Source: a virus. From it: 40,588 bases of DNA. The position numbers were made by a program, and so were the translations under genes. Numbering within the stretch: the first letter of the stretch is position 1; each line of letters opens with the position of its first letter. Positions 1-40,588 of the stretch are shown piece by piece. The stretch spans positions 1 through 40,588 of the IMG/VR virus record IMGVR_UViG_3300042320_000182. One strand, 5' to 3'. The notes beneath the pieces are model-generated. The model saw only the letters and a list, made by a program, of their open reading frames with translations. It was not told the origin of the DNA and ran no database searches.

Positions 1-977
1 GCGGCACAGCAGGGACTGTTAATACAGGAGGTGGTGGAGGTGGAGGTAGTGGCAGCTTAACAAGCGGCGGCGCAGGCGGCTCCGGCATTGTCATTCTGAA
101 ATATCAAGCACCATCACAGAGTGTTTTCGTATTCAAGGGTTCGGGTAAGTTTGTTGTCCCCACGGGCGTGACCAGCATTGATTATTTAGTGGTTGGCGGT
201 GGAGCTGGAACGGCAGGAAACAGAAATGGAGGTGGTGGTGCCGGTGGATTCAGAACCGGAGCCGGCGCTGCTGTATCTGTTGGTGCTGAATTAACCATTA
301 CAGTAGGTGCCGGTGGTGCTGGAGGCGCTGGGAATGTTACTGCAACCATAACTCAAGATGGAGGCCTATCATCAATCGTTGGTGGAACAAGTCCTTCTCC
401 TTTTGCATCCCCTGGGATAGAGTCAGCCGGCGGAGGTGGTGGTAATACATCGGGGTCTAATGGAAGAAATGGCGGTTCTGGAGGTGGCGGAGGAGGTTCT
501 GGTAGTGGAGGAACAGGCAATACACCAAACCAACCATCAGCAGGCGGAAACGGAGCGCCAGCGGTTGCATATCAAGGTTTTAATGGCGGCGCAGGTGGCC
601 CTCCAAATATTTCTGGTGGCGGCGGTGGCGGCGCAGGTGGTGCTGGTGTTGCTGGTAATGGTTCAGCGCCATACGCAGGTGGTAATGGCGGATTGGCGCA
701 GCTTTCTACTATCACAGGATCAACGGTTTATTACGCAGGCGGTGGCGGAGGCGGTACTTTTTCAGGCACAGCAGGTTTAGGCGGAGGAACCGCAACTACG
801 GCGCAAAAAGGCGGTGCTGGTGATGGCGCAGCAGGGCAACCATCAACGCAACTAAAAGGCACTGACGGCACTGCAAATACAGGCGGCGGGGCAGGTGGTG
901 GTAGCGATTTTTCCAGCTCATCTGTAACTCAAGCCTCCGGCGGCTCAGGCATTGTCATCATCAAAATAAATCAATAA
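1..977 (+). CDS. Glycine-rich tail protein, 5' end outside the window
   Basis: An open frame enters at base 3 and runs to TAA at 975-977. The GTG at 168 is internal, because coding continues upstream of it in the same frame. The protein is mostly Gly/Ala/Ser, with runs such as GGGGGAGG. Two units end in a similar way (GGSGIVIL near base 95 and GGSGIVII near base 960). Between them lies a short beta-rich linker ending VPTGVTSIDYLVV, which is typical of glycine-rich tail-fibre or adhesin domains that bind host surface structures. It sits directly before the lysis cassette. The virion role is inferred from composition and position. The GC-rich repetitive DNA is prone to recombination and may vary between relatives. 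Confidence 0.8.
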   Translation, partial: GTAGTVNTGGGGGGGSGSLTSGGAGGSGIVILKYQAPSQSVFVFKGSGKFVVPTGVTSIDYLVVGGGAGTAGNRNGGGGAGGFRTGAGAAVSVGAELTITVGAGGAGGAGNVTATITQDGGLSSIVGGTSPSPFASPGIESAGGGGGNTSGSNGRNGGSGGGGGGSGSGGTGNTPNQPSAGGNGAPAVAYQGFNGGAGGPPNISGGGGGGAGGAGVAGNGSAPYAGGNGGLAQLSTITGSTVYYAGGGGGGTFSGTAGLGGGTATTAQKGGAGDGAAGQPSTQLKGTDGTANTGGGAGGGSDFSSSSVTQASGGSGIVIIKINQ

Positions 978-985
978 GAGGTCAA

Positions 986-1243
986 ATGGAAAACACAAAA
1001 ATTTACCGCTTCCTCGGCATTGATACGGCGATGCACATGCTTCGCCCTGGTGCTAAGTGGGAAATCACAAACAATCAATTCACACGCTGGGATGATCCAC
1101 GCCCCTGTCCGTCAATGGATGAGGTTTACTGGGTGATGGACAAGATCAAAGAGTTTGAAGAGTCAATCCCTACGATGTGGTTGCCAGAGCAGTTAGAGGA
1201 AATGGGCATTAAGATGAAAGAGATTGAAGAGGCTATTCAATGA
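986..1243 (+). CDS. Hypothetical 85-aa protein
   Basis: The start is ATG, with GAGG five bases upstream. The stop overlaps the next start (ATGA), so the two are probably translationally coupled. The protein is acidic and rich in Trp and Met, with MHMLRPGAKWEI near residues 16-27 and a probable C-terminal helix. I see no signal peptide or membrane segment. Its place between a tail-fibre gene and a 2OG-oxygenase-like gene resembles tail-fibre-linked accessory genes of aquatic phages, possibly a chaperone or small structural protein. I do not recognise a family. Confidence 0.75.
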   Translation: MENTKIYRFLGIDTAMHMLRPGAKWEITNNQFTRWDDPRPCPSMDEVYWVMDKIKEFEESIPTMWLPEQLEEMGIKMKEIEEAIQ

Positions 1244-1842
1244 ACTTGCATGGACTCTTCGCACAGCCTGTAGGCTTCTTTGATCTAAATCGTTCTCTTA
1301 CTGAAGAAGAGTTGTTCGTACTTAAAGAGTTAGAACAGCGTCCTAATATGGGTAATCGTACCAGTAAGGATAATTTTGTATTGAAGAACTCTACGATGAC
1401 ACCTCTTCGTAGCTGGATGGAAGATTGTTTAGGACAGTACTTCAAAGCCACTGTCAATCCTAAGCATGATGTTAACCTTCGTATCACACAGTCTTGGGTT
1501 AACTACAGTGAACCAGGACAATACCATCACAAACATGCTCATCCTAATTCATTTGTTAGTGGTGTGTTCTACATACAGACAAATGATACAGATAAGATTT
1601 ACTTCTACAAAGATGGTTACCAACAGATTAAGTTTCCACCTCAAGAGTGGAACAGTTGGAATAGTGAATCATGGTGGTTTGAAGCCCTCACTGGTCGCCT
1701 AATCCTTTTCCCATCATCACTAACGCACATGGTTCCTACTGTAGAAGGTGATGATGTCCGTATATCCCTTAGTTTTAATACATTCCCAGTTGGTGTTGTC
1801 GGTGAAGAGATGGACCTTACTGGCTTAAGATTGGAGGCTTAG
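1240..1842 (+). CDS. Putative 2OG-Fe(II) oxygenase-like protein
   Basis: This 200-aa protein has the layout of the phage 2OG-Fe(II) oxygenase family (2OG-FeII_Oxy_5 type). It has HAHP at residues 99-102 followed by SGVFYI, then LILFPSSLTH with His163, and Arg174 in VRISLSFN. These fit one His pair, a distal His and an Arg that binds 2-oxoglutarate. Such enzymes hydroxylate protein or small-molecule substrates using Fe(II), O2 and 2-oxoglutarate; the phage substrate is unknown. AAGAGG seven bases before the ATG serves as ribosome binding site, and the start overlaps the upstream stop. The assignment rests on motif order only, with no alignment. Confidence 0.72.
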   Translation: MNLHGLFAQPVGFFDLNRSLTEEELFVLKELEQRPNMGNRTSKDNFVLKNSTMTPLRSWMEDCLGQYFKATVNPKHDVNLRITQSWVNYSEPGQYHHKHAHPNSFVSGVFYIQTNDTDKIYFYKDGYQQIKFPPQEWNSWNSESWWFEALTGRLILFPSSLTHMVPTVEGDDVRISLSFNTFPVGVVGEEMDLTGLRLEA

Positions 1843-2169
1843 ATGGCACACTTTGCCAAGATTGAGAATAACGTAGTTACTCAGGTTATCGTTGTAGACA
1901 ACAAGGATACCGCTGATGCTAGTGGTGTTGAGAAAGAGCATATCGGTGCTGCTTTCTGTGAACGTCTACTAGGAGGTACTTGGAAGCAAACCAGCTATAA
2001 CGGTAACTTCCGTAAGAACTATGCTGGTATTGGCTATAGCTTTGATGAGGCTAGGAATGCCTTTATCCCACCAAAGCCTACCGAAGATGCTGTATTAGAT
2101 GAAGATACTTGTCAGTGGATTGTAGTTGCTGCTGCCGATTCATTAAGTGGTGCTGACAGTGTAGCCTAG
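1843..2169 (+). CDS. Conserved phage protein (MAHFAKI family)
   Basis: The 108-aa protein begins MAHFAKIENNVVTQVIVVDN and contains GGTWKQTSYN (about residues 44-53) and RKNYAGIGYSFDEARNAFIPPKP (written here only as a recognisable block near residues 58-79), ending DTCQWIVV. I recognise this as a small protein widespread in marine T4-like and T7-like phages, usually close to tail or structural genes; its function is unknown. The start follows GGAGG by six bases and sits immediately after the stop of the oxygenase-like gene. Confidence 0.82.
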   Translation: MAHFAKIENNVVTQVIVVDNKDTADASGVEKEHIGAAFCERLLGGTWKQTSYNGNFRKNYAGIGYSFDEARNAFIPPKPTEDAVLDEDTCQWIVVAAADSLSGADSVA

Positions 2170-2189
2170 CACCTACTACACACACTACC

Positions 2190-2363
2190 ATGGAAGCACT
2201 AGAAGCACTAGGGAAGCTGTGGTACTTAGGTGCTGCAATAGTAGCTATAGCTGCCTATTCAGTTACCATCAAAGTCCGTGTCGATTATCTTGAGAAGGGA
2301 TACGATAAGCAGATCACGGAAATGTGGAAACACATTAATGAACTCAAGTCTAAAGGGCACTAG
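2190..2363 (+). CDS. 57-aa membrane protein of the lysis cassette
   Basis: A short ORF encodes MEALEALGKLWYLGAAIV followed by more hydrophobic residues: one membrane segment at about residues 10-28, then a charged helical tail (KVRVDYLEKGYDKQITEMWK). The ORF lies head-to-tail two bases before the holin-like gene at 2366, between conserved genes. This topology resembles XhlA-like or small holin-partner proteins. I see no good Shine-Dalgarno sequence, so the start is less certain. An antiholin or spanin-like role is possible but not shown. Confidence 0.6.
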   Translation: MEALEALGKLWYLGAAIVAIAAYSVTIKVRVDYLEKGYDKQITEMWKHINELKSKGH

Positions 2364-2365
2364 AT

Positions 2366-2569
2366 ATGGCATTGCAACATGCAGATGAACAAGTGAAGCA
2401 GTTAGGTGATGCCATTTCAATTATCACTGTCGTTGGCACTTTAGCTGAGTTATTACCTGCTGTAGCTGCAGTACTTACGATTATATGGACAGCTATACGT
2501 ATCTGGGAAACTGACACAGTGCAGTGTATCTTTGGTAGAAATCGCACACAAAATAAAACAGAGGAATGA
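2366..2569 (+). CDS. Putative holin (67 aa)
   Basis: This small protein has a hydrophobic stretch at about residues 17-46 (AISIITVVGTLAELLPAVAA and on through IIWTAIRIWE), enough for one long or two short membrane segments, followed by a short polar tail rich in Arg, Asn and Lys. Size, topology and a position three genes before the endolysin fit a class II-type holin, which permeabilises the inner membrane so that the endolysin can reach peptidoglycan. AGGG lies nine bases before the ATG. Sequence alone does not distinguish holin from antiholin. Confidence 0.65.
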   Translation: MALQHADEQVKQLGDAISIITVVGTLAELLPAVAAVLTIIWTAIRIWETDTVQCIFGRNRTQNKTEE

Positions 2570-2575
2570 TTTGTA

Positions 2576-3058
2576 ATGTTTGATCTCCTCAGTGGTGGAT
2601 TGTTGGGTAGCATCTTCGGTGGGTTGTTTCGACTTGCCCCTGAAGTACTCAAGTTTCTTGATAAGAAAAATGAAAGATCACATGAGCTAAACATGTTCCA
2701 GTTACAAACTGACCTAGAGAAAATGAGGGGTCAGTTTCGTATGGAAGAGAAATATGTTGAGCATTCAGTTGCCCAGTTAGACACGATTAAAGAGGCATTT
2801 AAAGAGCAATCAGAAACTGCTAAGAATGCTGGATGGTTTGTATCTGCTATATCTGCACTAGTAAGACCTGGGATTACATGGGCACTGTTCTTCATGTATG
2901 CAGCAGTTAAAGTGGCTGCATTGTATATGGCATTTCTTACTAATGCTCCATGGCATGAGATTATTCAACAGTCTTGGGATGCAGATGACTTTGGTCTATT
3001 TACCATGTGTATTTCGTTTTGGTTCGTTGGTAGAAGCATAGAAAAATACAACAAGTGA
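2576..3058 (+). CDS. Holin-like protein, GTA 3TM type
   Basis: The 160-aa protein has an N-terminal amphipathic or hydrophobic part (LLGSIFGGLF), a central charged helix (about residues 30-85) and two strong C-terminal membrane segments at about 88-120 (WFVSAISALVRPGITWALFF and following) and 138-153 (FGLFTMCISFWFVG). The ALVRPGITW motif preceding a membrane helix matches what I know of the 'Holin of 3TMs, for gene-transfer release' family. Its stop overlaps the GTG of the endolysin (GTGA), which fits a coupled lysis cassette. Family membership is from memory. Confidence 0.7.
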   Translation: MFDLLSGGLLGSIFGGLFRLAPEVLKFLDKKNERSHELNMFQLQTDLEKMRGQFRMEEKYVEHSVAQLDTIKEAFKEQSETAKNAGWFVSAISALVRPGITWALFFMYAAVKVAALYMAFLTNAPWHEIIQQSWDADDFGLFTMCISFWFVGRSIEKYNK

Positions 3059-3522
3059 AGCAGGCTATAGAACTGTCTAAGAACTTATTGATTAAGCCCT
3101 TTGAAGGTTGTGCAAAGGTACTACCCAATAAACTAGTACAAGCTTATCCAGATCCTGGTACAGGTAAAGAACCTTGGACTATAGGTTACGGTACAACAGG
3201 ACCCCATGTCACTGAGAATACTGTATGGACCATGGAACAATGTGAAGCTGCACTTGATGAACACATTGTCTACTTTCTTAATGGTCTATTGAAGCTGTCA
3301 CCATCACTTGCTAATGAGAACCCTAGAAGGATTGCAGCAGTACTGTCTTGGGTTTATAACTGTGGACTAGGTAACTACCGTATTAGTACCTTTAAGAAGC
3401 GTATAGACGCTAAGGATTGGTTAGGTGCACAGGTAGAGTGTAGGAAGTGGAATAAAGCAAATGGTAGAGTACTTAGAGGTTTAACAGTACGGAGAGAGGC
3501 TGAAGCTGCAATGCTAGTTTAA
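3055..3522 (+). CDS. Endolysin, GH24 phage lysozyme
   Basis: This is a muramidase that cleaves the MurNAc-GlcNAc bond of peptidoglycan. The N-terminus has KPFEGC with the expected catalytic Glu17, followed by AYPDPGTGKEPWTIGYGTT holding Asp33 and the Thr of the GH24 E-D-T signature. The C-terminus has LSWVYNCGLG and RRIAAV-type helices and ends LRGLTVRREAEAAML, a common GH24 ending. At 155 aa the length is normal. There is no signal or SAR segment, so export should depend on the upstream holin-like proteins. The start is GTG overlapping the previous TGA, with no clear Shine-Dalgarno sequence, which implies translational coupling. Confidence 0.92.
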   Translation: MKQAIELSKNLLIKPFEGCAKVLPNKLVQAYPDPGTGKEPWTIGYGTTGPHVTENTVWTMEQCEAALDEHIVYFLNGLLKLSPSLANENPRRIAAVLSWVYNCGLGNYRISTFKKRIDAKDWLGAQVECRKWNKANGRVLRGLTVRREAEAAMLV

Positions 3523-3562
3523 TCGTAGCACACAAGCTAATGCCCCATATTAGGATACTAAA

Positions 3563-6500
3563 ATGCCAAGTAAAGAATTCACATCTAAACAAAAGGAAAT
3601 CGTAGCACGTAAATTAGGCTACGATGGGCCTATGCACATGTTCGATGAGTTCCTTAAATCTGATCCTTCATTGGCGGATCGATATGGTACTGTGCTAGAT
3701 AAGTACATGGCTCGTGGTGGTGTAGTGAGCAAGAAGAAGAAATATGCTGAAGGTGGGGTTACAAGGCTTAAGACTGAGGCTGAGTTAGAACAAGAGGCAT
3801 TGAATCAGCAAACGAGTGCAATCATTAATCCTGCTAGTGCAGTTATAAACCCAGGAGTTACACAAACAAGTGCAGTTATAAACCCAGGAGTTATAAACCC
3901 AGGAGTCACAGGCCCTACCATAACCCCTGTTGACGGTGCAGACATTAAACTCACTGCAGATCAACTGGCAGATGTTACAAAGAATACCAAAGCTACTGTA
4001 GTCCCCTCTACACCTGTCATTCAAGATAACACTTCTACTACGATACCTGTAGACACTGTACAAGGTCCAACTGTCATCACAGATGTATCTAACATTAAAC
4101 CTGCTGCTGATGATGCAGGTGTCGATGAAATCACTGCCTTATACAGAGAAGTGCTAGGCAGAGATCCAGATGCGGGTGGATTAGATTACTGGGATAAGAC
4201 AGGCTTAGGACCAGCTCAAATAAGACAGTATCTACTAGGCAGTTCAGAGTATGCCAACAGACAGGCTAAAGGGGCATCTGTAGGCTCTGATACGATTACA
4301 GGTAGTCCCACTATAGGTGGAGCTGCTGGAGTGACTGCAGCCCGTATTACACCCACTGAAGACCAGATTATACAGGCTAGGGAAGGTATTACAGCTAGTC
4401 AAGCAACTACATCTACAGTCCCTGGTGCAGCACAGGCAGCTTCTGTAACTGCCACTAAACCTGAGACAGTTGAAGCTACTAAGACATATGACTCAGTGAC
4501 GGATGTAACCGATACCTTAACGGGTGCAGTAGGGGCTGTCTCTGACACGATCACTGCAGCAGAAGGTACAGTATCAAGTGGTGCAATTGCTGCACCTGCC
4601 ACTTTCGATGAGACATTTCAGAGTAAAGTCACAGCAACTTCTCGTACTGTTGATCCTACTGAGATTGTAAGTGCTGCTGAATCTTATATTGCACCTGTTG
4701 TTGATGTAAAAGAGGCAGATGTCCCTAAACAAGTAGAAGCAGTAACACGTGAAGTTCAGGACAATGAAATTGCTAAAGCAGCTACATTGGCTGAAGCTAA
4801 CATTGCCCAAGGTAAAACACAGGAAGCTGCAGGTCTTACTACTGATGCCAAGATTGTAGCTGCTAAGCTAGATAAATTTACTTTAGATGCAGGTACTTTA
4901 GCTGATTTCGTTGAAGGTACAGTAGAGGCTAAAGCTACTGTACAGGGTCAGCTTACTGATCTCATGAAGTCTTTCGATGATGGGAAGACTCCTGCATGGG
5001 CTGCTGGTGCTATTCGTGCCGCTAATGCAGCTATGGCAGCTAGAGGTTTAGGTAACAGTTCCATGGCATCTGCAGCTATCTTTCAGGCTGCTATGGAATC
5101 TGCACTCCCAATAGCACAACAAGATGCACAGACATATGCCCAGATGGGATTGCAGAATCTCAATAATAGGCAACAAGTTGCACTTGCTAATGCTGCAGCC
5201 CAACAGGGTGTAGAGATTGCTAACTTTAATGCAGAGCAACAAGCTGCCTTACAGAATGCTGTTAACTCTTTCTCATTGCAATCCCAGAATCTAAGCAACG
5301 TACAGCAGACTATGCTTGCTAACTTGCAAGTACGTGCTGCAGTTCAACAGATAGAGCTATCTAATCAGCAGCAGGCTATGCTCACTAATGCTGCTCGTTA
5401 TGCTGAGATTGCTAATATCAATCTTAATAATCAACAACAAGCTGCATTACAATCTAGTGCACAGAACGTACAAGTTGATCTAGCTAACCTGAGTACAAGG
5501 CAACAGTCTGCATTGGCTAATGCCCAGATTGAAGCTGCCATGAAAGGTAAAGTTCTCGATAATCAACAGCAAGCTGCTGTATTAAATGCAGCTAGATATG
5601 CAGAAGCCAATAACATGACGTTTACAGCAGAGCAAAATGCAATGCTGCATAACTCAGAGTTAATGAAGACTATTGGATTGGCTAATTTAAGTAGTGAACA
5701 AGCATCTGTACTTCAGAATGCAGCTACTTATGCAGCTATGGACATGGCTAACCTTAACAATAGGCAACAAGCTGCTGTTGTAAATGCTCAGGCATTCTTG
5801 CAAATGGATTTAGCTAATCTGTCCAATGAGCAACAGACTTCTTTATTTAAATCACAGCAAGTGATTCAAAGTCTATTCACAGATGCTGCTGCTGAGAATG
5901 CTGCTGAACAATTCAATGCCACTAGCCAAATGCAGACTGATCAATTCTTTGCTTCTATAAAAGCACAGGTTGATCAATTCAATACAGCACAATCAAATGC
6001 TATGTCTCAGTTTAATTCTGGACAGACAAATTCCATGTCGCAGTTTAATGTATCACAGATGAATGCCATGGAACAATTCAATGCACAACAAAGGCTTGTG
6101 ATTGATCAGTCTAATGCAGAGTGGAGAAGGAATATTGCAACTGCTGATACTGCAGCTATTAATCAGGCTAATCAATTCAATGCTCAAATGGGTATGCAAT
6201 TATCCTTAGCTCAGTATAATAATATGTGGCAGGGATATAGAGATAGTATGCAATATGCACATACATCTAGTCAGAATGATTTAGATCGTGAGAATAGACT
6301 GGCTATTGCACAGCTACAAAAGGATGCTGCTATTGAGGCAGCTAAAGCTTCACGTACTGCTGCTGCTGTAAGTGCTTTAGGTGGGCTAACAGCCACAATG
6401 TTAGGCAAGACTACACTAGGACAGACTGCTGTGGATGCTGTAACTAATGTTATTAAATCTTTTACTGGGACAGCAGACATATCATCTACAGAATTAGCAA

Positions 6501-6619
6501 ACCTATCTAATCAAGCAATGACAGACATGTTTGGTGAAATTGCTGCAAGTACAGGAAATGTAAGTGGGGACTACTCTGGGTATTATGATGAGCTATACAC
6601 ACCCCCAACCGGAGGTTAA
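3563..6619 (+). CDS. Large virion protein with DUF4214 and hendecad-repeat rod (1018 aa)
   Basis: An N-terminal conserved block (residues 1-53, MPSKEFTSKQKEIVARKLGY and on) is followed by KKKKYAEGG. A short INPGV repeat tract follows (about 90-115), then a DUF4214 domain at about 188-233 (LYREVLGRDPDAGGLDYW). An Ala/Thr/Val-rich segment leads to eleven exact 22-residue repeats (533-774) and seven 11-residue repeats beginning QFN (783-859). The C-terminal part ends near a small hydrophobic region (AAAVSALGGLTATML). I know similar proteins from marine phages as structural, probably tail- or ejection-associated. The repeats predict a long helical rod. AGGA lies eight bases before the ATG. The exact place in the particle is unknown. 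Confidence 0.85.
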   Translation: MPSKEFTSKQKEIVARKLGYDGPMHMFDEFLKSDPSLADRYGTVLDKYMARGGVVSKKKKYAEGGVTRLKTEAELEQEALNQQTSAIINPASAVINPGVTQTSAVINPGVINPGVTGPTITPVDGADIKLTADQLADVTKNTKATVVPSTPVIQDNTSTTIPVDTVQGPTVITDVSNIKPAADDAGVDEITALYREVLGRDPDAGGLDYWDKTGLGPAQIRQYLLGSSEYANRQAKGASVGSDTITGSPTIGGAAGVTAARITPTEDQIIQAREGITASQATTSTVPGAAQAASVTATKPETVEATKTYDSVTDVTDTLTGAVGAVSDTITAAEGTVSSGAIAAPATFDETFQSKVTATSRTVDPTEIVSAAESYIAPVVDVKEADVPKQVEAVTREVQDNEIAKAATLAEANIAQGKTQEAAGLTTDAKIVAAKLDKFTLDAGTLADFVEGTVEAKATVQGQLTDLMKSFDDGKTPAWAAGAIRAANAAMAARGLGNSSMASAAIFQAAMESALPIAQQDAQTYAQMGLQNLNNRQQVALANAAAQQGVEIANFNAEQQAALQNAVNSFSLQSQNLSNVQQTMLANLQVRAAVQQIELSNQQQAMLTNAARYAEIANINLNNQQQAALQSSAQNVQVDLANLSTRQQSALANAQIEAAMKGKVLDNQQQAAVLNAARYAEANNMTFTAEQNAMLHNSELMKTIGLANLSSEQASVLQNAATYAAMDMANLNNRQQAAVVNAQAFLQMDLANLSNEQQTSLFKSQQVIQSLFTDAAAENAAEQFNATSQMQTDQFFASIKAQVDQFNTAQSNAMSQFNSGQTNSMSQFNVSQMNAMEQFNAQQRLVIDQSNAEWRRNIATADTAAINQANQFNAQMGMQLSLAQYNNMWQGYRDSMQYAHTSSQNDLDRENRLAIAQLQKDAAIEAAKASRTAAAVSALGGLTATMLGKTTLGQTAVDAVTNVIKSFTGTADISSTELANLSNQAMTDMFGEIAASTGNVSGDYSGYYDELYTPPTGG
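5159..6139 (+). repeat. Hendecad protein repeats inside the 1018-aa virion gene
   Basis: Eleven consecutive units of exactly 22 residues share the pattern hydrophobic-N-x-x-Q-Q at the start and N-A near positions 11-12 (for example LNNRQQ...LANA, LSNEQQ). Eight residues later come seven exact 11-residue units, such as QFNTAQSNAMS, QFNSGQTNSMS and QFNVSQMNAME. Multiples of 11 point to a hendecad, right-handed helical bundle rather than a heptad coiled coil. The DNA copies have diverged, so the repeats are old or constrained at protein level. Confidence 0.9.
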
Positions 6620-6625
6620 ATACGC

Positions 6626-6847
6626 ATGGACAACTACATCAAACAAGTAGAGAAGCTTGTAGAACAGAAACTAAACAGTGCAGTAAAGCCTAAAGGTAAA
6701 GGCTTACTTGCACCTAAAAAGACTAAGCTTAAGGACAGTGACAATGAACAGCAACAAAGCACTATGGATCTTGTTGCTAATTTCATTGCTGATATTCGTA
6801 TGAAACGCATGGAATATAGGAAAACAAATGGCAAAGTCAATGGATGA
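6626..6847 (+). CDS. Hypothetical 73-aa basic protein
   Basis: This Lys-rich protein has an N-terminal helix (MDNYIKQVEKLVEQKL), a basic low-complexity middle (KPKGKGLLAPKKTKLK) and a C-terminal segment DLVANFIADIRMKRMEY. GGAGG lies about ten bases before the ATG and straddles the end of the upstream gene. The 3' end overlaps the next gene by 20 bases. It belongs to the rightward virion operon, but I recognise no family. Confidence 0.72.
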   Translation: MDNYIKQVEKLVEQKLNSAVKPKGKGLLAPKKTKLKDSDNEQQQSTMDLVANFIADIRMKRMEYRKTNGKVNG

Positions 6848-7334
6848 GAATCTATTTGCTGGGGGACCTATCCCTGGTATGTCACTTACAGGTAAGGCAC
6901 GTAATGTACCTTGGGAGAATCCTCCCATGCTTGTGTCTGTTGAAGATGCCATTCAGTACTATGTAGAGAAGTTATTAGATCCAGAAACTGAAGATGCTAT
7001 TTTAAATGTCTTAGATAATAAAGTTGATATAGTCACTGTCGCTGATCATCTTATTACATCTTCAACCATGAACGGTATTCACTCGCTCGATGTAGGGTTC
7101 TTAGTGAATCCAGTTGTACGTGAGTTACTAATGCTTGTAGCTGATTCTGCAGACATTGAATATGTAGAGTCTTATAAGAAACAAGAGATGGATAAGCGTC
7201 TGCCTAGACACATTGTACGTCAAATGGTTAAAGCTACGATGGAAGAACAACCCATGGAAGCTGAACCACAACCTACTGAAGAAACAATGCCACCTGAGTA
7301 TCGTGGGCTTATGGCACCACCACCAATGAGGTAA
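6828..7334 (+). CDS. Hypothetical virion-operon protein (168 aa)
   Basis: The protein starts MAKSMDENLFAGGPIPGMSL and has a helical core (about residues 40-130) and a Pro/Glu-rich tail ending MAPPPMR. Of two in-frame ATGs, 6828 is preferred because AGGA lies about eight bases upstream; 6840 would also work. The N-terminal GGPIPGMSLT pattern is one I associate with small proteins encoded near internal virion proteins of aquatic phages. No catalytic motif or membrane segment is visible. Confidence 0.72.
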   Translation: MAKSMDENLFAGGPIPGMSLTGKARNVPWENPPMLVSVEDAIQYYVEKLLDPETEDAILNVLDNKVDIVTVADHLITSSTMNGIHSLDVGFLVNPVVRELLMLVADSADIEYVESYKKQEMDKRLPRHIVRQMVKATMEEQPMEAEPQPTEETMPPEYRGLMAPPPMR

Positions 7335-7341
7335 TAAGCAC

Positions 7342-8664
7342 ATGTCATTCCTAGCTTCCTTTGTAACTGGCTTCGCTACGCAAGCACAGAAAGATATTGA
7401 AGAAAGAGATAAAGAGCTTCGTGATGAAGCTACCATGCGTTGGAATTCTCTGCTTAAAGAAAGGGAGAAGGCTAAGCTGCGTGTAGAAAAGCGTAGTGAA
7501 GAGATAGATGACTTAGCTAGAAAGCTTAGAGCCTATGGTGTCACTGACGAGAATCAAATTGTAGCTGCTATCTCTAGTGGTACTGCACCTGAGATTGTAG
7601 AGAAACTTAGTTCCATGAAAGAGGGATTAACTTCTTCTAGAGTACAACAATTAATTAAAGTTGAAGCTGGACAAGAAATACCCACACTTGCAGAGTTCCG
7701 CAAGAAAGCTACTGAGTTACAGCCTGGGATGACTGCAGCACCTAGTGAAGAACAGATGCGTGGGGCATTTGGATTGAAGACACGTGCTTATGAGCAAAGT
7801 CTTAAGTCAGCTTCAGCACAAACAGGTGTAAGTACTGAGGATATCTACCGTACTAAGTTACCTGAAGTGCCTTCAGTTAGAGCTGCAGTTGACCTGTCTG
7901 TACTTGCCCCTGAGAAGACAGAGAAACTCACTGTCTATGAGCGTAATCTTAAGGCACTTAAAGATGCATGGGCAGAATCTACAGATGATGTGACTAAAGA
8001 AGCTTTGTCTAAGCAGATCAATGCCTACATGAACGTTGGTAAGGTAGATAAGCCAGAGAGGTTTAATGCACTTGTAGATGATCTTAAGATTGAGTACTCA
8101 AAAGAAACTGATCCAGCTAAGAAGAGAGTCTTAAATGCACGTATTCTAGAGCTATCCAGTTTAGGTAAGAAGCCAGAAGGTGATGGGGAATCTAAAGCAC
8201 CTACTCGTGCAGATCATTTCCGTTTACTCAAGAATGCAGAGAGAACTGCTATCGGTAGTGTAGAGACAAGGCTAGGTGGTGCTACCTTTGTAGATTCTGC
8301 TGATGGACGTATGCTAGTTAAAGGCATTGATGCTGATGCACGTGGTGTCCTTAACGATGCAGTAAACAATCAGATTAGGGAAGTCATAAGCACTGTCTCA
8401 GACACACAAGGCAGGGTACCACAAGGTATGCGAGAGGCACTTGCTTCCTTTGGTATTAAGACTGACAAGAACGGTGTACCCATTATACCTGCTGCATCTG
8501 CACAACCACCTGCACCTGTAAATGCTGCACCTGCTAGTGGGGTGTCTGCTGCTCGTGCTAGACCTGCCACTAGAACTGTGGTACGTACAGGCACAGTACA
8601 GTCAGGTCCAGATAAAGGTAAGAAAGTTATTGAATACTCTGATGGTACACGTGAGATCCAGTAA
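7342..8664 (+). CDS. Putative internal virion protein (440 aa)
   Basis: A short hydrophobic N-terminus (SFLASFVTGFATQ) is followed by a long charged coiled-coil-like region (about residues 15-75, KDIEERDKELRDE). The middle is largely helical, followed by an Ala/Pro-rich linker (about 385-410) and a compact ending GKKVIEYSDGTREIQ. The arrangement resembles ejection or internal core proteins of short-tailed phages, between the large rod protein and the 1090-aa protein. Its stop shares a base with the next start (TAATG). The role is inferred from order and shape. Confidence 0.7.
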   Translation: MSFLASFVTGFATQAQKDIEERDKELRDEATMRWNSLLKEREKAKLRVEKRSEEIDDLARKLRAYGVTDENQIVAAISSGTAPEIVEKLSSMKEGLTSSRVQQLIKVEAGQEIPTLAEFRKKATELQPGMTAAPSEEQMRGAFGLKTRAYEQSLKSASAQTGVSTEDIYRTKLPEVPSVRAAVDLSVLAPEKTEKLTVYERNLKALKDAWAESTDDVTKEALSKQINAYMNVGKVDKPERFNALVDDLKIEYSKETDPAKKRVLNARILELSSLGKKPEGDGESKAPTRADHFRLLKNAERTAIGSVETRLGGATFVDSADGRMLVKGIDADARGVLNDAVNNQIREVISTVSDTQGRVPQGMREALASFGIKTDKNGVPIIPAASAQPPAPVNAAPASGVSAARARPATRTVVRTGTVQSGPDKGKKVIEYSDGTREIQ

Positions 8665-11600
8665 TGAGTAATGAAGACATTAAATGGGATCCTATACCCT
8701 CTATAGCCCCTCAGAAGCCCTCAGAAGACATCCAATGGGATAAGGCACCTAAGCTTGAAGTTAGTGGCACTGCAGCCGATCTAGAGCCTTACAAGCCCGT
8801 TGGTGTCTTTAGTACTCGTGGTAAGCCTGCAGCTAAGGTAGCAGACATTACCAAAGGTATCATGGCTAGGCAACGTGAAGAACGTGCTGAGGTAGAGAGG
8901 TATGAGAAAGAGAATGCTGTACCTTTCCAGGATCTTTATAGCAAGCCTGAGAATCTAGCAATTATTAAAGACTATATGTCATCTAGGTTTGGCAAGGCAG
9001 GTGTACAGAAAGAAGGTGAGTCTAACGAAGATTACGCTAAGCGGTTTGCTACTGAAATGCGTAAGGTTGAATATAACACTACTTTAAATGCTGTACCTGA
9101 ATTGAATTGGATTGCTAATGCAAAGATGGAAGATGCAAGGAAAGCGGGTAAAGCATTAGACTTGTGGGATAGGGTTCCCTTTGCTATCAGTAAAGGTGGA
9201 CAGGAAGGTGTACGTCCTTATGCTGAAGCTGCTATGTCCATGGCTAGTGATCCACTCAGCTATGTAGGTTTAGGGATAGGGTCATTTGGTAAGTATGCTG
9301 CTGCTCGTGGTGTATTAAAGAAAGCATTTGGATCTAAGCTACGAACAGGTGTAACTGCTGCTGCTGTAGAAGCACCTATATCTGCAGGATCAGATATCGT
9401 ACAGCAGAGAATGCGTATTGAGAGTGAGGCTAAAGAAGGTCCTGTTGACATTGCTACAGCTGTCGGTGCTGGTTTACTGGGTTCTGTATTCTCTGGCTTT
9501 GAAGCTGCTGGTATGGCACGTAAGCCTGCTACTTATAAGAAAGATCTAGAGGATCGTTTAGCTGCACAGAGAACTCCACAAGGTAATCCAGCCACTCAAC
9601 AAGTCACAGAAGCCTTTGATCGTGAGATGGAAGATATCCTAAAGCAGTTTGATATCTTTGAAGGTAGGCAGACTTTAGATGAACTCTCACCTCAGACCGA
9701 GTTAACACAAGCACAAATACGTAATGACATTAACAGAAAGGCTATTGATGTAGCCAAGTATGTGATGATTGCTGATCCCACATTCCGTCCCAAGAAAGGG
9801 CAGTTAGTGAGTGAAGCAGTCCGTGACTTATTTATGACTGTGGATAAGATCGATGATGTCACTTTAGAAGCTGCACTTAAGCGAGCCAATGTAACCCCTA
9901 CTGAATTTGCTCAAGCTTCATTAGCCACTGTCGGTGATGCAGCTAACATCATGCAAGGATATAGCTCACTTGCTCGTGTTTTAGGCAGGCTAAGTGACTT
10001 AGATCCAGAGACAGATGCTTTAATTAAACAAATGTACGGTAGGCAGGAAGATGTCACATCTGCTATGGGTATGTTTGGTAATGCTATTAAACGCTTAGAG
10101 AAAGAGTCTAAGGCACTTGTAGTATCCAGCATAGGTACTACGGTACGAAATATTTATGGCTCTAGTGGTGCATTGACCTTAGATGCAGCTTCCCGTTTAC
10201 TTGAAGGCACTGTCTATGAGACAGGTAAGGTACTTCAGTCTGCAGCTACAGGTACTTATCAACGTGGTGATCTAACTAAGGGCATTGTAGGTGTCATTAA
10301 AGATGCCTTTGGTACGATGTCTTACCTTAAGAATGCAGGTATGACTGCTGAAGTTGTAGATAAATTACTAGCAGATAATCCTGCACTTCAAAAGCAAGTC
10401 TTTAGTGCCCTACAAGAAAGTGGGGATGAAAAGCTATCTAAGGCTGCTCGCATAGCTAACACATTCAACGTGGCACAGGATGCCCTATTCCGTAAAGCTG
10501 TATTCACTGCCAGTGTAGAGAGGCAGTTACGTAGAGTTGGTATCGATATGTTTGATGTCATGGCTAATGACAAAACAATACCACCCGATGTGCTGAAGAA
10601 TGCAGGGGATGAAGCACTTAAAGCTACCTTCTCGTACATGCCTAAGCCTCAGCGTAAGGGTCAAGTTACCATGGAGGCACAGGCAGAAGGGGTTGCTAAT
10701 AAGTTTGTAAGCTTCTTTGAGAATCTTCCTGGTGGAAGTCTACTTGTGACCTTCCCACGTTTCATGACAAATGCTATGGCATTCCAGTACAAGTACAGCC
10801 CATTCGGTGCTGCTTCAGGTATGTCAGACATATTAGCTGCAGGTAAACGTGCAGTCAAAGATGAAGAGGGCGCTAATCGTTTGTACCGTGAAGGCTTAGA
10901 GAAGTTCTCAAGGGGCACTGTAGGTACTGCAGCTTTGTATGCAGCTTACAAGTACCGCATGGAGAATCAAGACACTGAATGGTACAACGTACAAGGTGAA
11001 GATGGCAGTACGGTAGATGTACGTGCTATCTTCCCTGCAGGTCCATGGCTAGCTGTAGGTGATCTCATTGCCAAGATGAAGCTCAACAAGTTTGAAGATG
11101 CTAAGGTATCTGAGGCTATGGAAGCTATTGCTGGTATGAAGATGCCTGCAGGTTCACAAAAGACTATCCTAGACAGTTTACCTGAACTCATGGCAGGTGA
11201 AGGCAAGGAAGCTGATAAGTTTAAAAAAGCTATGGGTCAGGTGTTAGGTGACTTTGCAGGTAGATTTATTCAACCAGGACAACCTTTCTTTGCTTACTTT
11301 GATTTGATGGATCGTGAGTCACAGCTAGCACGTGACCCTAACGTAATCACTGGTGAAGACATCGTATCTGAAGCAGCTATGAATCGCATTAAAGGTAAGT
11401 TACCTGGATTAAAAGAGGAACTACCTGTTGCTATGCGGTACTTACGTGAAGAAGAGCCAGTACGTGCAGGGGAATTCTTTAACATCCTATCTGGATTCAG
11501 GACTGTACCACGTGTCAATGACATAGAGAAAGAGTTCTCTAAGCTGAACATGGACCCATACAGGTTCTTTGGATCTACTGGCGATAAAGTTTATGATCGT

Positions 11601-11936
11601 GCAGTTATAGCTGAGTCACGTAGGTTTGTAGAACCTCGTTTATCTAAACTGTTAGCTAGTGATCGATACAGTAAGTTGGAAGAAAGAGAGAAGAAAGTAG
11701 CCTTAGCTAATACCATGGCAGACGCTATGATACCTGCTCGTGCTATCGTTAAAGGTAAGATGACTAGGGATGACAGAGAGCGTGTAGATAAGATGGCATA
11801 CAATGCTCTGTCACAGGAGAAACGTCTTGCCATTAATGAGATGTATAAACGTGACAATAACGGCAAGACTATTGAAGATACAAAAGATTATGAAGCTGTA
11901 TATCGCTATGCCCCACGATTAGAGGCATTGCGATAA
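8664..11936 (+). CDS. Very large virion protein, probable ejection protein (1090 aa)
   Basis: The N-terminus carries a short repeated motif (EDIKWDPIP at about residues 4-12 and EDIQWDKAP at about 21-29), seen in some phage internal virion proteins. A weakly hydrophobic Gly/Ala segment lies near residues 265-285 (IATAVGAGLLGSVFSGFEAA). The rest is mostly helical, with the conserved-looking stretch PGGSLLVTFPRFMTNAMAFQ near residues 688-707. I see no lysozyme or transglycosylase catalytic signature. As the last and largest gene of the rightward block it fits a DNA-ejection or internal core protein. It ends three bases before the stop of the converging leftward gene. Confidence 0.72.
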   Translation: MSNEDIKWDPIPSIAPQKPSEDIQWDKAPKLEVSGTAADLEPYKPVGVFSTRGKPAAKVADITKGIMARQREERAEVERYEKENAVPFQDLYSKPENLAIIKDYMSSRFGKAGVQKEGESNEDYAKRFATEMRKVEYNTTLNAVPELNWIANAKMEDARKAGKALDLWDRVPFAISKGGQEGVRPYAEAAMSMASDPLSYVGLGIGSFGKYAAARGVLKKAFGSKLRTGVTAAAVEAPISAGSDIVQQRMRIESEAKEGPVDIATAVGAGLLGSVFSGFEAAGMARKPATYKKDLEDRLAAQRTPQGNPATQQVTEAFDREMEDILKQFDIFEGRQTLDELSPQTELTQAQIRNDINRKAIDVAKYVMIADPTFRPKKGQLVSEAVRDLFMTVDKIDDVTLEAALKRANVTPTEFAQASLATVGDAANIMQGYSSLARVLGRLSDLDPETDALIKQMYGRQEDVTSAMGMFGNAIKRLEKESKALVVSSIGTTVRNIYGSSGALTLDAASRLLEGTVYETGKVLQSAATGTYQRGDLTKGIVGVIKDAFGTMSYLKNAGMTAEVVDKLLADNPALQKQVFSALQESGDEKLSKAARIANTFNVAQDALFRKAVFTASVERQLRRVGIDMFDVMANDKTIPPDVLKNAGDEALKATFSYMPKPQRKGQVTMEAQAEGVANKFVSFFENLPGGSLLVTFPRFMTNAMAFQYKYSPFGAASGMSDILAAGKRAVKDEEGANRLYREGLEKFSRGTVGTAALYAAYKYRMENQDTEWYNVQGEDGSTVDVRAIFPAGPWLAVGDLIAKMKLNKFEDAKVSEAMEAIAGMKMPAGSQKTILDSLPELMAGEGKEADKFKKAMGQVLGDFAGRFIQPGQPFFAYFDLMDRESQLARDPNVITGEDIVSEAAMNRIKGKLPGLKEELPVAMRYLREEEPVRAGEFFNILSGFRTVPRVNDIEKEFSKLNMDPYRFFGSTGDKVYDRAVIAESRRFVEPRLSKLLASDRYSKLEEREKKVALANTMADAMIPARAIVKGKMTRDDRERVDKMAYNALSQEKRLAINEMYKRDNNGKTIEDTKDYEAVYRYAPRLEALR

Positions 11937-11939
11937 GTA

Positions 11940-12119
11940 TTAAATAGTACTGTTTATAACGTCCTCATTGTCACTGCCAATCTCTTTAAGTTTAATCAGT
12001 CTAAACTGTTCTTGTAGATTAACAAACAACGGATAGTAGCCTTCATCTATCCGTGTTTGCTTTAATAAATACAAGATAGTACGCAGTTCATTAGCAGTTA
12101 GCTGTACGTCATGCTTCAT
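11940..12119 (-). CDS. Hypothetical 59-aa protein, last gene of the leftward unit
   Basis: The ORF reads MKHDVQLTANELRTILYLLK and ends DVINSTI. AGAGGG lies four to five bases before the ATG, and the ATG overlaps the stop of the upstream gene (ATGA), a strong sign of coupling. The protein looks like a small helical domain, with no Cys cluster and no membrane segment. Its stop lies three bases from the stop of the converging 1090-aa virion gene. No family is recognised. Confidence 0.68.
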   Translation of the reverse strand: MKHDVQLTANELRTILYLLKQTRIDEGYYPLFVNLQEQFRLIKLKEIGSDNEDVINSTI

Positions 12120-12331
12120 CTAACCCTCTCATACTTGGCTTTTAGTCTGTCTATGTTATCAAAGTAGGCAGCATTAAACCCTCGTTGCCACTCTAAACCC
12201 TTAGCATCATCTGAAGGGTAAGGATTATTTAACCACCCCTTTGTAAATGCGTACCTACCTTTGTCATATTGAATGGACAAAGGAGGTACACGATCTTTCT
12301 TAGGCTGCAAGTTTGTGTTCAGTACTTTCAT
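12116..12331 (-). CDS. Small protein with possible RMF/CrpP-like motif (71 aa)
   Basis: The second half reads AFTKGWLNNPYPSDD, then EWQRGFNAAY. A Gly-turn followed by NPYP and a W-x-x-G-[FYW]-x-A helix is the layout of ribosome modulation factor and CrpP-like small proteins. If real, it could act on host ribosomes, but the match is a short pattern seen by eye. GGGGA lies about six bases before the ATG, and the start overlaps the 3' end of nrdB by 32 bases. A TTG eight codons in would shorten the overlap. Confidence 0.65.
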   Translation of the reverse strand: MKVLNTNLQPKKDRVPPLSIQYDKGRYAFTKGWLNNPYPSDDAKGLEWQRGFNAAYFDNIDRLKAKYERVR

Positions 12332-13286
12332 TAGTTCCCCATCCCCAATCGCCTACCATGCCTGCTGCATTGTAATCAGTGACTACACCTTCAAAAAAAT
12401 TCTTCAGTGTGTCACCAGCAACAATCCAATCAAGCCACTCTAAGGGATTCTTCTTAACTCCAAAGTTACCTTTAAGTCCCAGTTGAATTAAGCGTCTATC
12501 CGCTATGTACCGAATATAACTCTTAACATCTTCTGGTGTCAAGCCCTGTACTGCTCCTAGTTCAAATGCACCATCAATAACTGCATCCTCTAATGCAACA
12601 CCATCTCTGAACATTTGATAGATATCTTTCTTGAAGTTGTCAGTGACAATCCTTGGATGTTCATTACAGAATTCCCTGAAGAGTCTTACCATGCCCTCAC
12701 AGTGCATGGATTCATCTCGTATGGACCATTCGACAATCTCACACATACCCTTCATCTTACCGAATCGCTGGTAGTTTAAGAGCATGGCAAAGGCAGAGAA
12801 CAGAGACATGCCCTCATTCATCACAGAACGGGCTACAGCCTTAGCTAATCCTTCATGGCTATGGGTATCTATCTGTGTCATGAAATCGATCTTATCACGC
12901 ATTTGCTTGTACGCTAGGAAGGCTGAATACTCTTCCTCTGGCAGTCCTAGTGTGTCGTTTAATAGGGCATACGCTCTTTGGTGTATAAACTCACGTGCAG
13001 CGAAACTGGTAAGCATAGCACGTATTTCATTGTTCTTAAACTTGTGCACATAGTGATCTAAATAATTACACCCCACGGCTACATCACTCTGAGTAAACAA
13101 TCGCAATATTTGTGTAATGTGATTCTTTTCTATTTGAGAAAGCTTCCCACTTTGCCATTGAGCTACATCATCCTGCAACTTAGCTTCAGCCTCAATCCAA
13201 TGAACCTTCTCAGATTCAACGGCATATTCCATAGCCCAGGGGTATGCGAAAGGTTTATAGGTGTTATTGGGTGTTAAAACGGACAT
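12300..13286 (-). CDS. nrdB: Ribonucleotide reductase class I, beta subunit
   Basis: This subunit houses the di-iron tyrosyl-radical cofactor used by NrdA to reduce ribonucleotides to deoxyribonucleotides. Expected ligands are in order: Asp68 (TQSDVAV), Glu99 and His102 (REFIHQRAY), Glu158 (NEGMSLF), and Glu192 and His195 (RDESMHCEG). Tyr106 is present at the radical position, seven residues after Glu99, so this looks like a classical tyrosyl-radical enzyme and not a Mn/Fe or radical-free type. At 328 aa the length is slightly short but complete. GGAG lies about seven bases before the ATG. A terminator-like hairpin lies just upstream, so expression may be set separately from nrdA. Confidence 0.95.
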   Translation of the reverse strand: MSVLTPNNTYKPFAYPWAMEYAVESEKVHWIEAEAKLQDDVAQWQSGKLSQIEKNHITQILRLFTQSDVAVGCNYLDHYVHKFKNNEIRAMLTSFAAREFIHQRAYALLNDTLGLPEEEYSAFLAYKQMRDKIDFMTQIDTHSHEGLAKAVARSVMNEGMSLFSAFAMLLNYQRFGKMKGMCEIVEWSIRDESMHCEGMVRLFREFCNEHPRIVTDNFKKDIYQMFRDGVALEDAVIDGAFELGAVQGLTPEDVKSYIRYIADRRLIQLGLKGNFGVKKNPLEWLDWIVAGDTLKNFFEGVVTDYNAAGMVGDWGWGTNESTEHKLAA

Positions 13287-13305
13287 ACATGCTCCAGATT
13301 GTAGG

Positions 13306-13333
13306 GAAAATAAAAGGCACTATGACAGTGCCT
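13306..13333 (-). terminator. Intrinsic terminator-like hairpin before nrdB
   Basis: On the leftward strand AGGCACT, loop GTCAT, AGTGCCT form a perfect 7-bp stem, followed at once by TTTTATTTT. It lies in the 76-base gap between the 146-aa gene and nrdB. The form is that of a rho-independent terminator or attenuator acting on leftward transcription. Confidence 0.65.
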
Positions 13334-13362
13334 GTGGGGAAGTATAGTTATATGTCTGTGTT

Positions 13363-13803
13363 TTAACTAGTCAATACATCCTTGGCTTTTAGTTTAATGG
13401 CATTAGCTAACTGCTCACGTAAGCTCATACCTTGCTGTGATTGTCCTGGCCCTAAACCTTCATATTTCACGATACTTTCACAATTCTCATAAGCTTCTTC
13501 AAGTTGTCTAAATAAGTTCCTGTTTTCTTCTTGCAATGCAGCCAGTGAACTTAGATCATCCTTGTTCGTGAACACACCATTGTGGATAAGTGTAGTAAAT
13601 ACATCCCACAATTCAGTGACTCTTGCAGTGTGGATAACTTTCAATCCAAGCAGTGCATTGCCTACGGTATCTATGTCAGCATCTGTGTCCATCAGATACT
13701 TGTATATTGTTTCAATGTCAGTCTCAGTGACCCACATAAGAGTGATCTTATCTTCAAGATCAAACCTATCTAAACTCTTATCGGATTCAATCGCACCAGT
13801 CAT
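13363..13803 (-). CDS. Conserved phage protein (146 aa)
   Basis: I chose the ATG at 13803 (MTGAIESDKSLDRFDLEDKI) over the upstream ATG at 13917. The longer form would overlap the preceding gene by 131 bases, and GGAAGG lies about ten bases before 13803. The N-terminal pattern is one I associate with small T7-like marine phage proteins encoded among replication genes. The helical body contains EENRNLFRQLEEAY, and a C-terminal GMSLREQLANAIKLKAKD motif resembles the GM(S/T)LRD motif of other small phage proteins. It ends about 30 bases before the terminator-like hairpin. Function unknown. Confidence 0.75.
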   Translation of the reverse strand: MTGAIESDKSLDRFDLEDKITLMWVTETDIETIYKYLMDTDADIDTVGNALLGLKVIHTARVTELWDVFTTLIHNGVFTNKDDLSSLAALQEENRNLFRQLEEAYENCESIVKYEGLGPGQSQQGMSLREQLANAIKLKAKDVLTS

Positions 13804-14059
13804 TTTGTTTACCTTCCCTTTCAATGTAATCAAATCGTTCAGCCTCTTCATTGAAGACGAGTCCTGGGCTAAAGTGGATGATAACACGCTTGACTGCTTT
13901 AAGATATTTTTTATCATACCTCAAATCCTCTTTCTGATGTGGTTTTAAATCCTTCATATCTTCTAATTTATCTATACGTGCTTCAGTAGAGAAGTAAGTG
14001 TCAATAAGAGTCTTTAATACTATTTCATCAAGAAAGTCATCGTCTACCTTTAGTAACAT
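13787..14059 (-). CDS. Hypothetical 90-aa acidic protein
   Basis: AGGAG lies eight bases upstream of the ATG. The protein is very charged and helical (LEDMKDLKPHQKEDLRYDKKYLKAVKRV) [28 residues condensed: core at about residues 32-59], with alternating Lys and Asp/Glu and no hydrophobic segment. The 3' end overlaps the next gene by 17 bases. It lies between nrdA and nrdB in the leftward unit. No family is recognised. Confidence 0.7.
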   Translation of the reverse strand: MLLKVDDDFLDEIVLKTLIDTYFSTEARIDKLEDMKDLKPHQKEDLRYDKKYLKAVKRVIIHFSPGLVFNEEAERFDYIEREGKQNDWCD

Positions 14060-14064
14060 ATACG

Positions 14065-14463
14065 TTACTCCTGTTTTAAAATGGGGCTAAACCAATGCTG
14101 TCTAACAGAGACTTGTGCTGCTTCTTCGCCATCTTCTTGTTGTACTTTACTACTGCTGCTCTTACTGCTGGTTCCTTGAATGGGAAAGTCCACTGTGCCA
14201 TCGTAAGACCACTCGGATGCATCCCAGGATGTGCCTTGATCCATGTCTCTGGTATCGTTTCCGCTTGATTTCCTATCATCATTAAGATCCTCTAATTGGT
14301 CTAAGACTTCTTTAATCCGTATCTCAATATCCCACAATGAAAACTCAACAGGATCTACTTCAGACTGGTCAGATCTAAACTGCCCATGTTCATTGTAGTA
14401 ATAAGCACTCAATGTTGCAACATTAGCATATACTCTTTCTAAAAGGTTAATAGTGCTGTCCAT
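14065..14463 (-). CDS. Hypothetical 132-aa protein with Ser-rich linker
   Basis: The N-terminal half is helical (STINLLERVYANVATLSAYY; later WDIEIRIKEVLDQLEDLNDD). The second half is polar and low-complexity, with TSSKSSSSKVQQEDGEEAAQ, ending in HWFSPILKQE. The start shares a base with the upstream stop (TAATG), so it probably depends on coupling; no strong ribosome binding site is seen. Function unknown. Confidence 0.68.
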   Translation of the reverse strand: MDSTINLLERVYANVATLSAYYYNEHGQFRSDQSEVDPVEFSLWDIEIRIKEVLDQLEDLNDDRKSSGNDTRDMDQGTSWDASEWSYDGTVDFPIQGTSSKSSSSKVQQEDGEEAAQVSVRQHWFSPILKQE

Positions 14464-14720
14464 TAGTATGTCACTTCAATAGAACCTAAGACAGATCGCT
14501 TAATGATCCATGATTTAGGTATGTGCATTCTAGCGTTATTACTTTTCTTGGACAATGTAGATGCAATGCACACTGCATCCTTTGTCTCATTAACCACGTA
14601 TCCTACAGAGACACACTTATCTACATGTGCCGCTGTACCTTCTTCCCATCCTATACTTCCCACTGCATCAACCCATTCAAGATGCACTAGTTTGTATTTA
14701 AGTTTATTCTTATCTTTCAT
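14463..14720 (-). CDS. Hypothetical 85-aa protein with duplicated start region
   Basis: The protein starts MKDKNKLKYKLVHLEWVDAV and looks like a small beta-rich domain with KSWIIKRSVLGSIEVTY at the end. I recognise similar small proteins (LVHLEWVDA..GW..) from T7-like phages, where they lie among replication genes. A perfect 19-bp tandem duplication covers its start codon. An identical ATG at 14739 reads only nine codons before a stop, so translation from 14720 needs re-initiation or use of a weak site. The original arrangement was probably an ATGA overlap with the upstream gene. Confidence 0.75.
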   Translation of the reverse strand: MKDKNKLKYKLVHLEWVDAVGSIGWEEGTAAHVDKCVSVGYVVNETKDAVCIASTLSKKSNNARMHIPKSWIIKRSVLGSIEVTY

Positions 14721-14741
14721 ACTTATTCTTATCTTTCATAC
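14704..14741. repeat. Perfect 19-bp tandem duplication over a start codon
   Basis: Bases 14704-14722 and 14723-14741 are identical on the plus strand (TTATTCTTATCTTTCATAC, twice). On the coding strand this doubles the ATG with its first six codons. The upstream copy overlaps the stop of the PD-(D/E)XK-like gene and the downstream copy starts the 85-aa gene. Confidence 0.97.
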
Positions 14742-15170
14742 AGGGACTCTCACCAGTTTAAGCTCTTTAATAGGAACCTGAAAGAAGTATTCACCTTCAT
14801 ACACATACCTATTAGGCACTTCGACTAAGGGGGAAGCAATAAGCGTACTGCCCTCACAGAGAAATGCGTGAGTCTGTTCGTTATTAAATACCATGAAAGT
14901 ACACGGCAGATCAAGTCCGACAAACTTTCGCTTCCTTTCAGGTATTTGTAAGGTATCGTACTGAAAAGTCTCTCCTGACCATACCCTTTTAATCTCAACT
15001 TCACTGTAGAACCTCTCACTTTCAGTGATCACAACTAAGTCAGGACCATACTGATCATAGTTAGGTACAGCCATGTAGCCCATAGACTCCCAGTACTTGA
15101 TACCTGCTTCACGTGCTGGTGAATCATTGTCACTAAATAGCCGCTTACTAAATCGTTTCTTCTTACCCAT
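14736..15170 (-). CDS. PD-(D/E)XK-like conserved phage protein (144 aa)
   Basis: I chose ATG 15170 (MGKKKRFSKRLFSDNDSPAR), which matches the N-terminus I remember for homologues in T7-like cyanophages and pelagiphages. ATGs at 15194 and 15206 would overlap nrdA further. The core YGPDLVV followed about 15 residues later by EVEIKRVW gives Asp and Glu-x-Lys in the spacing of a PD-(D/E)XK nuclease fold. QIPERKRKF and SPLVEVPNRYVY are further conserved-looking blocks. Nuclease activity is unproven. The start overlaps the nrdA stop by eight bases. Confidence 0.75.
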   Translation of the reverse strand: MGKKKRFSKRLFSDNDSPAREAGIKYWESMGYMAVPNYDQYGPDLVVITESERFYSEVEIKRVWSGETFQYDTLQIPERKRKFVGLDLPCTFMVFNNEQTHAFLCEGSTLIASPLVEVPNRYVYEGEYFFQVPIKELKLVRVPV

Positions 15171-16908
15171 GGCAACTAAGACACTCTTCAGCATCTTGCA
15201 ATGCATTCCTTTCGATCTTTAATCCGATCTTGTCTGCTTGTACACCTGCACTGGTACGAAGATAATACAAACCTTTTAGCCCTGACTTCCATGCTCTTAA
15301 GTGTACAGCATTCACATAGGACTTAGGACTACCAGCAGGGAAGAATAAATTGAGAGACTGTCCCTGGCAAATGAAAGACTGTCTAGCTGCTGCATGTGTA
15401 ACTACCCAGCTTTGATCCAGTTCAAATGCAGTCTTAAATACATCCTTCTCGTCTTTAGTGAGGAAGTCTAAATGCCTCACTGATCCTTCATTCATAATAA
15501 TCGTTTGCCAGACTTCCGGTGTATCCTGACCATACTTGGAAAGTACCTTTTGTAAGTACTGGTTCTTAACAAGATGCGATCCTGCACGAGTTCTGTGAAC
15601 GTATGCGTTAGACTTAATAGGCTCAATGGAAGCAGAGCAACCACAAATAATACTGCTGTTAGCGTTTGGAGCAATAGCAATAAGATGTGCATTCCTAGTG
15701 TTTGTACCTTTGAGATCACGTGGTTCCCCTCGTTCAGTAGCCAGTTGAGCTGTAGCCATTTGTGCCCCTAGTTGGATGAACCTGAACATCCTACGATTAG
15801 CCACTTCAGCCATAACACTTTCAAAGGGAATGCCGTGTAACTGCAGGTATCCATGGAATCCCATAGCACCTAAGCCTAATGATCGCTCACTCTCAGCACT
15901 GAATCTAGCCTTGTGGATATCATCTGGTGCATTGTCAATGAATGCTTGCAGTACATTGTCTAAGAACCTAATTAGATCTTCTACCATAGGTGTCTTAGAC
16001 CACTCATCAAACTTCTCTAGGTTCACACTAGACAAACAACATACTGCTGTACGTTCTTCACTGGTAGCTAAATGGATCTCATTACATAGATTACTGCCAT
16101 GTACCTTTAAGCCCAGCTTCTTCTGTGCATCGTTAAGACCACGGTTAGCTGCATCAATGAAGTTAATGTAGGGACTGCCAGTACGGAATCTAGCTTCCAG
16201 TAATCGTTGCCATAAGTCACGTGCCTTGTACGAACCTCTTACTTCTTTTGTAGATGGATCTTTAAGTTCCCAATCAAGATCCTTCTCTACTGCTTCCATA
16301 AATTCGTCAGTGACATTGACTGCGTTAAATAGATTGAAGCATTTTCTATTGATGTCCCCACCAGTTGGCACTTTGAAATTAATAAACTCGATAACATCAG
16401 GGTGACTAATATCAAGATACGCTGCATAACTTCCTTTACGTGTTTTACCTTGCTTGTATGCAGTCATCTGACTGTCTACAACTTTCATGAAAGGTATAGG
16501 CCCTGGTGCTTTATCACTGACACCCCGCACATCTGACCAGTGACCACCTACACCACCACCTTTCACAGATAACCATGCTATCTCTGCATTGTGGTCAATC
16601 AGTGATGGTAGATTATCTCCAATGTAAGTAAGGAAACATGAGATAGGTAGAGCCTTAAAGTACTCACCGACACGTGGGGCATTGCTAAGCACTGGACTTG
16701 CATACATAAACCAACCTTTAGATGCGTAGTCATAAATGCGTTGTGCAAATGCCTTGTCGTAATTGCTATAGGCTAGTGCTGCTCTGCCATATGCCTCTTG
16801 TGGTGATTGCTCTCCAGGAAGCATGTAGTAATCCTGCAGCAGTTGCTTTGCTTGATCAGACAGTAGCTCATCTCTACCTATGTCTAGGGTAATACCGTGA
16901 TAGTCCAT
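15163..16908 (-). CDS. nrdA: Ribonucleotide reductase class I, alpha subunit
   Basis: This is the catalytic subunit that reduces NDPs using the radical from NrdB. Active-site residues are visible: Cys91 (ISCFL) with Cys290/291 (AVCCLSS) as the redox pair, Asn273-x-Cys275-x-Glu277 (SNLCNEI), the tyrosine pair Tyr548-Tyr549 (GLYYLRT) for radical transfer, and the C-terminal shuttle CLSC (Cys576, Cys579). At 581 aa it is far shorter than the roughly 760-aa bacterial enzyme. It starts directly at the catalytic domain without an N-terminal ATP cone, so dATP shut-off of overall activity should be lost. It lies in the leftward unit four genes upstream of nrdB. Confidence 0.96.
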   Translation of the reverse strand: MDYHGITLDIGRDELLSDQAKQLLQDYYMLPGEQSPQEAYGRAALAYSNYDKAFAQRIYDYASKGWFMYASPVLSNAPRVGEYFKALPISCFLTYIGDNLPSLIDHNAEIAWLSVKGGGVGGHWSDVRGVSDKAPGPIPFMKVVDSQMTAYKQGKTRKGSYAAYLDISHPDVIEFINFKVPTGGDINRKCFNLFNAVNVTDEFMEAVEKDLDWELKDPSTKEVRGSYKARDLWQRLLEARFRTGSPYINFIDAANRGLNDAQKKLGLKVHGSNLCNEIHLATSEERTAVCCLSSVNLEKFDEWSKTPMVEDLIRFLDNVLQAFIDNAPDDIHKARFSAESERSLGLGAMGFHGYLQLHGIPFESVMAEVANRRMFRFIQLGAQMATAQLATERGEPRDLKGTNTRNAHLIAIAPNANSSIICGCSASIEPIKSNAYVHRTRAGSHLVKNQYLQKVLSKYGQDTPEVWQTIIMNEGSVRHLDFLTKDEKDVFKTAFELDQSWVVTHAAARQSFICQGQSLNLFFPAGSPKSYVNAVHLRAWKSGLKGLYYLRTSAGVQADKIGLKIERNALQDAEECLSCHG

Positions 16909-17132
16909 TACTCTAGTCCCTCAATGTTAATGATGATGTCATCTGTAGCTTCTGCACCCATGTCATGCATGGCATTGATAATGGCATCCTTAATCTCATC
17001 TTCAAGATACAGGATGTCTGTGTATGTACGTGGCATTTCTTTCTTATCAAATGTCACATTGAAACTGACATCGACAAAGACACTACCATCTTCTAATTCT
17101 TCAATATCATCGAACAGGTTAAGTTGTTTCAC
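16908..17132 (-). CDS. Hypothetical 74-aa acidic protein
   Basis: The best start is GTG at 17132 (MKQLNLFDDIEELEDGSVFV), with GGAGG six bases upstream inside the end of the DUF3310 gene. The frame is open further to a TTG at 17153, but that has no ribosome binding site. The product is acidic, with a beta-like middle (VSFNVTFDKKEMPRTYTDIL) and an acidic helix at the end. Its stop shares a base with the nrdA start (TAATG). No family is recognised. Confidence 0.68.
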   Translation of the reverse strand: MKQLNLFDDIEELEDGSVFVDVSFNVTFDKKEMPRTYTDILYLEDEIKDAIINAMHDMGAEATDDIIINIEGLE

Positions 17133-17352
17133 TACCACCCTCCATAAGCTCAATAGCTTTATTCAAATACCACCTAGCTTTCTTGGCATCTTCAAGTGTT
17201 TTACCCTTGTGCATCATTCGCATAGTGTACTTTAATACGTTACCCCTGCAATGGGCAATAGCACCTTCTTTCCCAAGTACATCACAAATGACATCGATAG
17301 TTTCATACTTGCCATAGTTGTAATGTGCAGGGCTATTTACCATGTCAGACAT
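17119..17352 (-). CDS. DUF3310 family protein
   Basis: The 77-aa protein matches the DUF3310 pattern: N-terminal VNSPAHYNYGKYETIDVI, a central AHCRGNVLKYTMR helix, and DAKKARWYLNKAIELM at the end. These proteins are common in phages of many hosts, often next to nucleotide-metabolism or replication genes; their function is not established. AGGGG lies eight bases before the ATG within the end of the upstream gene, and the start shares a base with the upstream stop (TAATG). Confidence 0.88.
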   Translation of the reverse strand: MSDMVNSPAHYNYGKYETIDVICDVLGKEGAIAHCRGNVLKYTMRMMHKGKTLEDAKKARWYLNKAIELMEGGSETT

Positions 17353-17708
17353 TATGCATTCCCCTTAGTCTTAGTCCAAGCATGTAGCTTGTACACATTG
17401 TTTGAGGAATCGATCATGCTCTCTACTTCATCTAAGGTGTCTTGATCTAAGTGTTCACCATTCTCAATGTTATCCAATGTAACATCTAACACTTGATTGT
17501 AGAAGCCCTCATCAGTGCACAGTAATCTGAAGCAAGTGATCATGAGGTTTGTTACGTCCTCTAAAGCTTCGTTGGATTCCTCACTGTTCTTTTCCCTTGG
17601 CATAACGACAACGTTAAGGTCCATGGTCCCTATCCATTTACCACCTTTAAAGTTAGGTCTGATAACAAGGGCAACATCATCATTTGTAAGTGCGTCATTA
17701 GGAACCAT
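17352..17708 (-). CDS. Hypothetical 118-aa acidic protein
   Basis: AAGGA lies eight bases before the ATG, and the start overlaps the endonuclease I stop by 11 bases. The N-terminal half is beta-like (DDVALVIRPNFKGGKWIGTM, DLNVVVMPRE) and the second half is an acidic helical segment ending in VYKLHAWTKTKGNA. The last codons contain the ribosome binding site of the DUF3310 gene. I recognise the general type from T7-like marine phages but no function. Confidence 0.73.
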   Translation of the reverse strand: MVPNDALTNDDVALVIRPNFKGGKWIGTMDLNVVVMPREKNSEESNEALEDVTNLMITCFRLLCTDEGFYNQVLDVTLDNIENGEHLDQDTLDEVESMIDSSNNVYKLHAWTKTKGNA

Positions 17709-18171
17709 CTTTCTTATCCTTAAAGATTGTTAACTTTTCAATTACGTAATTCTTAGGGTCTTCTTGTGCCCATGAGTCAGGTACAAGTTTTACTGCATAC
17801 TGAAATCCATTCTTATTGCACCAATCTCCATACGTAGTTTTAGATGTCTTACTAAGCTTTCTGTCTGCACGTTCAAACACAAACCTTATGTCTAAGTGAG
17901 GGTGTTGTTTCTTAACAAGTAAGTGCTTACGCCTATCCTGTGCAGTAAACAATCCCTTTGTTTCAATAATAACACCATTAGGAAGCAGGAAGTCTGGTGT
18001 GTACTTTCGGTACATCAGATCTTCCCACTCTATCTTAATAGCCTCGTACTTAGCTGCAATGCCTTGGTGCTTAAACTGCTCTTGCACTTTAATCTCAAGG
18101 CTACTACGGAATCCATATGCCTTGCCTACTGCCCATGCCTTACGGGTATCATGTATTGTCTTTACTTTCAT
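17698..18171 (-). CDS. T7-type endonuclease I (Holliday junction resolvase)
   Basis: This enzyme resolves branched DNA during phage replication, recombination and packaging. The protein aligns by eye with T7 gp3: SLE with Glu26, YTPDFLLPNG with Asp60, and IIETKG with Glu70 and Lys72. The spacing (Asp to Glu 10, Glu to Lys 2) is identical to the T7 catalytic set. Further on, HPHLDIRFVFERADRKL and YGDWCNKNGFQYA match the T7 pattern. I chose ATG 18171 (157 aa) and not the open frame to 18423, because the extension has no family character and lies over the exonuclease gene. The start overlaps the exonuclease 3' end by 23 bases. Confidence 0.93.
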   Translation of the reverse strand: MKVKTIHDTRKAWAVGKAYGFRSSLEIKVQEQFKHQGIAAKYEAIKIEWEDLMYRKYTPDFLLPNGVIIETKGLFTAQDRRKHLLVKKQHPHLDIRFVFERADRKLSKTSKTTYGDWCNKNGFQYAVKLVPDSWAQEDPKNYVIEKLTIFKDKKDGS

Positions 18172-19021
18172 TTTCTTTTTTCTTGATAAAGACGTACGAG
18201 ACAGTGGGGGGATTTTCTGCCCTTGAGACAAGTGATGGTCTTTCCTCAAGCCCTTCCCAACATGCGTACCTGTAACTGCACCATTGACACTCTTTGCCGA
18301 GTATCTTATTCCCTGTCGGTTTATTGTAGTAAGTTTCTTCTTGTTCCTCATAACATCTACGGAATACATTCTCCTCAAGTTCTGCGGCGATTGCTTTGAT
18401 ATTCTCCGCATGTGAGTCAACATTTAAACCATCAGCAGCTACATATTTAAACTGACCTGTAGCTTTATTGATGACCCACCATCCACCTGCCTCAATGCCC
18501 ATGGCTTTAGCATAACCTGCAAGCTGAGCTAAATAGCCAAAGGAATCCATGTTAGCTAATGTTTCATAAGACTTAAACTTATTCTCATAGGACCAGGGTG
18601 AGGCAGATTTAACGTCATCTACCCTACCGTCCATGATCACATCAGGTGTGCCATGAATCTTGTGCTCACCTAAGTCTAGCGTTACTTTGGTTCCATCTGC
18701 ATATGAGACACCTGCTTGAGTAAGCAATCCCTTGAACACAGCTTCAATGATGTCACCTATAAGCATGTTCATGACAAAATTTGTACTGTGTGGGATTGCC
18801 TTCTCTGGTTGATTCTTATCGAACCATAACTGGCAGTATGCCCTACCTACATTAGACATACGCAATGTAAATGCATTGTCTAACTTGTCAACAAACTGCC
18901 GAGTTAAGGCAGCACGTATATCCTCCACAATCTGTTCAACTACTTGTGGTGAAAGTGTACTCTCACCATGACGTATGTTAGAAAGATATTGATGTATCTT
19001 AAGCTCGGCAGGATGATCCAT
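18149..19021 (-). CDS. Cas4/RecB-like PD-(D/E)XK exonuclease with Fe-S cysteines
   Basis: The 290-aa protein has a nuclease core GTPDVIMDG (Asp127), then DDVKSASPW with Asp136-x-Lys138, and a Q-x-x-x-Y motif at Gln166-Tyr170. Cys63 and the C-terminal set Cys245, Cys248 and Cys254 (ECQWCSYRYAC) give the four cysteines that bind an iron-sulphur cluster in Cas4 and AddB-type nucleases. In T7-like phages the equivalent exonuclease degrades DNA and supports recombination. Placement between a putative ssDNA-binding protein and endonuclease I supports that role. No clear Shine-Dalgarno sequence precedes the ATG. Confidence 0.9.
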   Translation of the reverse strand: MDHPAELKIHQYLSNIRHGESTLSPQVVEQIVEDIRAALTRQFVDKLDNAFTLRMSNVGRAYCQLWFDKNQPEKAIPHSTNFVMNMLIGDIIEAVFKGLLTQAGVSYADGTKVTLDLGEHKIHGTPDVIMDGRVDDVKSASPWSYENKFKSYETLANMDSFGYLAQLAGYAKAMGIEAGGWWVINKATGQFKYVAADGLNVDSHAENIKAIAAELEENVFRRCYEEQEETYYNKPTGNKILGKECQWCSYRYACWEGLEERPSLVSRAENPPTVSYVFIKKKENESKDNT

Positions 19022-19022
19022 G

Positions 19023-19916
19023 TTAGGCAGCTACATCCACATCGACAAACTCTTCCACAAGTTCATCATCTCTATCCTGTGCTTTCTTTGTGGCAGCTTC
19101 GTTATGAGTCTTGATGATGTAATCATTATAATTACTTATCCAGTCATTGAAGTTAGTGAATGTCTCTTGATCCTTATCTTCAAGGGCTACCGTGTTGTTA
19201 AAGTCAATGGTGAACACTGGCGTATAGAAGCTTTCTCCATTGGGCAATGCATGGGCTTCTGTAGCAAGCTGAACCCAGTTCTGGGGTAGGATCCTATTCT
19301 GCTTAGCAAACTGTGTTACCACTGCACCAGCAGATTTAAATGCATCCTTATTATCAATCTCCCAAATGAATGGGATATTGTCAGCTATCTCTACTTGATT
19401 GCCTGCACCATCGAATGCATTGCCGTTGCTGCTGATCTCACCAAACAATACACGTACACGCTTGATAGACTTCATAAGATTCTTGATGTCTTGGGGCAAT
19501 GCATTGTAATCCTTGATCCAGCCAGAGGGTTTACCACAGTTGAACCCACCTGTATTGTCACGCAAGTCTGCATTCAAGTCCTTATCCATGACTGTCTTCA
19601 CGTACTTGTTAGCTTCACCTGGAGCACCTTTAATGAAACGCTTGTACATGAATCGCTGATTGAATAAGCGGATAACTGGGGTAGGTAAATAGTAATCCTT
19701 CTCATCGAAGTTCAGCACATACGAACCTGCATCGATGATCTCTACTTTCTTGAGTTTACCTTTAACTTCTTCTTCACCCATCACAGCTTTGTGGCTGATC
19801 TTAAGACGGGCAAGGTTACTTGCTTTAGCCTTAGACTTCATGTCCACTGCCATGCCCATAGCCTCTGCCATCATTGCAAAGTTGGCATTGTTTACAAGTG
19901 CAATTTCATTACTCAT
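19023..19916 (-). CDS. Putative ssDNA-binding protein (297 aa)
   Basis: AAGGA lies six bases before the ATG. The protein has a structured beta-rich middle (about residues 50-255: SYVLNFDEKDYYLPTPVIRL, RVRVLFGEIS, FYTPVFTIDF) and an acidic tail (DDELVEEFVDVDVAA). An acidic C-terminus that recruits partners is typical of ssDNA-binding proteins such as T7 gp2.5. The gene lies between DNA polymerase and exonuclease, where that function is expected. I do not recognise an OB-fold signature with certainty, so the function is inferred from tail and position. Confidence 0.75.
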   Translation of the reverse strand: MSNEIALVNNANFAMMAEAMGMAVDMKSKAKASNLARLKISHKAVMGEEEVKGKLKKVEIIDAGSYVLNFDEKDYYLPTPVIRLFNQRFMYKRFIKGAPGEANKYVKTVMDKDLNADLRDNTGGFNCGKPSGWIKDYNALPQDIKNLMKSIKRVRVLFGEISSNGNAFDGAGNQVEIADNIPFIWEIDNKDAFKSAGAVVTQFAKQNRILPQNWVQLATEAHALPNGESFYTPVFTIDFNNTVALEDKDQETFTNFNDWISNYNDYIIKTHNEAATKKAQDRDDELVEEFVDVDVAA

Positions 19917-19924
19917 GATTTTCC

Positions 19925-21985
19925 TTAGTTTAAAGTGGTTTGCGGAACTTCTTTTTGCTCAAGCCAATTGTCACCTATCTTTGCTTCCAATGCAAGTGGC
20001 ACATTGAAATCTATCGACCATCTCTTGTTAATGAGATTGATAAGATTAGCCTGAACTTCGTCGATAACTTGTACTACATATTCAATTTCATCTGGGTGTA
20101 TATCAATCACGATTGAATCGTGGACAGAATTTACCACACAACTTTCAAATCGCACAAGACGTTTATGTATCTCCACTAATGCGAGAGGAACAATGTCTGC
20201 AGTTGCGAATGATTGCACTGGATAATTCTTTATCTGTGTGAAGTTTGTAACTGTACCATCCTTCTTACGCTTTGTACCTGGGAATACAAACTCCCTACCT
20301 GAAGGCAACTTAATGTACCCGTAGTTAAGTACCTGCTTAGCTAATCGCTTGTGCCACTCAGCTACTCCTTTATACTTTTCCATAAAGTGGGTGTAGTAAG
20401 CCGACTCTGCAGGTGTTCTTCCGTATCCTGTAGCTCCGTACAAGGGTGCAAAGGTATGTGTTTTAGCTGTCTGTCTAGATGTTGTTTGGCCTGCCTCCGT
20501 AATAACCTTTGCTGTGTACGAGTGAACATCAAATCCTTCTTTGACTTCTTTGATTGCAATTTCATCTTGAGATAAGTAAGCAGCAACCCTGAATTCCAAT
20601 TGAGCAAAGTCAGCTTCCATGATCTTGCCTCCTTCCCACCGAGATAAGAACACTCGCTTTACAGGGAAGGTATTACCCCGTGGCATGTTTTGCATATTAG
20701 GATTAGAACCACTAAACCTAGCAGTTGCTGTGACATGTTGATTCAACCGTACATGTAACATGCCATCAGGTTTAATGAAAGCTGCAATGCCATCCACAAA
20801 GTTACTCAGGTAACTATCCAGGGCAGACAGTCTCCTAAGTCTGCTCAGAAACTCAGAAGCTTCTGGCATGTTCTTTGAAACAGCTACCCTTTCGAGTACT
20901 TCAAGACTGTCTTTGGACGTACTAAATCCATTGGCACTTGCCCACTTGGGGTTGGGTGCTGTGAACTTAAGCCCTGCAACATCTTTCGTCTGCTGATAGA
21001 TAAAGCCTGACCCATTGCACGTAGCGCATTTTGTTGCCCTCTTGAACGCTGATCCATCTTTCTTAACCTTATACACCGTACCTGCACCAGAGCAGTCACT
21101 ACACTGTACAGCTTTAGTTTTGTACAAGGTAACGAAGTTCTGTTTCACTGCTGACCTAAAATCTACATCTGTCATGTAAGGTGTAATAGCAGATATCCAT
21201 CGACTCTTGCTAACAGGTTTCCTGCTGTACACCACCCATGACAATTGCTCTGGGCTATTGAGATTGATAGGCGTATCGCCCATGAGTACATGTACCTTAT
21301 CTTGTAGATACGTTTCAATCTCATTCTTCTCTGTAATAAACTGGTGTCGTACTTCTTCCAGTGCATCAAGGTTAACTTTAAACCCTGCCTGATACATCCT
21401 AGCAAGCACTACAGTGACTTCGTTAGTAAGGTCGATAGTACCCCTTAGACCTGCATCTTCATTGGATTCTAGACGCTTCTGGATGGATTTGTAGACCCAT
21501 TCAGTGGCACCTAAGTCATGGCACAAGTATTCTGAGAGTGTTGCATGAGGGATATCTCGTACTGAGATACCACGCTTGAGATAATCTTTGATGACATCCT
21601 GCTTCTGAACAGGGGATTGGTGTCTTAGTGCCACTGATCCCAGGTCAAGAGGCATAGTTATACCACGTTGTAGGATGTAGTCACTAAGCATGGTGTCAAA
21701 CACTAAGCCTGTGTACTTAAATCCACATTCCCAGAGCCATAGTAAATCGTGAGATATGTTATGACCTACAAGTACTGTGGTTTTATTCAGTGCTTCTTGT
21801 ACAAGATGTCTGCACTTATCAACATCCTCCGACACTTCCGAATGATCGAAGGTATAAACTTGGCAATCTTGGTCAAGGTGTTTAACACCTACCATGACCA
21901 GTGTATTACCTGCCTCAAATGGATCTAAATGTTTCTTGCCATCTCTTACGTTAACTGTGTTCTCTACGTCCAGTACTGTAATCAT
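19925..21985 (-). CDS. DNA polymerase, family A, with DnaJ-like zinc module
   Basis: This is the replicative polymerase. The 3'-5' exonuclease is intact: Asp6 and Glu8 (LDVENT), Asn76 and Asp80 (GHNISHD), Tyr153 and Asp157 (YLCHD). Polymerase motif A is EADFAQLEFR (Asp459). Motif B is RQTAKTHTFAPLYG, with Phe512 at the E. coli 762 position. Motif C is VHDS (Asp623), with Ser in place of the usual Glu. Between the LNSPEQL motif (about 242-248) and GFSTSKDSL (353-361) is an extra segment holding CSDCSGAG (Cys295, Cys298) and CATCNGSG (Cys320, Cys323), a DnaJ-type CxxCxGxG pair. HMO-2011-type phages are known for such a partial DnaJ domain. AGGA lies nine bases before the ATG. Confidence 0.96.
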   Translation of the reverse strand: MITVLDVENTVNVRDGKKHLDPFEAGNTLVMVGVKHLDQDCQVYTFDHSEVSEDVDKCRHLVQEALNKTTVLVGHNISHDLLWLWECGFKYTGLVFDTMLSDYILQRGITMPLDLGSVALRHQSPVQKQDVIKDYLKRGISVRDIPHATLSEYLCHDLGATEWVYKSIQKRLESNEDAGLRGTIDLTNEVTVVLARMYQAGFKVNLDALEEVRHQFITEKNEIETYLQDKVHVLMGDTPINLNSPEQLSWVVYSRKPVSKSRWISAITPYMTDVDFRSAVKQNFVTLYKTKAVQCSDCSGAGTVYKVKKDGSAFKRATKCATCNGSGFIYQQTKDVAGLKFTAPNPKWASANGFSTSKDSLEVLERVAVSKNMPEASEFLSRLRRLSALDSYLSNFVDGIAAFIKPDGMLHVRLNQHVTATARFSGSNPNMQNMPRGNTFPVKRVFLSRWEGGKIMEADFAQLEFRVAAYLSQDEIAIKEVKEGFDVHSYTAKVITEAGQTTSRQTAKTHTFAPLYGATGYGRTPAESAYYTHFMEKYKGVAEWHKRLAKQVLNYGYIKLPSGREFVFPGTKRKKDGTVTNFTQIKNYPVQSFATADIVPLALVEIHKRLVRFESCVVNSVHDSIVIDIHPDEIEYVVQVIDEVQANLINLINKRWSIDFNVPLALEAKIGDNWLEQKEVPQTTLN

Positions 21986-22244
21986 GTTTGTATGTCCTAG
22001 CTGCTGTGAGTTCTTTCTTTAACCGTCTGTGGAATGTCTGCTCATTAAAGTCACCACTAAGCAGTAGATCAACATTCTGTGCATAGGCATAAGCGATACG
22101 CAATCCTACCACAGCTTTCTTAAGTTCAGTCTCCGTTCTAGGATCATCGAATATGTAGCTATCTTTGTTATTGATAGCTGCCTCGATAGCCCCTGCTATG
22201 CGATTGATAGCACCTTGCTGGTATTCATAGAACCCACCACTCAT
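21951..22244 (-). CDS. Hypothetical 97-aa helical protein
   Basis: AGGA lies six bases before the ATG, and the start overlaps the upstream stop (ATGA). The protein is helical (INRIAGAIEAAINNKDSYIF, TELKKAVVGLRIAYAYAQNV) with a basic tail. Its 3' end overlaps the DNA polymerase by 35 bases, and since the polymerase exonuclease motif begins at residue 6, the polymerase cannot start later. No family is recognised. Confidence 0.7.
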   Translation of the reverse strand: MSGGFYEYQQGAINRIAGAIEAAINNKDSYIFDDPRTETELKKAVVGLRIAYAYAQNVDLLLSGDFNEQTFHRRLKKELTAARTYKHDYSTGRREHS

Positions 22245-22450
22245 ACTTCTTCCTCATCACGTATAAGATTAGCTGCGTAGTGAAAGTAGTTGTGCCTATC
22301 GCTAGCTCTTTCATGTAATCGCATTAAGATACTTAGACAATACTCACGTTCAGCCTTAGCACCTGCCATGAATATTGAACGTGTGTTTCTGTTCATGCTG
22401 TCCATGCCGTGTGTCTTACAGTACTCAAGCCATGCTAGATCATGGTTCAT
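22241..22450 (-). CDS. Hypothetical 69-aa protein
   Basis: The ATG overlaps the upstream stop (ATGA), and its ribosome binding site (AAGGGGTGAG) is formed by the last codons of the upstream gene, which encode ARGEQ. The product is helical (HDLAWLEYCKTHGMDSMNRN; AEREYCLSILMRLHERAS), with an AEREYC motif similar to EREACAKVC in neighbouring small proteins. The final residues RDEEEV encode the Shine-Dalgarno sequence (GAGGAAG) of the next gene. Function unknown. Confidence 0.72.
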   Translation of the reverse strand: MNHDLAWLEYCKTHGMDSMNRNTRSIFMAGAKAEREYCLSILMRLHERASDRHNYFHYAANLIRDEEEV

Positions 22451-22728
22451 TGCTCACCCCTTGCTCTGATTGCTTCGGCGCACCGTTTAGCACCTTCAGC
22501 AATACGCAGTAGCCCTTGATTGCCTCGTGGTAGATAAAACGCTTCTTGGTGGTAAGCCTCATTCGCTTCTTCTAAACACAACTTCGCACACGCCTCACGC
22601 TCATGTGCTGCGACAAGGGCAGCGAAGGTTTCAAGTGCTTCTAATGATGGATACATCACGGGTTTGTTAGTCATCATTGGGGCAACACCGGCCTTCATTG
22701 CCATCTTGATTATTTCGTTTGGTGTCAT
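22447..22728 (-). CDS. Small phage cassette protein, EREACAKLC type (93 aa)
   Basis: The sequence begins MTPNEIIKMAMKAGV, has a middle FAALVAAHEREACAKLCLEE and ends CAEAIRARGEQ. This combination is widespread in phages and prophages of proteobacteria as a small protein of unknown function, often in several diverged copies. It matches its neighbour at 22725 in both the N-terminal I-K-M-A-x-x-A-G and the ALVAAHER stretch. AAGGAG lies eight bases before the ATG. Base composition is more GC-rich than most of the window, which fits an acquired cassette. Confidence 0.82.
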   Translation of the reverse strand: MTPNEIIKMAMKAGVAPMMTNKPVMYPSLEALETFAALVAAHEREACAKLCLEEANEAYHQEAFYLPRGNQGLLRIAEGAKRCAEAIRARGEQ

Positions 22729-22970
22729 GTGTTTTTCTCCTTAGCCGTTCTGACATTCCACTTGCAAGCAAGCTCTCCAGACCGAGAATTGCCGACAGGG
22801 ATTAGGTACGGTTCAATGGTCTCGATGAAGGCTTTTCTTTCATGTGCTGCAACAAGTGCGGCGAAGCGTTCAAGGTTCTTAAATAAGCAGAACCGCACAT
22901 CGTTTGTTGGTGACGGGTAAAACTCGATTCCAGCCTCTTTCGCCATCTTGATAATGTCGTCTCTATCCAC
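22725..22970 (-). CDS. Small phage cassette protein, chimera-like (81 aa)
   Basis: The N-terminal part (DDIIKMAKEAGIEFYPSP; FAALVAAHERKAFIE) resembles the product of the next gene downstream (22447-22728). The C-terminal part (LIPVGNSRSGELACKW) is nearly identical to residues in the protein at 23856-24119 (RIPVGNSRSGELACEW). It therefore looks like a recombinant of two cassette families. The start is GTG with AAGGAG seven bases upstream, overlapping the upstream stop by eight bases. Its last codons (KEKNT) form the ribosome binding site of the next gene. Confidence 0.78.
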   Translation of the reverse strand: MDRDDIIKMAKEAGIEFYPSPTNDVRFCLFKNLERFAALVAAHERKAFIETIEPYLIPVGNSRSGELACKWNVRTAKEKNT

Positions 22971-23364
22971 CGTTCTTCTCCTTCAGCTTAGATTCAATCT
23001 CACGAGCAAAATCAAACTGCGTCGGGCCTGTAACAATCACATCGCACTTAAACATCAACTGCGCTATCTCATCATCAGTCAGCCCAACCCATTGCTTTGG
23101 TGGTGCGGTGTAGAGAGGTGATCGACCTTCGCCAGAAGACTTGTAAATGGTTCCACACCCTACTGCATCGAAATGCTCACGCACCTCGTCGATCTTTACC
23201 CACCCTTCAACTGCGTTCCAGTATTCAAACGGCTCTGTCTCCAGTACTTGGCGTAAAACGGCGATGGCTTCGACGTAGTAACTTTTATCGCCTGTTTCCA
23301 TCAGCATATCTGCGCTTGCATCCTCTAGCACTTCTATCGCTTCTTCAATGGCTTCTCTGCTCAT
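22963..23364 (-). CDS. Hypothetical cassette protein (133 aa)
   Basis: I chose ATG 23364 (MSREAIEEAIEVLEDASADM), which overlaps the upstream stop as ATGA and has AAGGAG eight bases upstream. The open frame extends to 23433 only by overlapping the neighbouring gene. The C-terminal half contains PLYTAPPKQWVGLTDDEIAQ, a motif I know from many small phage and prophage proteins (LYTAPP..W.GLTDEEI). Function unknown. Its end (LKEKNGG) carries the Shine-Dalgarno sequence of the next gene. Confidence 0.83.
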   Translation of the reverse strand: MSREAIEEAIEVLEDASADMLMETGDKSYYVEAIAVLRQVLETEPFEYWNAVEGWVKIDEVREHFDAVGCGTIYKSSGEGRSPLYTAPPKQWVGLTDDEIAQLMFKCDVIVTGPTQFDFAREIESKLKEKNGG

Positions 23365-23642
23365 GATAAGAACTCCTTGATGGCCTCGTACACATCCGTG
23401 CGTCCGTGCTGGTCGTTTAAGCGTATGTCCCACCCGGCGTAGCGCATCTCTTTCTCAACCCATCGCAGAAGCGCATGGGCTTTATCTGAATCCCTTATGA
23501 TCGCATCTCGCTCATCGCATACGGCTTCATAAGTCTTTTCCCATACATCAATTCTTTGATTCAATGCTTCGATCTCTGCTTTTGCAGCTTGCAGCGGCGT
23601 CATTCCAGCTTGTTCAGCAAGTTCTTTAATTCGTTCGTTCAT
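23361..23642 (-). CDS. Small cassette protein, MNERIKELAEQAG type (93 aa)
   Basis: The protein begins MNERIKELAEQAGMTPLQAA, the N-terminus of a very common family of small phage proteins. A coiled-coil-like helix follows (AEIEALNQRIDVWEKTYEAV), and the end is RTDVYEAIKEFLS. It shares its N-terminal pattern with the proteins at 23856 and 24116. GGGAAA lies about eight bases upstream of the ATG. Its stop overlaps the next start (ATGA). Function unknown. Confidence 0.78.
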   Translation of the reverse strand: MNERIKELAEQAGMTPLQAAKAEIEALNQRIDVWEKTYEAVCDERDAIIRDSDKAHALLRWVEKEMRYAGWDIRLNDQHGRTDVYEAIKEFLS

Positions 23643-23643
23643 T

Positions 23644-23859
23644 TTATTTTTCCCAATCGCTTAATCCATCCATGTATCGCCAAGAATATGCGGTCCATTG
23701 CAATCCATATTTTTCAATTTCTTTGGCTGCTTTACTTTCATGTATATTTTCCAATCTCATCATTTTGTCATCACTGCGATAGATAATTTCAATGTGTTCA
23801 CAAGGAGCAGTAGGATAATGAGGTTTGATACCTAGTACAATGGGGACCCATGCCATCAT
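23644..23859 (-). CDS. Hypothetical 71-aa protein
   Basis: Two ATG codons follow each other at the start, overlapping the stop of the upstream gene, with GGAG four to seven bases upstream. The protein has a short beta-like N-terminus (MMAWVPIVLGIKPHY), then a helical and aromatic C-terminus (KYGLQWTAYSWRYMDGLSDW). Its stop lies two bases from the next ATG. No family is recognised; the tight junctions on both sides support it as a gene. Confidence 0.68.
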   Translation of the reverse strand: MMAWVPIVLGIKPHYPTAPCEHIEIIYRSDDKMMRLENIHESKAAKEIEKYGLQWTAYSWRYMDGLSDWEK

Positions 23860-24119
23860 TCAACTCCAAAGGTTTCTTTAATCTCGTCCCTAATTTCTTT
23901 CAATGCATCGTAAGTCCACTCACATGCAAGCTCACCGGATCGACTGTTACCTACAGGGATACGATATGTTTCAATCTTATCTATACATTCCCTTACAACC
24001 AACTCAGCGAACTTATCCATAAAGTTTACCTGAGTTTCCCAAGAGTTATTTTGCCCGCTCGGATAAGCTGCTGTAGATTGAGCTGCCTTGTCCCAAAGTT
24101 CCCGGATTCTGTCATTCAT
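23856..24119 (-). CDS. Small cassette protein, RIRELxxxA/FGVE type (87 aa)
   Basis: It begins MNDRIRELWDKAAQSTAAYP, has FAELVVRECIDKIETYRIPV in the middle, then GNSRSGELACEWTYDALKEI, and ends KETFGVE. This is a recognisable small phage family in which the N-terminal helix, the F-A-E-L-[IV]-V-R-E-C helix and an FGVE end recur. It is related to the products at 24116 and, through its C-terminal part, 22725. GGAG lies seven bases upstream. Function unknown. Confidence 0.82.
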   Translation of the reverse strand: MNDRIRELWDKAAQSTAAYPSGQNNSWETQVNFMDKFAELVVRECIDKIETYRIPVGNSRSGELACEWTYDALKEIRDEIKETFGVE

Positions 24120-24382
24120 TCTTTAACTCCAAAGAGATCTTTAAGACCTTGAATGTTGTCGTAACACTTTTCAGCACATATCTCAAAATCTTCTTTAAAG
24201 TTAGGTCTATGCTCAGATGCACTCAAGGAATACAATCTTTCTGCCTCAGTATTTAAGTATTGACAACATTCCTTTACTATCAACTCGGCGAACTTTTTAA
24301 ACTTATCTTCAATGCCCAGTCGTTCCATTTCGGGCTGATGGAAACCAGCCTCGTTAAAAAGTTTTAGGATTCGTTTGTTCAT
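24116..24382 (-). CDS. Small cassette protein, FAELIVKEC/FGVKE type (88 aa)
   Basis: The family pattern MNKRILKLFNEAGF at the N-terminus, FAELIVKECCQYLN in the middle and LKDLFGVKE at the end makes it a paralogue of the 87-aa protein downstream at 23856. The middle portion differs, including SLSASEHRPNFKEDFEICAE. The start overlaps the upstream stop, with GGAG and GAGGA just upstream within the last codons of that gene. Function unknown. Confidence 0.8.
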   Translation of the reverse strand: MNKRILKLFNEAGFHQPEMERLGIEDKFKKFAELIVKECCQYLNTEAERLYSLSASEHRPNFKEDFEICAEKCYDNIQGLKDLFGVKE

Positions 24383-24582
24383 TCCTCAACTCCATATTCT
24401 TGATAAAGTTTACCTAACTCAGCACGAACACGCTCGGACATGGGTCGATATTTGACAGGATGAATAGGATGGTAAACCCATTCCATACCACCCCATACCT
24501 TGCTACTGTCAAATAATCTATCAAGGTCTGTTAGAAATTTAAACCTGGGATCATCCCACATTTTTTCTAATCCTTCATTCAC
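24379..24582 (-). CDS. Hypothetical cassette protein (67 aa)
   Basis: I prefer GTG 24582 (MNEGLEKMWDDPRFKFLTDL), since AAGGGG lies eight bases upstream and the N-terminus then resembles the MNERI family start. A GTG at 24591 overlapping the upstream TGA is the alternative. The C-terminus (VRAELGKLYQEYGVEE) ends like its neighbours (x-FGVE). The middle, WGGMEWVYHPIHPVKYRPMS, is unfamiliar. It is probably a diverged member of the same small-protein group. Confidence 0.7.
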   Translation of the reverse strand: MNEGLEKMWDDPRFKFLTDLDRLFDSSKVWGGMEWVYHPIHPVKYRPMSERVRAELGKLYQEYGVEE

Positions 24583-24587
24583 TGTGC

Positions 24588-24788
24588 TCACCCCTTATAG
24601 TTTACTAATACTTGTAGGCATTCCCATTGCCCCAAAGTAAAACTAACAACACGGTTGTTTATAGTGACATCAAAACCTTCACCATTGTGCCACTCGCATA
24701 CTTCCATAAAGTCACCTGTATCAGCGAAGGGATCGTAAGGTTTAAGCTCAGAGAACCTAGCCTTTCGTGTGTAAATTTCAATAGTCAT
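24588..24788 (-). CDS. Hypothetical 66-aa protein
   Basis: The ATG at 24788 is preferred over a TTG two codons upstream. The protein reads MTIEIYTRKARFSELKPYDP and has a beta-rich second half (VTINNRVVSFTLGQWECLQV). The 3' end carries the GGGGTGAG ribosome binding site for the next gene. It overlaps the upstream gene by 11 bases. No Shine-Dalgarno sequence is obvious, so it may depend on coupling. Function unknown. Confidence 0.65.
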   Translation of the reverse strand: MTIEIYTRKARFSELKPYDPFADTGDFMEVCEWHNGEGFDVTINNRVVSFTLGQWECLQVLVNYKG

Positions 24789-25062
24789 TTTCAATAAAGT
24801 TATAAAAGTTAATAGTTTTATCTACACTGTTTGCCCACCGATCAAACTCATTTAGTGGGCAGCTAATATCTACAAAGAAGTCTGGGTATGCCCAGTAACG
24901 AAACCTATATAGACGATTACCCTTCTTAGCCATGGCACCTATCTTAAAGAAGTCACGGTCAACACTAAACCCTCGTAACTTTAACATGGTTTTGAATTGA
25001 CTAGGACTCATGCCCCATAGCCTATCACGATCTGGTTTTTTAGTGTGGTATTTAAATCTCAT
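24778..25062 (-). CDS. Hypothetical 94-aa basic aromatic protein
   Basis: This protein follows the helicase gene by 24 bases, with AAGGA within eleven bases of the ATG. The sequence is rich in Arg, Lys, Phe and Tyr (MRFKYHTKKPDRDRLWGMSP; GNRLYRFRYWAYPDFFVDIS), which could fit nucleic-acid binding, although no known motif is present. It is the first gene of the cassette block between helicase and DNA polymerase in transcription order. Confidence 0.7.
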   Translation of the reverse strand: MRFKYHTKKPDRDRLWGMSPSQFKTMLKLRGFSVDRDFFKIGAMAKKGNRLYRFRYWAYPDFFVDISCPLNEFDRWANSVDKTINFYNFIENDY

Positions 25063-25086
25063 GATCCTTAATCCTTGTGTTCACTA

Positions 25087-26313
25087 CTATGAAAAATACA
25101 CTCCAGTGGAATAATCAAACTCAGCATGGATAATTCGGTGTATACCATTGATCTTATTCTTTACTATGTTCAAGTGTCTTTGACCATCATCGCCGTCTGT
25201 AGAGTCCTGCAATGGGGGATTACGTGCAATTAAAATCATTAGGTCACTCTCTCCTGCAAGCCCTGTCTTACTGCCTTCGATCATGGCTTGAGATAGAACG
25301 ATCTTCCCTTCAGCCTCAGCAGATAACTGTGTACAATAAACTACAAGACAACCATACATCTTCCCAATGTTTCTTGCATACACTGCATTGGCTTTAAGCA
25401 CTGCAGGATCTTGAGTAGATGCCCCATCTTCAGCAAACTTAGATCCAATGTCAAGCACTACAATGTCTGGTTTGTGTGTCTTGATCACTGACTCTGCCCA
25501 TCTCATGGTCTTACCTGTAGCATCTACAAACTTAAGGTTATCCCGTATAGGATCATAGAGCCTATGTGCCTGTGCCTTATCTGCAGCTATCTGTGCCATG
25601 GTCATGCCTGTAGCTGCTGTCATGTACCTACTGGCTACCCTCTCAGGTTTCTCCTCATTACATAGCACCAGGATACGTGCACCTTGTGATGCCCATCCAT
25701 GGGGACCTGCACATAAGGTACTGTGAAAGCTACTCTTGCCTACGTTAGACCTAGCACCTATCACAAACAACATACCACCATCTAAACCCTGCACTGAATT
25801 AAACAGTGAAGGTATATTAAACCTCCACTTGGTATTGTTAGCTGCCTTAGCTAGCAGGTTATCAATGCTGTTATCTACATAGCTAACACGTATCTGTGGG
25901 GTAAAGTCATCTTGATAGCTATCGAGAATGTTCTTTAAGGGTTCCATCGTATGCTGTTCACCATTCACGTACTGGAATCCTAAGTTAGCTACTTCCTCCC
26001 CTACCACTTGTCTGAACAGGTTACTGATCACTCGCTGTGCCACATCTGAACCCATAGGCTTTTCACCACGTATCTTGTTGAACTCAAGATGCATAGCGTG
26101 TCGTTGTGCTGTGGTTAGTGTGGGGTTATCGGTGAAGTACAATGCCTCAAGTTCTTCGGGTGTAATATCCCTCTGATACTCCTCCATTGCCTTGTCTATG
26201 ACCTGCTTTATCTTTCTGAGATCCTTGCTAAAGATCTTATCTGGGCACTTGCTGCCCCTGGTTTCGTCGTAAAAGGATTTATCTAACAGACTCTTGAGTA
26301 AGGCATGTTCCAT
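25087..26313 (-). CDS. Replicative DNA helicase, DnaB/T7 gp4-like
   Basis: This is a RecA-fold hexameric helicase that unwinds DNA ahead of the polymerase. Walker A is GARSNVGKSS (residues 186-195), the catalytic Glu region is VLCNEE (about 216-221), Walker B is IVVLDIG (Asp288), and the sensor-like strand is VVYCTQLS. A C-terminal VKNKINGIHRII stretch resembles motif 4 with its arginine finger. The N-terminal 150 residues are helical and carry no primase motifs; the primase is the separate gene just upstream, overlapping by 35 bases. Thus the T7 gp4 functions are split in two here. Confidence 0.93.
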   Translation of the reverse strand: MEHALLKSLLDKSFYDETRGSKCPDKIFSKDLRKIKQVIDKAMEEYQRDITPEELEALYFTDNPTLTTAQRHAMHLEFNKIRGEKPMGSDVAQRVISNLFRQVVGEEVANLGFQYVNGEQHTMEPLKNILDSYQDDFTPQIRVSYVDNSIDNLLAKAANNTKWRFNIPSLFNSVQGLDGGMLFVIGARSNVGKSSFHSTLCAGPHGWASQGARILVLCNEEKPERVASRYMTAATGMTMAQIAADKAQAHRLYDPIRDNLKFVDATGKTMRWAESVIKTHKPDIVVLDIGSKFAEDGASTQDPAVLKANAVYARNIGKMYGCLVVYCTQLSAEAEGKIVLSQAMIEGSKTGLAGESDLMILIARNPPLQDSTDGDDGQRHLNIVKNKINGIHRIIHAEFDYSTGVYFS

Positions 26314-27088
26314 TGAATCTCTCTATCAAAGAGTGGACACGTTGCATGTCCTGGGGTTGGCGATATTTCAAGTCATCATACAGCTTCAGTGCATGAGCGT
26401 CAATGCCACTGGATTTGAGTTGTCTGGTGTAGGCAACTGTCTTGGTCAGGGCATCAGGATCTAAAGCTACGATGACTTGCTTGTACTGCTGCAGTTGCTG
26501 GGTGTGCTCACTGAGTAATGATGTACCCATGATGGCAAACCCTGCACACTGTTCAAACTCCAAGGCTTGTGTGGCAGATATGCAATCCTCAACCACAATT
26601 GCGGTATGACCTGCGCCACATACATACGCTCTGCGAGAATTGCCATACCTTTTCCACTTCGTGGCATGAGTCTTAGTTGACTTGTACAATCTCCCGACAG
26701 CATCGACCATCTTACCCTTGTCCATGACTGTAAATACAACTCGACTGTCTCTGACATCGAAGCGTAATTCCACGGTGTCATGGATGGAGTACGACCTACG
26801 AAATGCTTGAATGTGCTCATGATCTTTTACAATCCATTCGGGTAGTACAAAGGGGACATCATTAACAACTTCTTTATTAATCAATAACTTACGTATATCT
26901 TCTATACGTAAACCTACAGAATATTTACCTTTAACTGTACAACTATTTGCATAACAATTCCACACTAACTGTCCATTGTCATTGCTCACTGTAAATGTAT
27001 TCTTTCTAAAACATATAGGACATTTACCTCTAAATGTTTGTCCTATATGTAGATCTAAGTTTAATACATAGTCTTTGATATTAGACAT
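26279..27088 (-). CDS. DNA primase, zinc-binding and TOPRIM domains
   Basis: This enzyme makes RNA primers for lagging-strand synthesis. The N-terminus has a zinc site CPIC (Cys23, Cys26) and Cys45/Cys50 (NCYANSC). The TOPRIM core is visible: VVEDCISATQAL with Glu167, and VALDPDAL with Asp210 and Asp212. Length (269 aa) and domain order match the primase half of T7 gp4. It overlaps the helicase start by 35 bases, consistent with fission of a fused primase-helicase or with coupled synthesis. The 27-base gap upstream is AT-rich and has no clear Shine-Dalgarno sequence. Confidence 0.9.
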   Translation of the reverse strand: MSNIKDYVLNLDLHIGQTFRGKCPICFRKNTFTVSNDNGQLVWNCYANSCTVKGKYSVGLRIEDIRKLLINKEVVNDVPFVLPEWIVKDHEHIQAFRRSYSIHDTVELRFDVRDSRVVFTVMDKGKMVDAVGRLYKSTKTHATKWKRYGNSRRAYVCGAGHTAIVVEDCISATQALEFEQCAGFAIMGTSLLSEHTQQLQQYKQVIVALDPDALTKTVAYTRQLKSSGIDAHALKLYDDLKYRQPQDMQRVHSLIERFNGTCLTQESVR

Positions 27089-27115
27089 TTAAATGTATAC
27101 ACTTATAATATATTG

Positions 27116-28015
27116 TTACCCTCGGCTGCTTGTGAAGCGAAGCGTAGCAGCTTTTCTGGCACTTGTCAATGTATGTTTCATGTAAGGCATCACTGAAGCT
27201 GGACTCTGATGACCTGTCACTGCCATAATTTGTGGTAATGGGACCCCTGCATCGACCATCTCCATTGTGCCTGTCCTTCTCATGTCCATGATTTGTAGCT
27301 CTTCAGATAGCCCAGCTTTACGCATGATCCTACGTGCTGCCATGGATATCGTGTGCTTGTTGTAGGTATTACCTGTGACCTTACTTGCATTACAGATGGG
27401 TGCAACGTAAGGTTGGAATCCTATCTCTTGCTTCTGCTGTACCAACATCCCATGTAATTCATCTGTCGTAGGCAGTTCTACCTTAGCCCTACGTTTAGAC
27501 TGCTCAAGGTACAACACTCGATGTTCAAAGTCATAGTTGTCCCATTTTAATTGGGTCATATCCCCTAGCCTCTGACACCACTCGTATGCCATCTGAACTA
27601 TGAGTCCCACAGAACGGGTGTTAAACGAGCTATAAGCCACGTTTAAGAAGCGGGTGATATCCTCCCTAGTCCAGACTACTTTGCGTGTCTTGTAGGGCCT
27701 TCTAGACACCTTGCTGAAGGGATTTACAGTGCAGTATCCTAGCTGGATACTGAAGTTGTACAATTTACTGGAAACTCTGCACGTGTGATCAGCGAAAGAT
27801 AACCCCCTTTCAGCCCAATGATTGTATGCACGTTGTGCCTGGGGCACTGTCAATGTCGTTAGAGACATACTGCGTACAGTTCGTGTGCCTATGGGAGTAT
27901 CTAGTAGTGTGTCGAGGCAGTACTTGTAATCCTTTTGTGCAGACTTAGACAGGTTTCTATAGTCCAAGGAACTATAGTACTCGTCGATAGCATCTACAAT
28001 CTTTCGCTTTTTCAT
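27116..28015 (-). CDS. Tyrosine recombinase / integrase
   Basis: This 299-aa protein has an N-terminal SAM-like core-binding domain (about residues 1-105) and a catalytic domain. Visible residues: Arg149 (CQRLGDMTQL), a Lys in SKRRAKVELP (Lys174 or Lys178), Arg246 in MDMRRTGT, His269 in TGHQSP, and the nucleophile Tyr278 nine residues later. The His usually at the start of the HxxR box is Met243 here, a conservative variation known in some active recombinases. It may integrate the phage or resolve genome multimers. I see no tRNA or att core beside it, and no repressor gene in the window. Confidence 0.9.
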   Translation of the reverse strand: MKKRKIVDAIDEYYSSLDYRNLSKSAQKDYKYCLDTLLDTPIGTRTVRSMSLTTLTVPQAQRAYNHWAERGLSFADHTCRVSSKLYNFSIQLGYCTVNPFSKVSRRPYKTRKVVWTREDITRFLNVAYSSFNTRSVGLIVQMAYEWCQRLGDMTQLKWDNYDFEHRVLYLEQSKRRAKVELPTTDELHGMLVQQKQEIGFQPYVAPICNASKVTGNTYNKHTISMAARRIMRKAGLSEELQIMDMRRTGTMEMVDAGVPLPQIMAVTGHQSPASVMPYMKHTLTSARKAATLRFTSSRG

Positions 28016-28024
28016 GGTGTCAGA

Positions 28025-28327
28025 TCACACAGATGGGTTTATCCAGTTGAACATAGCCTTGCTTAGGAAGTTGCTTATCTCCTTCTTACCTGCTAGTGGC
28101 ACAGGTGTATCTTCCATTTTAGGTGTGGTTGATGTAGCCCATACCCATTTCTTGTCCACTTTGTATGAATGAATCATCTTGCTCCTACGCATGTACTGCA
28201 ACAAAGAGGCAACTCTTGCATGTGTTGTCTTAAATTCAGCCTGTAATTCAGATGCTGTCATTGCCCTATTCGATATAGCTTTGATGACATCTGCTTGATC
28301 AATGGTTGCGTTAGGATCAAAGACCAT
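28025..28327 (-). CDS. Putative winged-helix DNA-binding protein (100 aa)
   Basis: Residues of about 20-65 read MTASELQAEFKTTHARVASL, then LQYMRRSKMIHSYKVDKKWV. This is a helix-turn-helix followed by a wing, like MarR/DprA-type winged helices in which the second helix contacts DNA. GGAG lies six bases before the ATG, and its stop is nine bases upstream of the integrase gene. A transcriptional regulator or a recombination accessory factor is plausible; the specific target is unknown. Confidence 0.75.
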   Translation of the reverse strand: MVFDPNATIDQADVIKAISNRAMTASELQAEFKTTHARVASLLQYMRRSKMIHSYKVDKKWVWATSTTPKMEDTPVPLAGKKEISNFLSKAMFNWINPSV

Positions 28328-28329
28328 GA

Positions 28330-29034
28330 TTACTCCAGATGAAATACGTTAGCGATAGCTTCAGCACAAGCAAGTGCCACTTCAACGTGCTCTTTCTGTG
28401 TGCCATTCTTAGTACGCAAGTCAAGGTAATGCAACCAACTACGTAGCGTACCGTTCATGTACATACGAGATTCCATCATGCCTTCGGGTAATACTGAACG
28501 TGCTACTTCCTTGGCTATACCATGCTTGATAGCCCAAGTGTAGGCATCGAGTGCTGCATGCTTGACTTGGGATTGCATGTAGTTCCATGTGTTCTTTAAC
28601 TTCTCATCTTCAACTTCGATAGAATTCTGTCGGTTAGATTTGTCTTGCAGCCTTGCTTCTCTAAATACAAATGAGAGATCTTTAGTTGGGTCAGCATATC
28701 GTTGGCTGAACTCTTGGAAGCTAAAGCTTCTGTGTCTGAGTATCTGTCTGGCAATGTCTCGTGTGGTTGTGATTTCGAGGCATAGGTTGACCATTTCAAA
28801 GGGTGACCAGTGTCTGTTTTCAATGAGGTACTCCAGTAATTTGTCTGCGGTTTTACTGTTGAACTGGTTGGTTGGATTCGAGACACGAGCACAGAACGCA
28901 ACCAACTCCTTAATCGTTTGGGGACAGAACGCAACCAACTCTTTAATCGTTTGGGGATGTCCTGTATATACACCATCGTCATCTACAAATGCTCCAGTAT
29001 TAACTTGCGAATACGATATTAAATTAACCTTCAC
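28330..29034 (-). CDS. thyX: Flavin-dependent thymidylate synthase
   Basis: This enzyme makes dTMP from dUMP using FAD, NAD(P)H and methylene-tetrahydrofolate. The signature RHRx7S is present at Arg100-His101-Arg102 to Ser110 (RHRSFSFQEFS), with HWSPFE (His75) before it and GTLRSWLHYLDLR in the C-terminal half. The start is GTG with GAGG six bases upstream. An 11-residue stretch (PQTIKELVAFC) occurs twice in a row at residues 27-37 and 38-48, from a 33-bp tandem duplication. The second copy joins the conserved ARVSN, so the first copy is the inserted one. The effect on activity is unknown. Confidence 0.94.
   Translation of the reverse strand: MKVNLISYSQVNTGAFVDDDGVYTGHPQTIKELVAFCPQTIKELVAFCARVSNPTNQFNSKTADKLLEYLIENRHWSPFEMVNLCLEITTTRDIARQILRHRSFSFQEFSQRYADPTKDLSFVFREARLQDKSNRQNSIEVEDEKLKNTWNYMQSQVKHAALDAYTWAIKHGIAKEVARSVLPEGMMESRMYMNGTLRSWLHYLDLRTKNGTQKEHVEVALACAEAIANVFHLE
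28891..28956. repeat. 33-bp in-frame tandem duplication in thyX
   Basis: Bases 28891-28923 and 28924-28956 are identical except for one base (C at 28909, T at 28942). The difference is synonymous, because both copies encode the same 11 residues. The near-identity indicates a recent event. Confidence 0.97.
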
Positions 29035-29530
29035 GGTATACCTCTAGCCTTTCTTTCTGTTGGTGTTCAAGAACGTCATACTTAACCTTCCTACGTGCTG
29101 CTTCTTTGACTATAAGCTCATCAGCAGTTACAGCTACCTTCTCCACAAAGGCAGGTGTCTGTGGATTCTCTTCACTGATACGGTACACATGCCCTTGTAC
29201 ATAGTCATTCAGGATCAAACCCATGTCCATGAGCATGTCATACTGGTAGTTATGATGGGGCAGTACCTCCTCCATGCTCGATGGGTAATAGCACAGCATC
29301 GTGCGGTATGACATCTCAGGATCATGAGTGTCATTGACCTTGAAGGTAGCTACCCCATACTTACCGCCACGTGAGCTAACTTCATCTTCTGCCAGTGCCA
29401 TTGCCTTTTCCTGGTTCTCACCTACGTAGACCACATACCAGTGATCATTGGTGCGCCCCCATCGATAGGCAATGGTCATGTAATAGGTGTTTACTTTAGG
29501 CTGGGACATAGATAGTGTTTCTTGTTTCAT
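29024..29530 (-). CDS. Hypothetical 168-aa protein
   Basis: ATG 29530 is preferred because GGTGG lies six bases upstream; the frame is open to 29542, and ATG 29509 has no ribosome binding site. The protein has a beta-like first half (YYMTIAYRWGRTNDHWYVVY; YGVATFKVNDTHDP) and a helical end (TADELIVKEAARRKVKYDVL). No catalytic motif is recognised. It overlaps thyX by 11 bases and the upstream gene by 35 bases, indicating a single operon. Confidence 0.72.
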   Translation of the reverse strand: MKQETLSMSQPKVNTYYMTIAYRWGRTNDHWYVVYVGENQEKAMALAEDEVSSRGGKYGVATFKVNDTHDPEMSYRTMLCYYPSSMEEVLPHHNYQYDMLMDMGLILNDYVQGHVYRISEENPQTPAFVEKVAVTADELIVKEAARRKVKYDVLEHQQKERLEVYREG

Positions 29531-29867
29531 AAATACCACCATTTTCAGTTGCAGTTACACGAATTACTGTGCTAGTTACTACGTTACCCTCGCTATGTAT
29601 AGGATGATCGAGGGCATACAAACGAATGTGATCATCATCTACCCATGTTACAGAGCCTTTCCTGTACCTAACTGTTTTCTTTTCTGTGGGTACAGCGTCC
29701 TTAGCCTTATCAGTAACCCACTCAAAGTCCTTGTCCATCTTCACTGCATTGTTGATTGCTTCCTTCAATGCCCATGAAAGTAAGGAAGATGTTTCTTCCT
29801 GTGTCATGTCTAATGTGATGGTGCAACTGCCATCCTCATGTTCAGTAATTTTTGAAATTTCAGCCAC
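29496..29867 (-). CDS. Hypothetical 123-aa protein
   Basis: The start is GTG (MAEISKITEHEDGSCTITLD), with AGGAG eight bases upstream. The N-terminal half contains a helix QEETSSLLSWALKEAINNAV, and the second half is beta-like with IRVTATENGGIYETRNTIYV. The N-terminal pattern (DGS.t...dmt.EE...L) resembles small conserved phage proteins of unknown function. It overlaps the downstream gene by 35 bases. Confidence 0.73.
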   Translation of the reverse strand: MAEISKITEHEDGSCTITLDMTQEETSSLLSWALKEAINNAVKMDKDFEWVTDKAKDAVPTEKKTVRYRKGSVTWVDDDHIRLYALDHPIHSEGNVVTSTVIRVTATENGGIYETRNTIYVPA

Positions 29868-29869
29868 AA

Positions 29870-30136
29870 TTATTCTCCTGTAAGTAATACGGTTCTACTA
29901 AACGTCTTGCCATCCTTGTTACGGGTGTAGCAAAAGTAATTGCCATCTTCGCCTAGCTCCTTGACTAGCTGCCCTTCAGTGGGTTTGCACATGTGCTTTG
30001 CTGCAGCTTCACGCATGTGTTTCCTATCTGCCTGAATGCTCAGGTGAACCAGGAAAAAGCACACACATACAATGAATGCAAAGTAGGAAAAGTTTAAAAC
30101 TGTTTCAGATGTCGAGTGGATCTTTTCTCTTAGCAT
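29870..30136 (-). CDS. Single-pass membrane protein (88 aa)
   Basis: I chose ATG 30136 because a perfect AAGGAG lies seven bases upstream; the frame is open to 30196, but that start lies deep in the upstream gene. The sequence has a basic N-terminus (MLREKIHSTSE), a membrane helix at about residues 13-35 (VLNFSYFAFIVCVCFFLVHL) and a soluble tail with two Cys (HMCKPTEG, YFCYTRNKDGKTFSRT). The topology suggests N-in with the tail outside the membrane. Function unknown; a host-membrane or superinfection role is only a guess. Confidence 0.72.
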   Translation of the reverse strand: MLREKIHSTSETVLNFSYFAFIVCVCFFLVHLSIQADRKHMREAAAKHMCKPTEGQLVKELGEDGNYFCYTRNKDGKTFSRTVLLTGE

Positions 30137-30263
30137 TGTCAATCTCCTTTTCAATGCGCTTGTTATCGGACTGCTTACGCTTGTCCTTGAGTACACGAAG
30201 CTTGTACTTAGGTGTACGTAAGTCCTTTGCTACTGGATTTGGTTTCCTACGTACACCTGACAT
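30105..30263 (-). CDS. Small basic protein, possibly ArfA-like (52 aa)
   Basis: The ORF reads MSGVRRKPNPVAKDLRTPKY, then KLRVLKDKRKQSDNKR, and ends RKDPLDI. An excellent AGGAGG lies five bases before the ATG. N-P-x-A-K-x-L-R-T-P-x-[YF]-x-x-R-V-[LV]-K-x-K is a pattern I know from short phage proteins. It also resembles the core of the ribosome-rescue factor ArfA (xPLFRQRVEKxKKG). Homology to ArfA is only suggested. Its 3' part contains the ribosome binding site of the next gene. Confidence 0.75.
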   Translation of the reverse strand: MSGVRRKPNPVAKDLRTPKYKLRVLKDKRKQSDNKRIEKEIDNAKRKDPLDI

Positions 30264-30271
30264 ACTGCCTC

Positions 30272-31210
30272 CTATGCAGCTAACATGAGATCAAGTTGTG
30301 CCTCATCAATCTGGGGCATGTACTTGCTTTGGAACTCCTCACCACGAATCACAGACTCGATGTCCTGCTCCATGCGGATACGCTTCTGTGCCACATCTGC
30401 ACTACGGGTTTCGATGTGGGTACTCAGGTGAGTGAGTGTGTTGTACAAACGGTATGACGTATTGCCTAAGCTGCCATAGCTATCGTGGATACCTACGATG
30501 CGCTCAAGCCACTTGTTATTGACCTTGCTACCTGACTTGGTTTGATAGGTAGCTACATTACGTCTGAGGAAATCGATAGCCTCATCGTGATCTACACGGA
30601 TACCCTGCATGATACGCATCACTTGGGCATCACGCATCAACTGCTGAGGGAAACGTGCAGCTACCTTGCCCACTGTCTCTGGATCACTGTAGGTGGTGTG
30701 CTTTTGCACAATGCCTACGGATTCACGTGGTGCAATCATGCCATTTAAGCATGCCAGACGATAGATCATGGCACGAATCTGCCTACGGATAGACTGGTCA
30801 TGCGAGTCACTAAAGTTCATGGTCATCTTGGCAGGTTCACCAAGCACCTTCTCGTACTGATACTTCTGCAGAGTGATGCTAGCGGACATGGCAGCACCAT
30901 CCTTGATAGCACTGAACTTGACATCTGCACCTGACGTATCCAGGCCAGAGTTGAGCAAGCCTTCACGGAAACTATCCCATGCCTTGCTGAAGTTCTGTGG
31001 ATTGTGGATAGACTTACCATCACCGATCACAGTGTCAGTGTTGGGGTTGATAACCCAGAACTTATTCTTGATAGCCACACCATTACGGATCTGTGGCTCA
31101 CGGATAGGATCAAAGTTGAGGTTGGTAGGCAGGGCAGGGAGTACGGTATCTAGCATGGCAGTGTCCATAGTGATGTTGGTGGTGTTGGTATCGAAAGTGA
31201 ATGCGTCCAT
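30272..31210 (-). CDS. DUF932-like protein (312 aa)
   Basis: The central region (about residues 140-180) reads RRQIRAMIYRLACLNGMIAP, then ESVGIVQKHT. This matches the DUF932 hallmark of a conserved R-V-x-C-x-N-G-M segment followed by a His-containing strand. DUF932 proteins occur in phages and plasmids; their role is unproven, though association with recombination has been proposed. AGGA lies six bases before the ATG. The N-terminal 35 residues are Thr/Asn-rich and probably disordered. Confidence 0.78.
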   Translation of the reverse strand: MDAFTFDTNTTNITMDTAMLDTVLPALPTNLNFDPIREPQIRNGVAIKNKFWVINPNTDTVIGDGKSIHNPQNFSKAWDSFREGLLNSGLDTSGADVKFSAIKDGAAMSASITLQKYQYEKVLGEPAKMTMNFSDSHDQSIRRQIRAMIYRLACLNGMIAPRESVGIVQKHTTYSDPETVGKVAARFPQQLMRDAQVMRIMQGIRVDHDEAIDFLRRNVATYQTKSGSKVNNKWLERIVGIHDSYGSLGNTSYRLYNTLTHLSTHIETRSADVAQKRIRMEQDIESVIRGEEFQSKYMPQIDEAQLDLMLAA

Positions 31211-31218
31211 GGTATTTC

Positions 31219-31626
31219 CTAGTGGTTGGTTGGGTACAAGTGAATGCGTTTTTGCTGGATTTGATACGGGTATATACTGCGTACTTCAATGACTACACGG
31301 AACTTGGTACATACATGCTGCAGGAAATCGAAAGGTGGGCTATGCAATGATTCAAACGATACCCACAATTCGTGTCCTTCATACTTGGCTACGGGTGATT
31401 CTTGCATGCTCCAGCGACTAATGGTCTTGGTAGGACAATCAATCACTGGATTCCAGCCTAGTGCCTTGAATGGGTTTTGTGTTGCGAATGCCTGTTTGAT
31501 GGGTTTGTAGGAATCGGGTACACCCTTGAATACCACGTTGCTGTGTACCCAATCATGTTCTTTTACATCCACTGCACCACCATACACCGTATAGCTACGG
31601 GCATGGGGATGTGCAGGTATTTCCAT
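31219..31626 (-). CDS. Hypothetical 135-aa protein
   Basis: I placed the start at ATG 31626 (MEIPAHPHARSYTVYGGAVD), just after the stop of the gene upstream. The frame is open to 31698, but the longer form overlaps that gene. The protein is rich in aromatic and His residues (DWVHSNVVFKGVPDSYKPIK; SPPFDFLQHVCTKFRVVIEV) and looks like a single globular domain. The Shine-Dalgarno sequence is weak, so the exact start is uncertain. No family is recognised. Confidence 0.65.
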   Translation of the reverse strand: MEIPAHPHARSYTVYGGAVDVKEHDWVHSNVVFKGVPDSYKPIKQAFATQNPFKALGWNPVIDCPTKTISRWSMQESPVAKYEGHELWVSFESLHSPPFDFLQHVCTKFRVVIEVRSIYPYQIQQKRIHLYPTNH

Positions 31627-31634
31627 GTAGAAAG

Positions 31635-31826
31635 TTACCAAGTTTTGTACACTCCTCTGACAGGGGTTATTCTGTGCCAGTAAATCGAGAACTTCCACAA
31701 GTGAATCGCATTGAAGTCCGACTGTGGGTCAGATATCAGAACAGAAAATCCTCTGCTCTTCTTCGCCCTCTTACGGATAATGATGGGTAGACCGAGGAAC
31801 TTAGTGCGCTTTTCATAGTATCGCAT
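31635..31826 (-). CDS. Hypothetical 63-aa basic protein
   Basis: ATG 31826 follows GGAG by 11 bases. The product is basic (MRYYEKRTKFLGLPIIIRKR; AKKSRGFSVLISDPQS) and ends HRITPVRGVYKTW. A different overlapping frame (31736-31957) is also open, but its second half is Ser/Arg-rich and unconvincing. The 124 bases between 31827 and 31950 hold no gene I can defend. Confidence is moderate. Confidence 0.5.
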   Translation of the reverse strand: MRYYEKRTKFLGLPIIIRKRAKKSRGFSVLISDPQSDFNAIHLWKFSIYWHRITPVRGVYKTW

Positions 31827-31950
31827 GGTGTTGCATCTCCAGGGTTGATTGTCCACTTACGTTGCTGCCCATGTCCACTGCGTTTGATTTGCAATGTACT
31901 AAGGGAATTGTACCTACAAAAATTTACAGCGTCAAGGTATCGGTTAAACA

Positions 31951-32394
31951 CTACCACGATGATTGATACTCCAGGTAAAAATCAGGGTTATGCCTGAGAA
32001 AATCTAGCACAGTGCCGAGCTTGTCATGCGTCACCTTCAGTGCCTCAAAGTAATAGTCATCATACTCTGTACCACCGAAAAAGAATCCCCCTTGTGTTGG
32101 CAGTAGATCGTCTGCCATGTCGGGTGAATCGATCACATCAAGTATCGTTTTACGCAGTGCCTTGATGTGATCTGTTGTGACATGGTAAGTCCCACAGTCA
32201 TCCCTGCCACCCTGTACATTATCCACAAACCACTGATGGATAGCGTTAGCCTTACGCCAGTATGCAACTTCCACAGACAGTGTTGCAGCATGGATCTGCA
32301 TACCCTTGGGAAGCTTCAGTGGTGCGGTTAGATCTGCTACCTTCTCATTGCGGTAGTGGGATGTCTTAGCGTTGAGGTACATATCGAGGCCCAT
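31951..32394 (-). CDS. Conserved phage protein, MGLDMYL family (147 aa)
   Basis: The protein begins MGLDMYLNAKTSHYRNEKVA, then EVAYWRKANAIHQWFVDNVQ, and later QGGFFFGGTEYDDYYFEALK. This is a well-spread family of phage and prophage proteins of unknown function, whose W-R-K-A-N-x-I-H-x-W-F and GFFFG-TEYD-YY blocks are strongly conserved. AAGGAG lies nine bases before the ATG. I know of no established biochemical role. Confidence 0.88.
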   Translation of the reverse strand: MGLDMYLNAKTSHYRNEKVADLTAPLKLPKGMQIHAATLSVEVAYWRKANAIHQWFVDNVQGGRDDCGTYHVTTDHIKALRKTILDVIDSPDMADDLLPTQGGFFFGGTEYDDYYFEALKVTHDKLGTVLDFLRHNPDFYLEYQSSW

Positions 32395-32397
32395 GAT

Positions 32398-32838
32398 TTA
32401 AACTCCTTCAAGGCTAACGGTTGGATTGAAAGCTTCTACGGTACGGTCCGTGTGCAACTGTGCATAGTTGCTGAATAATATCCTGCGGTTAGGGTTATCT
32501 GCATCCACAAAGGAATCGTACTTGTACGGGTTGTAGGTAACCTTGGTACGCTGTTCATTGCCATACAGCACCATGTCTAGGCTATCTTGTAGCATCCTAC
32601 CCTCGATACCTGCATGTACGTTTTTCTTCCTCTCACGTAGGACACGCTGCCTACCTGCCTGGGATACCTTGAACTTGCATGCAGCTAAGACTACCCACTG
32701 ACGGTGAGCAATGACTCTGCCCTTGTTGGGACCTTCCAGTGCTTTGACAGACCACAGTTTCCTGTGCAGGTTGAAGTACACAAAGACACGTGGGCCTGTA
32801 TGTACAGGTATCTTGCCTGGGTTGATTGTGAGTGTCAT
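32398..32838 (-). CDS. Conserved phage protein (146 aa), FNLHRKLWSV type
   Basis: The start is ATG 32838 (MTLTINPGKIPVHTGPRVFV), which overlaps the upstream stop as ATGA and has GGAGG five bases upstream. The 5' extension to 32895 lies inside the neighbouring gene. The core FNLHRKLWSVKALEGPNKGR, VIAHRQWVVLAACKFKVSQA and GRQRVLRERKKNVHAGIEG is a pattern I recognise from several phage small-protein families (x-NLHK-x-x-SV...GRV-x-AH...V-x-FKVSQAGR-x-RVLRE-x-x-KNVHA). It is basic and may bind nucleic acid; no function is known. Confidence 0.86.
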   Translation of the reverse strand: MTLTINPGKIPVHTGPRVFVYFNLHRKLWSVKALEGPNKGRVIAHRQWVVLAACKFKVSQAGRQRVLRERKKNVHAGIEGRMLQDSLDMVLYGNEQRTKVTYNPYKYDSFVDADNPNRRILFSNYAQLHTDRTVEAFNPTVSLEGV

Positions 32839-33023
32839 GCTGCCTCCGTTACAGTGGGGATGTTTACGATTGCATTGATCACGTACTGATAGCATGGGGC
32901 ATCTAGCCCTACCTTCTGTACGTGTGCCTTTGCTTGCTCCTCCGTATCAAAGCGTAGCATCCATACGTTGCCATTGCCATTGATGCGGTATGAGAGTAGG
33001 TATCCTTCGATCTGCATGGTCAT
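32835..33023 (-). CDS. Hypothetical 62-aa protein
   Basis: GGAGG lies about six to ten bases before the ATG. The product looks like a small alpha-beta unit: ISYRI-type strand (YLLSYRINGNGNVWMLRFDT), a helix EEQAKAHVQKVG, and a strand YQYVINAIVNIP. Its stop overlaps the next ATG. The pattern of a strand, a strand and an EEQA-x-AH helix is seen in small phage proteins, but no function can be given. Confidence 0.72.
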   Translation of the reverse strand: MTMQIEGYLLSYRINGNGNVWMLRFDTEEQAKAHVQKVGLDAPCYQYVINAIVNIPTVTEAA

Positions 33024-33025
33024 AC

Positions 33026-33313
33026 CTAACCTCCAGTCGCCTTGGCGATGGCTGCGTGGGCTTTTTCAAGTGCAGCAAAGGCATCCATGTGTGGTCCTGG
33101 AGTCTTGACGCACGCAGCAAGCCATTTCAATGCCCCCAACAGTTCGGGCGCTGCTGCGATCAGGCGGGCGTTGGCCCGATTGACGTCGGTCGTGCCCTGC
33201 CATGCCGTTGCGATTTCGTTAGCGGTAAAAGCGGCTTGTACTGTGACATTCACACGCCCCCAATGTTCGGTCGATTCCGTGGTCAGCCACGGCCCCGGTG
33301 TATGTTTACTCAT
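33026..33313 (-). CDS. HTPGPW-family phage protein (95 aa)
   Basis: The N-terminal SKHTPGPW and central NRANARLIAAAPELLGAL are the hallmarks of a very common small phage and prophage protein. It is found across proteobacterial phages; function unknown. GC content is clearly higher than in neighbouring genes, which fits recent acquisition. The start overlaps the upstream stop, and its ribosome binding site is encoded in the upstream ARGEQ end. Confidence 0.9.
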   Translation of the reverse strand: MSKHTPGPWLTTESTEHWGRVNVTVQAAFTANEIATAWQGTTDVNRANARLIAAAPELLGALKWLAACVKTPGPHMDAFAALEKAHAAIAKATGG

Positions 33314-33507
33314 TGCTCACCCCTTGCTTTCAGCATTGCATCTGCTAAGGCATATGCTGATTCTGCGTACTTTATGGCATTTATGTTTCGATCCATAGGA
33401 ACTAATGCTTGTAAGGCTTTAGCTGCAAAGTAGTCACGCAGAGTCATGCCTTGGTTTTCTGGAAGTGTGTATTCGCTTGGAAATGCCGGTCCTCCATCGT
33501 TAATCAT
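33310..33507 (-). CDS. GGPAFP/GMTLRDYFAAKAL phage protein (65 aa)
   Basis: The signature DGGPAFPSEYTLPENQGMTL followed by RDYFAAKALQ is a widespread phage family of unknown function. The C-terminus is ADAMLKARGEQ, like other cassette proteins in this window. The 18 bases at its 3' junction (GCAAGGGGTGAGCAATGA) are identical to those at 22447. The start overlaps the upstream stop (ATGA). Confidence 0.87.
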   Translation of the reverse strand: MINDGGPAFPSEYTLPENQGMTLRDYFAAKALQALVPMDRNINAIKYAESAYALADAMLKARGEQ

Positions 33508-33773
33508 TGCTCACCTCGACTCAAAATTTTGTCTCGACAATTCATGTAGGCTTTGTTGTATCTCTGCTGAACCTCACAGACTGGTCCAGACATGATCAAG
33601 TCATCACACACCTTCGCACACGCTTCACGCTCTTGTTTAATGAACAATTCAACAAACTCTATAAGCTCATCAAGATAGAACTCGTAATATTCTTCTTGAG
33701 TGCTTTCACCAAAGCGGCTGAAACGAACGCTCGTACATTTACGCTGTGCGATATCTTCAATTGCTTTCTTCAT
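33504..33773 (-). CDS. Small cassette protein, EREACAKVC type (89 aa)
   Basis: The start is ATG 33773 (MKKAIEDIAQRKCTSVRFSR), with AGGA five bases upstream; the longer frame to 33869 lies over the upstream gene. The C-terminal half has FVELFIKQEREACAKVCDDL and ends CRDKILSRGEQ. It is related in layout to the 93-aa protein at 22447. The acidic middle (STQEEYYEFYLDELIEF) is distinct. Function unknown. Confidence 0.78.
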   Translation of the reverse strand: MKKAIEDIAQRKCTSVRFSRFGESTQEEYYEFYLDELIEFVELFIKQEREACAKVCDDLIMSGPVCEVQQRYNKAYMNCRDKILSRGEQ

Positions 33774-33780
33774 GATTTCC

Positions 33781-33996
33781 TCACTTGATGATCGTGGCAT
33801 CTGCCGGTGGTTGGACGTTGTCTGGGTCCTGGACCACGAACCGAGTCGAAATCCTGATAGCAGTTGCACAACTGCGGATTGACTCGATGAACTCGTTTGC
33901 TTCCCGGCTGCTCATAGTTTTGTACCACCATACACCACCAGGACGGTCATAATTTGTCGGAAGGAAGGCATAAAATACTTGTATAAGCATGGTCAT
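33781..33996 (-). CDS. Hypothetical 71-aa protein
   Basis: The sequence MTMLIQVFYAFLPTNYDRPG, then GVWWYKTMSSREANEFIESI, ends RFVVQDPDNVQPPADATIIK. It has a hydrophobic strand, an aromatic turn and a helix, and looks like one small domain. The first ATG shares a base with the upstream stop (TAATG). The second, at 33990, has better spacing from GGAG (eight bases), so the protein may be two residues shorter. No family is recognised. Confidence 0.68.
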   Translation of the reverse strand: MTMLIQVFYAFLPTNYDRPGGVWWYKTMSSREANEFIESIRSCATAIRISTRFVVQDPDNVQPPADATIIK

Positions 33997-34223
33997 TACT
34001 CCAAGTTAAGAGACATAAGCTTGTCGAACGGTACGCTGTGTGTTGTGCCCAGTGCATGGTCATGTACTTGGAACTCATACCCCAGTGCATGGATGTGCTT
34101 CACAGTCTTACGGGTGAGTGTCTGAGTACCTGCAATGCTAGCAAACAGGTGTGCTTTGTGGCACATGGGGTTGATCCTGATCTTGCCATAGGCATGCTTC
34201 ATTGATACGGTTATGTCCATCAT
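33996..34223 (-). CDS. Hypothetical 75-aa His-rich protein
   Basis: The start has two adjacent ATGs, with AGGGG three to six bases upstream, and shares a base with the upstream stop. The protein is rich in His (HAYGKIRINPMCHKAHLFAS; HIHALGYEFQVHDHALG), but the residues do not form a metal-site pattern that I know. It appears to be a single alpha-beta domain. Function unknown. Confidence 0.68.
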   Translation of the reverse strand: MMDITVSMKHAYGKIRINPMCHKAHLFASIAGTQTLTRKTVKHIHALGYEFQVHDHALGTTHSVPFDKLMSLNLE

Positions 34224-34456
34224 TAGCCCCTACGTGGTTGCGGTACAAGCTTATATGCCTTGCGGAACTCTGCTTGGTCTAAGTCTGTGAAAGTTTTCCT
34301 CCACTCACTGACTAACTCACCCTCTGTCAGCGTAGTAAATCCACCCTCTGCCATGAACAGGATCACATCCTCGGATATCTCAGGATTCTGCAATGTGTAT
34401 TCGAGTTCATGCTTAGTGAGGTCATACAGCATTTGATTGTGAGTGATGAGTACCAT
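34223..34456 (-). CDS. Hypothetical 77-aa protein
   Basis: GGAG lies eight bases before the ATG. The product has helices LYDLTKHELEYTLQNPEISE and DVILFMAEGGFTTLTEGELV, with a charged C-terminus ending VPQPRRG. There is no membrane segment or cysteine. It follows the gp88-like gene after a 78-base gap that contains a stable hairpin. Function unknown. Confidence 0.7.
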   Translation of the reverse strand: MVLITHNQMLYDLTKHELEYTLQNPEISEDVILFMAEGGFTTLTEGELVSEWRKTFTDLDQAEFRKAYKLVPQPRRG

Positions 34457-34503
34457 GCTAAATCTCCAAAGTTAGTGTCGAAGCTGCCGGACAGTAGAAT
34501 CTA

Positions 34504-34519
34504 GGGGACTTTCGTCCCC
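34504..34519 (-). other. Stable hairpin with GAAA tetraloop between genes
   Basis: On the leftward transcript GGGGAC, GAAA, GTCCCC form a perfect 6-bp GC-rich stem closed by a GNRA-type tetraloop. No U-run follows, so a simple terminator is unlikely. An RNA processing, stability or translational element in the 78-base gap is more plausible. Confidence 0.6.
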
Positions 34520-34534
34520 ATTGCATGCCTAAGA

Positions 34535-35230
34535 TTAAGTACGTACCACAAAGCCATTGTCGTTATGCTTAGCCTTACCCTTAGCCTTTAAGCCTACGAT
34601 AACACCCTGTGACTCAAGAAAACGGGCATCCTGAGCGTCACCGTCGATAACCTTGCGTCCCATGAAGGTCAGGGGGAACTCACCTGCAAACACCACAGCC
34701 ATACGTGCCTCTGCCTTGAGTGCATGCTTGATCTGGTTTTTGTACGAAGGCTTGCCAGAGTACGAGAAAGTTAAATCGTAGGGCATGTCAGATAGTCGAT
34801 CTGCCCTTTTGGTGTAATCGTAGAATGTGACCATGGGGAAAGCTTCCATAAGGTTTTCGTAAACAATGCCATCAACGGTTACAGGTATCGTTTCCCATGC
34901 TACATCCGACAGTACGTTCATACGGCAGGCAAGGGTAACCTTACGCTTAGTTGCCCTACGTACATAGGATTGCATTTCCTTGACTACTTGTGCCATGAAA
35001 GCATTAGGGTTCGACATGAAATAGTCGGTTTTGGCTTGCCTTGCCAGTGCCACAGATGTCATCTGCCCTCTGCCTGCAGACTTCAGGCAATCGTCCATAC
35101 ATCCCGCTGCCTTAGCCCCTGGGCATAGTGTGTAGTTGGGCATCATAGACAAGCCTATGAACATATACTCGGTCTGTGCCTTGTTGGTCTTGGCAAGCTT
35201 GGCGTTGCTGTCATGGGTAAGTAGTTGCAT
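34535..35230 (-). CDS. Gene product 88-like protein (231 aa)
   Basis: Residues of about 27-52 read LSMMPNYTLCPGAKAAGCMD, then DCLKSAGRG, with Cys36, Cys44 and Cys48. The middle has VTLACRMNVLSDVAWETIPV, followed by FPMVTFYDYTKRADRL and LTFSYSGKPS. This order matches the phage gp88 family (TCPGA-x-C-x-x-C, R-x-N-x-x-D-x-x-W, YTK) known from mycobacteriophages and others. Its function is unknown, and the clustered Cys suggest a metal site. GGAG lies seven bases before the ATG, and a palindrome lies 22 bases upstream. Confidence 0.78.
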   Translation of the reverse strand: MQLLTHDSNAKLAKTNKAQTEYMFIGLSMMPNYTLCPGAKAAGCMDDCLKSAGRGQMTSVALARQAKTDYFMSNPNAFMAQVVKEMQSYVRRATKRKVTLACRMNVLSDVAWETIPVTVDGIVYENLMEAFPMVTFYDYTKRADRLSDMPYDLTFSYSGKPSYKNQIKHALKAEARMAVVFAGEFPLTFMGRKVIDGDAQDARFLESQGVIVGLKAKGKAKHNDNGFVVRT

Positions 35231-35251
35231 GGTTACACTCCGGTTGGTTAC

Positions 35252-35267
35252 TGTCGAACATTCGACA
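35252..35267. promoter_or_regulatory. Palindrome TGTCGAA-NN-TTCGACA, copy 1
   Basis: This is a perfect 7-2-7 inverted repeat with spacer CA, 22 bases upstream of the gp88-like gene start on the leftward strand. The same palindrome recurs at 35663, 35783 and 36603 with different spacers, so it is a candidate operator or a mobile palindromic repeat. Confidence 0.7.
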
Positions 35268-35310
35268 CTGACAAGGTTAACGGCGATAAAAATGGAAAGT
35301 TAAGCAAAAA

Positions 35311-35346
35311 CCGACGAACGGCAGACATTAGCCGATGAACGGCAGA
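35311..35346. repeat. Two direct repeats (CCGAYGAACGGCAGA), 21-bp spacing
   Basis: The copies are 35311-35325 and 35332-35346, differing at one base, with start-to-start distance 21. Related copies with the same 21-bp period lie at 36447-36503. They occupy the gap upstream of the gp88-like gene. Confidence 0.8.
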
Positions 35347-35375
35347 AAGCCTTGTGCATCGTCGTTACCTGTGCA

Positions 35376-35480
35376 TCAATTGATGACACCTGTGAGGATG
35401 AGTATGAGCAAGGCAATTGTGTGTAAAAACATGACTATGGCTACGATTGTGTCCGTTTCAAGGTTAAGCTTGTTTTTCAT
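35376..35480 (-). CDS. Possible 34-aa membrane peptide
   Basis: The ORF encodes MKNKLNLETDTIVAIVMFLH, then TIALLILILTGVIN: a charged N-terminus and one clear membrane helix. AGG lies about seven bases before the ATG. It lies alone in the gap of about 318 bases between the gp88-like gene and the QPKV-repeat gene. Very small membrane peptides are common among phage early genes, but an ORF this short can arise by chance. Confidence 0.45.
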   Translation of the reverse strand: MKNKLNLETDTIVAIVMFLHTIALLILILTGVIN

Positions 35481-35513
35481 AGGGTTACCTATAGCTAATG
35501 GATTTAAATGGAT

Positions 35514-35537
35514 TGTAGGGGCTATTAAACCCCTACA
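35514..35537 (-). terminator. Hairpin downstream of the QPKV-repeat gene
   Basis: TGTAGGGG (35514-35521) and CCCCTACA (35530-35537) form a perfect 8-bp stem with an 8-base loop, starting 12 bases after the stop of the leftward gene at 35549. There is no clean U-run after it, so termination would be partial. It may attenuate or stabilise the first transcript. Confidence 0.45.
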
Positions 35538-35548
35538 AAGGGTAGTAA

Positions 35549-36301
35549 TTAGATCCTCTTGAGTAAAGCTTCAATAACAGCATTCAAGTCTAAGCCTTCG
35601 GCTTTAGCGAGATTGGCTACTGAATCGGCGAAAGCTTCAGCATTATCTACGATAATTTCCAGTGTCGAATCTTCGACAGTAGTTTCAACCTTTGGTTGAA
35701 CGGTTGCATTGTCAACCTTCGGTTGAACGGGTGTCGTATCAACCTTCGGTTGCACTGCAGTTTCAACCTTCGGTTGATTTGGTGTCGAAGGTTCGACAGT
35801 AGCATTTACTTCAGCCTTTGGCTGATTGTTGGATCTGAGCAATTGGCGAAGGTAACTAGCAGAGCTAGAGCTGATATCCAACTTTTTCATCTGATCCTGG
35901 ACTAATGTCCAGTTAGTTGCAAGCCACTGAGCATCTGATCTATCTTGCCTTGACATAGTGGACAATTCAGTTTTCTGTAAAAACTGACCATACTGAACGT
36001 CAGACTTGAAGTATGAACGTAGTTCATTGAGCAATTTGCCGATTTGCATCAATCTTTCCAGATTGGCTTTGGCTTGCTTTTTGATGGATCGGTACACTTT
36101 GACTTGTGCATCAATTTGCTCCGCAATGGTCTTGCCATCGAATTGCTTCGTCAGGATCAAAGATCCTCCAGCGTCATACATCACAGCGTCATTGACGGGA
36201 GGTTTTGCCTTTGGCAATGTGGCATTGGTAACTGCCGACTTTACAGTCGGTACATTGAAAACTCCGTTTTCGGCGATAACTGCGAGGTTTGATTGAGCCA
36301 T
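35549..36301 (-). CDS. First leftward gene: protein with QPKV repeat linker (250 aa)
   Basis: I chose ATG 36301 (MAQSNLAVIAENGVFNVPTV), which has GGAG about eight bases upstream; the frame opens 33 bases earlier without one. The N-terminal 150 residues are helical and basic (KVYRSIKKQAKANLERLMQI; GKLLNELRSYFKSDVQYGQF), resembling DUF3102-like or ParB-accessory helical proteins, but I cannot name the family. A linker follows at about 158-212 with five NQPKVE/VQPKVD-type repeats, then a C-terminal acidic helix (about 213-250). The linker DNA is built of small palindromes. It is the first gene after the control region, so probably early and possibly regulatory. Confidence 0.78.
   Translation of the reverse strand: MAQSNLAVIAENGVFNVPTVKSAVTNATLPKAKPPVNDAVMYDAGGSLILTKQFDGKTIAEQIDAQVKVYRSIKKQAKANLERLMQIGKLLNELRSYFKSDVQYGQFLQKTELSTMSRQDRSDAQWLATNWTLVQDQMKKLDISSSSASYLRQLLRSNNQPKAEVNATVEPSTPNQPKVETAVQPKVDTTPVQPKVDNATVQPKVETTVEDSTLEIIVDNAEAFADSVANLAKAEGLDLNAVIEALLKRI
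35663..35825. repeat. Palindromic repeats encoding the QPKV/VExST linker
   Basis: Two copies of TGTCGAA-NN-TTCGACA (35663-35678 and 35783-35798) alternate with hairpins of the form TCAACC-TTY-GGTTGA at 35685-35699, 35712-35726, 35739-35752 (5' arm complete) and 35763-35777, plus a variant TCAGCC-TTT-GGCTGA at 35812-35825. In the gene frame the first type reads VE(D/P)ST and the second QPKV. Confidence 0.88.
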
Positions 36302-36311
36302 TTTCCTACTC

Positions 36312-36403
36312 CTTACTATTAAGTTTATAAACAAGTTAAAATATTTACTACCCCTTCACTTTCAGTGAGGGGTAAATATTTTAACTATAAACTTAATAGT
36401 AAG
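36312..36403. repeat. Long near-perfect inverted repeat upstream of the leftward operon
   Basis: The arms are 36312-36354 and 36369-36403. They pair over their whole length apart from a 5-base bulge (36330-36334), a 2-base bulge (36349-36350) and an inner TCAC/GTGA hairpin. On the leftward transcript the distal arm runs into the Shine-Dalgarno AAGGAG of the gene starting at 36301. Confidence 0.9.
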
Positions 36404-36446
36404 AGTGTCCCGCCGACTTTGCCCTACTGCAATTGCCATGCCAACT

Positions 36447-36503
36447 TCGACGAACGGTCGATTTGAGCCGACGAATGGTAGGTTTGACCTGACAAACGGT
36501 AGT
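36447..36503. repeat. Three 21-bp-spaced direct repeats (iteron-like)
   Basis: The copies begin at 36447 (TCGACGAACGGTCGA), 36468 (CCGACGAATGGTAGG) and 36489 (CTGACAAACGGTAGT). Start-to-start distance is exactly 21 each time, two helical turns, so a protein bound to each would lie on one face. Two more copies lie at 35311 and 35332. Confidence 0.85.
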
Positions 36504-36602
36504 CGAAATTGTGGCATGAAAATTGTCTTACAATTTTTACGTGGGATCATGATGTGCGGTCCTAAGTACTTCATGGACCGTGTAAAAGGGGGATAGGGTT
36601 AG

Positions 36603-36618
36603 TGTCGAAGGTTCGACA
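36603..36618. promoter_or_regulatory. Palindrome TGTCGAA-GG-TTCGACA
   Basis: A perfect 7-2-7 inverted repeat, the same element as at 35252 and in the QPKV linker. A second, unrelated operator-like palindrome (TTTCACA-T-TGTGAAA) lies at 36660-36674. Confidence 0.7.
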
Positions 36619-36843
36619 GGGAAAGTGTGGGGTTGAAGGTGCACCGACTCGACACCTCGTTTCACATTGTGAAATCCACTGGCTTTGTGGCATTAAAAAT
36701 GCACTTTAACTGATTACCTAACAGTTAAACACATTCTCTAACCCATTGATTCTAAAGCATTTATATGATGCATATACAATGCCTTATGTCATAATGTAGC
36801 ATTGCACGTGATCCTGGGCGTGTGTATGCGGGTGATCACGAGC

Positions 36844-36874
36844 GGGGGTGGGCGTGGGCCAGGGTGGGGTGGGG
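36844..36874 (+). other. G-quadruplex-forming tract
   Basis: Six runs of three to five G are separated by loops of one to three bases (GGGGGTGGGCGTGGGCC, then AGGGTGGGGTGGGG), in otherwise AT-rich surroundings. This exceeds the usual four-run G-quadruplex pattern. An inverted repeat CGTGATC/GATCACG (36807-36813 and 36834-36840) lies directly upstream. Confidence 0.75.
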
Positions 36875-36959
36875 CGCTACTGTATATGGCTTGTTACACA
36901 GATAAGGGTAAATCACTTACCATACTTTAGTACTATACACACATACCGCATATCACTAA

Positions 36960-36975
36960 TGATAATCCATTATCA
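36960..36975. promoter_or_regulatory. Palindrome TGATAAT-CC-ATTATCA
   Basis: This is a perfect 7-2-7 palindrome. Its half-sites are the Fur half-site TGATAAT, but the spacer is two bases where the Fur 7-1-7 box has one. A further palindrome AGTAAGT-ACTA-ACTTACT lies at 36987-37004. Confidence 0.5.
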
Positions 36976-37061
36976 ATAGTTAAGTGAGTAAGTACTAACT
37001 TACTATGCACAAAAAATAGGCAGATACCATGCAACACATAATGTGCTTAAATTTTAGGCAG

Positions 37062-37101
37062 ATTGCATGAATGTTTAATGAATTGCATGAATATTTAATG
37101 A
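37062..37101. repeat. 20-bp tandem repeat next to the Fur-like box
   Basis: ATTGCATGAATGTTTAATGA (37062-37081) is followed at once by ATTGCATGAATATTTAATGA (37082-37101), with one base different. The end of the second copy forms the first five bases of the Fur-like box. Confidence 0.93.
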
Positions 37102-37115
37102 GAATGATTCTTATT
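37097..37115. promoter_or_regulatory. Fur-box-like site 1
   Basis: AATGAGAATGATTCTTATT differs at one position from the common Fur pattern AATGAnAATnATTnTCATT and is palindromic apart from that base. It lies 39 bases upstream of the -35 of a rightward promoter. Confidence 0.55.
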
Positions 37116-37139
37116 ACTATGTATGTTACCGTACATATA

Positions 37140-37158
37140 AATGAGAATCACTCTTGAT
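37140..37158. promoter_or_regulatory. Fur-box-like site 2, overlapping a -35 element
   Basis: AATGAGAATCACTCTTGAT has an intact left half and a degenerate right half. It lies 43 bases from site 1 and covers most of the -35 hexamer TTGATT at 37154-37159, a position where a bound repressor would block RNA polymerase. Confidence 0.45.
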
Positions 37159-37182
37159 TGCGTAGTGGAAGTGTGGTAAAAT
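37154..37182 (+). promoter_or_regulatory. Sigma70-like promoter 1 (rightward)
   Basis: TTGATT (37154-37159), 17-base spacer, TAAAAT (37177-37182). The spacer ends in GTGTGG, close to an extended -10. It points towards the rightward unit beginning at 37703. Confidence 0.6.
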
Positions 37183-37214
37183 GCACGAAAGTTTGGGTCT
37201 GAGTCATTTAACAC

Positions 37215-37242
37215 TTGACATCCTAAGTAAAACTCATATACC
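37215..37242 (+). promoter_or_regulatory. Sigma70-like promoter 2 (rightward)
   Basis: A perfect -35 TTGACA (37215-37220), 16-base spacer and a moderate -10 TATACC (37237-37242). It lies in tandem with promoter 1. Confidence 0.5.
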
Positions 37243-37286
37243 ATAGGGTAACAACCCTCACTGAAAGTGATACATATAAGTGTTAC

Positions 37287-37540
37287 ACTTAAGTGATATA
37301 GTTAAATATATACTTATATAAGTACTTAAATATATACTTATATACATGTAGTTAAATATATAGTACAATAAACACTTACATATATACTTAAACTATACAA
37401 TCATATAAGTACTTATATATGTACTTAAAATATACAAGTACATAAACACTTAAACTACACAATCAAGTAACTATACTTATAAATATAAAGATACTTGTAG
37501 TAAAGAAGTTAAGATAAAGACACTTAAGTGTACACTTAAA
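37287..37540. repeat. AT-rich array of degenerate 12-bp repeats
   Basis: The word ACTTA begins at 37287, 37312, 37324, 37336, 37374, 37386, 37411, 37423, 37448, 37475, 37522 and 37534. The gaps are mostly 12 or about 25. Three exact in-phase 12-mers lie at 37311-37346 (TACTTATATAAG, TACTTAAATATA, TACTTATATACA). Palindromes such as ATATAAGTACTTATAT occur within. It has the look of a DNA-unwinding element or protein-binding array. Confidence 0.8.
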
Positions 37541-37702
37541 TATACACATAAGAACCCCTGGAACAGAAATACTTGTGCTAATCCTAAGCGTAGCTTTTTA
37601 GCTTAGGGTTATATTTGTACAGTTATCCTAGCCCCGCAGCGACTGAACGTAGTGAAGGAGCGAGGATTAAAGCGGAGCGAAGCGTAGCTTCTTTATTGAC
37701 TT

Positions 37703-37948
37703 GTGAAGAAAAAGAAAATATACCTAAGAGAAAATTATATCTTTGAAGACTTCATTAAAGCTGTCTATCGAGATAAATTAGATCAACTACACATTCCCCA
37801 TAGTGATGTATTCTTTGTACGTGCAGCCTTAGAAAAGCGTACAGGTACAAGATTCCCCCTTATGGATGTAGAAGCTGCAATGAAAGCTGAAGGCTGGCAT
37901 GAGGGTAGAATACTTGTGAATGATTATAGGAATAAACGAAGTGGATGA
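37703..37948 (+). CDS. Hypothetical 81-aa basic protein, first rightward gene
   Basis: This is the first ORF of the rightward unit, starting at GTG (MKKKKIYLRENYIFEDFIKA). The core VYRDKLDQLHIPHSDVFFVR, then ALEKRTGTRFPLMDVEAAMK, resembles small marine phage proteins whose role is unknown. No Shine-Dalgarno sequence is visible and the leader is long, about 460 bases from the predicted promoters, so the start is uncertain. Its stop overlaps the next open frame. Confidence 0.68.
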   Translation: MKKKKIYLRENYIFEDFIKAVYRDKLDQLHIPHSDVFFVRAALEKRTGTRFPLMDVEAAMKAEGWHEGRILVNDYRNKRSG

Positions 37949-37965
37949 CCATAGGAACAAACGTA

Positions 37966-38280
37966 ATGTCTGACTTTCCTGAACGCTACAAGAAGATGGG
38001 GTTTACGGGTTATAACCAACCTAAGAAGTCTAACCGTCCTGAAAAGAAAGAGATGGTAGTGGCTAAGGAAGGTGATAAGGTTAAGCTGATTCATTACGGT
38101 GATGCATCTATGGGCCACAATTACAGTGATGAGGCTCGTAAGAACTTTAAAGCTAGGCATGCTAAGAACATAGCTAAGGGTAAGTTATCAGCGGCGTACT
38201 GGGCCAATGCAAGACTGTGGAAAGAAGGTGGATCCACAAAGCAACCACCTAAATCTCAGAAACTTAAATTCGGGAAATAA
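37966..38280 (+). CDS. Conserved phage protein, FKARHAKNI/SAAYWA type (104 aa)
   Basis: The core EDGDK-like VVAKEGDKVKLIHYGDASMG, then NFKARHAKNIAKGKLSAAYW, is a well-known block in marine T4-like, T7-like and other phages (DUF5872-like). It is a basic protein of unknown function. The start chosen is ATG 37966 (MSDFPERYKKMGFTGYNQPK), which has AGGA about ten bases upstream. ATG 37945, overlapping the previous stop, is possible and would add seven residues. Confidence 0.83.
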   Translation: MSDFPERYKKMGFTGYNQPKKSNRPEKKEMVVAKEGDKVKLIHYGDASMGHNYSDEARKNFKARHAKNIAKGKLSAAYWANARLWKEGGSTKQPPKSQKLKFGK

Positions 38281-38282
38281 TC

Positions 38283-39020
38283 ATGGCAGGAAAAATGTTT
38301 GGTGAAGATAAACCAGTACAACGAAATGTAGAGACTCCTGGCTATAAGAATCGTTCTCCTGGACAGAGTAATGCAGCTAAACCATTTCCTTCTTTTAGGG
38401 AAGATGTAGGACCTTCTACTAAACGTGACATTGAACGAGTAGGCAAGGGTCTTAATCCTACAGCTAAGACTCGTATGGGTCTAACTGCACAACAAGAAGC
38501 TGCAGGTAGGGCTGTATCAAGACTAGGTACTCGTGCTGGATTGTTAGGTGCTTCACTTGGTGCAGGTCTTGCTATCGGTGATTACATCGAAGAAAAGACA
38601 GGACTAGGTAAGAAATTTGTAGATGCCGTAGCTGGTGATGTGATTGACAAGATTGCACTAGCTGGACATGAACCTGCTAAGTTGAGTGAGTATAGTCAGG
38701 CTAAATTAAAGAGTCTTGTAGATGATGCTATTGAAAGGCAGTCTAAGGGACAAGGCAAGGGTACAGACGAAAGGGTAAACAAAGAAGATTACCCAACTTA
38801 CCGTAAAGATACTAAGAGTGCTGAATCTTTCCGTGAGGCATTTAAAGATGCTAAATATGAAGGTAAAGATTCATTTTCGTGGGAAGGTAGAAAGTACAGC
38901 ACAGAAGAAGCTAGTGGTATGGCTAAAGGTGGTATGGTAAAACCTAAAGCAAAAAAGAAAGCAGTTAAACCTAAGCCATTTAGTGTAGGTGGTTATGCAA
39001 AGCTCTATGGCAAGAAGTAA
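38283..39020 (+). CDS. Hypothetical basic protein, probably virion-associated (245 aa)
   Basis: The protein is Lys/Gly-rich, with a hydrophobic Gly/Ala segment at about residues 84-99 (AGLLGASLGAGLAIGDYI region), a charged middle and the motif FREAFKDAKYEGKDSFSWEG, then RKYSTEEASGMAKGGMVKPK. The AGK-x-x-F-x-W-x-G-[KR]-KY motif followed by KGGMVK is common near the ends of small virion or scaffold-like proteins in marine phages. It is followed by a basic tail, and its own function is unknown. Confidence 0.75.
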   Translation: MAGKMFGEDKPVQRNVETPGYKNRSPGQSNAAKPFPSFREDVGPSTKRDIERVGKGLNPTAKTRMGLTAQQEAAGRAVSRLGTRAGLLGASLGAGLAIGDYIEEKTGLGKKFVDAVAGDVIDKIALAGHEPAKLSEYSQAKLKSLVDDAIERQSKGQGKGTDERVNKEDYPTYRKDTKSAESFREAFKDAKYEGKDSFSWEGRKYSTEEASGMAKGGMVKPKAKKKAVKPKPFSVGGYAKLYGKK

Positions 39021-39046
39021 TTATTAATTTTTCTAGGAGAACTTAA

Positions 39047-39532
39047 ATGGCAGGTTATGGACGTATTGCAAAGCTTCTGTCCCCATCAGAAGCAAAAGCA
39101 CTTAAAGCTGGTGAAAAGCGTATGGCTCGTGAGTCAATGGACGTAGATCCTTTATTGGCAGAAGAGCTTGCAGCACTTAAAAAGAAAGAGAAGTCTATGG
39201 AGCTTACCCCACGTGAGGAGAAGCGTCTGGACATGCTCATGAATCGTAGGATTCGTGAAGGTGGTGCAGAGAAACCTGAAGGCATGTCACGTGCTATGAA
39301 AGAGCGTGGACTGTCTGAGAAGGAAAAGAAAGAACTACAAGAAAGCCTTGAGTACAAAAAAGGTGGCATGGTTAAAAAGCCTGCTAAAAAGAAAATGATG
39401 GGTGGTGGTATGAGTAGTGCGAATCCTATGAGTACTGCGAATAAAATGAGTACTGCACCTAAGATGTACAACAAAGGTGGCATGGCTAACTGTGGTGCTT
39501 CCATGAAACCAGCACAGAAAGCTAAGAAATGA
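39047..39532 (+). CDS. Hypothetical Lys-rich protein with KKGGMVKK motif (161 aa)
   Basis: AGGAG lies eight bases before the ATG. The first 100 residues are charged helix (EAKALKAGEKRMARESMDVD; LTPREEKRLDMLMNRRIREG). The end is basic low complexity with YKKGGMVKKPAKKKMMGGGM and YNKGGMANCGASMKPAQKAK. MST-A-x-KM repeats (SSANPMSTANKMSTAPKM) precede the end. The KGGM motif is shared with three neighbours. The stop overlaps the next ATG (ATGA). It is likely virion- or DNA-associated, by composition only. Confidence 0.72.
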   Translation: MAGYGRIAKLLSPSEAKALKAGEKRMARESMDVDPLLAEELAALKKKEKSMELTPREEKRLDMLMNRRIREGGAEKPEGMSRAMKERGLSEKEKKELQESLEYKKGGMVKKPAKKKMMGGGMSSANPMSTANKMSTAPKMYNKGGMANCGASMKPAQKAKK

Positions 39533-39699
39533 AGACCTGTGCTTCTTGTCCTACCCCAGCTAAGTGCAAGAAAGCAGGTAAATGCTTAATGGCTAAAATG
39601 GCTAAAGGAGGAGCACCTAAACTTAAAGCTCCTTCTATCATGGTAGCTATTGCAGTACCTAAAGCACCTAAAGTAAAAGTACCTAAAGCAAAGAAGTAA
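39529..39699 (+). CDS. Cys-rich basic mini-protein (56 aa)
   Basis: The product reads MKTCASCPTPAKCKKAGKCL, then MAKMAKGGAPKLKAPSIMVA, and ends in a Lys/Pro tail. Cys4, Cys7, Cys13 and Cys19 form a CxxC-x5-C-x5-C cluster that could bind zinc. The start overlaps the upstream stop as ATGA. Similar Cys-Lys mini-proteins with CPTPAKC occur in phages of aquatic bacteria. Function unknown; the KGG motif is shared with neighbours. Confidence 0.7.
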   Translation: MKTCASCPTPAKCKKAGKCLMAKMAKGGAPKLKAPSIMVAIAVPKAPKVKVPKAKK

Positions 39700-39703
39700 A
39701 GCT

Positions 39704-39868
39704 ATGCAACCCACTAAGGCACAAAAGAAAGTAAAAAAAGTTATGGGGGAGTTTAAAGAGGGTACGCTTCACTCAGGCAAAAAGGGACCTGTCGTAAAGA
39801 GTCCTAAGCAAGCAATTGCTATTGCATTGAGTGAGGCTAATATAGCTAAGAAGAAAACTAAGAAGTGA
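39704..39868 (+). CDS. DUF6496-like basic mini-protein (54 aa)
   Basis: The sequence MQPTKAQKKVKKVMGEFKEG, then TLHSGKKGPVVKSPKQAIAI, and ALSEANIAKK matches a small family known from phages and bacteria (KVM-x-EFK-x-G-x-L-x-SG...V-x-NPKQAIAIALSEA). It is basic and its function is unknown. The stop overlaps the GTG of the next gene (GTGA). Confidence 0.8.
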   Translation: MQPTKAQKKVKKVMGEFKEGTLHSGKKGPVVKSPKQAIAIALSEANIAKKKTKK

Positions 39869-40588
39869 TTACATCGTATCCCGAAAAGATAAGAATAGCG
39901 GAAGGGGACGGTAACGTAAACTTTTACGGTACTGCCCTTGACGCATTTGGGAGATTACGTACAACTACACCTTTAACCCTATTTGATAGTACCAACAGGT
40001 ATGAAAGTGATGTACACTTTGATACCTCTACTAGCACTAGTGGTAGCATAACGCACTTACCCAATGAATCCACAGTAAGAATGGATGTTACTACGGCTAG
40101 TGGATCTGAAGTAGTAAGACAGACTTATAAAGTCTTTCCTTATCAGCCAGGAAAAAGCCTACTTGTACTAGCCACATTTGTAATGAATAGCCCTAAGACT
40201 AACTTAAGGCAGCGTGTAGGCTATTTCAGTACACAGAACGGTGTATTCCTACAGCAGAACGATAGTACGGTATCACTCGTTTTAAGAAGCTACACAAGTG
40301 GTTCTGTCGATGAATCACGGGCAGTGACACAGGCTAACTGGAACGGTGATAAGTTAGACGGTACAGGTAAGAGTGGCTTAACACTGGATCTCACAAAGTC
40401 TCAGATATTGTTTATGGACTTTGAGTGGTTAGGTGTAGGCAGTGTTCGTTGTGGGTTTGTTATTAATGGCAAGTTTTATATTGCTCACACCTTCCATAAC
40501 GCAAATTTAATTTCCACTGTCTATATGACAACGGCTACATTGCCCGTTCGTTATGAGATAACAAATACTGGTGCTACTGCCTCGGCAT
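39865..40588 (+). CDS. Putative tail/virion protein, 3' end outside the window
   Basis: The frame starts at GTG 39865 (MITSYPEKIRIAEGDGNVNF), overlapping the previous stop, and stays open to the last base (241 codons). The body contains QTYKVFPYQPGKSLLVLATF, VMNSPKTNLRQRVGYFSTQN and EWLGVGSVRCGFVINGKFYI, then TATLPVRYEI. I recognise this as a domain common in marine phage tail or receptor-associated proteins; it is beta-rich. It begins a virion section that continues beyond the window. Confidence 0.85.
   Translation, partial: MITSYPEKIRIAEGDGNVNFYGTALDAFGRLRTTTPLTLFDSTNRYESDVHFDTSTSTSGSITHLPNESTVRMDVTTASGSEVVRQTYKVFPYQPGKSLLVLATFVMNSPKTNLRQRVGYFSTQNGVFLQQNDSTVSLVLRSYTSGSVDESRAVTQANWNGDKLDGTGKSGLTLDLTKSQILFMDFEWLGVGSVRCGFVINGKFYIAHTFHNANLISTVYMTTATLPVRYEITNTGATASA

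Follow-up and report, generated by a model that had tools for sequence, protein, structure and literature searches.

A gene-free divergent junction in an HMO-2011-type phage genome, probably a transcription-control region, with a core of nearly fixed spacing

Positions 36302-37702 of the IMG/VR virus record IMGVR_UViG_3300042320_000182 (positions 1 to 40,588, the stretch analysed here and called the window) contain no convincing gene and are crowded with repeats, which raises the question of what this junction does for the phage. The initial annotation had read it as a replication origin combined with an early/late switch. On its sequence, the window phage is an HMO-2011-type phage: its DNA polymerase (19925-21985) shares 60% identity with the enzyme of Puniceispirillum phage HMO-2011 and has two CXXCXGXG motifs (CSDCSGAG and CATCNGSG), the marker of this type (PMC9038755), and both the metabolism arm and the divergent layout of HMO-2011-type phages are present. 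In the ORF list, the leftward arm of metabolism genes extends from 36301 to 12300 and the opposite, rightward arm starts at 37703, which is the layout of HMO-2011 and CRP-1 in reversed orientation. The interval thus fills exactly the gap between the leftward DNA-metabolism unit and the rightward one, as had been annotated. Since no head or terminase genes were identified within the 40.6-kb window, the contig looks like a fragment; the relative G003 (57 kb) has a 127-bp end overlap and appears to be complete. The window encodes separate class I-like ribonucleotide reductase subunits (small, 12300-13286; large, 15163-16908); the enzyme of HMO-2011 and the CRP phages is of class II, dependent on adenosylcobalamin.

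The absence of a convincing gene was borne out. The longest ORFs inside the interval are 63 and 70 aa, and in an alignment of seven genomes (the window and six clade relatives, G001-G006) conservation falls on its non-coding elements. Positions 36302-36502 are about 95% identical in four of the seven, and most other sequence about 70-78%. All the repeat classes that the initial annotation named were found, and the density is indeed unusual: 10 of the 18 palindromes with seven-bp arms in the 40.6-kb window fall inside this 1.4-kb interval, 3.5% of its length. Among the 7-2-7 palindromes are TGTCGAAGGTTCGACA at 36603, taken up below, and TGATAATCCATTATCA. Four of the elements are as follows.

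36448..36502, forward strand: 21-bp direct repeats, GACGAACGGT-like, 2.6 copies, conserved in the clade
36960..36975, no strand assigned: TGATAATCCATTATCA palindrome, with similar palindromes in relatives
37062..37101, forward strand: 20-bp tandem repeat, two copies, 95%, without counterpart in all six relatives and thus private to the window phage
37099-37113: Fur-box-like TGAGAATGATTCTTA, grouped with the TGATAATCCATTATCA palindrome

Fur boxes were rejected, as Fur-like matches in the window are not above chance. An Rfam search gave only sub-threshold miRNA-like matches, which are explained by hairpin shape.

The long inverted repeat next to the leftward unit forms a leader hairpin, and one 16-mer is found both in its loop region and in the leader of the opposite unit.

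35549..36301, reverse strand: first leftward metabolism gene, 250 aa, Shine-Dalgarno AGGAG, no assigned function
36312..36403, reverse strand: leader hairpin of 43 bp, with the first metabolism gene's Shine-Dalgarno at its end
36356..36371, reverse strand: 16-mer CCCTCACTGAAAGTGA, copy 1, in the hairpin loop region
37255..37270, forward strand: 16-mer CCCTCACTGAAAGTGA, copy 2, at the start of the rightward leader
37703..37948, forward strand: first gene of the rightward unit in the ORF list, 81 aa, no assigned function

Folding of the hairpin is strong relative to shuffled sequences (z = -8.4), and the 43-pair fold is kept, with compensatory changes, in five sequence variants that range from A-U-rich to G-C-rich. 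Equivalent leader hairpins were found in HMO-2011, CRP-1 and CRP-345, and folding is significant in four lineages. G002 is without both the hairpin and the first metabolism gene. Energy-only screening for such hairpins in 37 further contigs was not discriminating. Both copies of CCCTCACTGAAAGTGA have the same sense relative to transcription, one per leader; copy 2 is intact in G001, G003 and G006 and altered in G002, G004 and G005. The first metabolism protein has a helical N-terminal part, a linker of PKVE/PKVD repeats and a short helical C-terminus. Its clade homologues are 63-66% identical, and the first genes of HMO-2011 and CRP-1 resemble it in layout as judged by eye. Pfam, PHROG and fold searches gave no significant match for this protein, with no domain and no PDB match, and the structural model is of low confidence (pLDDT 52). 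The linker is encoded by a 27-bp coding repeat at 35681-35777, and two of the operator-like palindromes listed next lie at or beside this stretch.

The palindrome at 36603 belongs to a dispersed family of operator-like sequences.

36603..36618, no strand assigned: operator-like palindrome TGTCGAANNTTCGACA, junction copy
35783..35798, no strand assigned: copy 2, within the first gene
35663..35678, no strand assigned: copy 3, within the first gene
35252..35267, no strand assigned: copy 4, in the gap before the GP88-like gene

Three of the four copies thus lie to the left of the interval, and all fall between 35252 and 36618; by chance 0.13 would be expected in the window (up to 2 mismatches). 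The relatives have three or four copies at matching places, except G002, which has none. The equivalent in HMO-2011 is AGTCCGNNNNCGGACT, with five copies in about 3.4 kb, and CRP-1 and CRP-345 have GTCCAANNTTGGAC instead, four times at the start of the arm, with one or two further perfect copies elsewhere. The place is constant and the palindrome word is specific to the lineage, a pattern expected of a regulator that coevolves with its operators. No repressor or activator could be named among the genes searched; the search of small early genes gave only a weak winged-helix-like match (E = 0.01, 28025-28327). This 100-aa protein, encoded beside the integrase gene, matches MarR_2 and is a candidate regulator.

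On the rightward side, a single good promoter is followed by a repeat array.

37215..37242, forward strand: sigma-70-type promoter TTGACA-16-TATACC, conserved in 7/7 clade members
37265..37552, forward strand: AAGTGATACACTT and CACTTA/TAAGTG array, in 13-bp and then about 12-bp units

A TTGACA/TATAAT-type promoter was also found beyond the core (described below) in all 40 of the other contigs. A leftward promoter is not convincing, the search for one having given no candidate whose -35 is good; promoter-like sites are not above chance in number (7 against 9.7). The sole near-consensus host promoter faces the structural side, and the early/late switch stays unproven. The 12-bp AT array (37296-37435) of the initial annotation is real but degenerate (66% match), and is better described as an array of CACTTA/TAAGTG, of which there are 8 copies compared with 0.4 in shuffled sequence. 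Its length differs between near-identical relatives: L089 and L096 (G001 and G006) are nearly identical and differ by a deletion inside the array, so that array length is unstable.

Between the hairpin and the promoter lie three short elements in constant order and at nearly constant distance, which we refer to as the core.

36708..36726, no strand assigned: left end, quasi-palindrome AACTGATTACCTAACAGTT (AACTG...CAGTT)
36844..36874, forward strand: G tract GGGGGTGGGCGTGGGCCAGGGTGGGGTGGGG, GGGCCA-centred, the sole G-quadruplex motif in the window
36897..36907, forward strand: right end CACAGATAAGG (consensus CACAGATYAGG), 189 bp from the AACTG palindrome

A G-quadruplex motif had been annotated here, and 0.125 would be expected in random sequence of the window's length. 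The last 25 bases of the G tract and CGCTACTGTATA are invariant in the clade, and the exact 25-base piece was found in nine contigs. Core spacing is 189-191 bp in the window's clade. The AACTG palindrome occurs in HMO-2011, CRP-1, CRP-345 and about 75 contigs, and in these three cultured phages AACTGATNCCATAACAGTT, the G tract and CACAGATYAGG follow in the same order. For a test of spacing, contigs were selected by the AACTG palindrome alone, and 78 could be assessed. CACAGATYAGG was present, with at most one mismatch, in 73 of these, at 188-199 bp from the palindrome in 71 of the 73 carriers and at 194-197 bp in 64, and no exact copies were found elsewhere in the same 735 kb. At least two of the five contigs that failed look like unrelated viruses. 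A further element, TTAACCACA, stands at 217-220 in 35 of 42 non-redundant contigs, and at any distance in 41 of 42; it is missing in the window's clade, unlike the junctions of HMO-2011, CRP-1 and CRP-345. The conservation of spacing among relatives that the initial annotation had put forward as a check was therefore found, with order and near-fixed distances kept in the clade, HMO-2011, CRP-1 and CRP-345. A direct DNA search of the window core against named phages gave no relative, and the link to them rests on motif order. The G tract is always on the strand read toward the structural arm. A related tract occurs in CRP-207, CRP-603, CRP-2, CRP-9 and CRP-13, and in the first three of these it is present without the AACTG or CACAGAT ends. 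A host-derived G tract was rejected, the only two matches being chance ones in genomes of unrelated bacteria. At the junctions of CRP-603, CRP-13, CRP-1 and CRP-345 there are at least two repeats of TTTGTGATCACAAA-like palindromes to the left of the G tract, and one GTGATCAC adjoins the tract in the window (36832-36839).

Taken together, the position of the interval, its promoter and operator-like sites and the leader point to transcription control, and we consider it probable, at somewhat better than even confidence, that the interval is the divergent transcription-control region of an HMO-2011-type phage. The location between divergent units is common to the window, HMO-2011, CRP-1 and CRP-345. 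The sequences of the elements, their conservation and covariation, their spacing and their link to the structural arm are what the comparison establishes, and the binding, timing and mechanism given next are inferred. Host RNA polymerase would read the rightward (structural) arm from the sigma-70-type promoter, and a regulator probably binds the CACTTA/TAAGTG array just downstream. The leftward mRNA would open with the 43-bp leader hairpin, which runs into the ribosome-binding site; this hairpin probably governs how the RNA is processed, how stable it is or how the first metabolism gene is translated. A regulator probably also binds the few palindrome copies, which are placed only from the control region to the start of the metabolism arm. 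The core of about 190-197 bp, between the promoters, would most likely carry a protein-DNA complex that sets the output of the structural arm.

The junctions of HMO-2011, CRP-1 and CRP-345 resemble the window: their arms diverge, a leader hairpin precedes the first metabolism gene, the AACTG palindrome, G tract and CACAGATYAGG keep nearly the spacing they have in the window, there is a TTGACA promoter, and a palindrome occurs in several copies in the metabolism arm. The sequences of the hairpin and of the operator-like palindrome differ, however, and the CACTTA-rich array, clear in HMO-2011, is weak in the two CRP phages. Phage lambda has the classical divergent early control region, including an N-leader with an RNase III hairpin. 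The window shares with it a pair of opposing transcripts, a long hairpin immediately before the first gene of the leftward unit and one 16-mer common to both leaders, for which a nut-like function is only putative. The rightward promoter is conserved; a convincing leftward promoter was not found, no convincing gene, and hence no repressor gene, lies between the promoters in 36302-37702, and the phage lineage is different. In the stoperator/repressor systems of mycobacteriophages, one motif is dispersed over early genes and its sequence is lineage-specific (PMC9283540), as in the window. Those systems have many asymmetric, oriented, genome-wide sites and a repressor, whereas the sites in the window and HMO-2011 are symmetric palindromes in four to five copies (four in the window) at the start of one arm only.

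Some observations weigh against transcription control: the searches gave neither a good leftward promoter nor a regulator gene that could be named, G002 has no hairpin and no first metabolism gene, the G tract of CRP-207, CRP-603 and CRP-2 stands without the other core ends, and the core is more invariant and more rigidly spaced than is usual for a site with a regulatory role alone. One possible reading, put forward tentatively and with less confidence than transcription control, is that the core is a DNA machine, in which a G-quadruplex or R-loop and protein sites at fixed distance would form one complex, inherited with the structural arm, that switches the phage from metabolism to virion production or starts packaging.

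That the interval joins an origin to the control region, as first annotated, seems to us rather unlikely. The AT-rich, iteron-like array would unwind, and transcription of the G tract would leave an R-loop or G-quadruplex RNA that primes bidirectional replication. The near-rigid core geometry and the constant placing of the G tract on the strand transcribed toward the structural arm are in keeping with this, and TTAACCACA in the non-redundant contig set is one mismatch from a DnaA box; but the window's clade lacks TTAACCACA, its region has no DnaA box, and no initiator gene was recognised although repeat arrays exist. The GC-skew analysis that had been suggested gave a cumulative minimum at the junction and a maximum at the convergent point in both G003 and HMO-2011, but the skew turns exactly where gene orientation turns. 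In HMO-2011 the convergent gene boundary lies about 19 kb from the junction in one direction and 36 kb in the other, and the skew peaks there, not at the antipode. As the maximum follows the boundary even with unequal arms, skew reports gene orientation and cannot decide the matter. Further evidence comes from CRP-9 and CRP-13, mosaics of HMO-type structural and packaging genes with cobavirus-type replication genes (PMC8528129); retention of the G tract is not stated in the text of that paper covered here. The junctions of both (L251 and L248) retain the G tract and TTAACCAC, and the cobavirus CRP-4 has G-rich DNA without the GCCA/TACGTATA form. The tract goes with the structural arm despite the cobavirus-type replication genes, which counts against an origin tied to HMO replication proteins; inheritance of an origin together with its replication genes is not what CRP-9 and CRP-13 display. 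The control-region half of the initial annotation is thus well supported by comparison, and the origin half found no independent support. The junction may be an origin that uses host factors, or a packaging site.

A packaging signal (pac or cos), with the core as the start point of the terminase, is in our view improbable. In CRP-9 and CRP-13 the tract accompanies HMO-type structural and packaging genes (PMC8528129), and the geometry of about 195 bp is near-rigid, but in CRP-1, CRP-345 and CRP-13 the gene for the small subunit of the terminase is about 5 kb away from the core. Ends of public contigs near the core are scattered and are explained equally well by assembly breaks. Contig or locus ends do occur at the G tract, or no more than about 200 bp from the AACTG palindrome, with a higher frequency than one might guess (L152, L162, L183, L184, L187, L189, L219, L220, L224, L226, L228, L230 and L231), as assembly breaks or genome ends.

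An attachment site (attP) for the tyrosine integrase was rejected as very improbable. An integrase is encoded in 12 of 12 long HMO-type contigs tested that have the core (a thirteenth record, L213/G017, was set aside as a chance pattern match without core); however, no tRNA T-arm-like sequence was found in the window or G003, and the integrase gene (27116-28015) is more than 8 kb away. In the CRP-3 genome the published attL/attR primers fall at 2829 and 3642, some distance (about 3 kb) from the junction, and CRP-13 has the G tract but no integrase, both of which count against attP. In CRP-3 (L247) the primers place attP near 3185, where a sequence resembling a tRNA T arm lies between gp06 and gp07. 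That the repeats simply built up by chance in an AT-rich spacer under no constraint, which would suit the private 20-bp repeat and the variable array length, has a probability close to negligible, being refuted for every element except the 20-bp repeat by order, spacing and covariation conserved over large divergence.

A divergent transcription-control region is of a known kind among phages; the fixed-distance core is unusual and new here. Keyword searches of three papers on HMO-2011-type phages (PMC9038755, PMC6918029 and PMC8528129) found no mention of the junction region and no account of gene control in HMO-2011-type phages, a group reported to be dominant and widely distributed in the ocean (PMC9038755). 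The region offers testable sites for such control, namely the hairpin leader, the lineage-specific operator-like palindromes and the core, of which about 75 public contigs have a copy. Its pattern might also pick out genome fragments of the HMO-2011-type group without any marker gene and, if the reading as a DNA machine is true, the core would be an undescribed machine of an abundant marine phage group.
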